A stretch of DNA of 48,110 nucleotides from an uncultured Pelagibacteraceae bacterium (lineage in GTDB: Bacteria > Pseudomonadota > Alphaproteobacteria > Pelagibacterales > Pelagibacteraceae): positions 1 through 48,110 of the forward strand of contig CACNRH010000005.1 of NCBI GenBank assembly GCA_902622825.1, read 5' to 3'. Of the stretch, positions 1-48,110 are shown piece after piece. Position 1 is the stretch's first letter, and every line of letters begins with the position of its first letter. A model generated the notes under the pieces. It was given only the letters and a program-made list of their open reading frames with translations. It did no database searches and was not told the origin of the DNA. The position numbers and the translations under genes were made by a program.

Positions 1-1
1 A

Positions 2-907
2 AATACGGTGAAAATAGGTATAATGGATGAAGAACGTAGGACAACTGTAAATCTAAAAGAATGTATACGAGAAGTAAAAGAGCGTATCGTTTTTATAAAT
101 ACTGGATTTTTAGATAGGACCGGTGATGAAATGCACACTTCAATGGAGTCCGGACCTATGATTTTTAAAGGGGATATGAAAAAGTCAAAATGGTTGGGTG
201 CATATGAGAATTGGAATGTTGATATAGGATTATCATGTGGTTTTTCTGGTAAAGCCCAGATAGGAAAAGGTATGTGGGCTATGCCAGATCGAATGGCGGA
301 TATGCTGGCCCAAAAAATAAGTCATCCTATGTCCGGAGCTAATTGTGCTTGGGTGCCATCTCCAACTGCTGCAACACTTCACGCGACTCATTATCACAAA
401 ATAAATGTTTTTAATAAGCAAAGAGAATTGTCTTCTAGAAAAAAAGCTAAAATTGAGGATATTTTGTCAATACCAACCGCCGATAGACCAAATTGGTCTA
501 AAGAAGATATTCTTAAAGAAGTAGAGAATAATGCACAAAGTATTCTTGGTTATGTAGTTAGATGGATTAACCAAGGGGTGGGCTGTTCTAAAGTGCCTGA
601 TATTAATAATGTTGGACTAATGGAAGACAGAGCAACTTTACGAATTTCTTCACAGCATATAGCTAACTGGGTACATCACGGTGTTTGCAGCGAAGAAGAT
701 GTTTTAAAAATTTTCAAAAAAATGGCAGTAATTGTAGATAAACAAAATGTTGACGACAAAAATTATGAGCCAATGTCAAAAAACTATGATAATTCTATTG
801 CATTTAAAACTGCTTGCGAATTGGCTTTTAAAGGAAAAGATCAACCCTCTGGTTATACTGAGCCTCTACTTCATCAAAGAAGGCTGGACAAAAAAGCTAG
901 TCTGTAG
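2..907 (+). CDS. glcB: Malate synthase G, C-terminal part (5' end outside window)
   Basis: Condenses glyoxylate with acetyl-CoA to malate in the cytosol (glyoxylate bypass). Only about the last 302 residues are present; the family is about 720 residues long and the reading frame is open to the left edge. Visible signatures are MDEERRT near the start and [12 protein letters not shown], which in the family hold the Mg-binding Glu and Asp; [28 protein letters not shown]; and [12 protein letters not shown], whose Asp I take to be the catalytic base. All look intact. The 3' end overlaps the convergent recR gene by 11 bases. SAR11 genomes are known to control this gene with a glycine riboswitch, but that region would lie outside the window. 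Confidence 0.96.
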
Positions 908-1502
908 TTACCGGCACTCTATTTTTAAAAGCAGAGAAAAGTGTTCCGTCATCCAGTTGTTCTATCTCACCTCCAACGGGAAGGCCTTGGGCTAACTTTG
1001 TTATAATAACCTCTTCATTTTTTACTACATCTTCAATGTAATGGGCTGTAGTTTGGCCTTCTACCGTTGCGCTAGTTGCAATAATAACTTCTTTTAATTT
1101 ATTTTTCTGTATTCTTTGTAACAATGAGTCGATAAGTAAATTTTGTTGTTCATATTTTTCACTTGAATTAATCGTGCCTCCAAGAATATGAAAATGCCCT
1201 TTGTATATGTTTGCAGACTCTATGACCCACATATCTGCTAAATTTTCTACAACACAAATTTTTTCATAATTCGACTTAGTTTCACATATACAAATCTGTC
1301 CCAGCACTTTTAAATTTCCACAAATTTTGCAACGTACTACTTTTTTATAAGTGTTAGCTAAAGATTTTGCTAAAGGTTTTAAAAAACTTTCTTTATTATT
1401 AATTAACTTTAAAATTATTCTTTTAGCTGATTTAGGACCTAGACCCGGCAATTTGGAAAATTGCTTAATTAGTTCATCAATTTCATTAATATTGTTATCC
1501 AT
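897..1502 (-). CDS. recR: Recombination mediator protein RecR
   Basis: Acts with RecO and RecF to load RecA on single-stranded DNA at gaps. The 201 residues match the usual RecR length of about 200. An N-terminal helix-hairpin-helix (about 15-30, [11 protein letters not shown]) is followed by a zinc site (C58, C61, C71, C73) and a Toprim domain beginning at VVE (about 84-86). The start codon overlaps the ybaB stop as TAATG, so translation is probably coupled. The gene is last in a leftward dnaX-ybaB-recR operon, an order widespread in bacteria, and its 3' end overlaps glcB. Confidence 0.96.
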
Positions 1503-1822
1503 TAAAAAGGCATTTTTAGATCAAAAGGCAAATTCATGCCACCTGTTATTTGTGAAAGTTCCTCAGCAGATTTTTTTTTTAAATTATCTTTTGCGTTGTT
1601 ATAAGCGGCCATAATAAGATCAGTTATAACTTCAAATTTTTCTTTTTTAGCTTCGTCACTAATATCTATTGATTTAATTTCATAATCTCCACTAAGCGTT
1701 ACTCTTACTAAATTTCCACCTGCAGAACCTTCTACTTGAATTTTCTTAATCTTATCTTGAACTTCTCTCATTTTTTCCTGCATCTCTTTTGCTCTTGAAA
1801 GCATGTCATTAAAATTATTCAT
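1502..1822 (-). CDS. ybaB: YbaB/EbfC family nucleoid-associated protein
   Basis: Small DNA-binding protein of the YbaB/EbfC family, which forms dimers and coats or bends DNA. The 106-residue form starting at MNNFNDML fits the family (about 105-110). An alternative ATG four codons upstream at 1834 would overlap dnaX by 20 bases; I prefer the internal start, which overlaps the dnaX stop by 8. The N-terminal helix (MLSRAKEMQEKMREVQDKI) and the VRVTLSGDYEIKSIDIS strands are typical. Sandwiched between dnaX and recR in one transcription unit. Confidence 0.93.
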   Translation of the reverse strand: MNNFNDMLSRAKEMQEKMREVQDKIKKIQVEGSAGGNLVRVTLSGDYEIKSIDISDEAKKEKFEVITDLIMAAYNNAKDNLKKKSAEELSQITGGMNLPFDLKMPF

Positions 1823-3497
1823 CTTTGTCACCATCTATTATATTTGTAATTTTAGCATCGGGAAAAATAGTTTTAAGTTTATTAGTTATTTCATTGTTTT
1901 CAAATGTAGCCAGATTTTTTTTTATTTGATCTTTCTTAATATCAAAAACAGATTTTTTACCTATTTTTTGGCTAAAGGAAATTATCCATCTTTTACCTGT
2001 CCAATCGAAAAGTTTTTCAGATAAATTTTTAACAAAATTTTTACTAAGGTTTTCGTTAAAATTTATATCTATTTTTCCATGAGAAAAACTTACTAGATTT
2101 ACATTTCTCTCTAAATCATATTTTAGTTCAACCTCTTTTTCTTTTTCAACAATTTCTATCAAGCTACTTATGGAATTTATTTCTATCTTGTCATAAGGTT
2201 TTTCAATACTTGGTTTTTTTTCTATTGATGTTTTAATTTGCTGTGTGCTCTTAAGTTGATCTTTTATTTTTTTTGAGGAAATACCTTCATCTTTATTTGT
2301 TTCTGTCTTTAGTTTGTTTCCTTTATTCTCTACAACTAGATTATCAGATTGTTGTGTCTCAGACGGTGAAAATTCTCTCATACCCTCTAAGTGACAAAGC
2401 TGTATAATGTACATTTCTAGCAAGAGGTACTCATTATTAATAACTTTTAAATCATTAATTGATTTTATTGTTAGATGCCAAAATAAATTGATATCAGAAA
2501 TTTTTAAATTTTTTGATATTTCATTTATAGAAGAAAGTTCACTTTCTGATATTGATGGATCTTTATCTAAAGATCCTAAGGTTAATTTTCTAGAAAATAA
2601 ATTAAGAATATATAGTACATCGTTTAATAAGTTTTTTGCATCTAACCCTTCTTTAAAAATCTTTTGAAGAGAGTCAACTGCATTTTTTTGGTTTCCCTCA
2701 AAAACTTCTTTTAAAAGCAATATTATTTTTCTTTTATCTATTAAACCAAGCATTTCTCTTACATCTTTCTCTTCTAATTTTTTACTTTCATCAATTTTTT
2801 GGGCAACCAAAGCTCTGTCCATTAGAGAAAGGCTGTCTCTTACTGATCCTTCAGATACGCTTGCAATTAATCTCATAGCATTTTCGCTAATTTTAATCTT
2901 TTCTGTATCAGCCACAAATTTTAGGTGATGGGTCAAATTTTCTATGCTTACTCTTTTTAAATCGAATCTTTGGCATCTAGATAAAATTGTGACTGGTATT
3001 TTTCTGACCTCTGTGGTGGCTAGTATAAATTTCAAACTTGGTGGTGGCTCCTCCAAAGTTTTAAGTAATCCATTAAACGCTTGTTTCGAAAGCATGTGAA
3101 CTTCGTCAATAATAAATATTTTGAACTTTGCGCTTGTGGGGCTATATTTTGAGTTTTCTATTATCTCTCTAATATCATCGATACCGGTTTTTGAAGCCGC
3201 ATCCATCTCAAGAACATCTATGTGATTGGAGTCAGCAATTTCTGAACAAGATGAACATTGTTTTGTTTTACTGCACTCTTTTTTTTCTGAATTACTATTT
3301 ATACAGTTTAAAGCTTTAGCTATCAGCCTTGCGGTGGTGGTTTTACCTACCCCTCTTATACCATTTAAAAGATATGCATTGGGAGTTTTGCCAAGTTTAA
3401 TTGAATTACTTATTGTTTTTGCAATCACGTCTTGACCTATCAAATCTTCAAAAATTTGAGGTCTGTATTTTAATGCTAAAATATTATTTTTTTTCAT
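1815..3497 (-). CDS. dnaX: DNA polymerase III subunit gamma/tau
   Basis: ATPase of the clamp loader that places the beta clamp on primed DNA and, as tau, ties the polymerases and helicase together. 560 residues. Walker A GVGKTTT (about 49-55), zinc-binding C65, C75, C81 and C84, Walker B DEVHML (131-136) and the sensor/arginine-finger LSRC (172-175) are all present. After about residue 375 comes a lysine-rich linker and a tau-like C-terminal domain. A run of eight A in codons 426-428 could produce a short gamma form (see findings). The start codon is only five bases from the end of the SRP RNA gene, so dnaX probably has no separate leader of its own. Confidence 0.96.
   Translation of the reverse strand: MKKNNILALKYRPQIFEDLIGQDVIAKTISNSIKLGKTPNAYLLNGIRGVGKTTTARLIAKALNCINSNSEKKECSKTKQCSSCSEIADSNHIDVLEMDAASKTGIDDIREIIENSKYSPTSAKFKIFIIDEVHMLSKQAFNGLLKTLEEPPPSLKFILATTEVRKIPVTILSRCQRFDLKRVSIENLTHHLKFVADTEKIKISENAMRLIASVSEGSVRDSLSLMDRALVAQKIDESKKLEEKDVREMLGLIDKRKIILLLKEVFEGNQKNAVDSLQKIFKEGLDAKNLLNDVLYILNLFSRKLTLGSLDKDPSISESELSSINEISKNLKISDINLFWHLTIKSINDLKVINNEYLLLEMYIIQLCHLEGMREFSPSETQQSDNLVVENKGNKLKTETNKDEGISSKKIKDQLKSTQQIKTSIEKKPSIEKPYDKIEINSISSLIEIVEKEKEVELKYDLERNVNLVSFSHGKIDINFNENLSKNFVKNLSEKLFDWTGKRWIISFSQKIGKKSVFDIKKDQIKKNLATFENNEITNKLKTIFPDAKITNIIDGDKDE
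2214..2221 (-). other. Candidate slippery A8 run inside dnaX
   Basis: On the coding strand codons 426-428 read GAA AAA AAA, a run of eight A followed by CCA. One extra A, or a -1 ribosomal slip, leads through T-K-Y to an immediate TGA, giving a product of 431 residues lacking the tau domain. Poly-A runs are common in this genome, so this is only a candidate. Confidence 0.35.
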
Positions 3498-3499
3498 TT

Positions 3500-3592
3500 T
3501 TAGAGGCAGGCAACAACCTGAATAAAATTCATTACGGCTGCTTCTTTTCAGACCTGACCGGGTTTATGAAACATTCACCTGATGCCAACCTC
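3500..3592 (-). ncRNA. ffs: Signal recognition particle RNA (4.5S type)
   Basis: The leftward strand carries the diagnostic SRP apical stretch GGTCAGGTC, a GAAA tetraloop, then AGAAGCAGCC, which is the Ffh-binding domain of 4.5S RNA (E. coli has GGAA in the loop). The two ends pair: GAGG at 3592-3589 with CCTC at 3506-3503, and inner segments such as TGAAT with ATTCA continue the rod. The length of about 90-95 nt fits the small bacterial SRP RNA. The exact 3' end is not certain. It lies directly in front of dnaX, an arrangement seen in other bacteria. Confidence 0.93.
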
Positions 3593-3598
3593 AGAATG

Positions 3599-3628
3599 AT
3601 TATATCAACATAAAGTTAAATATCACAA
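3599..3628 (-). promoter_or_regulatory. Probable sigma-70-type promoter of the SRP RNA
   Basis: A perfect -10 TATAAT (3604-3599) and a -35-like TTGTGA (3628-3623) are separated by 18 bases. The -10 ends six bases before the first paired G of the SRP RNA at 3592, which is the expected distance to a start site. It probably also drives dnaX-ybaB-recR by read-through. Confidence 0.7.
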
Positions 3629-3650
3629 GACAAGTTTTTTATTTTGTGGA

Positions 3651-4487
3651 CTAATTTTTCCTAAATTTTGAGGCTTCATATACCCCCAAAACATCTAAAC
3701 TTTGCGTATGAAATCCTAACTCCTCCATAGCAATTTGAACTTTCTTATCCTCAAGATGTCCCTCAAAATCTAAATAGAAATTGGTCTGATCAAAAGTGTT
3801 CTTTACAGAAAAACTTTCTAATTTTGTCATATTAATTTGATTTGTCGCAAATCCACCTAAACACTTATACAGAGCTGAAGGGATACTTTTTAATCTGAAG
3901 ATACATGATGTGATGAATTTCTTTGTCGAGTCATTTGCTGGTTGTAGAATATCTTTTCCCATAATAAGGAATCTGGTAACGTTACCACTCTCATCTTCAA
4001 TATTCTTTTTTAAAATTTTTAAATTATAAATTTCAGCTGACAAACCCGAAGCTATTGCTGCTATAGATTTATCATTATTTTCTGATAAATCTTTTGCTGA
4101 TCCCGCTGTGTCTGCAGAAATAATTGTTTTAAACTTGTTTTTAATAATCAAATCCTGGCACTGTCCTATAGCTTGAGCGTGACTTCGTACAAATTTTATA
4201 TCACTTAATTTTGCCGATTGTATGGAAAGTAAGTTGTGCTCAACTCTTTGGAAATGTTCGCCATAAATTTGTAATTTATACTTAGGTAGTAAGTAATGTA
4301 TATCAGCTACTCTTCCCGCCAAGGAATTTTCTATAGGTATAAGAATCTTATAATTTGAGTCTCTATGAGCTAATCTAAATGTTTCCTCAAAAGTGCTACA
4401 TGTTGTAATTTTTGCATCAGGAAATAATTCCTTCGCAGCTATATGTGAATAAGCGCCTAGTTCACCCTGAAATGCAACCTTTGACAT
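3651..4487 (-). CDS. pheA: Prephenate dehydratase
   Basis: Converts prephenate to phenylpyruvate in phenylalanine synthesis. 278 residues, the usual length of a monofunctional enzyme without a chorismate mutase domain. FQGELGAYSHIAA opens the catalytic domain, and the catalytic Thr-Arg lies in GNVTRF (T171, R172). The ACT regulatory domain follows (about 193-270), where the usual ESRP motif that binds phenylalanine reads ESFS (225-228). The start overlaps the kdsB stop as TAATG, and a strong GGAGG four bases upstream confirms it. Second gene of a kdsB-pheA unit. Confidence 0.95.
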   Translation of the reverse strand: MSKVAFQGELGAYSHIAAKELFPDAKITTCSTFEETFRLAHRDSNYKILIPIENSLAGRVADIHYLLPKYKLQIYGEHFQRVEHNLLSIQSAKLSDIKFVRSHAQAIGQCQDLIIKNKFKTIISADTAGSAKDLSENNDKSIAAIASGLSAEIYNLKILKKNIEDESGNVTRFLIMGKDILQPANDSTKKFITSCIFRLKSIPSALYKCLGGFATNQINMTKLESFSVKNTFDQTNFYLDFEGHLEDKKVQIAMEELGFHTQSLDVLGVYEASKFRKN

Positions 4488-5218
4488 TATACCTCCATTA
4501 AATTTTTAATCTTTTTTAAATCTTCCAAAGTATCCACGCTTAAGGGATAGTTTTTTACATAGCCTACAGAAATATTCAATTTATCTTCTAGTGCCCTCAT
4601 TTGCTCCAAGTTTCTCTCGATTTCTAATTTAGATCTTTTTAAACTTACATACCTTAATAAAGCTTCATTAGTAAAGGCATAAATACCTATATGATGATAA
4701 ACATTATTAAAAGAAAGTTGCTCATTTATTCTAAAAAAATCATTGGCTTTAACAAAATGCTCTTGGGTTAATTTTTCCATAGTTTTTACTTTTACTATAT
4801 TTAGGTCTTTAATTTCATTTGTTTTTATTTCACTTGCCAGAGTGCCTATCTTAGTTTTTGAATTTAACATATGGTTTATTAGATGATTGATACTTTCGGG
4901 TTCTATGTTAGGCATATCTCCTTGTAAATTTATAATTATATTAGGTTTTTTTTTCAATTTTTTATCGAAAACCTCAAATACTCTATCGGTTCCCGTCATA
5001 TGATTGGGCTTGGTCATAATTGCTTCTCCTCCATAATTGTTGACTAGATCAAATATCACCTTATCCGGAGTAGCTACAAATACGTTGTCCGCAACGGAAC
5101 TTTTCGCTCTATCAAAAACATGTAATATCATTTCTTTATTATTTATTAATTTTAATGGTTTATTAGGAAGTCTTTTGGCAGAAATTCTAGATGGAATGAT
5201 TATAACTGTTTCGTTCAT
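4487..5218 (-). CDS. kdsB: 3-deoxy-manno-octulosonate cytidylyltransferase (CMP-KDO synthetase)
   Basis: Activates KDO with CTP for lipid A-core assembly, in the cytosol. 243 residues from the ATG at 5218; a TTG five codons upstream is also open but unlikely. The nucleotide-binding start IIIPSRISAKRLPNKPL matches the family pattern, and NLQGDMPNIEP matches its NxQGDxP motif. It is co-transcribed with pheA and divergent from the cytochrome c gene, a grouping common in alphaproteobacteria. The window holds further KDO and LPS genes (kdsD, lptC, lptB), so this cell makes KDO-containing LPS. Confidence 0.95.
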   Translation of the reverse strand: MNETVIIIPSRISAKRLPNKPLKLINNKEMILHVFDRAKSSVADNVFVATPDKVIFDLVNNYGGEAIMTKPNHMTGTDRVFEVFDKKLKKKPNIIINLQGDMPNIEPESINHLINHMLNSKTKIGTLASEIKTNEIKDLNIVKVKTMEKLTQEHFVKANDFFRINEQLSFNNVYHHIGIYAFTNEALLRYVSLKRSKLEIERNLEQMRALEDKLNISVGYVKNYPLSVDTLEDLKKIKNLMEV

Positions 5219-5223
5219 AATTA

Positions 5224-5240
5224 TGCGTCCCAAAGACGCA
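5224..5240. promoter_or_regulatory. Inverted repeat in the kdsB/cytochrome c divergent gap
   Basis: TGCGTC and GACGCA form a perfect 6-base inverted repeat with a 5-base spacer, lying 6 bases upstream of the kdsB start codon. It is G+C-rich in an otherwise A+T-rich gap of 90 bases. It could be an operator or a 5' leader hairpin for kdsB-pheA; no factor can be named. Confidence 0.3.
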
Positions 5241-5308
5241 AAAAAAGCTCTAATTTTTAGTTTTTTTTTTAATTCTAATGTTATACCTCTAAGATACTTA
5301 TCAAAAAT

Positions 5309-5857
5309 ATGGATAGTTTTGAATTAAATAAAATCATTGCTGCAGTTCTATTAACTGCCTTAATAATAATAGGGATTGGTAAATTTACAGACCTTCTTTT
5401 TTATGTGGAGAAGCCTGAACAATCAGCATACAAAGTTGATGGACTTGATGTGGCCCAAGTTTCCAAAGATGACAGCAAAAAATCAAAACAAGAAATTCAA
5501 AAAGTTGATATTAAACAGCTATTAGCTTTAGGTAACGTAGCGCACGGTGAAAAAGTTTTTAAAAAATGTAGTGCCTGCCATATGATAGTTAGTGGTGGTA
5601 AAAACATGATAGGACCAAATTTGTGGGGAGTAATAGGCAGACAGGCCGCGGTTATTAGTGACTATAATTATTCTAAAGCCATGAAAGATTATGGCAAAGA
5701 ATGGAGTTTTGAAGAAATGAATGCTTATCTAATTAAACCTCAGGCTTACATTAAGGGGACTAAAATGGCATTTGCAGGTTTAAGAAAAGAGAAAGATAGG
5801 GCTTCAGTAATATTATACATGAATTCAAAAAGTGACGCTCCTAAACCACTACCTTAA
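5309..5857 (+). CDS. Membrane-anchored c-type cytochrome (CycM/cytochrome c552 type)
   Basis: Carries electrons on the periplasmic face, in this family typically between the bc1 complex and a terminal oxidase. 182 residues: an uncleaved N-terminal membrane anchor (about 9-32), a charged linker (40-72) and one class I cytochrome c domain. Haem attachment is at C87-S-A-C90-H91 and the probable axial methionine is M153 in GTKMAF. A cytochrome of this type beside kdsB and pheA is a recurring alphaproteobacterial arrangement. The 3' end overlaps argF by four bases. Confidence 0.92.
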   Translation: MDSFELNKIIAAVLLTALIIIGIGKFTDLLFYVEKPEQSAYKVDGLDVAQVSKDDSKKSKQEIQKVDIKQLLALGNVAHGEKVFKKCSACHMIVSGGKNMIGPNLWGVIGRQAAVISDYNYSKAMKDYGKEWSFEEMNAYLIKPQAYIKGTKMAFAGLRKEKDRASVILYMNSKSDAPKPLP

Positions 5858-6780
5858 CCGAGACACCAAATAATTACGCTTTTTTGTGCGTGAATTCTGT
5901 TTTCGGCCTGAGCCCAAACCACTGATTGTTTGCCATCAATTACGTCATCTGTTACTTCCTCTCCTCTTCCAACTGGTAAACAATGCATAAAAATTGAGTC
6001 TTCTTTTGCAAAACTCATAAGTTTTTTATTTACTTGATAATTTTTCAAATCTTTTTTTTTTAATTTTTTGTTTACTTTATCATTCATTGAAACCCATTTG
6101 TCAGTCATAACACAATCAACTAAATTAACAGCTTTTTTTGGATCCTTAAAAATTTCAATTTTTGCTTTATTTTTTTTGGCCCAATTTAAAATTTTTTTAT
6201 TGGGACTATATTTGTTTGGACAGCCAAATTTTAACTCAAAATTTAATATAGTTGCAGCTTCAATTAACGAATAAGCCATATTGTTATTACCATCACCTAT
6301 CCAAGCTATTTTTTTATTTTCAATATTTCCTTTTTTTTCTTCAATTGTAAAAATATCTGACATAACTTGGCAAGGATGGCTTAATTCTGATAGGCCATTT
6401 ATCAATGGTATTTCAGAATGTTGAGCAAACTCCTCTAAGTTTGAATGAGATTTAGTTCTAATCATAATAAGATCTCCATACTGGGATAAAACTTTGGCAG
6501 TATCTTTTAGTGTCTCGTCACCCTTGCCATAATGAATTCCGTCAGGATTTAAAGTTATACTTGATCCACCTAATTGTTTCACAGCTAAATCAAATGATAT
6601 TCTTGTTCTAGTTGATGGTTTTTCAAAAATCATAATTAAAGTTTTACCTTTCATCGGCTCGTCTTCATCAATTGAAGATTTATTTAATCCTGATCTTTTA
6701 TTTTTTCTAATTTTAGCATCATCTAAAATTTTCCTTAAATCTTTTGAAGTAAAATCAGATATGTTTAAAAAATTTTTCAT
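5854..6780 (-). CDS. argF: Ornithine carbamoyltransferase
   Basis: Makes citrulline from ornithine and carbamoyl phosphate in arginine synthesis. 308 residues, usual length. STRTR (56-60) binds carbamoyl phosphate; HPCQ and HCLPVGRGEEV complete the active site. Its ATG overlaps the stop of argD by four bases (ATGA), so the two are translationally coupled. Last gene of a leftward ABC permease-argD-argF unit. Confidence 0.97.
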   Translation of the reverse strand: MKNFLNISDFTSKDLRKILDDAKIRKNKRSGLNKSSIDEDEPMKGKTLIMIFEKPSTRTRISFDLAVKQLGGSSITLNPDGIHYGKGDETLKDTAKVLSQYGDLIMIRTKSHSNLEEFAQHSEIPLINGLSELSHPCQVMSDIFTIEEKKGNIENKKIAWIGDGNNNMAYSLIEAATILNFELKFGCPNKYSPNKKILNWAKKNKAKIEIFKDPKKAVNLVDCVMTDKWVSMNDKVNKKLKKKDLKNYQVNKKLMSFAKEDSIFMHCLPVGRGEEVTDDVIDGKQSVVWAQAENRIHAQKSVIIWCLG

Positions 6781-7943
6781 TTATAGGTTTTACAGACTTT
6801 TTCAATTATCTCCAGTGCTTTATTAATTTCATTTTTTTTAACGTTTAATGGTGGTAAGAGTCTAACAACATTTTCTGAAGCTTTAACAGTTAACAAATTT
6901 TTCTCTAAAAGCTTATCAATAAATTTCACATTATTAACTTTTAGCTTTATGCCCAGTAATAAACCAAGACCTCTTACCTCGCTGATTACGGTTGGATATT
7001 TATTTTTAAGACTTTTTAGGTGTTTGGCGAAATATTCACCGTTTTGTTTTACATTTTTCAAAAAGTTTTTTTTAAAAAGATTATCTAATACGGCATTACC
7101 AACACTCATAGCAAGAGGATTGCCCCCAAAAGTAGAACCATGTGTACCGGGTGTCATTTTATTACCGACTTTTTTATTTACTAAACATGCGCCGATAGGA
7201 AAACCACCTCCTATACCTTTTGCGATTGGAACAATATCTGGTTTAATTTTTGCATACTCAAATGCAAAAAATTTTCCTGATCTTCCAATTCCACACTGCA
7301 CTTCATCCAAAATTAGTAAAATGTTTTTTTTATTACAGAGCTTTCTTAACCCCTTAAGACAAAAGTCAGGAATAACTTTTATACCCCCTTCTCCCATAAT
7401 AGTTTCTACCATTATAGCTGCAGTCTTACTTGTAATTTTTTTTTCTAGTTCTTTATGACTTCCGAAATCAAAATGATCAAAACCATCCGCCTTAGGGTAA
7501 AAACCCTCTGTCATTTTTTTGCTATTACTAGCAAATATTGTGGCAATAGTTCTACCATGAAAACTATTTCTAATACATAAAATTCTATTTTTTTTAGGTT
7601 GACCTTTCTTGTAGAAATATCTTCTAGCAATTTTTATTGCGGCCTCTGTGGCCTCAGCACCAGAATTTTGAAATATAACATAATCAGCAAAAGTTTTTTT
7701 TGTCAATCTTCTAGCTAATCTCTCCTGCTCTGGTATTTGGAAAACATTAGAAATATGCCATACTTTTTTGGCTTGCTTATTTATAGCGTTTATCAAAGAT
7801 TTATTTGCATGGCCTAAGCAATTAACAGCTATGCCTTGAACAAAATCAAGATACTTTTTTTTGTTCTTGCTATATAAAAAAGCCCCCTCACCTCTCTCAA
7901 ATGATATTTTTTTTCTATTGTAAGTTTTTAATATCGCGCTCAT
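6777..7943 (-). CDS. argD: Acetylornithine aminotransferase
   Basis: PLP enzyme of arginine synthesis that transaminates N-acetylornithine; many homologues also serve lysine synthesis. 388 residues, class III aminotransferase fold. NSGAEATE (93-100) contacts the cofactor phosphate, LDEVQCGIGRSG (212-223) carries the cofactor-binding Asp, and the Schiff-base lysine is K242 in AKGIGGG. It overlaps the upstream permease gene by four bases and argF by four bases. Confidence 0.96.
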   Translation of the reverse strand: MSAILKTYNRKKISFERGEGAFLYSKNKKKYLDFVQGIAVNCLGHANKSLINAINKQAKKVWHISNVFQIPEQERLARRLTKKTFADYVIFQNSGAEATEAAIKIARRYFYKKGQPKKNRILCIRNSFHGRTIATIFASNSKKMTEGFYPKADGFDHFDFGSHKELEKKITSKTAAIMVETIMGEGGIKVIPDFCLKGLRKLCNKKNILLILDEVQCGIGRSGKFFAFEYAKIKPDIVPIAKGIGGGFPIGACLVNKKVGNKMTPGTHGSTFGGNPLAMSVGNAVLDNLFKKNFLKNVKQNGEYFAKHLKSLKNKYPTVISEVRGLGLLLGIKLKVNNVKFIDKLLEKNLLTVKASENVVRLLPPLNVKKNEINKALEIIEKVCKTYK

Positions 7944-8752
7944 GATTTTATTTTATACCCATTTTTGTACAAAATATAAGATATGAACCACAAAATTAAG
8001 CTCACGGTTGTTAAATAAAAAACACCGAATATCAAGGAACCGTCGCTTTCTCCTATAAAACTGTATCTAAAACCATCTATCATATAAAAAAATGGATTAG
8101 CTTTACTTATAGTTTGTAAAAGACTCGGTAATTTATCTATTGTATAAAATGTGCCTGACAAGAAGGATAATGGAATAATTAAAAAATTAGTTACTGACGC
8201 CATATGATCAAATTTTTCCGCCCAAAGTCCAGCTATTATTCCTAATGCACCAAGAGAAAATGAGGCTAAAAAAGTGAATATAAATAAGTAAAAAAAACTC
8301 ACAATTTTCAAATCGATAATGAGCATGAAAGTGATAATTGAAATTATTGCTATCATAATACTTCTTGTTACCGATGCTAAAGTTACAGCTAAAGTAACTT
8401 CAGAAGCTGATAAAGGCGCATATAACAAATCCACAATATTCCCCTGAATTTTACCGATCATGAAAGAGGAAGACGAATGCGAGAAAGACTGTTGAATGAC
8501 TTGCATTGCAATTAAACCAGGAGCTAAAAAATTTATAAAGCTAACACCTAAAATATCGCCCCTTTCGTCACCTATTGCTAAAGACAAAACCAGCAAAAAC
8601 AAAAGGGATGTGACGAGAGGAGAAAAAATTGTCTGAATCCATACAATTAAAAATCTTAAAACTTCTTTTTTATATAATGTCCACGCACCAATCCAATTGA
8701 TGTTGCCAAATCTTCTAGTTCCAATTTTATATTTTGCTTTAATTTCAACCAT
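7940..8752 (-). CDS. ABC-2 type transporter permease (YadH-like)
   Basis: 270-residue integral membrane protein with about six hydrophobic segments, the first near residues 34-60, typical of ABC-2 exporters. The family moves lipids, polysaccharides or drugs out of the cell. No ATPase gene lies nearby, so the partner must be encoded elsewhere. It overlaps argD by four bases and appears to head the argD-argF operon, though its function is unlikely to be arginine-related. Substrate unknown. Confidence 0.85.
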   Translation of the reverse strand: MVEIKAKYKIGTRRFGNINWIGAWTLYKKEVLRFLIVWIQTIFSPLVTSLLFLLVLSLAIGDERGDILGVSFINFLAPGLIAMQVIQQSFSHSSSSFMIGKIQGNIVDLLYAPLSASEVTLAVTLASVTRSIMIAIISIITFMLIIDLKIVSFFYLFIFTFLASFSLGALGIIAGLWAEKFDHMASVTNFLIIPLSFLSGTFYTIDKLPSLLQTISKANPFFYMIDGFRYSFIGESDGSLIFGVFYLTTVSLILWFISYILYKNGYKIKS

Positions 8753-8902
8753 CGATAGTCTTATAATCCTTATTCATAAAAAATCTGTGTAAAACTTAAG
8801 TTACCCTCAGAACTTGATGTTTTTATGTTTGATTCACCTAAGTACAATACTACATAATGGAAATATTAATTTTAAATAACTAAATATAGTTAAGGTTGTA
8901 TT
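8753..8902. promoter_or_regulatory. Divergent control region before gcrA
   Basis: 150-base gap between the leftward ABC permease-argDF unit and rightward gcrA, which must hold both promoters. It contains one GATTC at 8831-8835, a GANTC site of the kind methylated by CcrM and read by GcrA. I cannot assign -35/-10 boxes with confidence. Confidence 0.35.
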
Positions 8903-9397
8903 ATGAGTTGGACGCCTGAAAAAGTCGAAAAATTGAGAGAACTTTGGGGAAAAGGTTACACCGCTAGTCAGATAGCTGAAAAATTAGGTGATACAACAAG
9001 AAACGCCGTAATTGGTAAGGCTCATAGATTAAATTTAGAGGCAAGAGCTCCATCAAAAAAATCCTCTTCGATTAGTTCTCCAACAAAATCCGTTAGAAGA
9101 CCAATTCAACAAATGACACGTAAACAAAAATTTCAATCTATACTGTTGGATAAAAATTTTGAGGCGGAAAAACCAAAGTCATTAGAGGAGTTGACTGAAG
9201 ATACATGCAAATGGCCCATTGGACATCCAAATGAAAAAAATTTTTATTTTTGTGGAAGAAAGCCGGAGGAAGATTTTCCATATTGCAAGTTACATGTTCT
9301 GTATGCTTTCCAACCTAAAGGCCAAAAAGAGGATGTTCTTGATAAGGAGGATGAAGTACCAGAATTTATCGAGAAAAAAGTTAAGTCTGCAGGTTAA
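8903..9397 (+). CDS. gcrA: GcrA cell cycle regulator
   Basis: Alphaproteobacterial transcription factor that binds sigma-70 and GANTC-methylated promoters to control cell-cycle genes. 164 residues. The N-terminal helix-turn-helix (about 1-46, SWTPEKVEKL ... ASQIAEKLG ... AVIGKAHRLNL) is near-canonical. A basic, Ser/Pro-rich linker follows. The C-terminal segment (CKWPIGHP, FYFCG, PYCKLH) is the conserved Cys/His patch of the family. One of the clearest markers that this is an alphaproteobacterium. Confidence 0.95.
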   Translation: MSWTPEKVEKLRELWGKGYTASQIAEKLGDTTRNAVIGKAHRLNLEARAPSKKSSSISSPTKSVRRPIQQMTRKQKFQSILLDKNFEAEKPKSLEELTEDTCKWPIGHPNEKNFYFCGRKPEEDFPYCKLHVLYAFQPKGQKEDVLDKEDEVPEFIEKKVKSAG

Positions 9398-9412
9398 CAA
9401 TTTTCTAACTAT

Positions 9413-9640
9413 ATGAATTTCATAAAAAAATACCTTAAGTGGTTAAGCACTTTTTTGGTCTTAACAGGTATTTTATTGACAAACTTAAATATGTATCCAA
9501 TAAATATAATGTTTCACGGAGCTGGCGTTGTAGGTTGGACTATTGCTGGTTTCTTATCAAAAGATAAGGCTATTCTTACAAACTTCGGATTACAAATTCC
9601 TTTATTTTTAATAGGGTTTTATCAAATTATATTTCATTAA
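9413..9640 (+). CDS. Small membrane protein of unknown function
   Basis: 75 residues with two or three hydrophobic segments (about 8-30, 32-50 and 55-74) and a lysine-rich N-terminus that should stay in the cytoplasm. It begins 15 bases after gcrA stops and may share its transcript. I do not recognise the family. Base composition resembles its neighbours, and the hydrophobic pattern makes a coding role likely. Confidence 0.7.
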   Translation: MNFIKKYLKWLSTFLVLTGILLTNLNMYPINIMFHGAGVVGWTIAGFLSKDKAILTNFGLQIPLFLIGFYQIIFH

Positions 9641-9648
9641 ATAACCCC

Positions 9649-9698
9649 GTGAAATTAAGCTGTGAAATTAAATTATATAAGATAATTTGTGAATTAAA
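9649..9698 (+). repeat. Three short direct repeats upstream of the PiT-like gene
   Basis: GTGAAATTAA occurs exactly at 9649-9658 and 9662-9671, and a variant, GTGAATTAAA, at 9689-9698. They lie in the 180-base gap before the PiT-like gene at 9821. They could be binding sites for a regulator, but A+T-rich sequence makes chance likenesses fairly likely. The rest of the gap (9699-9820) shows no structure I can name. Confidence 0.3.
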
Positions 9699-9820
9699 TA
9701 TTTAAAATTTGATTTTTGAAAAAAAATTTTTATAAAAGATCCAAGGCCCAAATAAAAAAAAAATAACTAAATTTTCCTAGTAGACAAACTTTTTTTGAAA
9801 GTTATAAAGAGTGTAAACCT

Positions 9821-10789
9821 ATGGATATAAATTTAGTATATACAATAATTGGTTTCGGTCTTGCTGGTTACAGTGTAATAGCAAATGACTCTATACAAAC
9901 TTTAGGGACGTTTATTGCATCTAAGAAAAAGTGGTTTGCTTGGTATATTCTAGCGGGATCAGCTTCATTAGTTATGATTTTTGCCCTAGCTTGGGGATGG
10001 TATAATTATGATGGAGATATTTCTTATGGCAGATTAACGAGAATTCCATATCAAGAAATTCAGTGGTACCACGCTGTTGCACCAGCTATTCTTTTACTAT
10101 TAACAAGAATTGGTATTCCAGTTTCGACTACTTTTTTAGTTCTGTCTGCATTTGCTTCAACAATTGTTTTGGAAAAAATGTTGGTAAAAAGTATTGTTGG
10201 CTACGGTATAGCAGCCACAGTTGCCTACATATGCTGGATTGTAGTTTCCAAATTTATCAATGAAAAACTCGATGAGGTAAAAGGAGATACATGGATTTCT
10301 TTTTGGCGTAATTCAGTTTGGGTAACGTCTGGGTGGTTATGGTGGGTTTGGTTATCTCACGACGTTGCTAACATTGCGGTATTTCTACCGAGGCAGTTGG
10401 ATCTAACATTGTTATTAATTGTTATGGCGTATTTTACAGCCTTACTATTTTATATCTTTTATATTCACGGAGGGCCAATTCAAAAAGTTGTGTTAGAAAA
10501 AACTGGAACTAGATACGCAAGATCAGCAACAATTATTAATGTAATCTATGCAGCAGTTTTGTACTATTTTAAAGAGTTAAATGATTTACCAATGTCAACA
10601 ACATGGGTCTTTGTAGGTTTATTGTGTGGAAGGGAGCTTGCTATTTCAACAATGAACAAAGAATATAAATTCAAATATGTATTCCCATTAATTGGTAAGG
10701 ATTTTGTAAAAATGTTTTTTGGTTTAAGTGTTTCAGTGGCAATAGTTTTAATGATTCACTATCTCATTATTCCTCGAGGACTATTTTAG
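9821..10789 (+). CDS. Multi-pass membrane protein, remote PiT-type permease relative
   Basis: 322 residues with about nine or ten hydrophobic segments. It keeps the skeleton of the inorganic phosphate transporter (PiT) family, whose two halves each carry a GxNDxAN-like and a PVSTT motif: VIANDSIQTLGT (19-30) and IPVSTTFLV (99-107) in the first half, then SHDVANIAVFLP (179-190) and LPMSTTWVFVG (256-266) in the second. Family-wide motifs are altered and the protein is shorter than typical PiT permeases (about 400-500 residues), so the substrate is uncertain. No partner gene is adjacent. The 3' end overlaps the convergent small gene by four bases. Confidence 0.7.
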   Translation: MDINLVYTIIGFGLAGYSVIANDSIQTLGTFIASKKKWFAWYILAGSASLVMIFALAWGWYNYDGDISYGRLTRIPYQEIQWYHAVAPAILLLLTRIGIPVSTTFLVLSAFASTIVLEKMLVKSIVGYGIAATVAYICWIVVSKFINEKLDEVKGDTWISFWRNSVWVTSGWLWWVWLSHDVANIAVFLPRQLDLTLLLIVMAYFTALLFYIFYIHGGPIQKVVLEKTGTRYARSATIINVIYAAVLYYFKELNDLPMSTTWVFVGLLCGRELAISTMNKEYKFKYVFPLIGKDFVKMFFGLSVSVAIVLMIHYLIIPRGLF

Positions 10790-11022
10790 TTATCTTTATT
10801 TTTATCTTGAATTTTATCGTATAAGTCTTTCAAATCTTTTTCGGACAAATCTTTTCTTTTTAATTCATCTAAAATATCTTCATCCTCTTGCTTGAGTTTC
10901 TCTTTTCTTTGTTCTTCTTTAACCTCACCTCTAGCGTCAAATCCTGCTTTAATAAATTTTGCTGATACAATAACGACAATTATTGCGATAATGCCCGCCA
11001 AAGATAAAAATAATAATGTCAT
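10786..11022 (-). CDS. Small membrane protein with charged coiled-coil tail
   Basis: 78 residues: one N-terminal membrane segment (about 3-25) followed by a highly charged Lys/Glu/Asp helical tail (30-78) that probably forms a coiled coil in the cytoplasm. No recognisable family. It overlaps the PiT-like gene tail to tail by four bases and stands 73 bases downstream of its own upstream neighbour region. Coding status is likely from length, amphipathic pattern and compact placement. Confidence 0.65.
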   Translation of the reverse strand: MTLLFLSLAGIIAIIVVIVSAKFIKAGFDARGEVKEEQRKEKLKQEDEDILDELKRKDLSEKDLKDLYDKIQDKNKDN

Positions 11023-11094
11023 ATTTAAATTATACCCGAAATTTTAAGAGGTTTAAAACTAGATTAGTAAGTATGTGAATTTGTAGCAGCGTAC

Positions 11095-12027
11095 CTAAAA
11101 CCAGGAAATATTTTTAGATTTGCAAATTTCTTGAACTTTTTTTGGATAGTCAGTGATAATTCCGTCAACTCCGTACTCGATCATCCTAATAATATCTTTT
11201 TCTCTATTTACTGTCCAAACACAAGTAGCCAGACCATGCTTATGCGCTAGTTCCACATTTTGTTTAGTAACATCACGGTAGAAAGCACTCCAAACATGGC
11301 CCTCTAATGATTTAATAATATTAGGTAGCAAAAACAATTCTTCCATTGGATAATTTTTAACCATCCATGGAGAGTTCTCATAAATATTTTTTTTAGTAAT
11401 TGAAAGACCTTGTTGTAAGGTTATAAATCCCCTTAAGATATTTGGGTTTTGATTTTTAAGAGCATATAAAATTCTCCAATCATAAGAAGTGATTAAAGTT
11501 CTATCCTCAAGTTTAAAATCTTTAATATCTTTAAGTATTAAGGAAACCATTTTTTCTGGATCTGGTGTTACGTTTTCTTGTATAGGAGTTGATTTGATTT
11601 CTAGATTTAAAAAAACATCTTTATAATTCTCTTGAGTAACTAATTTAAAAAAATCAGTTAATTTTGGAATTTTTTCACCTTTGGCAGATTTTTGATTTTT
11701 AAATCTTTTTGCATACTTTGTTTCAGGCTTTATACTCTCAATATTATACTTACTAATTTCCTCATAGGTTAATTCTACTAATTTCATACTTTTATCTGTG
11801 ATCCAATCTCCCGAAGCATCTTTAACTAAATCAGTATTTAATCTGTAATCATGAAATATTGTTGGAATATTATCTTTTGAAATTACAACGTCGAATTCTA
11901 CAGCTTTAATGCCAAGATCAAATGTATATTTAAAACCAGAGATAGAATTTTCAACAACATCGCCTCTAGCTCCACGATGTCCATAGATTCTAATGTAATT
12001 AGGTTTTGTTAAAAAAGAATTCTTCAA
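11095..12027 (-). CDS. ugpQ: Glycerophosphodiester phosphodiesterase
   Basis: Splits glycerophosphodiesters into an alcohol and glycerol-3-phosphate. 310 residues with the GDPD signatures [14 protein letters not shown] (catalytic His region), [17 protein letters not shown] (metal-binding Glu and Asp, second catalytic His) and the C-terminal VWTVN ... DGIITDYP. There is no signal peptide, so it acts in the cytosol on material imported by the neighbouring Ugp transporter. It overlaps ugpC by four bases and is the last gene of the operon. Confidence 0.93.
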
Positions 12028-13079
12028 TTTATCCTTTGATCAGAGTTAGTATCAAATAAATGTAATTTTGTTTCATCAAAAGATAAGTTTATACTTTTTC
12101 CTTTTAAATTGTCGTTGATAACTCCTTGAATACTGGCAATCAATATTTCTTCACTCCCATCAAGTTTTCCATGAATTAAAGTGTCTGAACCAACAAGTTC
12201 AACCAATTCAACATTAAGCTTTATAGAACCATTATCGTCGATTTTAAAATCTTCAGGTCTAAGACCAACATTTACTTTTCCATTAAATTTCAGATTTGTT
12301 TTCAAAGATGATTTGTTTAAAAAAGTTACTATATTATTTTTGCATTCACCTTCCAATATATTCATAGCAGGACTTCCAATGAACTGTGCAGTAAATAAAG
12401 TTTTAGGTTTTGTATACACTTCTAGCGGCGTTCCTATATGCTCTACATTTCCTTCATTCATTACAATCATTCGATCAGCTAAAGTCATAGCTTCTACTTG
12501 ATCATGAGTTACAAATAATGAGGTAGTTTTCAATTGTGTTTGAAGTTTTTTAATTTCAAGTCGCATTTGAACTCTTAGTTTTGCATCCAGATTAGATAAA
12601 GGTTCATCGAATAAAAAGGCAACTGGATTTCTAACAATTGCCCTTCCCATCGCTACTCTTTGTCTTTGACCTCCAGAAAGTTGGTTAGGTTTTCTCTCTA
12701 GGTAATCTTGAATTTCTAAAATTTTTGCTGCATTTTGAACTCTTGAATTAATTTCGTCTTTAGGAACTTTAGCAATTTTTAATCCATAAGCCATATTATC
12801 AAATACTGACATATGAGGGTATAAAGCATAATTTTGAAAAACCATGGCAATATTTCTCTCCATAGGCTCGAGAGAATTAACTTTTTTGCCATCTATCAAA
12901 ATATTTCCTTCATTGGCATCCTCTAAGCCGGCTATCATTCTTAGGAGAGTTGATTTTCCGCATCCCGAAGGGCCGACTATGACAATCAATTCTCCATCTT
13001 TTATATCGATGCTTAAATCGTGAATTACTTTTGTGTCTCCAAAAGATTTTTTAAGATTTTGTAAACTAATATCAGTCAT
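12024..13079 (-). CDS. ugpC: ABC transporter ATP-binding protein for glycerol-3-phosphate (UgpC)
   Basis: Energises uptake of sn-glycerol-3-phosphate and glycerophosphodiesters. 351 residues in the MalK/UgpC class. Walker [10 protein letters not shown] (37-45), Q-loop in [14 protein letters not shown], signature LSGGQRQR and Walker [14 protein letters not shown] are intact. A C-terminal TOBE/OB regulatory region follows (about 235-345). The start overlaps the ugpE stop as TAATG. Assignment to Ugp rather than a sugar system rests on the ugpQ neighbour. Confidence 0.94.
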
Positions 13080-13939
13080 TACTTATCACTTTCTAAAAGT
13101 CCCTTAACAAAGAATTTTTGCATACTTATTATTATTATCACAGGGGGTAACATCGCTAAAATTGCGCTCGCAAATACAGTTGGCCAATGTGCATAATCAT
13201 CCCCTGCGGGAATCATAGAATCTACCGCCATTACTATGGTTTTCATGTTTGGGTCAGTTGTGAGTAACATAGGGTACAAGAACTGGTTCCAACCAAACAA
13301 AAACATTATTACAAATATTGCCGCAAGATTAGTTTTGCTTATTGGAATTAATATATCAAAAAAGAATCTCATTGGTTTACAACCGTCCATACGTGCTGCT
13401 TCTACCATCTCATCTGGAATTGTCATAAAAAACTGTCTGAAAAGAAATGTTGCAGTGGCTGATGCGATTAAAGGAAAAATTAGTCCTGCATAGCTATTAA
13501 GCAAACCTAGATTGGCAACTACCTCGTAGGTTGGATAAATTCTTACCTCAACTGGTAGCATTAAAGTTATGAATATTAACCAAAACGCTGTTTTTCTAAA
13601 TGGAAATCTGAAATAAACAAAAGCAAAAGCCGATAATAAAGAGATTATAATTTTCCCTATTGCAATTCCAAAAGCCATAATAGCCGAATTCATTAACATT
13701 CTAATTACTGGAACTTGACTAGCTCCTGCGTATCCCTCGGGTCCACCTTTAAATAGAGCGTTAGCATAGTTATCAATCAAATACGGACCTGGTAGCAGTG
13801 GCAGTGGAGGATAAATAATATCGTCTTGAGAAACTGTTGAACCAACAAAAGCAACCCAAACTGGAAAGAAAATAAGAATGACACCACAAATTAATCCTAA
13901 ATGAGTCATCCAGTAAGCTGTTTTCTTTTTCTCAACCAT
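13079..13939 (-). CDS. ugpE: Glycerol-3-phosphate ABC transporter permease (UgpE)
   Basis: 286-residue inner-membrane subunit with six predicted helices and the MalG-class cytoplasmic coupling motif [20 protein letters not shown], which docks on the ATPase. It pairs with UgpA. It overlaps both neighbours by one base (TAATG junctions), which supports coupled translation and equal subunit amounts. Confidence 0.93.
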
Positions 13940-14820
13940 TAGTAATGAACCTTTCTCTCAATATATTTGAATTGAATAACAGTAAGTATTCCAACTAGAA
14001 CTAATAAAATAACTGACTGAGCTGCACTTGAACCTAAATCCTGACTTACAAATCCATCGCTAAATACTTTATAAACTAATATAGTTGTAGATTGTTCTGG
14101 ACCACCGGATGTAATAGTATGAATAACACCAAATGTGTCAAAAAATGCGTAAACTATATTAACAACCAACAAGAAAAAAGTAATTGGTGACAGCAATGGT
14201 ATTACAACAGACATAAATCTTTTCCAAAAACTTGCCCCATCTATTGCTGCTGCCTCTAGAATACTTTTTGGTATAGCCTGTAGCCCTGCAAAAAAGAAAA
14301 GAAAATTGTAACTAATTCTTCCCCAAGCAGATGCAAGCACAACTAAAAACATTGCTTGATCACCATTTAAATTATGATTCCATTCATAACCTAAACCTTT
14401 TAGATACCATGAAACTAAACCTATATTTCCATTAAATAAGAATAACCATAAAACCCCTGCTATGGCAGGTGCTATGGCATATGGCCAAATTAAAAGTGTT
14501 TGGTAAACACCGGAACCTTTAATTAATCTGTCTGCTAGAGCAGCAAGGTATAATCCGATTAACATTGATGAAATCGTTACCGCTACTGAGAAAATTATTG
14601 TAGTTTTGAAACTTGCTAAGTAATAACTGTCGGATAATAAAAATCTAAAGTTATCTAATCCAACAAATTCTGTTTTTAGTCCAAAAGGATCTGGCAAAAA
14701 TAATGAGTTCCAAATTGCTTGTCCTGAGGGATAAAAGAAAAATACTGCTGAAATAATAAGCTGCGGAGTTACCAAAAGTAACGGAAGTTTCCAGCCTTTA
14801 AAAAAAACTCTTTTTTCCAT
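13939..14820 (-). CDS. ugpA: Glycerol-3-phosphate ABC transporter permease (UgpA)
   Basis: 293-residue inner-membrane subunit, six predicted helices, with the MalF-class coupling motif EAAAIDGASFWKRFMSVVIP. It starts 48 bases after ugpB with a strong hairpin in between and no clear Shine-Dalgarno sequence, so it is probably made in smaller amount than the binding protein. It overlaps ugpE by one base. Confidence 0.94.
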   Translation of the reverse strand: MEKRVFFKGWKLPLLLVTPQLIISAVFFFYPSGQAIWNSLFLPDPFGLKTEFVGLDNFRFLLSDSYYLASFKTTIIFSVAVTISSMLIGLYLAALADRLIKGSGVYQTLLIWPYAIAPAIAGVLWLFLFNGNIGLVSWYLKGLGYEWNHNLNGDQAMFLVVLASAWGRISYNFLFFFAGLQAIPKSILEAAAIDGASFWKRFMSVVIPLLSPITFFLLVVNIVYAFFDTFGVIHTITSGGPEQSTTILVYKVFSDGFVSQDLGSSAAQSVILLVLVGILTVIQFKYIERKVHY

Positions 14821-14832
14821 TTAATTAAAGAT

Positions 14833-14858
14833 TTACTAGGGGCGCTAGCCCCTAGTAA
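14833..14858 (-). terminator. Hairpin between ugpB and ugpA
   Basis: TTACTAGGGGC at 14833-14843 pairs perfectly with GCCCCTAGTAA at 14848-14858 around a four-base loop: an 11-bp stem ending 10 bases past the ugpB stop. No T-run follows in the direction of transcription, so it is better read as a 3'-end stabiliser or attenuator that leaves more ugpB than permease mRNA than as a full terminator. Confidence 0.8.
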
Positions 14859-14868
14859 TTAATACGAT

Positions 14869-16182
14869 TTATTTGTTTGCTCTTTCAAATCTTCTTAAAA
14901 GAACATTTCCTCTTCTTACAGCACTATCTAAAGCTACCTGTGCAGTTTTTTTACCGCTGTAAACTCCTTCCATCTCTTCATCGATAATTCCTCTTATCTG
15001 ATCAAAAGATCCAAGACGTAAGCCCTTAGAGTTTTGAGTAACTTTGTTTCTCATCATCTGTATTCCAGCTAAATCTGTCCCAGGATTTGTTTTGTAGAAA
15101 CCTGAACTTTTAGTTTTTTTAGCAGCAGCGGTTGTAACACCTAAATAACCAGTGTCTTGATGCCACTTAGCCTGAATGTCAGTTCTAGATAAGAATGCTA
15201 AAAATGCTGCTGTAGCTTTATTTTCTTCAGCAGATTTTCCAGACAATGCCCACAGAGATGAGCCACCAATAATTGTGTTTTGAGGTGCTTCTGTTCCACC
15301 ATAGTAAGGTAGATGTCTGATGCCAAACTCAAACTTAGCAGCTTTCTTTATTCCTGCATAACCTGCAGAAGACTCTGTCATTAACATACATTCTCCAGCT
15401 CTAAAGTTTTTACCTGCTTCGTTTCTTCTACCCATATAAGTGAATTTACCCTCTTGGGCCCACTTCCCTAAGGTTTGAATATGTTTAATATGCACCGGAC
15501 TATTAAAAGCTAGCTCAGTATCTAAACCGCCAAATCCATTAGCTTTAGTTGCAAATGGTATGTTGTGGTAAGCTGAGAAGTTTTCAAGATGAACCCAACT
15601 ATGCCAACAAGTACAGAATGGCATATCAATACCTTTTGCCTTTGCTGCATCAAGTGCGTTTCCAACCTTTTTCCATGTGCTTAAATCCATTTCTGGATCT
15701 AGACCTGCTTTTTTCATTAACTCTTTATTAACCCACAATACTGGCGTTGAAGAGTTGTAAGGCATAGATAGCATTTTGCCATCCGTAGTGGTGTAGTATC
15801 CACTTACTGCTGAAACAAATCCTTTAGGATTAAATTTTTGACCAGCGTCTTTCATAAGTTGGTACATAGGAACATATGCTCCTTTGGCTGCCATCAAACT
15901 AGCTGTACCTACCTCAAATACCATAAGAATGTTTGGATGTTGTCCAGCTCTGAATGCGGCTATTCCCGCGTTCAAAGTTTCTGAATAGTTACCCTTTCTT
16001 GTGTGAACTACTTCGTATTTATTTTGACTGGCATTAAACTTCTCGACTTGTTCATTTAGTAATTCACCTAAACGACCTCCAAAAGCATGCCACCACTGAA
16101 TTTGAACTTTTGCTTGTGCAATTGATCCGGAGAACATTGCAAAAACTGCTAAAGTACAAATAAATAGTTTTATTTTTTTCAT
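14869..16182 (-). CDS. ugpB: Glycerol-3-phosphate ABC transporter substrate-binding protein
   Basis: Periplasmic binding protein that captures glycerol-3-phosphate and its diesters. 437 residues, the usual UgpB length. A signal peptide (1-24, cleavage after AQA) precedes QIQWWHAFGGRLGE, the family's typical opening. NMAFEVGT-like and YNSSTPVLWVNKELMKKAGLDP segments are characteristic. A strong GGGGGA five to six bases before the ATG sets the start. First gene of the leftward ugpB-A-E-C-Q operon. Without a binding test, other glycerol-phosphate-like ligands are possible. Confidence 0.92.
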   Translation of the reverse strand: MKKIKLFICTLAVFAMFSGSIAQAKVQIQWWHAFGGRLGELLNEQVEKFNASQNKYEVVHTRKGNYSETLNAGIAAFRAGQHPNILMVFEVGTASLMAAKGAYVPMYQLMKDAGQKFNPKGFVSAVSGYYTTTDGKMLSMPYNSSTPVLWVNKELMKKAGLDPEMDLSTWKKVGNALDAAKAKGIDMPFCTCWHSWVHLENFSAYHNIPFATKANGFGGLDTELAFNSPVHIKHIQTLGKWAQEGKFTYMGRRNEAGKNFRAGECMLMTESSAGYAGIKKAAKFEFGIRHLPYYGGTEAPQNTIIGGSSLWALSGKSAEENKATAAFLAFLSRTDIQAKWHQDTGYLGVTTAAAKKTKSSGFYKTNPGTDLAGIQMMRNKVTQNSKGLRLGSFDQIRGIIDEEMEGVYSGKKTAQVALDSAVRRGNVLLRRFERANK

Positions 16183-16192
16183 TGCTTCCCCC

Positions 16193-16210
16193 TAGTTTTT
16201 AAAAAAACTA
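16193..16210. promoter_or_regulatory. Palindrome just upstream of ugpB
   Basis: TAGTTTTT and AAAAACTA form a perfect 8-base inverted repeat around AA, ending a few bases before the ugpB ribosome binding site. It could be an operator for the phosphorus-scavenging operon. I see no clear PHO-box repeats in the 89-base gap. Confidence 0.3.
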
Positions 16211-16271
16211 ACATAATTTATTTGCTGAGTCTGGACCTTTTTTTTTATTTTTTAAGATTCTACTTCAGGTT

Positions 16272-16616
16272 TTATTTTAATTTTCCAATAGTATTTAGTA
16301 AAATCACGCCTACAATAATTAAACCTATTCCGATTATTCCGTAAGAATTTGGAAATTGACTGTATTTATATGCTCCGTAAATCGTAACGCAAGTAATAGT
16401 TAAAGCCCCATATGTTGCATACGTAAAACCTATTGGAATTACTGTCATTGCTTTTGATAAGCAAAAAATACAAAATATAATTGAGATTATGCAAAAAATT
16501 GTTGGATTTAATTTTGAAAATCCAGCAGTGCTTTTCAAAAAACTATTTGAAAGTATTCCACTAAAAATAGCAAAAATTAAATATATGTAGCCTGAAAATA
16601 AACTGACACTTTTCAT
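16272..16616 (-). CDS. Small multidrug resistance (SMR)-like membrane protein
   Basis: 114 residues with four hydrophobic helices and clear resemblance to EmrE: YIYLIFAIFSG aligns with YIYLGGAILAE, IPIGFTYATYGA with IPTGIAYAIWSG, and the last helix matches. SMR pumps exchange protons for toxic cations or guanidinium across the inner membrane. The essential proton-coupling glutamate of helix 1 (Glu14 in EmrE) is glycine here (G20), and Trp63 is Tyr, so classical antiport is unlikely. It overlaps the upstream gene by four bases, so the two form one transcription unit. Confidence 0.78.
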   Translation of the reverse strand: MKSVSLFSGYIYLIFAIFSGILSNSFLKSTAGFSKLNPTIFCIISIIFCIFCLSKAMTVIPIGFTYATYGALTITCVTIYGAYKYSQFPNSYGIIGIGLIIVGVILLNTIGKLK

Positions 16617-17560
16617 TTTACTTTAGCGAACTGCCCCCCGTCTCTGTAGCGAAATAACCACTTTTCCATTTCTTGTTCTACATCTTTAGGCTTAATACCT
16701 AAGTCGCTAATTTTTAAAAAATTATTTGAAACTACATTATCTGCTTCAGATAGAATCTCACATTGATCTCTTGTTAAAACTGGGGGTATTGGTAATAAGC
16801 TAAGAATTGAGCTTTGTATTTTAGCTATCGGCATCGGAAGTGAAGTTATAAATCTTTTTTTTCCAATTTTTTGCATGATCGATTTAACCATTTCACCAAA
16901 ACTTATAATTTTGGGACCCCCTATCTCATATATTTTACCTTCATTGTTTTTTGTTTCAATGGCTTTCATAATTGCATCAGCAACATCGGTAACCATGATA
17001 GGTTGAAAATTATAATTAATACCAACTAATGGAATAATTGGGGAAAAACTTAATTTAGAAAATAAATTAGTAAAATTATCTTCGGGGCCGCAGACTACAC
17101 TTGGTCTTAAAATCACAGTATTTTTAAAGTTCATAAGAGATTTTTCTTCTCCTGAAAATTTAGATCTTTGATACGCAGATTTTGATTCTTTATTGGATCC
17201 TATAGCAGAAACTTGAATAAATTTTTTTACTTTATGTTTCGCACATAATTTTGAGACAATATCTGGGATATCTGAGTGAATTTTTGTAAATTTTTGTTTT
17301 CTTGTTTCGTATAATATTCCTATCAAGTTAATTACAACATCAGAATTTTTTATCGCATTTTCTATCTCTGAAAAATTATTTGTATTGAATTCTATAAACT
17401 CAATAGCACCAGGTGTGGTTTGGGTTTTAAGATAACCCTTTTGATAGGGTTTTCTGGTTGGTATGAAACATCTGTAGTTGTTTTTTGACAAATTTCGGAC
17501 AAGATATCTTCCTATAAAGCCACCACCACCAAGGATTGTTGCTATTGGGTAATTGTTCAT
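16613..17560 (-). CDS. NAD(P)-binding SDR-type protein, complex I NDUFA9-like
   Basis: 315 residues. Rossmann start with the nucleotide-binding glycines in ATILGGGGFIGRYLVRNL, then DVVINLIGILYETR and an atypical SDR core with SAIGSNKESKSAYQRSK, in which Tyr and Lys are kept. This matches the family that includes the NDUFA9 accessory subunit of complex I, common in alphaproteobacteria as a single protein. I chose the ATG at 17560; a TTG at 17599 would overlap the divergent RNase D-like gene. Only about 18 bases separate the two start codons. Confidence 0.85.
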   Translation of the reverse strand: MNNYPIATILGGGGFIGRYLVRNLSKNNYRCFIPTRKPYQKGYLKTQTTPGAIEFIEFNTNNFSEIENAIKNSDVVINLIGILYETRKQKFTKIHSDIPDIVSKLCAKHKVKKFIQVSAIGSNKESKSAYQRSKFSGEEKSLMNFKNTVILRPSVVCGPEDNFTNLFSKLSFSPIIPLVGINYNFQPIMVTDVADAIMKAIETKNNEGKIYEIGGPKIISFGEMVKSIMQKIGKKRFITSLPMPIAKIQSSILSLLPIPPVLTRDQCEILSEADNVVSNNFLKISDLGIKPKDVEQEMEKWLFRYRDGGQFAKVK

Positions 17561-17578
17561 GGTAATTAAGATAAGTAT

Positions 17579-18205
17579 ATGAAAATACATAAAATTCAAG
17601 GTGACATAAGTAAAGAAATTTTAAACACTATTAAAAATACATGCAGTATTGATTGTGAGATGCAAGGACTTGTTCCTCGTAGAGATCAATTGTCACTTAT
17701 CCAGCTTACTAGTGACAATGATAATGTATATATTGTACAACCTGATAGAAAATCTTATGAGGCACCAAATTTAGTCTCATTGCTAAATGATGAGAAAATT
17801 TTAAAAATTTTTCATTTTGCAAGAATGGATGTTCATTTTCTAGAATATTACCTTAAAACCGAAGTTAAAAATTACTATTGTACAAAATTAATGTCTAAGC
17901 TTGCTAGGAGCTACAGCTCTAATCATGGTCTTAAAGATCTTTGCCAAGAGTTATGTAATGTAAAGCTTGAGAAAAAATATGGAAGTTCAACAGATTGGAA
18001 TAAAAGTTTAGATGATGTAAGTGAAAAAGAATTAAAATATTTGTGTAATGATGTTTTGTATCTCAAAGAAATAAAAGAAAAATTACAAAAAATGCTTCAA
18101 AGAGATAATAGATTTGATCTATTTTTGAGTTCTATGAGTGGAGTGCGAAGCAGAATTAATTTAGATAAAGCTGGATTTAACGATCCAAATATATTCGAAC
18201 ATTAA
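17579..18205 (+). CDS. Ribonuclease D-like 3'-5' exonuclease
   Basis: 208 residues, only the exonuclease domain of RNase D; the HRDC domains of E. coli Rnd are absent, as in many alphaproteobacterial homologues. DEDDy residues are visible: D25 and E27 in DCEMQG, D84 in FHFARMDV, and Y154/D158 in YLCND. The expected job is 3' trimming of tRNA and other small RNAs. It heads the long rightward gene run and ends one base before kdsD. Confidence 0.93.
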   Translation: MKIHKIQGDISKEILNTIKNTCSIDCEMQGLVPRRDQLSLIQLTSDNDNVYIVQPDRKSYEAPNLVSLLNDEKILKIFHFARMDVHFLEYYLKTEVKNYYCTKLMSKLARSYSSNHGLKDLCQELCNVKLEKKYGSSTDWNKSLDDVSEKELKYLCNDVLYLKEIKEKLQKMLQRDNRFDLFLSSMSGVRSRINLDKAGFNDPNIFEH

Positions 18206-18206
18206 T

Positions 18207-19184
18207 ATGGTTAAAAATTATATTAAAATAGCAAAAAAATCTGCTTTAGTTCAGATCTCTGAATTAAAAAAAATTAAAAATGTTTTCAATAAATCTTTTG
18301 AAAAAGCAGTTGAACAAATATCATCTTGTAAAGGAAAGGTTATCTGCGCTGGTATAGGAAAATCTGGTTTGATAGCAAGAAAGGTTAGCGCAACTTTATC
18401 AAGTGTTGGTATATCTAGTTTCTTTTGTGATCCTGCGCAAGCGCTTCACGGGGACATGGGTCAAATTGAGAGAAAAGATATATTAATAATATTTTCTTAT
18501 TCTGGAAACACAATTGAATTGACTAATATGCTTAGATACGCAAACAGGTTTAACGTAAAAGTAATTGGTGTAGCTTCAAAATCAGACAGTATGTTATTAA
18601 AGGCAAGTGATGTTAAAATCTTATTACCAAAGGTAAAAGAATCAGATAGTACAAAAATTGTTCCGACGACCAGTACGTCAATTACTCTTTTATTTGGTGA
18701 CTCTCTAGCTACAGCATTAATGTATAAAAAGAAATTTTCAAAGGAAAAGTTTAAGGTATTTCATCCAGGTGGAAATTTGGGGCAAAAGCTATTACTTTCA
18801 AAAGATATAATGATTAGAGGAAACAAGTTACCAGTTGTTAATGTAGATAATAAGATCACTAATGCACTGCATAAAATTAATCAAAAAAAACTTGGTCTTG
18901 TTGTAATTACTAAGAATGGTTTTATTTGTGGTATTATCACTGATGGAGATTTAAGAAGAGCGATTAAAAATAAAAGAGAAAAAAGAAGACTTAGTGAAAT
19001 CATGTCAAAAAATCCTTTAATGGTGAGCGAAGACTTTTTAGCTTCTAAAGCTTTAGCTTTAATGAACGAAAAGAAAATCACAAGCCTTTTAGTTGTTTCA
19101 AATAAAGATATTAGAAATAAGAAAAAAGCAAAGTTACTCGGAATAATTCATATACACTCTTTGCTAAAATATGGGCTTTCGTGA
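18207..19184 (+). CDS. kdsD: Arabinose-5-phosphate isomerase (KdsD/KpsF)
   Basis: Interconverts ribulose-5-phosphate and arabinose-5-phosphate, the first committed step towards KDO. 325 residues: SIS domain (about 40-175, with GIGKSGLIARKVSATLSS and SYSGNTIEL) and two CBS domains (about 205-320, MIRGNKLPVV and IMSKNPLMVS), the full KdsD layout. It begins the LPS cluster kdsD-lptC-lptB and overlaps lptC by four bases (GTGA). Confidence 0.95.
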   Translation: MVKNYIKIAKKSALVQISELKKIKNVFNKSFEKAVEQISSCKGKVICAGIGKSGLIARKVSATLSSVGISSFFCDPAQALHGDMGQIERKDILIIFSYSGNTIELTNMLRYANRFNVKVIGVASKSDSMLLKASDVKILLPKVKESDSTKIVPTTSTSITLLFGDSLATALMYKKKFSKEKFKVFHPGGNLGQKLLLSKDIMIRGNKLPVVNVDNKITNALHKINQKKLGLVVITKNGFICGIITDGDLRRAIKNKREKRRLSEIMSKNPLMVSEDFLASKALALMNEKKITSLLVVSNKDIRNKKKAKLLGIIHIHSLLKYGLS

Positions 19185-19756
19185 ACATTAGAAAAAGAAA
19201 AATAATTTTTTTTCAATTCTTTCTCTTCGTTATTTCGACGTTAATCGTATATTTTTTTTATTTTAACAAAGATAAAGTTGAGAATATTGAGGTAGAGAAT
19301 ATACAAACTGCCGAGGATGAAAGCTCAAATGTATTTAATGATATTGAGTACAGCGGTTTTGATTTGAATGGAAATAGATATTATCTCTTCTCGAGCGAGG
19401 CAATTTTTGACTCTGAAAAACCGGAGATCGTAAATATGAAAAATGTTTTAGCAAGGTTTACTTTTAAAGATGGCTCTATCCTAATTGTAAGATCGAAAAC
19501 TGGGTTATTTAATAACAAAAGTCTGGACATGTTCTTTACCGAAAACGTCAATTCTGAATATAATAAACATAAATTATATTCCAATAATATAGATTATCTA
19601 AATACGAAAAGCTTGTTAAAAGTTTACGGTAATGTGAATGGAAGCGGTCCAAAAGGAAAAATAAATGCTGAAAATTTAAATTTTGATCTTAAAAACAAGA
19701 CTTTAGATATTTCTGCGATTGAAAATAGTCAAGTAAATGTTAATTTAGTAAATTGA
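19181..19756 (+). CDS. lptC: LPS export protein LptC
   Basis: Single-pass inner-membrane protein that receives LPS from the LptB2FG extractor. 191 residues with one N-terminal membrane helix (about 8-28) and a beta-jellyroll-like periplasmic domain (YSGFDLNGNRYYLFSSEAIF and GLFNNKSLDMFF repeats). The start is GTG, inside the kdsD stop. The sequence is weakly conserved, as usual for LptC; identification leans on position before lptB. No lptA gene sits between it and lptB, where many bacteria have one. Confidence 0.86.
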   Translation: MNIRKRKIIFFQFFLFVISTLIVYFFYFNKDKVENIEVENIQTAEDESSNVFNDIEYSGFDLNGNRYYLFSSEAIFDSEKPEIVNMKNVLARFTFKDGSILIVRSKTGLFNNKSLDMFFTENVNSEYNKHKLYSNNIDYLNTKSLLKVYGNVNGSGPKGKINAENLNFDLKNKTLDISAIENSQVNVNLVN

Positions 19757-19757
19757 T

Positions 19758-20513
19758 ATGAAAAAAGGTTTCAGAATAATAAAATTTAAAAAAGATAAAC
19801 CGGTTTTCCAAGTTAAAGATATAAGTAAATCTTTTGATGGAAGACCAATCCTTAAAAAAATCTCTATGCACGTTCACAAGTCTGAAATAGTAGGCGTTCT
19901 TGGACCGAATGGGTGTGGTAAGAGTACTTTATATGGAGTTTGTGTTGGTGAACACAGAACCGATAACGGTAAGATAATTTTAAATAATAAAGAACTTCAA
20001 GATTTGCCCATACACTTAAGAGCAAAAATGGGGCTCGGATATCTTCCACAACAGAGAAGTTTATTTGATATGAGTGTCTACGATAATATTTTTGGAATTT
20101 GCCAAATTTGTATAAAAGATACTGATAAACAAATTTCTACCACGGAGAAACTTTTAGACGAATTTAATTTACAACATTTAAGAAGCCTAAATGCCTCAGT
20201 TTTGTCAGGTGGTGAAAGAGCAAGAGTAGCTTTGTCTAGAGTTATGATAAATAATCCTAAAGTTATATTGTTGGATGAAGTTTTAAGTAATTTGGACCCG
20301 ATTGTCGTACAAGATATTCAAAAATATATACTGAAAATACAAAACTCTGGTGTTGCAATTTTGATAACAGATCACCAAGTTAGAAATTTATTTGAAATAG
20401 TAGATAGAGCTTATATTATTGGAGAACATCAAATTATAGGTGAAGGAACTCCTAGTGAACTTATGAAAAATTCTAAAGCCGTAGAACAATACTTTGGAAA
20501 TCAATTTAATTAA
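19758..20513 (+). CDS. lptB: LPS export ABC transporter ATP-binding protein LptB
   Basis: ATPase that drives LPS extraction from the inner membrane with LptFG. 251 residues. Walker A GPNGCGKST (49-57), Q-loop in YLPQQRSLFDMSV, signature LSGGERARVALSR (149-161) and Walker B VILLDE (169-174) are present. The residue after the catalytic Glu is V175 where LptB proteins normally have Pro. The position after lptC confirms the family. Its last base is the first base of the aroA start codon. Confidence 0.94.
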   Translation: MKKGFRIIKFKKDKPVFQVKDISKSFDGRPILKKISMHVHKSEIVGVLGPNGCGKSTLYGVCVGEHRTDNGKIILNNKELQDLPIHLRAKMGLGYLPQQRSLFDMSVYDNIFGICQICIKDTDKQISTTEKLLDEFNLQHLRSLNASVLSGGERARVALSRVMINNPKVILLDEVLSNLDPIVVQDIQKYILKIQNSGVAILITDHQVRNLFEIVDRAYIIGEHQIIGEGTPSELMKNSKAVEQYFGNQFN

Positions 20514-21859
20514 TGCCATTAAAAAAATTTGCGGTTGAAAATTTTCATAAAATAAATAAATTTTCAAAAACAATAAAAGTGGATGGTGACAAATCCATTT
20601 CTATTAGGTCCTTTTTGATATCAGCAATTTCGTTAGACATATCTCAAATTAACAATGCGCTCGAATCTGAAGATGTAATTTCTACAATAAAATGCTTAAA
20701 AAAATTGAATGTAAAAATTATGAAGAAAAATCCTGGAAAATATTTGGTTTATGGAAAAGGATTAGGATCTTTGAATTGTAAGAAAAAAACTGTTTTAAAC
20801 TGTGAAAATAGTGGCACACTATCTCGACTTCTAGTAGGGATTTTGTCAACCACGCCTAATATAGATGTCATTATTAAAGGAGATCATTCTTTAAATAAAA
20901 GAAATATGAAAAAACTTATAAAGTTAATGAATTCATTTGGGGCCGAATTTAGTCCAATAAAAAAAGAAAATTTCCCTTTACGCTTAATTTCTTCAGAAAT
21001 TCCCCTTGGTATAAGTTACAAAGCAGGTGTCTCGGCGCAGTTGAAAAGCGCTGCTATTTTGGCTGGATTAAATTCTTATGGCCAAACCTTTATAGAGGAG
21101 AAAATAAAAAGCAGGGACCATACTGAAAATATGCTTAAAGCAAATAAAAAAAGTATTTCTGTGAAGAAAGGAGATACAAATTTAATAAAAATTAATGGAA
21201 AAAATCAACTACAGAAAATTAACATAACAGTACCAGGAGATCCTTCATCAGCAGCCTTTTTTTGCGCTTTGACAATTTTAAACACCAACTGCAAACTAAA
21301 AATTAAAAATGTCCAGCTTAACAAAACAAGAATTGGATTTTATGAAATTTTAAAAAAAAGTGGTGCAAAGATTAAATTTACTAACATAAAACTTAGAAAC
21401 GGAGAGAGGATTGGAGATATATTGGTCAAAAGCAGTAAATTAAAACCTATAAAAGCTTCTAAAGTATTTTATCCAAAAACTGCTGATGAGTATCCTATAC
21501 TTTTTGTTATTGCCTCATTAATTAAAGGTTGTTCTGTGTTTGAAGGTATAGGTGATTTAGCTAATAAGGAAAGCAATAGAATTTTAGAAATGAAAAAGAT
21601 ACTCAATAATATAGGTGTTAAATTTTTATATTCAAACGATAAAGTAAAAATTTATGGTGCAATGAAAAAGAATTATAAAAATTTAGAAATAACTGTGCCC
21701 AAACTTGGAGATCACAGAATTTGCATGAGCACACTAATATTGTCACTTTTAACTGGTGTTAAAGTTAAAATAAATAATTTTGAAACTGTAAATACTTCTG
21801 CACCGTCTTTTTTAAAGATAGTAAAAAAAATTGGGGGAAAATTTGAAATTAAAAAGTAA
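20513..21859 (+). CDS. aroA: 3-phosphoshikimate 1-carboxyvinyltransferase (EPSP synthase)
   Basis: Sixth shikimate step, joining PEP to shikimate-3-phosphate. 448 residues, usual length. DGDKSISIR (24-32), NSGTLSRLL (99-107), SAQLKSAAILAGL, PGDPSSAAFF (241-250), TADEYP (323-328) and GDHR are recognisable. Two changes stand out: the His of KSISHR is Ile, and the LRxKESDR loop that helps bind PEP reads LANKESNR, with A350 at the normally invariant Arg. Flanked by lptB and cmk; aroA-cmk-rpsA is a classic order. Confidence 0.93.
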   Translation: MPLKKFAVENFHKINKFSKTIKVDGDKSISIRSFLISAISLDISQINNALESEDVISTIKCLKKLNVKIMKKNPGKYLVYGKGLGSLNCKKKTVLNCENSGTLSRLLVGILSTTPNIDVIIKGDHSLNKRNMKKLIKLMNSFGAEFSPIKKENFPLRLISSEIPLGISYKAGVSAQLKSAAILAGLNSYGQTFIEEKIKSRDHTENMLKANKKSISVKKGDTNLIKINGKNQLQKINITVPGDPSSAAFFCALTILNTNCKLKIKNVQLNKTRIGFYEILKKSGAKIKFTNIKLRNGERIGDILVKSSKLKPIKASKVFYPKTADEYPILFVIASLIKGCSVFEGIGDLANKESNRILEMKKILNNIGVKFLYSNDKVKIYGAMKKNYKNLEITVPKLGDHRICMSTLILSLLTGVKVKINNFETVNTSAPSFLKIVKKIGGKFEIKK

Positions 21860-22505
21860 ATTCAATATACAAATTGCTGCTGACGGTTCTTCTGCAAGTG
21901 GCAAAACCACCGGCGCTAAACTATTTTCAAAAAAATACGGTATAAAATTTTTATCTTCAGGATTATTATATAGATATTCTAGTTACTTAATCATTAAAAA
22001 TAAACCCAGTAGTGAACGTATCTTTCTAGAAAAAAAATTTAAGAAATTTAATTTATCACATTTAAAAAATAAAAATCTCCATACACCAGAAATAAGTGAG
22101 TTGAGTTCTAAAATAGCAAAAAAAAAAGAAATTAGAGGTATTCTTAAACGCTTTCAGAAAAATTTTGTAAGGAGAAATAGAAAAGTTTGTATTGAGGGAA
22201 GAGATATTGGGACCGTTATAATGCCGAACGCTGATATAAAGTTTTTTTTCACGTGCAATCTTAACACTGCAGCCAAAAGAAGATTCAAGGATCTTAAGAA
22301 AAAAAATCCTAAAATAAAGTTTGCAGAAGTAAAAAAAGCTATGAGAATCAGAGATAATTTAGATAGATCAAGAAGAATTTCCCCTTTAATTAAACCCAAA
22401 AATGCTGTAATTGTGCCAACTGATAAATTAAAAAACATTAAAGGTATGATAAATAAAATGTCAAATGTTTTAGAAAGTGTAATTAAAAAGAAATATGGCA
22501 GTTGA
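21843..22505 (+). CDS. cmk: Cytidylate kinase
   Basis: Phosphorylates CMP and dCMP. 220 residues from a TTG start that has GGGGGAA just upstream; a TTG four codons earlier (21831) is less likely. P-loop IAADGSSASGKTTGAK (canonical GPxxSGK is GSSASGK here), FLSSGLLYR where most enzymes have LDTGxxYR, and VCIEGRDIGTVIMPNADIKFF are visible. It overlaps aroA by 17 bases and rpsA by 11. Somewhat divergent but complete. Confidence 0.92.
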   Translation: MKLKSKFNIQIAADGSSASGKTTGAKLFSKKYGIKFLSSGLLYRYSSYLIIKNKPSSERIFLEKKFKKFNLSHLKNKNLHTPEISELSSKIAKKKEIRGILKRFQKNFVRRNRKVCIEGRDIGTVIMPNADIKFFFTCNLNTAAKRRFKDLKKKNPKIKFAEVKKAMRIRDNLDRSRRISPLIKPKNAVIVPTDKLKNIKGMINKMSNVLESVIKKKYGS

Positions 22506-24216
22506 AACTGGCGAAAAATCACAAGCAACCTCTCAAAAAGAGTTTGAAAGTCTATTAAATGCAGACTTTAAAAATAGGAAACTCAAGGAAAACGAAATCA
22601 TAAAAGCTACTGTTACGGAAATTGGAAAAAATTATGTCGTGGTTGATGCCAAAGCTAAAGCAGAAGCAATGATACCTATTGAAGAATTTAAAAATGATAA
22701 AGAGCTAGAAAAATTAAAAGTTGGTTCAGTAATAGATGTTTATTTAGAGCGAATAGAAAATTTTAAGGGTGAAATAGTCATTTCTAGAGAAAAAGCTCGT
22801 AGAATGATGACATGGAAAAAAATGGAGAAAGTGTTTGAGACACAAGAGGAATTAACTGGCTACATCACTGGAAGAGTAAAAGGTGGTTTTATCTGTACAA
22901 TAGATGGGCTTCCAACGTTTATGCCGGCTTCGCAAATTGATGTTAAGCCTCTAAAAAAATTTGATCACTTAATGAACACGCCTTTGAAAGTTATTGCAAC
23001 TAGAATAGATAGAAGTCGTGGGAACGTATGTACTAGCAGAAGAGCTGTATTAGAAAAAAGTAAAAATGCTGAAATTTCAGAAGCTTTAAAAAATATAAAT
23101 GAAGGTGACATAATTGAAGATGCCAAAGTTAAGGCTACCACTGATTGGGGAATCTTCTTGGATATTAATGGTATCGATGCTCTTTTACATGTCAGCGACC
23201 TGTCGTATGGAAGAGTCAAGAAGCCGTCAGAGTTAGTGACCATAGGTCAAAAATTGAAAGTTAAAATCACAAAAATTGATGAAAAAACTAAAAGAGTTTC
23301 AGCTTCAATCAAAGCTTTAACTGAGGATCCATATCAAAATATTTCAAAAAAATATAAACTTGGAGAAATTTACGACGGAGTTTGCACAAAATTAATGGAC
23401 TATGGTGTATTTGTAAAACTTGAAGAGGGGATTGAAGGATTAATTCACAATAGCGAATTATCTTGGGCAAATAAAAATATACAACCGTCAAAAGTTTTAT
23501 CTGTTTCTCAAAAAATAAAAGTAAAAATTGTAAATATTGATATCGAAACAAAAAGAATATCTTTGTCATATAAAGCTACTCTTGAAAATCCTTGGGACAT
23601 TCTTGAAAAAGAGACAGGTAATGAAATAGAAGTTAAAGTCAAAAATATAACAGATAAAGCTATTTTCGCAGAATTGAAATCGGGATTAACTGGAATGTTA
23701 CACTATAAAGAATTATCTTACGATGAAAACATAGAAAATTTAAAAAAGTTCAAGAAGAACGATAAGATAAAAGTTAAGGTAATAGAAATTAAAGACGAAA
23801 AAATTAGATTGTCTAAAAGAGCACTTGAAAAAGATCCGATGGACTGGTTCAAGGAAAATAAGAAAAAAGTCGGCGACGTTATAACAACCAGAATTCACGA
23901 GATACTAAAAAATGGAGTTAAGGTATCTATAGATAAAAATAAAAGTCTTATTGTAACTATTAAAAAAGTTGATTTAGCTAAAGAGGCTGCTGACCAGAGG
24001 GTTGATATATTTGCTCCTGGTAATGCTTTAGATGCTAAAATTACAGAGTTAGATACCTCAAATAGAAAAATTAAGTTGAGCGTTAAGGCAGCACAGATAG
24101 ATGAAGAAAAAAGTTTAATAGCCAAATTTGGTCAAGGAGCAACAAAATCTGGCGCAACACTTAAGGGTATTTTCGAGAAAGCATTAGGTGGAAAATCTAA
24201 AAAGAAAAAAGATTAA
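22495..24216 (+). CDS. rpsA: 30S ribosomal protein S1
   Basis: Binds mRNA at the ribosome and helps it unfold, which matters in genomes with few strong Shine-Dalgarno sequences. 573 residues with six S1 (OB-fold) repeats, as in E. coli. Repeats 3 and 4 are the clearest (about 203-276 and 290-362, DWGIFLDINGIDALLHVSDLS and YGVFVKLEEGIEGLIHNSELS). A short lysine-rich tail ends the protein. It follows cmk and precedes ihfB, a standard proteobacterial order. Confidence 0.97.
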   Translation: MAVETGEKSQATSQKEFESLLNADFKNRKLKENEIIKATVTEIGKNYVVVDAKAKAEAMIPIEEFKNDKELEKLKVGSVIDVYLERIENFKGEIVISREKARRMMTWKKMEKVFETQEELTGYITGRVKGGFICTIDGLPTFMPASQIDVKPLKKFDHLMNTPLKVIATRIDRSRGNVCTSRRAVLEKSKNAEISEALKNINEGDIIEDAKVKATTDWGIFLDINGIDALLHVSDLSYGRVKKPSELVTIGQKLKVKITKIDEKTKRVSASIKALTEDPYQNISKKYKLGEIYDGVCTKLMDYGVFVKLEEGIEGLIHNSELSWANKNIQPSKVLSVSQKIKVKIVNIDIETKRISLSYKATLENPWDILEKETGNEIEVKVKNITDKAIFAELKSGLTGMLHYKELSYDENIENLKKFKKNDKIKVKVIEIKDEKIRLSKRALEKDPMDWFKENKKKVGDVITTRIHEILKNGVKVSIDKNKSLIVTIKKVDLAKEAADQRVDIFAPGNALDAKITELDTSNRKIKLSVKAAQIDEEKSLIAKFGQGATKSGATLKGIFEKALGGKSKKKKD

Positions 24217-24219
24217 TAC

Positions 24220-24504
24220 TTGTCAAAAAAAGATATTCTAAATAGATTAAAAAGAAAACATCCACAAATCAACGTTGATCAAATTAGTAAAATATACGAA
24301 AAATTCATTGAATTAATTTCTCAGGCTTTATTAGATAGAAAAAGAATCGAAATAAGATCTTTAGGTATATTTTATACAAAGGCCATAAAAGAAAAGAAAA
24401 ATGCAAGAAACCCTAAGACTGGTGAAAAAATTTATGTACCTGAAAAGGTCAAACTAAGATTTAAGGCTAGCAAAGAGCTCCAAAAATTTATAAATACTGA
24501 ATAA
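24220..24504 (+). CDS. ihfB: Integration host factor subunit beta / HU-family protein
   Basis: 94-residue DNA-bending protein of the HU/IHF family. The family arm motif ARNPKTGEKI (about 62-71) is intact, and IEIRSLGIFYTK precedes it. The start is TTG, three bases after the rpsA stop. Position directly after rpsA identifies it as the IHF beta subunit rather than HU. Its last base is the first base of pyrF. Confidence 0.93.
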   Translation: MSKKDILNRLKRKHPQINVDQISKIYEKFIELISQALLDRKRIEIRSLGIFYTKAIKEKKNARNPKTGEKIYVPEKVKLRFKASKELQKFINTE

Positions 24505-25199
24505 TGCGTAAAATATTTATTGCCTGTGATAGTTCTAGTGTATCAGAAATAAGAAAAATAATTGCCAAAACAAAAACAAAAAAATTGAATATTGGATATA
24601 AATTCGGTCTTGAGTTCCTATATGCTAAAAATGGAAGAAAATTTATTTCAAAACTTCAAAATAAAATTTTATTTGCGGATTATAAAATATCAGATATTCC
24701 AAATACAAGTGCGCAAGCAATTAAATCATTATCTGATTTAAAAAATTTAAATTATATAACAGTTCATGTTAGTAGTGGATTAGATTGCTTAAAAACTATT
24801 AAGAAAACTGCAAAAAAAATAAATAAAAAACTTAAAGTTTTAGGTGTTACAATTTTAACTAGTTTTTCAGATAAATCTTTAAAAAAGATAGGATATAACG
24901 CTTCCGTAAAAAATATTGTTATAAAGCAAGCAAAAATCGCAAAGCTAGCAAAATTAGACGGAATTATATGTTCTGGTCACGAAGCAAAGTTTATAAAAAA
25001 AATTTGCACCAATATGGAAATCATAACTCCAGGAATTAGATTAAAGGGAGACGATGTTGGTGATCAAAAAAGAGTGATGTCTCCAAAAGAAGCATTTGCA
25101 AATGGTGCAACATCCATTGTTATTGGTAGAAGTATAACAAAAGGAAATATTAATAAGAATATGAAAAATTTAATAAGCTCATTAAAAGATGAAACTTAA
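24504..25199 (+). CDS. pyrF: Orotidine 5'-phosphate decarboxylase
   Basis: Last step of UMP synthesis. 231 residues, TIM-barrel. The catalytic Asp-x-Lys-x-x-Asp array is in FADYKISDIPNT, GVTILTSF and the C-terminal TPGIRLKGDDVGDQKR phosphate loop are present, and VIGRSIT closes the site. It overlaps trpF by 11 bases and opens the pyrF-trpFBA-accD-folC run. Confidence 0.95.
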   Translation: MRKIFIACDSSSVSEIRKIIAKTKTKKLNIGYKFGLEFLYAKNGRKFISKLQNKILFADYKISDIPNTSAQAIKSLSDLKNLNYITVHVSSGLDCLKTIKKTAKKINKKLKVLGVTILTSFSDKSLKKIGYNASVKNIVIKQAKIAKLAKLDGIICSGHEAKFIKKICTNMEIITPGIRLKGDDVGDQKRVMSPKEAFANGATSIVIGRSITKGNINKNMKNLISSLKDET

Positions 25200-25794
25200 G
25201 GTATGTGGTTTATCGAGAAAAAAAGAAATTATTACATGTATTAACCATGAGGTAGAATTTTGTGGCCTAATTTTAAATTATCCTAAAAGCCACAGACACA
25301 TTACCTTTTCAAGAGCAAGAGAATTAATTAAAATTAAAAGAAAAAAAACAAAATTTGTAGGAGTTTTGGTTAATCCAACTAATAAAGATCTTAAAAAATT
25401 TTCACATTTGAAATTAGACTATTTTCAACTCTATGGAAAATATGATAATTCTAAATTAAGATTAATAAAAAATAAATTTAAAAAAAAAATCATTTCTGTT
25501 ATCGTCGTTAAAAAAAAGAAAGATGTACAAAATTATAAAAAAATTAAGGATAATTCAGATATTATTTTATGGGATAGCTCAGGTTATGAAAAAAGTCTTA
25601 CATGGAATTATGATTGGATTAAACATATTAGAACAAGAGCAAAAAAAATGGTTGCAGGTAATATCACTATCAATAAATTAAAATATTTGAAAAATTATGC
25701 TGATATTGTTGATGTTTCAGGTGCTTTAGAAACTAGAAAAAAAAAAGATATAAAAAAAATAAAAGAATTCGTTAAACAGGTTAGAAAATTATAA
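25189..25794 (+). CDS. trpF: Phosphoribosylanthranilate isomerase
   Basis: Third step of tryptophan synthesis. 201 residues, usual length, very lysine-rich. KVCGLS holds the catalytic Cys and ILWDSSG the catalytic Asp. Other signatures have drifted: SPR reads SHR, QLHG reads QLYG, and the GGTG phosphate loop is missing around YEKSLTWNYDW. VDVSGALE near the C-terminus matches VDVSSGVE. Position before trpB supports the call. Confidence 0.9.
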   Translation: MKLKVCGLSRKKEIITCINHEVEFCGLILNYPKSHRHITFSRARELIKIKRKKTKFVGVLVNPTNKDLKKFSHLKLDYFQLYGKYDNSKLRLIKNKFKKKIISVIVVKKKKDVQNYKKIKDNSDIILWDSSGYEKSLTWNYDWIKHIRTRAKKMVAGNITINKLKYLKNYADIVDVSGALETRKKKDIKKIKEFVKQVRKL

Positions 25795-25795
25795 A

Positions 25796-27022
25796 ATGAA
25801 AATTAAAAAAGGCGTTTCCCTTATAGATCAACACGATAAAAATTTTATGTATGGTGGTAAATTTGGTGGAAACTTTATACCTGAAACTTTAAAAAAACCG
25901 ATCGATGACCTCACAAAATTATTTTCAAAATTAAGAAGAGAGAAAAAATTTCTCAATGAACGAGATTATCATTTCCAGACTTATGTTGGGGCCCCTACAC
26001 CTTTTATTAAACTTGAAAATTTAACTGATCGTTTAGGAGGTGCGCAAATTTACGCAAAAGTAGTATCTGAGGCTAATGGTGGAGCACACAAAATTTATAA
26101 TGCCACAGTCCATTGCTTAATAGCCAAAAGAGCAGGTAAAAAGTTTATTGTCGGTGATACTGGAGCTGGTTATGCCGGGAAAATGCTCTCGATGGCAGCT
26201 AAAAAATTTGGATTAAAATGTAAAATATTTATGGGAGCAAAAGATATAAAAAGACAAAGGCCTAATGTTGAAGCTATGAAAAAAAATGGTGCAGAAGTTG
26301 TTCCAGTCACCACAGGAAGTCAAACTTTAGTTGATGCTGTGAGTGAATGTATGAGATACTGGGTATCAAACTGTGATTTAGTTCACAATTGTATCGGGTC
26401 AACAGTTGGCCCGAATATATTTATAAAGATTTGTGCTTGGAGCACTGCTCAAATTTCAAGAGAATTAATGATACAAGTGAAGGATGAATTTGGAAAAATT
26501 CCTAAAAAACTGAAATTAATAAATTGTGTTGGCGGTGGTAGTTCTGCTGCAGGTTTTTGGAATGAATTCATGAATACCAATGCAGAATTTATAGGTGTTG
26601 AAGCCGGTGGACCAAAAAATAGTAAGCTTCATGCAGCACCACTAACTAATGGATCTAAAATTGGAATTCTTCATGGAGCTGCTCAATATGTAATACAAGA
26701 TAAAGAAGGTCAAATAGGTTCAACGGAGTCCATTTCAGCCGGTTTGGATTACCCGGGAATATCTCCTTTGCATTGCTTCTTAAAGGATGCAAAAAGAGCG
26801 AGATATACTTCAGCAAGTGATGAAGATGCACTTAAAGCATATGAGTTAGTGTCTAAACTTGAAAATATTTCACCATCTTTAGAACCATCACACGCTTTCG
26901 CAGAGGCAATTAGACTTGCTCCTAAACTAAAGTCTTCGGAAGTGATAATTGTTAACTCATGTGGTGACAGCCTCAAAGATAAAGATATTATTAAACAAAG
27001 ATTAGGCTCCTACATTCGATGA
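25796..27022 (+). CDS. trpB: Tryptophan synthase beta subunit (divergent)
   Basis: PLP enzyme joining indole and serine. 408 residues. Numbering runs 12 ahead of the Salmonella enzyme with no gap through this region: the Schiff-base lysine is K99 (Lys87), but catalytic Glu109 is D121 and Gln114 is Y126 (DTGAGYAGK instead of ETGAGQHG). The phosphate loop GGGSNA reads GGGSSA, and GRGDKD is replaced by CGDSLKDKD. Most of the remaining sequence, such as SISAGLDYPG, is ordinary. It lies between trpF and trpA, so it is still expected to serve tryptophan synthesis, though substrate preference may differ. Confidence 0.92.
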   Translation: MKIKKGVSLIDQHDKNFMYGGKFGGNFIPETLKKPIDDLTKLFSKLRREKKFLNERDYHFQTYVGAPTPFIKLENLTDRLGGAQIYAKVVSEANGGAHKIYNATVHCLIAKRAGKKFIVGDTGAGYAGKMLSMAAKKFGLKCKIFMGAKDIKRQRPNVEAMKKNGAEVVPVTTGSQTLVDAVSECMRYWVSNCDLVHNCIGSTVGPNIFIKICAWSTAQISRELMIQVKDEFGKIPKKLKLINCVGGGSSAAGFWNEFMNTNAEFIGVEAGGPKNSKLHAAPLTNGSKIGILHGAAQYVIQDKEGQIGSTESISAGLDYPGISPLHCFLKDAKRARYTSASDEDALKAYELVSKLENISPSLEPSHAFAEAIRLAPKLKSSEVIIVNSCGDSLKDKDIIKQRLGSYIR

Positions 27023-27819
27023 AATCAAGAATTGCTTTAGCATTTGATAAGTGTAAAAAGGAAAAAAGGCCTGCGCTAATAACATACACTGTGGCAGGAG
27101 ATAACTCTAAGAGCAATTCACTTAAGATATTAAACAAGATTTCTCAACATGCTGATATTCTAGAACTTGGATTTCCACATAATACTCCTATAGCGGATGG
27201 GGGGCAAATCCAGGGTAGTTCTTATAGAGCACTAAAAAAAGGAATTAAATTAAAAGATGTTTTTCAAATAGTAAAAAAATTCAAAAAAATTAATCCAAAT
27301 AAACCAATAATTTTGATGGGTTATTTCAATTTAATTTACCAGTGTGGTGAAAATAATTTTTTGAAAAATTGTAAAGATTCAGGTGTCGACGGGTTAATCA
27401 TTGTTGATCTTCCATATCCAGAAAATAAATTATTTGCAAAAAAATGTAAAAAAAAGTTTATTAGTTTTATACAACTTTTAGCTCCAACGACTACAAAAAA
27501 CAGAATGAGGCAAATCATTAGGGACTCACATGATATGGTTTATTATATATCTATGCTGTCAACTACCGGGGGGAAACTAAAAGTTTCCTCAAAAAAAATA
27601 ATCAAAAATTATAATAATATTAAAAAAATTAATAATAAAATTAACCTTGTTATTGGTTTTGGTATAACAGACAAGAATATAAGATCCTTAAAGTCGGCAA
27701 ATGGGCTAGTTGTGGGCAGTTTATTATGTAAAATAATAACTAATTCCATTCAAAAAAGACAAAATCCTGTCACAAATTTGAATAAAATGTTATACAAACT
27801 TAAAAAGGAAATATCTTGA
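27019..27819 (+). CDS. trpA: Tryptophan synthase alpha subunit
   Basis: Cleaves indole-3-glycerol phosphate to indole for TrpB. 266 residues. Catalytic E49 and D60 are both present at the same numbers as in Salmonella (ELGFPHNTPIAD). The substitutions around them are unusual: Asp56 is Thr, and loop 6, which normally ends GVTG, reads STTG in YYISMLSTTGG. It overlaps trpB by four bases and accD by four, so subunits are co-translated. Confidence 0.93.
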   Translation: MKSRIALAFDKCKKEKRPALITYTVAGDNSKSNSLKILNKISQHADILELGFPHNTPIADGGQIQGSSYRALKKGIKLKDVFQIVKKFKKINPNKPIILMGYFNLIYQCGENNFLKNCKDSGVDGLIIVDLPYPENKLFAKKCKKKFISFIQLLAPTTTKNRMRQIIRDSHDMVYYISMLSTTGGKLKVSSKKIIKNYNNIKKINNKINLVIGFGITDKNIRSLKSANGLVVGSLLCKIITNSIQKRQNPVTNLNKMLYKLKKEIS

Positions 27820-28739
27820 ATTGGATAACAAAATTTATAAAACCGAAAATAAAATCTTTATTTCAAAAAAGATCAGCTAAAGACTCTTCTGAAGCCTTAT
27901 GGACAACGTGCGGATGCAAGAATCTAGTTTACAAAGAAGATTTAAAAACAAATTTTAACTGTTGTCCTAAGTGTGGATCCCACCATAAATTGACTTGTAA
28001 CGAGAGATTTGAGTTATTTTTTGATGAGGGTATTTATGAAATTATAAAAACTCCATCTCCGCAGGACGATCCTTTAAATTTTGTAGATAACAAAAAATAT
28101 ATTGATCGTCTAAACAGTGCTAGAAAAATTACTAAACAAGATGATGCGATTTTGATTGCAAAAGGTAAAATTCAAGGAATTTCAGTTGTTGCTGGCGCGC
28201 AAGATTTTAGGTTTATTGGTGGGTCAGTCGGTGCTGCATCGGGTGAAGCCTTTCTTGCTGGTGTTCAGTTAGCTATAGAAACAAAATCCCCTTTTGTTTT
28301 TTTTAGTTGTAGTGGTGGTCAGAGAATGATGGAGTCTTCAATTGCTTTAATGCAAATGTCTAGAACAACCTTAGCGGTAAATGAATTAAAAAAGAAAAAT
28401 ATTCCGTATGTTGTAGTTTTAACAAATCCAACCACTGGAGGTGTCACTGCTTCTTGGGCAACACTAGGTGATATTTTGATTGCAGAACCTAAAGCCACGA
28501 TTGGCTTTGCTGGAAAAAGAGTCATTCAAGATACAGTAAGGGAAACGCTTCCGGAGGAATTCCAAACAGCTGAATACGTAAAAGACCATGGGGGCTTGGA
28601 CCTAGTAATAGAGAGAAAATATCTTAACACGACTATTGGAACTTTACTTAATGTCTTGTTGAAAAAACAAGAAACACAAGTTAAAAACGACAATTCAGAT
28701 GTCGTCACAATCAATAAAACTTTACAAACGGCTAGCTAA
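27816..28739 (+). CDS. accD: Acetyl-CoA carboxylase carboxyltransferase subunit beta
   Basis: With AccA it transfers the carboxyl group from biotin to acetyl-CoA, giving malonyl-CoA. 307 residues, TTG start inside the trpA stop. An N-terminal cysteine cluster (CGC at about 33-35, CPKC at about 51-54) forms a zinc-ribbon-like element, followed by the crotonase-like carboxyltransferase core (FIGGSVGAASGEAF, SCSGGQRMMES, NPTTGGVTASWATLGD, TIGFAGKRVIQDT). The stop overlaps folC by 41 bases. The trpA-accD-folC order is typical of alphaproteobacteria. Confidence 0.95.
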   Translation: MNWITKFIKPKIKSLFQKRSAKDSSEALWTTCGCKNLVYKEDLKTNFNCCPKCGSHHKLTCNERFELFFDEGIYEIIKTPSPQDDPLNFVDNKKYIDRLNSARKITKQDDAILIAKGKIQGISVVAGAQDFRFIGGSVGAASGEAFLAGVQLAIETKSPFVFFSCSGGQRMMESSIALMQMSRTTLAVNELKKKNIPYVVVLTNPTTGGVTASWATLGDILIAEPKATIGFAGKRVIQDTVRETLPEEFQTAEYVKDHGGLDLVIERKYLNTTIGTLLNVLLKKQETQVKNDNSDVVTINKTLQTAS

Positions 28740-29961
28740 AAGCAAAATAGTAAAAAATATAATTAATTTTGATTTAACGAGAATCAAAATTGTTTTATTT
28801 AAACTTGGTAATCCTGAGAAGAAACTAAGAAATGTAATTAACATAATTGGTTCAGACGGCAAGTATTCACTTCTAACGTCGCTTAAATATTTTCTTGAGG
28901 CAAATAATTATAGTGTATCATCCTACACTTCACCGAGTTTGAGAACAATTAGAGAAAGGTTCTGGATGGGCAATAATTTTCTTTCTTACAAAAATATTTC
29001 TAAAACGCTAAAATTAATTGAGAAGCAAAATATTAAGCTCACAATTTTTGAAGTTTTAACTGTTATATTTATTGTCAACGCTGCGGAAGAAAATAACGAT
29101 TATAATTTGATAGAGGCTGGGGCTTTATTTGCGAAAGACTCAACAAATATTTTCAGTTTTCCGTTAATGCAAGTAATTGTAAATATTAACAAGCAGCATT
29201 TAAATTTTGTTAAAAAAAAAACTGTTGATGAGATTATAAGACAAAAAGTCGCTTTCTTAAGTAATTTTTCGCGTATCTATATCGGTAAACAATCAAATAA
29301 AAATCTCAAAACAATAAAATATTATTTAAGAGGTAATACGAGTGAAATCAATTATCCAAACAAGTGGAATGTGATAATTAAGGGTAAACGATTGATGTAT
29401 TCTGATAAAATAAATAAAATTAGTTTAGATAAAACTAATATTAACACTTTTGGATTAAAAAATAATTTAGCGTTAGCAATTAAAATTGCTTTAGATTTAG
29501 GTATCAGTCAGGAAATAATTAATAAAACTTTACCAAAAATTAAGTTACAAGCTAGAGCTGAATATATTACTAAAGGTAAATTAGTAAAAAAAATACACAA
29601 AAATGAAAAAATTTTAATAGATGGGTGTCATTCATTTGTGAGTGGTAAAAATCTTGCTAATTACCTGAGAGGAATAAATGTAAAAAAAATTGGTATATGG
29701 TCAATGTCTAAAAATAAAAATCCTGGAGAATTTATTAAAAATTTTAAAAATATATTTGATAAATTGTTTATAATTCCTTTAATGGATGGAAGTAATATAG
29801 CTACGAGTGAGCTCTATCACGCAGCTAAGAAATATAACTTTAAAGTAAAAGTTGTTAAAAATATAAAGAGTGCTATCGAGCAATCTAGTAATAAAGAAAA
29901 AAAAATTATATGTGTTCTTGGCTCTTTATATCTTTGTGGTGATTTTTTAAAGATTAACTAA
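28699..29961 (+). CDS. folC: Folylpolyglutamate/dihydrofolate synthase family protein, degenerate
   Basis: 420 residues, the family's length, in the conserved accD-folC-trxA place. FolC adds glutamate to folates or makes dihydrofolate. The ATP-binding loop, normally GTNGKGS, reads GSDGKYS (51-57); only the lysine and serine remain. TSPxLxxIRERFWMGN is kept in part (TSPSL for TSPHL), the GLGGRLDATN region reads GALFAKDSTN, and DGAHN reads DGCHS. It may be a fast-evolving enzyme or one with altered activity. The first 41 bases overlap accD; the 3' end overlaps trxA by four. Confidence 0.82.
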   Translation: MSSQSIKLYKRLAKSKIVKNIINFDLTRIKIVLFKLGNPEKKLRNVINIIGSDGKYSLLTSLKYFLEANNYSVSSYTSPSLRTIRERFWMGNNFLSYKNISKTLKLIEKQNIKLTIFEVLTVIFIVNAAEENNDYNLIEAGALFAKDSTNIFSFPLMQVIVNINKQHLNFVKKKTVDEIIRQKVAFLSNFSRIYIGKQSNKNLKTIKYYLRGNTSEINYPNKWNVIIKGKRLMYSDKINKISLDKTNINTFGLKNNLALAIKIALDLGISQEIINKTLPKIKLQARAEYITKGKLVKKIHKNEKILIDGCHSFVSGKNLANYLRGINVKKIGIWSMSKNKNPGEFIKNFKNIFDKLFIIPLMDGSNIATSELYHAAKKYNFKVKVVKNIKSAIEQSSNKEKKIICVLGSLYLCGDFLKIN

Positions 29962-30278
29962 ATATTCTCTTTTATCCAATCAATTATGTTGGATTTTGTC
30001 GTAGCTCCAACTTTTGTAGCTTTTAATTCTCCGCCTTTGAATAAAAGCATCGTTGGTATTCCTCGTATCCCATACTTGGTTGGTGTATTAGGTTCATTAT
30101 CAATGTTGTGTTTAGCTATTGTTACCTTGTCTTTCATCTCATTCGAAATTTCCTCAAGAATAGGTCCGATCTGCTTGCATGGACCGCACCACTCAGCCCA
30201 AAAGTCTACAACAGTAGGTAGTTCAGATTTAATAACATCTGACTCAAAACTTTGATCTGTAACTGCTTTTGTCGGCAT
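29958..30278 (-). CDS. trxA: Thioredoxin
   Basis: Cytosolic disulfide reductase. 106 residues with the standard active site WCGPC (C31, C34) in FWAEWCGPCKQ and the cis-proline loop IRGIPTMLLF. It is last in the leftward rmuC-sbcB-trxA group, 35 bases after sbcB, and converges on folC with a four-base overlap. Confidence 0.97.
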   Translation of the reverse strand: MPTKAVTDQSFESDVIKSELPTVVDFWAEWCGPCKQIGPILEEISNEMKDKVTIAKHNIDNEPNTPTKYGIRGIPTMLLFKGGELKATKVGATTKSNIIDWIKENI

Positions 30279-30313
30279 AAATACTAATTAAGTTTTTTTT
30301 ATTTTAAAGTCAA

Positions 30314-31732
30314 CTAAACAGATGAGTAAAATTTTTCTAATTGTTCAACGTATGCGTTAATATCTTCAAGGAACAGCAGATTATCTTTGTTTCCCTGTTT
30401 TTCAAATTTAATTCTGAGTGTGTCAATTTCTGCATAAACTTTAGGTATAGTATTCCACTTTTCTGAATTTTTACTCAAGAGTTTTGAGGCAACATCCTTA
30501 TGTATTTTATCATATAGTTCCTTAGGCAATAGTTCAGGTTTTTCACGATAAATTAATTTTTGACCAAAATATCTCAATCTTTCGTCTTGAAATTTATCTA
30601 ATGCTCCATATTTTTTATCCCATTCGATTTTATGAAAATTGTTCATTAAATTATTATCTTCTGAAGGTGAAAATTTCTTATAAATACTCTCTTCAACTGG
30701 GATGTCTTCTTGCGACTGTGTTTGATGCTTCTCTTCAACCTCTTCTCTTAAAACCATTTGTACTTTTTCTGCAAATTCTTTATTGCTCTTAATTTTATTT
30801 GCTCTTTCTCTTAGTTTTTCAACTCCAAAAATCTTATAATCTGGCAGACTGTTTGCGTAGTTGGGGTTCATGATAACTGGGTGTTTGTTATGTCTTATTG
30901 TCCTAATAAACTTTGGTTTTTTGCCCATCGCCTCTTTTAATTCTTGGGTATTCATTTTTAAATAAATATCTGGATCGTGTTTTAAGTCAAAGCATTTAGC
31001 CCATTTGTATACTGGATGTTCACAAATGAATGTTTCACAAAATGCTACTGACTTTCCATAGTAAAATTCATCAGTACAGAAATATAGTTCATTCTTAATC
31101 AATTCTAATGCTTTTGTTTTATCTGTTGTCATTAAGCTAGCTTTCCAAACATTTGGAGCTTTTTTAAGAATAATTTTTCCTATTTCTAATGTCGCAATAC
31201 AATCGCCTAAAGCTTGGTGTGCATCATGTTTAATTCCGTTTAAAGGTGCCATTTTGTCTAGTTTATAAACTGCGTTACCCTTTTCGTTAATCGAATTTTT
31301 TAAAGTATCAGGATAATAAAAATTAGCTGCTCTTGCCAAGCTTAACAAGTCCCCTCTGGTATTGCCGTTGGTGCTGGTTAAATAGGGATACTCAAGTGTT
31401 TGAAATAAAGTGTTTCTAAGAAACTCTTCATCAAAATCTATGCTATTAAAACCAATGTAAGTTGCCTTGCCCCATTTTTTTAAAGTATCAACAAATTGTC
31501 TGATCATTTGATAATGAGATAAGTTAGCACCCACAAGCATCTTTGGGGTCGTTTGATTAACTATTAGAGCCATCGCCTCAGGAATTATTCCTGGGTTTAA
31601 TTTACACCTTGCCTCAAAACGATCTAACTCTTGCAAATTGTCATTTGTTAATACTGCGCCAATCTGAATAATCTGGCCCCAATATTTATTAGATGAGCTG
31701 GTCTCAAAATCGTAAAAGACAAAGTTGGACAT
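30314..31732 (-). CDS. sbcB: Exodeoxyribonuclease I-like (SbcB)
   Basis: 3'-5' single-strand DNA exonuclease. 472 residues, the length of E. coli ExoI. DEDDh residues are in place: D8 and E10 (YDFET), D99/D101 (GFNSIDFDEEF), H172 and D177 (KHDAHQALGD). The C-terminal region carries the ExoI-specific segments after residue 200. ExoI is mainly a gammaproteobacterial enzyme, so its presence is notable. It follows rmuC by seven bases. Confidence 0.9.
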   Translation of the reverse strand: MSNFVFYDFETSSSNKYWGQIIQIGAVLTNDNLQELDRFEARCKLNPGIIPEAMALIVNQTTPKMLVGANLSHYQMIRQFVDTLKKWGKATYIGFNSIDFDEEFLRNTLFQTLEYPYLTSTNGNTRGDLLSLARAANFYYPDTLKNSINEKGNAVYKLDKMAPLNGIKHDAHQALGDCIATLEIGKIILKKAPNVWKASLMTTDKTKALELIKNELYFCTDEFYYGKSVAFCETFICEHPVYKWAKCFDLKHDPDIYLKMNTQELKEAMGKKPKFIRTIRHNKHPVIMNPNYANSLPDYKIFGVEKLRERANKIKSNKEFAEKVQMVLREEVEEKHQTQSQEDIPVEESIYKKFSPSEDNNLMNNFHKIEWDKKYGALDKFQDERLRYFGQKLIYREKPELLPKELYDKIHKDVASKLLSKNSEKWNTIPKVYAEIDTLRIKFEKQGNKDNLLFLEDINAYVEQLEKFYSSV

Positions 31733-31739
31733 ATTATTT

Positions 31740-32765
31740 TTACTTAAGCACTTTTATCTTTTCTGGATCTTCTTTTAAAGAGTCTGTTACTTGTCCTGGG
31801 TTTTTAATATTCCCAAGTGTATTCATTATTGATCTAGCGTCTCTACCAAAGCCATCAGTTACAGTAATAGCTTGTTCCAATTTTTTTCTCAACTCTTTAA
31901 TTCCTTCAAAATGTTTTTCAAATCTAGTACTTATGGTTCTTAAATCACTATAAATTTGTGTTGCATGTTGTTGAACTTTCAATGTTTGAAAGCCAAGTTG
32001 ATAAGATTGTAACAAGGCAGACAAAGTATTTGGACCCGAAATAGTTACTTTATATTTTGTTCTTAATTCTTGAAGAAGTAATTCTTTCGTTTTTGGGTCT
32101 CTGTAACTTGAAAGCTCCGCAAACAATCCCTCAGTTGGAACATAAATAATTGCAAAATCTGTGCTTTTAGGTGGCATTATATATTTTGCGTTCACTGTTT
32201 TAGCTTTTAATCTAAAAGCTGTTGCTAAATCTTTTCTCGCCTCTAATTGTGCTTCTTTATTGTTTGAATTATAAGCATCATCTATCGCTTTATACTTTTC
32301 AACGGGCCAGTGACTATCAATTGGCAAAAGAACATCTTGAAGTTTGATGGCAAATTCTACTGTTTCAGATGTATCATCTTTCATTTTAGCATTGGCAATG
32401 AATTGTGATGCTGGCAACAAGTCTTTAAGTAAAGCGCCTAATCCAAATTCCGCTAAAGTTCCATATGTCTTTACACCACTTAAAATTCGACTAAAATTAT
32501 CCTGGCTCTTATTTAATTCACTGACTTGTTGATTAAATACAGAAACTTTTTCATCAACTTTGGTGAGAGCGCCAGTCATATCTTTTGCAATTTCTTTGCT
32601 CATCAAACCGAATGATTGGCTAAATGAATTTTTTAATGAATTGACCTCATTCCTCAAATTTTGGTCGTTATCTTGGTTAGGAGTTTTACGTTTGAAAATA
32701 AAAATTACTAAAATTAGATTAATAATTAAAAGTGTAAGAACAGTGAAAATTAGTATCGAATCCAT
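31740..32765 (-). CDS. rmuC: DNA recombination protein RmuC
   Basis: RmuC proteins limit inversions between inverted repeats; the core is a nuclease-like fold. 341 residues: an N-terminal membrane anchor (about 4-24), a coiled coil (30-85) and the conserved RmuC core (about 90-310; YGTLAEFGLGALLKDLLPASQF, DSHWPVEKY, FAIIYVPTEGLFAEL, GPNTLSALLQSYQLGFQTL). First of the rmuC-sbcB-trxA group. The upstream gap holds a strong hairpin and the stop of a 63-residue gene. Confidence 0.92.
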   Translation of the reverse strand: MDSILIFTVLTLLIINLILVIFIFKRKTPNQDNDQNLRNEVNSLKNSFSQSFGLMSKEIAKDMTGALTKVDEKVSVFNQQVSELNKSQDNFSRILSGVKTYGTLAEFGLGALLKDLLPASQFIANAKMKDDTSETVEFAIKLQDVLLPIDSHWPVEKYKAIDDAYNSNNKEAQLEARKDLATAFRLKAKTVNAKYIMPPKSTDFAIIYVPTEGLFAELSSYRDPKTKELLLQELRTKYKVTISGPNTLSALLQSYQLGFQTLKVQQHATQIYSDLRTISTRFEKHFEGIKELRKKLEQAITVTDGFGRDARSIMNTLGNIKNPGQVTDSLKEDPEKIKVLK

Positions 32766-32806
32766 AAATAACTATATATCATTTATGGCTTAAATTCTAA
32801 ATTGAT

Positions 32807-32830
32807 GGGGAGGGGTTATCCCTCCTCCCC
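32807..32830. terminator. Strong G/C hairpin between the 63-residue gene and rmuC
   Basis: GGGGAGGGG at 32807-32815 pairs with CCTCCTCCCC around a six-base loop: nine pairs including one G-T. It starts eight bases after the small gene's stop on the leftward strand. No T-run follows, so it may act as an mRNA 3'-end stabiliser rather than a full terminator. It is by far the most G+C-rich patch in this region. Confidence 0.65.
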
Positions 32831-32838
32831 CACAAAAG

Positions 32839-33030
32839 TTAAATATTTTCAGACGTTTTTTTTAAATGCTTAAGAATTTTTCCAGCATTGGCACCCGCTT
32901 TTATTTTGTATCCTGAGGTCCCATTAGCGTTTATTTCAATCGCTTTTCTGGATTTTTGCATTTTGTTAAGGAGTTCAGCCTGAGATTTACTTCGGCTGAA
33001 TTCATTTAACAATTTAGTGTGTCTATTCAT
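32839..33030 (-). CDS. Small basic protein, unknown
   Basis: 63 residues, Lys/Arg/Asn-rich, with an N-terminal amphipathic helix (about 3-30) and a short KIKAGANAGKILKHLKK tail. No recognisable domain, no membrane segment. The start is set by an excellent AAGGAGGAG five bases upstream, rare in this genome, and the gene is followed by a strong hairpin. That combination suggests a stand-alone, highly translated small gene. Function unknown. Confidence 0.72.
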   Translation of the reverse strand: MNRHTKLLNEFSRSKSQAELLNKMQKSRKAIEINANGTSGYKIKAGANAGKILKHLKKTSENI

Positions 33031-33064
33031 ACACTCCTCCTTGTTTTATCCAACCTACTTTTAA

Positions 33065-33103
33065 CTCATGTAGATGAGCCACTTTTTTACCATGTGAATG
33101 GTA
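33065..33103. promoter_or_regulatory. Two short inverted repeats in the divergent promoter region
   Basis: CTCAT-GTAG-ATGAG at 33065-33078 and TACCAT-GTGA-ATGGTA at 33088-33103 stand 10 bases apart in the 120-base gap between two divergent small genes. Each has a four-base spacer. They could be paired operators for a regulator of either gene or leader hairpins of the 63-residue gene. Confidence 0.35.
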
Positions 33104-33150
33104 TTAAGACTATATTATACAAATTTAAAGTTTTCAATATAATAAGTTAA

Positions 33151-33291
33151 ATGAAAAATAGCACTTTAGGAATGCTTATTGTAATCGCTGGTGTTTTGAC
33201 CATATTTGTTAAGCACGAATATGCTTGGATAGTGTCAGCAATACTAATTGGCGGCGGTACTGGATTGTTCTTCTGGAAAGATAAAGAATGA
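33151..33291 (+). CDS. 46-residue small membrane protein
   Basis: Reading frame beginning MKNSTLGMLIVIAGVLTIF and ending FFWKDKE: two hydrophobic segments (about 5-20 and 24-41) with a charged tail. It is too short for most gene callers. The stop overlaps the next start as ATGA, the style of coupling used by real genes in this window, which is the best evidence that it is translated. Unknown function. Confidence 0.6.
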   Translation: MKNSTLGMLIVIAGVLTIFVKHEYAWIVSAILIGGGTGLFFWKDKE

Positions 33292-33503
33292 GAATAAGAA
33301 AATATTTTTTGATTGATGGAATTATAGGGAGCTGTATTTTTTACTACTTTGTTCGAAAAATTCAGATTTACTATGGAGTTAACATTGAGATTGATGGATA
33401 CGGGTTAGCTGGAGCCGCATGGTACGGTATTGGTTTAGGATTTGTTTTTGGAGTGAAATTTATAAGAGTCAATGAAATAATATCTTTTTTTAAAAAAAAA
33501 TGA
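33288..33503 (+). CDS. 71-residue small membrane protein
   Basis: Two hydrophobic segments (about 7-22 and 40-58, rich in Gly and aromatic residues) and a basic C-terminal tail (FFKKK). It overlaps the preceding 46-residue gene and the following flavodoxin-like gene by four bases each, so the three probably make one operon. No family recognised. Confidence 0.68.
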   Translation: MRIRKYFLIDGIIGSCIFYYFVRKIQIYYGVNIEIDGYGLAGAAWYGIGLGFVFGVKFIRVNEIISFFKKK

Positions 33504-34105
33504 AAATATTTATAGCTTTCGGGCATCATAATACACAAAATTCTTTTAATGCTGCAATCAGAGATACATTTATTGATGAAGCCAAAAAAAATAACCATGA
33601 GATTGATTTAGTGAATTTATTTGATGAGGAAAATCAATTACCCTTTTATAACCAAAATGTAAACCCTCCTCCAAAATTAGTTTTAGATTATAGAAAAAGA
33701 TTAGAGAAGTGTTCTGTTATGATGTTGATTGGCACATGTCATAATTTAAGATTAAATTCAATTCTAGAAAATTGGATTGACTGGGTTCTCCATCCAAAAT
33801 GGTTTTTTTCTTATAGATCTTTAGTTCCTGGAAATAAATTTTTTAAAAATTATGGTTATCCCGTACCGGGTGCAATGAAAGGGAAGCTTGGAATAGTATC
33901 TATTACTTACGGCGGTCCGATGATGAGTTACTGGAATTTTTCATTCTTTGACAATATTCCATTTCGAAGAATAAAGAAATCTGTTTTTCAATTAGGAGGT
34001 TTAAAGACTAAATATATAAGGTTTTATTCTGTACTACCCGAAATGGATAAAAAAATATTCAATAATCACATGGAAAGAGTGAGAAAATTGGTTAGAAGTT
34101 TATAG
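33500..34105 (+). CDS. Flavodoxin-fold NAD(P)H:quinone oxidoreductase-like protein
   Basis: 201 residues of the flavodoxin-2/NQO-type family (NAD(P)H-dependent FMN or FAD reductases). The N-terminal strand and FMN-phosphate loop MKIFIAFGHHNTQNSFNAA, then GTCHNLRLNSILENWIDWVLHPKWFFSY and the GIVSITYGGP strand are the family's shape. Likely reduces quinones or similar with two electrons, using a bound flavin. The four-base overlap with the membrane gene before it hints at action near the membrane. Substrate unknown. Confidence 0.82.
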   Translation: MKIFIAFGHHNTQNSFNAAIRDTFIDEAKKNNHEIDLVNLFDEENQLPFYNQNVNPPPKLVLDYRKRLEKCSVMMLIGTCHNLRLNSILENWIDWVLHPKWFFSYRSLVPGNKFFKNYGYPVPGAMKGKLGIVSITYGGPMMSYWNFSFFDNIPFRRIKKSVFQLGGLKTKYIRFYSVLPEMDKKIFNNHMERVRKLVRSL

Positions 34106-34142
34106 TTTGAATGAAGTAAAAAAATAAATTAAAATATATATT

Positions 34143-34607
34143 ATGCAAAAATTTAAAGATTGGCTACATGATACTGCTACAATTATGTTTCGTGAGGACA
34201 GAAATGATTTTCGTAGTTTACCTAAATCGACCAGGTTATCCATATTATTGCAATTAAGTTTCATTTGGAGTTGTGTATTTTCTATTTATGTTTTTCAATT
34301 TGAAACAATGGCTTTAGGGTTTGCATCAGTAATGTTGGCTCATATTCTTCTAATTTTTGCAGTTTATTGGACTTTCAAACAATTCGGTAGATCGAAAGTT
34401 AAGGATCCCTCTCTACAAGTAGAAGTAAAAGAAGAAAGCTACAGTATGCCTAAACTTATGATTTTTTGTTTGATTGTTTTTATTGTATTTATTTTTACTC
34501 GTGGTCTTATGGTGTTGGATCAAAATGAAAATTCTTACTCTATTCCGTACCAAGGCCCTGATACTACCACTATGGAGAGAATAGAACGATTTTTTCTTAG
34601 AAAATGA
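34143..34607 (+). CDS. Membrane protein of unknown function
   Basis: 154 residues with three hydrophobic segments (about 30-51, 54-77 and 104-124), a charged loop (80-100) and a C-terminal tail outside the last helix. No family recognised. It overlaps the FAH-family gene by four bases and so heads the four-gene unit that ends with the dioxygenase. Confidence 0.7.
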   Translation: MQKFKDWLHDTATIMFREDRNDFRSLPKSTRLSILLQLSFIWSCVFSIYVFQFETMALGFASVMLAHILLIFAVYWTFKQFGRSKVKDPSLQVEVKEESYSMPKLMIFCLIVFIVFIFTRGLMVLDQNENSYSIPYQGPDTTTMERIERFFLRK

Positions 34608-35446
34608 AGTTACTAAGAGTTGGTCCTTGGGGAAAAGAAAAAGTTTGTGCTCTTGATAATCAAAATAAAATTAGAGACCTTTCAAGCCATGTAAATGATC
34701 TTAATCCAGGCACTTTAACCTTGTCTAATTTAACTAGTTGGGCGAAAATAGACTTGGAAAAGCTTCCAGAGATAAATAATAATTTGAGAATTGGATCTTG
34801 CATTAATAAGCCAAGTAATATTTTGTGTATAGGTTTAAATTATTCACTACACGCAAAACAAACGGGGTCTAAACTACCAAAATATCCTATTGTATTTAAT
34901 AAAAGTCCAGATTGCTTACAAGGTCCCTATGACCCAATAAAAAAGAGAAAGACACAAGAAAAACTTGACTATGAAGTTGAGCTCGCTCTTGTAATAGGAA
35001 AAGAAGCGAAAAATGTGAGTGAAGCTAGCGCTCTGGATTATGTATTTGGTTTCTTCATATTAAACGATATTTCAGACCGTCATGTACAAAAAGAAATAGG
35101 TAATGGCCATTGGACACTTGGAAAATCTTGGTGCGCTCCAGCTGGTTCAATTTTAGTGACTAAAGATCACATCAAAGAAGTGAATAATTTAAATTTATCT
35201 TTATCAGTAAATGGAAAAATTAGGCAAAAAGGTAATACAAAAAATATGATATTTAACGTAAATTACTTAATTCATCACATAAGCAAATATATGGTTTTAA
35301 AACCAGGAACTATAATATCAACTGGTACACCTGCTGGTACTGGGATGGAACAGGTACCACCTAAATTTTTACAGGTGGGAGATAAGTTAGAATTAGCGAT
35401 TGATAATTTGGGCAAACAAAATTACGAAATAATTGAGGATAAGTAA
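34604..35446 (+). CDS. Fumarylacetoacetate hydrolase (FAH) family protein
   Basis: 280 residues. The family cleaves carbon-carbon bonds in beta-diketo or oxo acids using a divalent metal. Visible motifs: NYSLHAKQTG, DYEVELALVIGKEAKNV (metal-binding Glu residues), NDISDRHVQ, and STGTPAGTG near the C-terminus. The exact substrate cannot be read from sequence; the family includes 2-hydroxyhepta-diene and acylpyruvate hydrolases. The last base starts the next gene (TAATG). Confidence 0.9.
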   Translation: MKLLRVGPWGKEKVCALDNQNKIRDLSSHVNDLNPGTLTLSNLTSWAKIDLEKLPEINNNLRIGSCINKPSNILCIGLNYSLHAKQTGSKLPKYPIVFNKSPDCLQGPYDPIKKRKTQEKLDYEVELALVIGKEAKNVSEASALDYVFGFFILNDISDRHVQKEIGNGHWTLGKSWCAPAGSILVTKDHIKEVNNLNLSLSVNGKIRQKGNTKNMIFNVNYLIHHISKYMVLKPGTIISTGTPAGTGMEQVPPKFLQVGDKLELAIDNLGKQNYEIIEDK

Positions 35447-36072
35447 TGTGCGGTAGATACGCAGTGAAAAAATCAACTTTAATAAAGACAAACGCTCTTG
35501 TAAAAAAAAATATAAATGTTGATTTAGATCAAGATAATTTTAATTGTTTTCCAGGTGGCAAGTACCCAGTGTTAAAATCAGCAACAAACGGTAAATATAT
35601 GGAAATGAATATTTGGGGATTGAAATATTCTTGGATGTCAAAAGAATTTAGGAGTTTGCATAACGCTAGACTAGAGGGAATAGAAAAAAAGATAAGTTTT
35701 AAAAAATTAGTTATTAATTCAAGAGCTGTAATTCCATGTTCAGGATATTACGAGTGGAAAAAAATAGAAAACAAAAAAATTCCTTTTTTTTTCTCCAACA
35801 TTAGTGAGCAAGATATTTTTTTTGCAGGGATCCATGATAATGGACAATTCTGTATTATCACACGTGATGCAACAAAGGAAAATTCAGAAATACATCACAG
35901 ACAGCCTGTAATCCTTCCAAAATCACAAATAAATAATTATTTTAACCTTAACAACAATGCTGTAGAATTTTTAAATGGTATTAAACCTCCGGAATTGAAA
36001 TTTCATGAGGTATCGACAGAAGTTAATAATCCTGCTAAAAATGATGCTTTATTGATTAACCCGATAAATTAA
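35446..36072 (+). CDS. yedK: SRAP/YedK (HMCES) abasic-site protein
   Basis: Forms a DNA-protein crosslink with abasic sites in single-stranded DNA through Cys2. 208 residues. MCGRY gives the catalytic C2 after Met removal; N73 (NARLE), E103 (SGYYEWKK) and H151 (HRQPVIL) complete the active site. All key residues are intact. Position between an FAH hydrolase and a dioxygenase gives no functional clue. It ends one base before the dioxygenase. Confidence 0.94.
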   Translation: MCGRYAVKKSTLIKTNALVKKNINVDLDQDNFNCFPGGKYPVLKSATNGKYMEMNIWGLKYSWMSKEFRSLHNARLEGIEKKISFKKLVINSRAVIPCSGYYEWKKIENKKIPFFFSNISEQDIFFAGIHDNGQFCIITRDATKENSEIHHRQPVILPKSQINNYFNLNNNAVEFLNGIKPPELKFHEVSTEVNNPAKNDALLINPIN

Positions 36073-36879
36073 ATGAACAATTTACATGTTTCACCAGGAA
36101 AAAATAACGTTGGAGCTTATCTAAATGAATTAAATTTAAATAAGTTGCATCAAGCAGCGACTAAGAAAATTAGAGATATATTGGATACATATGGGGTTAT
36201 TTTTATAAGAAATCAAAATTTGAGCTCCGAAAAATATCAAAACTTTGCAAAATCAATTGGAGAATTAGTTGAATATCCAAGATTAAAAGGTTTAAAGGAC
36301 TATCCCTTCATAAATGTTCTGGAGCGTAAACCTACGGATAAAAGTATTGCCTTTGGTGGTTCATATTTACATCAAGATACCTCTTACTTAGCGAAAAATC
36401 GCCCGAGATATACTATGTTAATGGGAATAGAAATTCCTAAAGGTCAGGGAAACACAATTTTTTCCTCTGGTTTTAACGCTTATAGAAAGCTTCCAGATAA
36501 TATTAAAAAAAATATTAAGGATGCTATAGGTATTTTTTCATCTGCTGGACCAATATCAAAAACACGTAGAGAGTTAGAGGCGCGGGCAGGAGTAAAATCA
36601 GCTAAAGTGCTCGAGGCTGAACACCCAATTGTACATGAAGTTAATGGGCAAAAATCTCTTTATATCTCACCTGGTCATCTCATGAAAATAATAATTAACG
36701 GAAAAGAAGATGAAGACTTAAAAAAATATTTAATAAATCATGTGAATAAAGAAGAGTTTATATTTTCTTATGAATGGGGAAAGGGTGATGTAGTAGTTTG
36801 GGATAATTTGACAGTAATGCACAAAGCTAGTGAAATTAAAAATTGTACAAGGATTATGCATCGTATAACAATTAAATGA
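36073..36879 (+). CDS. TauD/TfdA family Fe(II)/2-oxoglutarate dioxygenase
   Basis: 268 residues. The 2-His-1-carboxylate iron site is visible: H100-Q-D102 (LHQDTSY) and distal H250 (TVMHKAS), with the 2-oxoglutarate-binding Arg probably R260 or R264. Relatives oxidise sulfonates, chlorophenoxyacetates or small acids; the substrate here is unknown. Last gene of the 34.1-36.9 kb unit, one base from the convergent purK. Confidence 0.9.
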   Translation: MNNLHVSPGKNNVGAYLNELNLNKLHQAATKKIRDILDTYGVIFIRNQNLSSEKYQNFAKSIGELVEYPRLKGLKDYPFINVLERKPTDKSIAFGGSYLHQDTSYLAKNRPRYTMLMGIEIPKGQGNTIFSSGFNAYRKLPDNIKKNIKDAIGIFSSAGPISKTRRELEARAGVKSAKVLEAEHPIVHEVNGQKSLYISPGHLMKIIINGKEDEDLKKYLINHVNKEEFIFSYEWGKGDVVVWDNLTVMHKASEIKNCTRIMHRITIK

Positions 36880-37932
36880 TTAATCTTTTAAAATTGTTAA
36901 GTGTCCCATTTTACGGCCAGGCTTAATTTCTTTTTTTAAATAATCGAAAAAAAATTCATTCTTTTTAAAACTTTTGTTTCTGTATTCTTTTATTTCATCA
37001 CCTAAAATATTAGTCATAGTTGCATTGGAAATTTTTTTATTTTCAACAAATCCTAGTCCACAAATAGCTCTGACATGGTTTGTAAACTGACAAATTTTAT
37101 AACTATTAACGGTGTGCCACATTCCATTATGACATCTATTACACCATTCTAAAAAGTAAAGATCCCCTTTTTGATCAATCATAAATTCTATATTTAATGT
37201 TCCTACATAATTAAGTTTCTCCGCAAATTTTATTGCAATATCTTGAGATTTTTTAAATATTCTCTCATTTATATTTGCTGGTATTTTTGACTCTCGAAGT
37301 ATACCTTGTTCATGTCTATTTTCAGATGGCTCAAAAATTGAAATTTTCCCATCTTTAAATCTTGTTACAGCTACGGAAATTTCTTGTTTAAAGTTTAGAA
37401 ATTTTTCTAAAACAAACTCTTTATCAAAATCTAATTTTTTATCGATATCATCTATTGATTTTAGTCTGTATTGTTGTTTACCATCATAACCTCCTGAAAC
37501 AGACTTTAATATACAATTACCATACAATTTTATTCCATCTTTTAGTTCGTCTAATGATTTTATACTTTTCCATTCTGTAGTTTTTATACCAAGCTCACTA
37601 GCAAATTTTTTCTCTAATATTCTATTTTGAGCAATTTTAAGGGTATCCGGAGAAGGATGAACTTCTTTCACATCAGCAATAGATTTTAAAATTTCGTAAT
37701 CCAAGTTTTCAAAAGCATAAGTACATAAGTCAATTTTTTTTACAAATTTTTCTATAACCCCTTTGTCGTTTAAATTGGCGCATATAAATTCATCTGCATA
37801 ATGTTTTGCAGGACCATCTTTATCATTTGTAAGAACTATAGTTTCTATTCCACCAATTTTTTTTGCAGATTTTATAAGTTGAGTTTCTAATTGACCGCTA
37901 TATAAAATTCCAAGCCTAATTTCCTTGGACAT
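36880..37932 (-). CDS. purK: 5-(carboxyamino)imidazole ribonucleotide synthase
   Basis: ATP-grasp enzyme that makes N5-CAIR from AIR and bicarbonate. 350 residues: Rossmann-like N-terminus (RLGILYSGQL), ATP-grasp core with CILKSVSGGYDGKQQYRL, EKFLNFKQEISVAV, and the family signature FLEWCNRCHNGMWHTV, which has NPRxHNSGHWT in typical enzymes, so it is altered here. It follows purE with a one-base overlap, the standard purEK pair. Confidence 0.94.
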   Translation of the reverse strand: MSKEIRLGILYSGQLETQLIKSAKKIGGIETIVLTNDKDGPAKHYADEFICANLNDKGVIEKFVKKIDLCTYAFENLDYEILKSIADVKEVHPSPDTLKIAQNRILEKKFASELGIKTTEWKSIKSLDELKDGIKLYGNCILKSVSGGYDGKQQYRLKSIDDIDKKLDFDKEFVLEKFLNFKQEISVAVTRFKDGKISIFEPSENRHEQGILRESKIPANINERIFKKSQDIAIKFAEKLNYVGTLNIEFMIDQKGDLYFLEWCNRCHNGMWHTVNSYKICQFTNHVRAICGLGFVENKKISNATMTNILGDEIKEYRNKSFKKNEFFFDYLKKEIKPGRKMGHLTILKD

Positions 37933-38405
37933 TATTTAGGTTTTTTCTTAATTGATTTTCTCACCCGCTCTCTAAGTTTTGCCAATTTCAGTGAGATTTT
38001 CTCGTCATTGGTAGATAAGATAGAAGCAGCAAGATAGGCTGCGTTTTCAGAATTGTTTATTTGCACAGTTGCAACTGGAATTGGTTTAGGCATTGAAACA
38101 ATACTTAATAATGAGTCTAATCCTTTTAAACTTTTTGTTTCAACAGGTACCCCAATTACAGGCAAGGTGGTATTGCTAGCAATCATGCCAGGTAAATGAG
38201 CCGCGCCTCCTGCAGCGCAAATTATGACTTTAAATCCCTCTCTATGAGCAAATTTAGCTGTTTTTATCATTAAGTCACTTTGTCTGTGAGCTGAACATAT
38301 TCTGCTTTCAAACCTTATATCAAGATTCTTCAAAACTTTTTCGCTTTTTTTGACTACTGGATAATCGGATTGACTACCCATTAAAATTAATACTTTGTTT
38401 TTCAC
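37932..38405 (-). CDS. purE: 5-(carboxyamino)imidazole ribonucleotide mutase
   Basis: Moves the carboxyl group of N5-CAIR to make CAIR. 157 residues, class I PurE. MGSQSDYPVVKK (usually SDWxxM), SAHR (39-42) and AGGAAHLPGMIAS are the active-site signatures. Head of the purEK unit. The start is close to a 276-base gap that separates it from ybgC. Confidence 0.95.
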   Translation of the reverse strand: MKNKVLILMGSQSDYPVVKKSEKVLKNLDIRFESRICSAHRQSDLMIKTAKFAHREGFKVIICAAGGAAHLPGMIASNTTLPVIGVPVETKSLKGLDSLLSIVSMPKPIPVATVQINNSENAAYLAASILSTNDEKISLKLAKLRERVRKSIKKKPK

Positions 38406-38681
38406 AAATTAATGTAACAATTTTATAGATAAAAACAATATTGTGGTGAAAATAACATGTTAATTGCTAAAATTTAGCTCTAAATCCTGTATATTTTGGG
38501 GAGTTTTGTAATTCAAAAATTGAAATTTTTTTCGCGATTAGATTTTTGGGTTTAGATTTTATTTTTTTTTGCTTCTGTATTTTCATAATTCAATATTAAT
38601 ATATTATTTAGGTATGTAGAATATTTAATTCTGCATATCTCTATTGTTAATTAGTAATCAAGACAAATCTATGGCAAAATC
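38406..38681. other. 276-base intergenic region between purE and ybgC
   Basis: No open frame of useful length. It is T-rich on the plus strand. The only structure is a hairpin at 38610-38640 where AGGTATGTAGAAT pairs with ATTCTGCATATCT (13 pairs, two G-T) around ATTTA. It lies 41 bases past the ybgC stop and may end that transcript, although the G-T pairs favour the plus-strand RNA. The purE promoter must also lie here. Confidence 0.5.
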
Positions 38682-39080
38682 TTAATTTATTTTTGATAAA
38701 AGTTCTTTTGGAAGCTTTTGAATAGATCCATTTCCCTTTACAACCGCTAGTTCCACCTCTGATGTAAACAGTAGTGTATCTTTAATTTTAATATCCTGTT
38801 TCAAAGTTAGCCTCACTGCAGAACTCTTCAAAACATTTGTGATGACAGTGATATTATCCTCAAATTTAGCTGATTTTAAATATTTTGCATTGATTGCCGT
38901 AACTACAAAAATTACATTAAATTTTTCCTTTAATTCTTTGTGCTTTAAGCCCAAAACCTCATATATCATTTCTGACCTAGCTCGCTCGGTAAACTTTAAA
39001 TAGTTAGCATAGTATACAACCCCACCCGCATCTGTATCCTCATAGTATATTTTTACATTAAATTTATAAGATTTCTCCAT
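38682..39080 (-). CDS. ybgC: YbgC-type acyl-CoA thioesterase
   Basis: Hotdog-fold thioesterase, commonly beside or linked to the Tol-Pal system, acting on acyl-CoA or acyl-ACP. 132 residues from the ATG at 39080; upstream in-frame codons to 39164 do not look like part of the family. The signature YYEDTDAGGVVYYANYLKFTERARSE (catalytic Asp in TDAGG) is complete. No tol genes are nearby in this window. Confidence 0.92.
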   Translation of the reverse strand: MEKSYKFNVKIYYEDTDAGGVVYYANYLKFTERARSEMIYEVLGLKHKELKEKFNVIFVVTAINAKYLKSAKFEDNITVITNVLKSSAVRLTLKQDIKIKDTLLFTSEVELAVVKGNGSIQKLPKELLSKIN

Positions 39081-39186
39081 AAAGTAAAATTTAACATGGA
39101 TTTCAGAGTTTGAGCAAATATTTATTCTCATATTTTGAACACTATTATGACATTCAAAATACAAATATTAATATTACGTAGTTGTT

Positions 39187-39252
39187 ATGAGTAATTTTTT
39201 AAAAAGATTAAAAAAACTTTATAATTTTGTATTTCCAAAGGAGGTTGGTTAA
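39187..39252 (+). CDS. 21-residue upstream frame before the lipoprotein gene
   Basis: ATG to TAA frame, MSNFLKRLKKLYNFVFPKEVG. It ends two bases before the lipoprotein start and overlaps its AAGGAGG ribosome binding site. Basic, amphipathic. It could be a leader peptide that couples translation, or chance. Confidence 0.25.
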   Translation: MSNFLKRLKKLYNFVFPKEVG

Positions 39253-39254
39253 TT

Positions 39255-39455
39255 ATGAGAATACTTTCTATTATAATGTTAAGTTTGATGTTGGTTAATT
39301 GTGCTGGAGGGAACGTTGCTAAAATTAAGTTTGGAAAACGTTGCACAGCTGCAGACGCAAAAGGAAATTTTGAAGCTTCCTACGTTTGGTTTGTTAGTAA
39401 AGAAAGCTTAAATCAATTTGACAAGCGTATAAACAAAAATAACTGCGATAGTTAA
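39255..39455 (+). CDS. Small putative lipoprotein
   Basis: 66 residues. A hydrophobic signal (1-16) ends at L-V-N-C-A-G; the Cys at 16 is the lipidation candidate, although Asn at -1 is atypical for a lipobox. The mature part (CAGGNVAKIKFGKRCTAADAKGN) has no known domain. An AAGGAGG seven bases upstream sets the start. A strong hairpin follows, so it is probably a single-gene transcript. Confidence 0.72.
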   Translation: MRILSIIMLSLMLVNCAGGNVAKIKFGKRCTAADAKGNFEASYVWFVSKESLNQFDKRINKNNCDS

Positions 39456-39482
39456 TTTTAATTAGTAAAATTTCTAAATTAT

Positions 39483-39516
39483 GATAATAAGGGATATGCC
39501 TTTATCCCTTATTATC
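39483..39516 (+). terminator. Hairpin after the lipoprotein gene
   Basis: GATAATAAGGGATA at 39483-39496 pairs perfectly with TATCCCTTATTATC at 39503-39516, a 14-bp stem with a six-base loop, 28 bases past the stop. No long T-run follows, so termination may be partial or rho-assisted. Confidence 0.75.
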
Positions 39517-39557
39517 CTTCGAAAAATCAAAGAAAATACCAAAAAAAATAAAAAGTA

Positions 39558-40655
39558 ATGAGACTTTTATTTTATTTTGTAATACTTAATATATTGCTTT
39601 CAATTAAAGTTATGGCAGAAAAACCTTATCATCACATATATGAAAATGGCAAATTTATAAAATTTAGAAATTACGAAGGTGCACCAGTAAGAGATAAAAA
39701 TTTCAAATGGTCGTATAAAAAATTTAATGAGGCTAAGAAAAATATTAATGTAATTATTCCAAAAGATTTTATTGTGCCAAGAGAAATTGTTCAAAAAAAT
39801 CTTCAAAAATACAAAAATGATGATTTTATTCTCTGGATCAATCATGCAAGTTTTATATTTAAGTTAGGTGATACAACTATTGTAAGTGATTTAATTACGG
39901 CACCTAATGCGGGACCCCTTTTTTTAGGACCTCGTCGTTATACTCCACCAGCTTTAAAATTAGATCAACTTCCTAAAATTGATTTGTGGATTAACTCCCA
40001 TCTTCATTATGACCATTTGAGCGTAAGCGATATAAGGAATTTTCCTTATAAATCAGCTAAAGTATTAGTTCCTTTAAAAAATGGTTCCTATTTCAAAAAA
40101 AATAATTTTCAGGATGTAAATGAACTTGATTGGTTTGAAACTGTTAAAATTAATAAAGATTTATCTGTAACTTTAGCTCCGAGCCAACATTGGAATAAGC
40201 GAAGCATATTGCCATTTGGGCCAGGAGCAACTGATAAAGCTTTGTGGGGTAGTTTTTTAATAAATTATAAGGGAAAAAAAATTTTTTTTACATGTGATAC
40301 AGGTTATTCGAATATTTACAAAATGATGGGACAGAAGTTCGGAGGCGTGGATGTTATCTTAATTAATACCGGTGCATACGATTTTGAGGTAATCACAGGG
40401 AAAAAAGATTTTTCAATTTTTCACACTAACCCTGAAGAGGCATTACAAGCAGCAAAAGATATAAAAGCCAAAAAAGTAATACCAATGCACTATGGAAGTT
40501 TTCTTCTTGGGTTAGAAGGTAGAAATTCTGAAGGTCCTATAAATGAACCAAGAAATCGTCTTTTAAGAAATGCAAAAAACTACGGTTATACCAAGCAGGA
40601 TATAAAAATTTTTAATATTGGTCAAATATCAAAATTGGATGATCTTCTAAATTAA
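39558..40655 (+). CDS. Metallo-beta-lactamase-fold hydrolase, NAPE-PLD/UlaG-like
   Basis: 365 residues with a probable signal peptide or anchor (1-20). The di-metal site is HLHYDH (H148, H150, D152, H153), with GAYDF and MHYGSFLLG later in the fold. The resemblance is to the branch that includes N-acyl-phosphatidylethanolamine phospholipase D. The signal suggests the enzyme faces the periplasm or is membrane-bound and acts on lipids, which is inference. The 3' end overlaps the convergent lysine-rich gene by four bases. Confidence 0.85.
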   Translation: MRLLFYFVILNILLSIKVMAEKPYHHIYENGKFIKFRNYEGAPVRDKNFKWSYKKFNEAKKNINVIIPKDFIVPREIVQKNLQKYKNDDFILWINHASFIFKLGDTTIVSDLITAPNAGPLFLGPRRYTPPALKLDQLPKIDLWINSHLHYDHLSVSDIRNFPYKSAKVLVPLKNGSYFKKNNFQDVNELDWFETVKINKDLSVTLAPSQHWNKRSILPFGPGATDKALWGSFLINYKGKKIFFTCDTGYSNIYKMMGQKFGGVDVILINTGAYDFEVITGKKDFSIFHTNPEEALQAAKDIKAKKVIPMHYGSFLLGLEGRNSEGPINEPRNRLLRNAKNYGYTKQDIKIFNIGQISKLDDLLN

Positions 40656-41818
40656 TTTAATTTTTTTTGGTATTCCTTATCTATCATAGTTGTAAGTGAG
40701 TCGACCATAGAGTCTGAAAACTTAAATATCTCATTTGATTTGTACTCCTGTGAAAAGATTTTTTCATGATCTGTTTTGTCCTCAACAACAATGTTCGAGT
40801 CGGGATTATTGTCTTTTAAATAAACCAACATAATCCAATTTTCATCACTTTCCTCATCTAGTTTAATAAAAATCTCAGAAGTTTCGTATCTTTTATCGAT
40901 CACTCTCATCAATGACATTTTTTTTGGTAACCATCTCTTGTTAAGTTGAAATATACATGAAACCATACTTCTATAAAAACTTTCCAAAGTATTTTCAATT
41001 TTTTCTCTTGCTAAATTAAACTCGTATTCTTTTTGCAGTAAGTCTTCACGAGTGTCCGTATCTGAAACTTCAATACCCAATTGCTCAATTCTCTCTTTTA
41101 TTTTTTGATCTCTAATAGCTTGATATTTTTGTTTAATTTTATCAATTCTGTGCTGAACCTCTTGATAATTTTCTCTTTCTTGTTTTAAAACATATTTTTC
41201 TAAATTTTTAATCTCTAGAGCTTCTCTATTCCTGAATTGTTCAATTTTTTTCTCAAGTCTAATCTTTTCATAGAATTTTCTTTGCCTATCTGCTTGTTCT
41301 TTTCTTAGTTGGGCTTGTTCAAGTCTTATAAATCTTTTTATGTCGGCCCTACGCTCTTTCCCAAGTTTAATTTCTTCCTGTATTTCAATTTGTTTTTTTC
41401 TAATTTCCTCCTTTTTGATATCTCGAGCTCTCTTAATCTCTTCAGCTTTTTCTTTTTGCATTAATCTAATTTTTTGCTGCCTCTTTCTATCTCTTTCTTC
41501 ATCAATCACCTCTTTAAATGCTTTTATCTTATTTGCAATATTTTGGAAAAAGTTCTGTAATGCCCTATCTAAATCAAATTTGAAATTAATTTTTGGTTTG
41601 ATATTTTCACTAAATCTTATAATTTTTCTAAAAGTGTTTTTTGAATTTTTTGATTTATAGACTTTTTTTCTTTTATTTTTAGTACTTTTTTTTCTCTTCT
41701 TTAGTCTCTTATTTTTTCTTATTTTCTTTTTAATAGGTCTTTTTTTTCTTTTATAAGCTTTCACCCTAGAGGGTTTTTTCACCTTTTTTCTTTTATTTTT
41801 CTTTTTTTTAACAGTCAT
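40652..41818 (-). CDS. Lysine-rich coiled-coil protein, unknown
   Basis: 388 residues in three parts. Residues 1-65 are 60% Lys/Arg (39 of 65) with almost no acidic residues, like a histone-H1-type tail. Residues about 90-265 are a long charged helix, very likely coiled coil. The C-terminal 120 residues form a mixed, more globular domain. No known family is recognisable. No signal peptide. It lies 24 bases downstream of cfa in the same direction and may be co-transcribed. A nucleic-acid-binding or scaffold role is inference. Confidence 0.7.
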   Translation of the reverse strand: MTVKKKKNKRKKVKKPSRVKAYKRKKRPIKKKIRKNKRLKKRKKSTKNKRKKVYKSKNSKNTFRKIIRFSENIKPKINFKFDLDRALQNFFQNIANKIKAFKEVIDEERDRKRQQKIRLMQKEKAEEIKRARDIKKEEIRKKQIEIQEEIKLGKERRADIKRFIRLEQAQLRKEQADRQRKFYEKIRLEKKIEQFRNREALEIKNLEKYVLKQERENYQEVQHRIDKIKQKYQAIRDQKIKERIEQLGIEVSDTDTREDLLQKEYEFNLAREKIENTLESFYRSMVSCIFQLNKRWLPKKMSLMRVIDKRYETSEIFIKLDEESDENWIMLVYLKDNNPDSNIVVEDKTDHEKIFSQEYKSNEIFKFSDSMVDSLTTMIDKEYQKKLN

Positions 41819-41842
41819 GGTAATTTTTGATAAATACCACTT

Positions 41843-43039
41843 TTAAGAATACATGTAATCCCGAGTTTTATTTCCTATGTTTATATCTTTATCAAGTAAT
41901 ATTTGGAAATTACATATATCTGTCCATCGGAAGGCAAATTCACAACTTGCAAGATAAAATAGCCACAATCTAAAAAACCTTTCATTAAAATTTTTTGTAA
42001 CTTCATCTTTGTGTTTTATAAATCTATTTTTCCATTCTTTGAGTGTAGAAGCATAATGAATACCCGGTAATATTTCTAAATCAGATAATACTAATTTTGA
42101 GTTCTCTATAGATGGCATCAGTTGGCTTAATGATGGTGAGTAACCAGATGGGAATATAAAAGTGGTAATCCAAGACTGTGGGTCTCTAGGTTTATCGATG
42201 CTTCCAATAGTATGTATAAGTGCTTTACCATCAGGTTTTAGTATATCATATATTTTTTTGAAATAAGTTTTGTAATATTTTCTAGTTACATGTTCCAGCA
42301 TTCCTTTTGAAATAACTTTTGAATACTTTTTTTTTACGTCTCTATAATCTTCTATTTTAAATTGACAAAGATTATCAATCTTTTTATTTCTAGCCAAATT
42401 TTTTGAAAAATCTAATTGAACTTTTGATAAAGTTATTCCATCTACTTTAGCTCCTGTTTTTTCCGCAATAGCACATGATAAACCACCGAAGCCTGAGCCA
42501 ATGTCTAAAACTGTATCGTTTTCTTCAATTCTTAATTTTTTTATTATGTGATTTATCATTGCCTCTTGGCTTTCCTCTAAACTCTTAACATTCTCAGACC
42601 AATACCCACAGCTATATTGATAATGTTTTTTATCTATAAAAATTTTATAAAATTCTGCTGAACTGATATCATAATGATGTTCGACTGAAGCTTTTGAAGA
42701 TTTTCTTGTACTAAAATTTGAAATATATCTCCATACTCCTCTAATCTTTTTTATTGATGATGAAAATTTGTTTATTTCCTTTCGCCCAATATTTTTAAGT
42801 GCAATGTTTAAGAATTCAGATAATGTTCCATTTTTAATTGATATCTCTCCATCTGTGAAACCTTTTCCAAAATAATAATCTGGAAACAATAAAAGTTTAT
42901 ATTCAATAAATTTATTATTTAATTTTAAAGTCAAATTTGGGTTGGAATAAGGGTTTCCAATTTTAACTATCTTTTTGTTATGAAGTTCTAATTTAAAACC
43001 GTCGTCGGTTATGAGCCTATTCAAAAAATTTATTAACAT
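41843..43039 (-). CDS. cfa: Cyclopropane-fatty-acyl-phospholipid synthase
   Basis: Adds a methylene bridge to unsaturated acyl chains of membrane lipids using S-adenosylmethionine. 398 residues, usual length. The SAM-binding motif VLDIGSGFGGLSCAIAEK, HYDISSAEFYKIFID, YSCGYW and VISKGMLEHV are typical of the family. It shares one base with the DapA-like gene before it (TAATG), pointing to one operon. Confidence 0.92.
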   Translation of the reverse strand: MLINFLNRLITDDGFKLELHNKKIVKIGNPYSNPNLTLKLNNKFIEYKLLLFPDYYFGKGFTDGEISIKNGTLSEFLNIALKNIGRKEINKFSSSIKKIRGVWRYISNFSTRKSSKASVEHHYDISSAEFYKIFIDKKHYQYSCGYWSENVKSLEESQEAMINHIIKKLRIEENDTVLDIGSGFGGLSCAIAEKTGAKVDGITLSKVQLDFSKNLARNKKIDNLCQFKIEDYRDVKKKYSKVISKGMLEHVTRKYYKTYFKKIYDILKPDGKALIHTIGSIDKPRDPQSWITTFIFPSGYSPSLSQLMPSIENSKLVLSDLEILPGIHYASTLKEWKNRFIKHKDEVTKNFNERFFRLWLFYLASCEFAFRWTDICNFQILLDKDINIGNKTRDYMYS

Positions 43040-43920
43040 TAAGCAGCCTTTTTTTTCATTAAAAATTCTAAATCTTTTAATGCATCAATTAATTCTTTTT
43101 TTTCAGAGTTTTGAAGTTTTTTTAATGGAGGAAGTAGATTTCCATACTCCTGATTATCAATTTCATATACTGCGTGAATAGCTGGTATCAAATTAAATTT
43201 ATCAAAAACACTTCTTACCTGCATTAGTTTATCATTAACAGTTTGTTCAGCGTTTTTCTCAAAATCATCAAAAACTTTTCTAGACAAAGCAAAAGTTAAA
43301 TTAGCTGTGGCGCTTATACAACCATCGGAACCATTGCTAAGTCCTTTATATAAATATTTCTCACTACCTGGAAAAACCAAAAAGTTAGGTAATTTCAATT
43401 TTTCATAAATATTGTAACTACTATCTTTAATTCCAATTATTGACTTAGGAAAATTTTCATTCAACTTTTTTACCATCTCAACTGAGAAAAGGTATCCTGA
43501 AAGTTTTTCAAAATTATATAAAATTATTTTAGCCTTAGGATTTTTTTCAATTAAAGTTTTATAAAATTTAAAAACCCCCTCGTCCGAATTATTTTTATAG
43601 TATGCAGGTGGCATAACTAAAAAAGTGTCAAAACCATACTCAATGCCATACTTAATTAAATCTAAATTTTCGTTAATAGAGTTGCAGCCAGTTCCTAAGA
43701 AAAAATTTTTTCTTAATTTATGAGTAGATATTTTTGATATTAAATTTTTTTTCTCTGATATTGAAATTAGCTGACTTTGCCCTGTAGATCCAAAGAAAAA
43801 GACACCGTGTAAACCACCCTTTATCAAGTTTTCACCATGTTTAATTGTAGACTCAACGTTTAGCGTTAAGTCATCATTGATTATACTCAGCGAAGCTGCG
43901 AAAACACCTTTTCTTAACAT
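43039..43920 (-). CDS. Dihydrodipicolinate synthase (DapA)-family aldolase/lyase
   Basis: 293 residues, TIM-barrel of the DHDPS/N-acetylneuraminate lyase family. Schiff-base lysine is K165 in GIKDSS and Y135 sits in the LYN position. The substrate-phosphate-like GTTGE motif reads GSTGQ (44-48), so it is probably not DapA itself. Members cleave or join pyruvate with an aldehyde; the substrate here is unknown. First gene of the leftward group with cfa. Confidence 0.85.
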   Translation of the reverse strand: MLRKGVFAASLSIINDDLTLNVESTIKHGENLIKGGLHGVFFFGSTGQSQLISISEKKNLISKISTHKLRKNFFLGTGCNSINENLDLIKYGIEYGFDTFLVMPPAYYKNNSDEGVFKFYKTLIEKNPKAKIILYNFEKLSGYLFSVEMVKKLNENFPKSIIGIKDSSYNIYEKLKLPNFLVFPGSEKYLYKGLSNGSDGCISATANLTFALSRKVFDDFEKNAEQTVNDKLMQVRSVFDKFNLIPAIHAVYEIDNQEYGNLLPPLKKLQNSEKKELIDALKDLEFLMKKKAA

Positions 43921-43962
43921 ATTTTTAACTCATTTTTTTTTATAAATTATAATAATTTTAAA

Positions 43963-44895
43963 ATGAAAGTTCTAGTAATTCAACAAAGATACGGTATTGG
44001 AGATATGGTAATTTTTTCTCCATATATTCAGGCAATTTCTAAAAAATGTGGGGTGCCTGTTAGTATACTTGCTAAAAAAAGTTCTAAAGCATCTGAAATT
44101 TTTTCAGAGGATGATAGTGTTAATGAAATAATAGATCTTGAAAGATCCTTAGATACTATCAGAGGTTTTTTTAAACTATCAAAAATATTAAAAGAAAAAA
44201 ACTTTGATCGGGTATATATTTTTAACGGTTCTTTAAGGTACAACCTAATTGTAAAACATGCTGGTATAAAATCTATATTTCAATATCCATTGTATACCTC
44301 TAAAGATATCATATTTCAGACAGCAAAAATTTTTACTGAAAATTCAATTGGTGAAATAGTTGACACTCAACCCTATATCAAAACAGATAAAAAGAAATCA
44401 GATTTGATTTTTGATAAAGATTACAAACATATCATTTTAGGACTATCGGCATCTGGTGAAACAAAAAGATGGGGAGTTAATAATTTTGTCAAAGTTACAA
44501 ATAAAGTTTCTAGGGAACGTAAGTGTAAATTTTATTTAGCTGGAGGGTCAGCTGATCAAAAAATTATTGATGAATTTATCGGTAAAAGTGAAAGTAAAAA
44601 TTTTTTTTCTCTCACAAATTTAAATATAAAGGAAATAATATCTATTATTAAGTACGCAGACCTTTATTTAGGTAATGATACTGGATTCATGCACATAAGT
44701 TCCGCTCTAGGATTAAAGTGCATTGGTTTATTTATTGACTCACCAGCGTATGCTTATAGTGGTTACACAAAAAATATAGAAGCGATAGTCCCACGAGGTG
44801 AGACCATTAATTCAACAACTCATAATACAAATGGAAGAGACAAAATTTCTTCAGACGAGGTAATTCAAAAAGTTTTAGAACATATAGCTAAATAA
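43963..44895 (+). CDS. Family 9 glycosyltransferase (heptosyltransferase-like)
   Basis: 310 residues. The N-terminal RYGIGDMVIFSPYIQA and the C-terminal sugar-nucleotide-binding GNDTGFMHISSALG match GT9 enzymes of LPS core synthesis, which transfer ADP-heptose or similar. It starts 42 bases from the DapA-like gene in the opposite direction. The 3' end overlaps the J-protein gene by eight bases. The sugar cannot be named. Confidence 0.87.
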   Translation: MKVLVIQQRYGIGDMVIFSPYIQAISKKCGVPVSILAKKSSKASEIFSEDDSVNEIIDLERSLDTIRGFFKLSKILKEKNFDRVYIFNGSLRYNLIVKHAGIKSIFQYPLYTSKDIIFQTAKIFTENSIGEIVDTQPYIKTDKKKSDLIFDKDYKHIILGLSASGETKRWGVNNFVKVTNKVSRERKCKFYLAGGSADQKIIDEFIGKSESKNFFSLTNLNIKEIISIIKYADLYLGNDTGFMHISSALGLKCIGLFIDSPAYAYSGYTKNIEAIVPRGETINSTTHNTNGRDKISSDEVIQKVLEHIAK

Positions 44896-45385
44896 AGTCA
44901 GTTTTTAAGATTTTTTCTTTAGCTTCATTTACTAGTTGACTCAATCTCTCAGTATTTAAATCTCTGTTCATATCAGGATGGATTTTTTTTTGAAGTTTTT
45001 GAGCTGCCGAAATTACTTCTTCTTTTGAACAACCTTTTTTCAAGCCAAGGAGTTTGTAAGCTTCATCAACAGAGATGTTTGATGAGCCTTGTGATGCTTG
45101 AGAAAATTTTCCTGAATTTTTAATATACTGCAAAAGACGATAAAGTTGAAAAAATTGTAATGCGGTTAAACCTTTTATTTTCAATCCTGATAAAAGTATT
45201 AAGAGGAAGGGCAAAGAAAATATAAATTTTCCTCCAATAGCTAAAATTGTTGCCAGCACCAAAGAAATTAAAACAGCGATCCGCTTTAAAAATTGGGCAA
45301 TTTTTTTGCTGCTTGTTTTTGCAAACCAGTTTAAAAACAAATAAACAATGACAAATATGATAATTCCAAATAAAAACAAATTCAT
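44888..45385 (-). CDS. Membrane-anchored J-domain protein, Pam18/TimB-like
   Basis: 165 residues: two N-terminal membrane segments (about 2-20 and 38-66), a linker, then a short C-terminal J domain (about 104-160) with HPD at 136-138 and the ending SVDEAYKLLGL ... LVNEAKEKIL. This layout and the NEAK ending are those of mitochondrial Tim14/Pam18 and its alphaproteobacterial relative TimB, rather than DnaJ. It would recruit DnaK to the membrane. It starts 13 bases from the divergent oligopeptidase gene. Confidence 0.85.
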   Translation of the reverse strand: MNLFLFGIIIFVIVYLFLNWFAKTSSKKIAQFLKRIAVLISLVLATILAIGGKFIFSLPFLLILLSGLKIKGLTALQFFQLYRLLQYIKNSGKFSQASQGSSNISVDEAYKLLGLKKGCSKEEVISAAQKLQKKIHPDMNRDLNTERLSQLVNEAKEKILKTDFI

Positions 45386-45398
45386 ATAATTTCCTATT

Positions 45399-47483
45399 AT
45401 GAATATACCAAAACTTAAAAAGATTAAGACTACGAAAAATTATCACGGTATTCCACTAGAAGATGACTATTCTTGGGTAGATCAACCAAATATCCTTGAA
45501 GTTTTAAAGGACCCAAAAAAATTAGATAAAGAAGTTAAAGAATATATAGAGGCTAATAACAAAATTACTGAAGATTATTTCAAAGATGTTAAAGGTTTGC
45601 AGAAAAATCTTTTTAACGAAATTAAAAGTAAAATAAAATTGGATGATACTGGATTAAAGTATAAAGACAAGAAATATTATTATTGGGCTAAAACAGAGGC
45701 TAAAGGTAATTACGGTAAAAGGATGCGTCAGCTAATCGACGGCTCCGAACCAGAAGAAGTTTTTTTCGATGGAGATTTAGAAAAAAAGAAATCTGGATCT
45801 GAGTATTTTGGCGTTGGAACAGTAAGCGCGTCTTATTGTGATAATTATATTGCTTACTCAGTAGATCTTCAAGGTTCAGAGTATTACACAATTTATTTAA
45901 GGGATCTTAGAACCGGAAAAAATGAAAATGATAAAATTGAAAATACTGGTGGTAGTATCGCCTGGTCTTTAGATAATAAGAGTTTTTTTTATTCTAAATT
46001 GGACAAGTATCATAGACCGAGACAAATATTCAAACACGTGCTCGGAACTTCAATAGATAAAGATAAACTTATTTTTGAGGAAAAAGATGAAACTTTTACG
46101 TGTAGTATTAGTATTACATCTGATGAAAAATTTTTCATCATAACGACCTCTGATCACATTACGACTGAAGAATATTATTTTCCCGCAGATGCTAAAGAAA
46201 TTAATCCTAAGCTTTTTAAAAAAAGAAAAAATGATGTTCGCTATTCGATAGACTCTTGGCAGGGTTATTTTTACGTTCACACCAATGAAGACGCTCGAGA
46301 TTATAAAGTTTTAAAATGTAAAACCGACATGATAGGTAATTTAGAAGAGTATATCCCTGCTAAAAAGGAGACTGTAATAGGAGGCTTTGAGTTTTTAGAT
46401 AATTATATTATTAGATCGGAAAAGTCAGATGCTATTTCAAAACTTTATGTCAGAAATATTAGAACTGATAAGGAAGAAGAAATTAAAATTTCAGAAGAGG
46501 AAATAGGAGTTCCTGGGATTTCTTTGATGCAAAAAGATACAAATACTACAAAGATAAGGGTAAGTTGGGAAAGTATGGCGACACCAGGTAGGGTTTATGA
46601 ATATGACATTGTTTCTAAAGAAAAAAAATTAGTCAAAGAAACTGAGATTCCTTCCGGCCACGATCCAAATAAATATGTTGTGGAACGTATTAAAGCTAAA
46701 TCACACGATGGTAGGATGATACCAATAAGTTTGGTTAGACTAAAAAATGCAAAACAAGATGGAAAATCTAAGGTTCTTCTTTACGCCTATGGTGCCTATA
46801 AACATAGTATCTCTCCAGCTTTTAGTGCATCTAGATTTTGTTTGATCGACAGGGGCATTACTTTTGCTATTGCTCATATTAGAGGCGGAGGTGACATGGG
46901 AGACAAGTGGCATACGGAAGGTAAAAAAAAATTTAAGAAAAATACTTTTTTAGATTATGTGGCGTGTGTTAATCATTTAGTAGAGCAAAGATATACTTAT
47001 AAAGGGGGAGTTTGTTTTTATGGAGGCTCAGCTGGTGGTTTGACAGGAGGAGCGGTGGCTAACCTGGCGCCTGATTTATTTTTCGGAATGCTTTTATTAG
47101 TGCCTTTCGTAGATACGATGACAACTATGCTTAATGAGAAATTACCTTTAACTCCAGGAGAATGGGAGATGTGGGGAAATCCAATTAAAAGTAAAGAGCA
47201 CTTTGAATACATCTTATCATATGCTCCATATAACAATTTACAGAGTAAAGATTATCCATCAATGCTCATAACTACCTCTTTGTTTGATAATCGAGTTCTT
47301 TACTCTGAGCCGGTAAAGTATATTGCAAAATTAAGAGACCTAAAAAGTGATAACAATATTCAACTATTAAAATGCAAAATGGAGGCAGCTGGACACGGTG
47401 GAATGTCAGGCCGTGACAATGCAATTACTGAACTAGCTGAAGAATATTCTTTTATTTTGAAGTCCGCAAAAATTTTAAAATAA
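45399..47483 (+). CDS. ptrB: Oligopeptidase B (prolyl oligopeptidase family, S9A)
   Basis: Cytosolic serine peptidase that cuts short peptides after basic residues. 694 residues, the family length. Beta-propeller about 70-410, then the alpha/beta-hydrolase domain. Catalytic triad: S544 in GGSAGG, D630 in LFDNRV, H666 in GHGGMSG. The GGSAGG and AAGHGG motifs are canonical. No signal peptide. Its start codon is only 13 bases from the J-protein start, so the promoter probably lies within that gene. Confidence 0.93.
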   Translation: MNIPKLKKIKTTKNYHGIPLEDDYSWVDQPNILEVLKDPKKLDKEVKEYIEANNKITEDYFKDVKGLQKNLFNEIKSKIKLDDTGLKYKDKKYYYWAKTEAKGNYGKRMRQLIDGSEPEEVFFDGDLEKKKSGSEYFGVGTVSASYCDNYIAYSVDLQGSEYYTIYLRDLRTGKNENDKIENTGGSIAWSLDNKSFFYSKLDKYHRPRQIFKHVLGTSIDKDKLIFEEKDETFTCSISITSDEKFFIITTSDHITTEEYYFPADAKEINPKLFKKRKNDVRYSIDSWQGYFYVHTNEDARDYKVLKCKTDMIGNLEEYIPAKKETVIGGFEFLDNYIIRSEKSDAISKLYVRNIRTDKEEEIKISEEEIGVPGISLMQKDTNTTKIRVSWESMATPGRVYEYDIVSKEKKLVKETEIPSGHDPNKYVVERIKAKSHDGRMIPISLVRLKNAKQDGKSKVLLYAYGAYKHSISPAFSASRFCLIDRGITFAIAHIRGGGDMGDKWHTEGKKKFKKNTFLDYVACVNHLVEQRYTYKGGVCFYGGSAGGLTGGAVANLAPDLFFGMLLLVPFVDTMTTMLNEKLPLTPGEWEMWGNPIKSKEHFEYILSYAPYNNLQSKDYPSMLITTSLFDNRVLYSEPVKYIAKLRDLKSDNNIQLLKCKMEAAGHGGMSGRDNAITELAEEYSFILKSAKILK

Positions 47484-47487
47484 CAAT

Positions 47488-47517
47488 CTTGAAAAAATAA
47501 AAGCAATCCCCATATAA
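47488..47517 (+). promoter_or_regulatory. Heat-shock (sigma-32) promoter for Hsp20
   Basis: CTTGAAA at 47488-47494 and CCCCATATAA at 47508-47517 with a 13-base spacer match the sigma-32 consensus (CTTGAAA, 13-15, CCCCATNT) almost exactly. It lies 57 bases upstream of the hsp20 start and five bases after oligopeptidase B ends, the only promoter in the gap. Confidence 0.9.
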
Positions 47518-47573
47518 GTTTAGTCAGTTGCCAAATGGGACTGACATTAAACCTTGCTAACAATGGAGGATAT

Positions 47574-48017
47574 ATGACAAGTAAGGATCTATCGATCTTT
47601 AATTCACTTAGACCTTTAAGCATTGGATTCGATGACATGTTTGATCAATTCGAATCTATGTTAGGGAATGGCAGTCTTGCTGTGCAAAGCAATTACCCGC
47701 CATATAACATCCGAAAAGCAGGCAAAGATAAGTATGCTATTGAAGTAGCAGTTGCTGGCTTTAACAAAGATGATGTGGAAGTTGAATATGAAGATAACCT
47801 TTTAACTGTTAAAACAAAAGATGTTAAAAGAACTGAAGAAAAAGAAGGTGGTGAAGTTATTCATCGAGGAATATCGCAAAGATCTTTTGCAAGATCGTTT
47901 ACTATTGCAGATGATGTAAAGGTTAATGGTGCCGAACTGAAAGATGGTTTGCTAACTATTTCTTGTGAAAAAATTATCCCAGAGGCTAAGAAAAAAAGAC
48001 TTATTGAAATAAAATAA
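47574..48017 (+). CDS. Small heat shock protein, Hsp20/IbpA family
   Basis: Holds unfolded proteins for refolding. 147 residues from the ATG at 47574 (MTSKDLSIFN), which has AATGGAGGATAT before it; an ATG 13 codons upstream is not supported. The alpha-crystallin domain (about 42-130) contains YAIEVAVAGFNKDDVEVEYE and the short C-terminal tail ends in an I-x-I/V-like KRLIEIK. A sigma-32 promoter and a terminator frame it as a single-gene heat-shock unit. Confidence 0.94.
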   Translation: MTSKDLSIFNSLRPLSIGFDDMFDQFESMLGNGSLAVQSNYPPYNIRKAGKDKYAIEVAVAGFNKDDVEVEYEDNLLTVKTKDVKRTEEKEGGEVIHRGISQRSFARSFTIADDVKVNGAELKDGLLTISCEKIIPEAKKKRLIEIK

Positions 48018-48025
48018 GTTTACCT

Positions 48026-48051
48026 TACTTGCGGGTGCTAACCCGCAAGTA
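48026..48051 (+). terminator. Terminator hairpin after hsp20
   Basis: TACTTGCGGGT and ACCCGCAAGTA form an 11-bp perfect stem around a four-base GCTA loop, nine bases past the hsp20 stop. A partial U-run (ATTTTT) appears ten bases further on. The remaining bases to the window edge hold nothing I can identify. Confidence 0.82.
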
Positions 48052-48110
48052 CTAAAAACAATTTTTACTGCTAAATCCAACAACTTTGTTATTTGGACTA
48101 ATTTCAAATT

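Follow-up and report, generated by a model that had tools for sequence, protein, structure and literature searches.

The reading frame running from 41818 to 40652 on the minus strand is a genuine gene, and it encodes a single-copy, family-wide protein under selection, with an unusual tail-stalk-head design and an uncharacterised function. It lies in a stretch of Pelagibacteraceae DNA of 48,110 nucleotides, which we call the window. The protein is a candidate grip on DNA or RNA, probably tying nucleic acid to something else. Our preferred reading, to which we give a probability of roughly 0.4, sees in it an architectural or tethering protein specific to this lineage: the tail would bind a polyanion, most likely chromosomal DNA, a long helix would act as a spacer and the head would bind protein. 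The gene carries no family name in the libraries searched, its architecture is both striking and selected, and the possible ligands form a short list that can be tested. The gene and its predicted parts are as follows.

40652..41818, minus strand: whole gene, 388 aa, with ATG start at 41818 and TAA stop at 40654-40652; orthologues exist
41624..41818, minus strand: disordered Lys/Arg tail, residues 1-65; net charge +39, pLDDT about 36-52
41081..41569, minus strand: long predicted helix (AlphaFold), residues 84-246 (163 residues); net positive, no heptad periodicity
40655..41050, minus strand: C-terminal head, residues 257-388, with helix 257-296, five strands and helix 364-387 (AlphaFold); dN/dS 0.23

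Distribution in SAR11

SAR11 dominates the plankton of the surface ocean, and its genomes have been pared to about 1.0-1.5 Mb. Searching with the query sequence recovered the gene in 29 of 61 close genomes, counting that of the window, as one copy each and, in one genome, as two pieces at contig ends. A profile search across the order found it in 227 of 297 genomes, or in 131 of 150 when restricted to those of high quality, and the matches listed for this first profile all fell within the window's family, in genera g1, g5, g6, g7, g9 and g10. Genus g8 at first appeared to lack the gene, a suggestion overturned by a profile built on the head only, which recovered it in 4/4 g8 genomes missed by the first profile. 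The gene thus occurs, in one copy, in each of the seven genera of Pelagibacteraceae that the searches covered. It was present in every single-contig genome of the family that was searched (11/11), which supports an earlier expectation that it is unlikely to be dispensable.

The gene was not found in the genomes examined of the sister family (f2), there were no matches among 240 and 289 genomes sampled from the class or 200 from the phylum (samples that overlap), and viral contigs scanned with the family profile held no relative. Presence throughout the family and absence from the genomes sampled outside it therefore indicate that the gene arose at the base of the family, or elsewhere became unrecognisable, and was then kept. 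Because it has been retained in nearly every member despite genome paring, it likely matters to the cell.

A tail that drifts in sequence and keeps its charge

The preliminary description counted 39 lysines or arginines among the first 65 residues, and this count is exact; the same residues include no Asp or Glu (0/65). Against the composition of the window's proteins (K+R 14.9%, D+E 10.6%), the binomial probability of at least 39 K/R is 9e-17. The most basic 60-residue stretch of the protein is 62% K/R, versus 35% for the runner-up among the 51 ORFs of the window, and at 12 other loci the orthologues reached 52-65% each while the best other protein reached 35%; this ranking of basic tails covers the window and those 12 loci. 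Given both the binomial probability and the contrast of 62% with 35%, AT-rich codon bias does not explain the tail.

Diverse orthologues repeat this pattern: in 36/36 the tail is 48-67% K/R with 0-2 acidic residues each, and Asp or Glu occupies 25 of 4356 tail positions (0.6%), compared with 10.6% in the proteins of the window. Besides Lys and Arg the tail has Ser, Asn and Thr; Ala numbers 0-3 and Pro 0-4 in each tail of the 36 orthologues, and large hydrophobic residues are few. Lysine can become either arginine or glutamate through one A/G transition, yet exchanges between the tails of close relatives numbered 400 for K/R versus 6 for K/E, a contrast that is large even though the pairs share ancestry and so are not independent events. 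This argues for translation of the tail in this frame. Exchanges of K/N, K/T and K/I were also common among close relatives, and mean tail identity within the genus was 45%, so that the sequence drifts and the charge stays. Tail dN/dS was 0.52, a value made unreliable by poor alignment of the tail. Judged from these substitutions, the selected property of the tail is its positive charge, and this, together with the predicted disorder, points to polyanion binding.

Tail length may also be subject to quick change. In a complete genome of genus g8 (G190), the tail of the orthologue (L109:4067-5620) has expanded by a tandem repeat whose unit of 105 bases (35 aa), approximately KTKTKKKTLPKKKKIKVSKLKKTKPIRSKKNTKSV, is present 4.7 times. 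The repeat was not seen in the relatives L110, a partial copy that ends near a contig edge, and L111, and it is the comparison of L109 with these two that suggests rapid change.

The long helix and the C-terminal head

AlphaFold, given an alignment of 36 orthologues, returned a disordered tail, a continuous helix and a separate head, with a short low-confidence helix at residues 60-69 and a break between the long helix and the head. Since mean pLDDT was 77.6 and pTM 0.41, the model does not fix the relative placement of these three parts. The helix is predicted with pLDDT 89-95 over residues 121-200 and a dip in confidence around 211-220; 53% of residues 101-250 are charged, and the net charge of the helix is +7 to +22 in 36/36 orthologues.

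This region had been described as a coiled coil of 170 residues. A continuous helix over 84-246 is predicted with confidence, but the heptad periodicity of a coiled coil is missing: hydrophobic power over residues 101-250 was 0.03 at a period of 3.5 versus 0.70 at 3.6, and in the family alignment the moment at 3.5 was 0.06 (residues 151-246). What exists is a weak hydrophobic stripe with a period of 3.6 residues (p=0.12-0.18 for the whole region; p=0.01-0.04 for residues 151-235, a region picked post hoc), and long helix is the safer label.

The last 120 residues had been called a distinct domain, and the prediction agrees: a separate, strongly conserved head of ~130 residues, with elements in the order alpha-beta5-alpha and pLDDT mostly 84-94. 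Folding the head alone from a single sequence gave a poor model (pLDDT 47) with the order of elements unchanged. Five residues (L278, R283, S287, Y333 and F365) are invariant in 36 sequences. Median dN/dS was about 0.23 in the head, ~0.23 in the distal part of the helix and 0.32 over residues 101-150, values that place the head and the distal helix under purifying selection. The idea that the ORF is spurious or decaying, a product of A-rich sequence, could draw on the low complexity of the tail and a genome of ~30% GC, but it is refuted by the open frame in aligned full-length orthologues, the dN/dS of about 0.23 in helix and head, the charge-preserving tail substitutions and the spread over seven genera, and we give it practically no credence. 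One orthologue, L027 (G011:C9:20302-21054), has an in-frame TGA inside the head, close to a contig end, which may reflect either faulty assembly or a damaged copy.

Structural comparison of the head yielded nothing at E<=0.001 in Foldseek searches of PDB and viral models (best E-value 0.13). VIA-align gave Z 5-8 (maximum about 8.3) for alignments of about 73-107 residues, at 5-13% identity and with an rmsd of about 3.3-5; the tool itself gives such scores as background, and many unrelated folds tied here. Frataxin, the C-terminal part of CapZ alpha, the SycT chaperone, XisI and Mediator Med17 all have an alpha-beta-alpha layer of similar order, but at these background-range scores, with unrelated families tied at 5-13% identity, we do not claim a frataxin, CapZ alpha or chaperone-like fold.

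Family searches

The preliminary description found no known family to fit the 388-residue protein, and none emerged here: Pfam, NCBIfam, PHROG and PDB were all without a match, no clear family of known function appeared, and orthologues proved to be abundant and selected. Pfam and NCBIfam scans of the whole protein, of its C-terminal 152 residues alone and of 36 orthologues gave chance-level matches only (e.g. AhpC-TSA_2, E=0.05), so that searching the C-terminal part by itself, as had been proposed, added no family. PHROGs scans of the 36 orthologues were likewise at chance level, and a PDB sequence search with the family profile returned nothing at E<=1. No H1-, Hc1- or Hc2-type model in Pfam or NCBIfam matched any of the 36 members at E<=0.1, and these family scans recognised no DNA-binding domain, no RNA-binding domain or ribosomal-protein family, and no enzyme family in any of the 36 members. 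The HU/IHF domain (PF00216) was absent from the matches of the protein and its 36 orthologues. Neither a transmembrane segment nor a signal peptide was apparent by eye. The literature searched, with partial coverage, held no description of this protein.

Gene neighbourhood

Two genes precede the gene on the same strand in the window.

41843..43039, minus strand: upstream neighbour, cyclopropane-fatty-acid synthase family (CMAS; PF02353, E=6.9e-69), 24-base gap to the gene
43039..43920, minus strand: dapA-like aldolase (DHDPS family; PF00701, E=1e-38), start of the likely operon

Because the gap in the window is only 24 bases, a single transcript with the CMAS gene is likely. The usual order in g1, g6, g9 and g10 is the DHDPS-family aldolase, the CMAS-family enzyme and then the gene, all on one strand, and the aldolase lies just upstream, on the same strand, in g1, g6, g7, g9 and g10. 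No CMAS gene occupies this position in g5, g7, g8 or one g6 genome (L100, L095, L099, L070, L109); in g7 and that g6 genome the aldolase adjoins the gene, which in g5 and g8 follows a DsbA-family protein. Since the gene stays while its neighbours change, the operon is uninformative on function, and a link to cyclopropane fatty acids is weakened by loss of the CMAS neighbour where the gene remains. The patchy CMAS neighbour suggests that membrane-lipid modification may vary within SAR11.

Often encoded nearby are a large peptidase-like protein and a membrane protein with a DnaJ domain. The window's example of the latter, at 44888-45385 (minus strand), is small, with hydrophobic segments in its N-terminal part and the DnaJ domain (PF00226, E=6e-8) at its C-terminal end, a layout that recalls membrane J-proteins, and ORFs resembling it occur near the gene in several genera. 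Elsewhere in the window an HU/IHF-family gene lies at 24223-24495 (plus strand); in the family, complete genomes carry three genes of this kind.

Possible roles

Under our preferred reading, that of an architectural or tethering protein, the disordered and strongly positive N-terminal tail would bind a polyanion by charge, with chromosomal DNA the most likely partner. The long helix, about 24 nm if straight, would serve as a spacer and possibly as an oligomerisation stalk, and the head, near-neutral to slightly acidic, would bind another protein or itself. With several tails joined, the protein could then bridge DNA or anchor a partner at the nucleoid, a role proposed for AlgP, PhaF and Hc2. 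Such a protein would add to the usual nucleoid proteins and not replace them, HU/IHF genes being present. This reading is supported by the selected charge and predicted disorder of the tail and by the lack of an enzyme family in 36 members, and, by analogy, by the precedent of AlgP and PhaF and by the growth of the g8 tail through repeats, which resembles that of DNA-binding Hc2. We infer nucleic acid as the ligand, DNA over RNA, oligomerisation, and the head as a protein-binding module.

A narrower proposal, which we consider somewhat unlikely, is that the protein is a hitherto unrecognised nucleoid organiser, universal in Pelagibacteraceae and seen only there, which would bridge DNA multivalently and whose design of tail, stalk and head is not known elsewhere among bacteria. 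Were it so, it would offer a direct handle on chromosome packing in very small, streamlined cells. Several observations weigh against a nucleoid role. With up to three HU/IHF-family genes per genome, a further nucleoid protein is not required; no DNA-binding domain or H1/Hc1/Hc2 family was recognised, and the tail is without the Ala and Pro of known H1-like tails; the neighbours are mostly metabolic, not chromosomal; and such a tail would be equally suited to RNA, polyphosphate or anionic lipid.

The chief alternative to DNA is RNA or the ribosome. The tail could act like the basic extensions of ribosomal proteins, in translation, RNA decay or ribosome storage, and a Lys/Arg tail free of acidic residues and a helix itself net positive would fit this reading, the helix charge fitting DNA or RNA alike; one copy across the family suits a housekeeping task. 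Set against the lack of any RNA-binding domain or ribosomal-protein family, and of any apparent linkage to translation genes at the loci read, these points leave such a role unlikely.

We judge it quite unlikely that the protein is a membrane scaffold, with tail and long helix lying on anionic phospholipid and organising the inner membrane or tethering something there. The 3.6-residue stripe, with no heptad, is the pattern of a flat-lying helix, but it is weak and its best region was picked post hoc. Similarly, a cyclopropane-fatty-acid synthase gene often adjoins, but the gene stays where this lipid gene is absent beside it (g5, g7, g8 and one g6 genome). TubY offers a precedent, its helical bundle with a lysine-rich tail binding both membrane and DNA (PMC7762940). 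Against a scaffold, the tail is poor in large hydrophobic residues, and inspection by eye revealed neither a transmembrane segment nor a signal peptide.

Tethering of polyphosphate granules, as proposed for AlgP, a protein of similar layout that spaces these granules (PMC9239181), is very improbable: among 22 SAR11 genomes searched, the distribution of polyphosphate kinase 1 was patchy, with 5 carrying it (three of those five in the window's genus), and PPK2 occurred in none, yet the gene is present with or without these kinases, and complete genomes that have neither make a core role of this kind unlikely.

Relation to known tailed proteins

DNA is favoured as the ligand of the tail by analogy with AlgP, PhaF and Hc2, whose tails of this type bind DNA while another part of the body tethers or oligomerises (PMC9239181, PMC2848022). 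AlgP and PhaF of Pseudomonas are H1-like tethers of granules and nucleoid, each with a helical body and a lysine-rich tail (PMC9239181). Our protein shares with them the helical body and the long disordered lysine-rich tail that carries charge and repeats (here in g8 only). Their tails, however, are C-terminal and built of KPAA repeats (PMC9239181), whereas this one is N-terminal, of K/R, with almost no Ala or Pro. The AlgP layout as published contains nothing that corresponds to its alpha-beta5-alpha head, and there is no sequence match between the proteins.

We know of no long stalk or folded head in Hc2 of Chlamydia. This DNA-binding, H1-like protein varies in length by lysine-rich elements of 36 aa (PMC2848022), and, together with its Bordetella-type relatives, it resembles our protein in having a lysine-rich tail that varies by tandem units of ~35-36 residues (here in g8). 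Hc2 is small (165-237 aa) and consists largely of lysine-rich pentamers (PMC2848022), whereas the SAR11 protein has 388 aa with stalk and head, and we read the likeness of the tail repeats as convergence in style, not as a sign of common descent. The C-terminal region of TubY likewise forms a helical stalk with a lysine-rich stretch, whose lysine cluster binds DNA non-specifically as well as membranes, but TubY is a plasmid partition protein with a MerR-type DNA-binding head and a short tail at the opposite end (PMC7762940).

The tail had been likened to histone H1 in the preliminary description. Charge, disorder and repeat growth uphold the likeness, but composition does not (K/R with S/N/T, Ala 0-3, Pro 0-4, no AK or KPAA repeats). 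Because both the Lys/Ala/Pro composition and a profile match were looked for and neither was found, we do not file it as an H1-like protein, although it plausibly works like a bacterial one.
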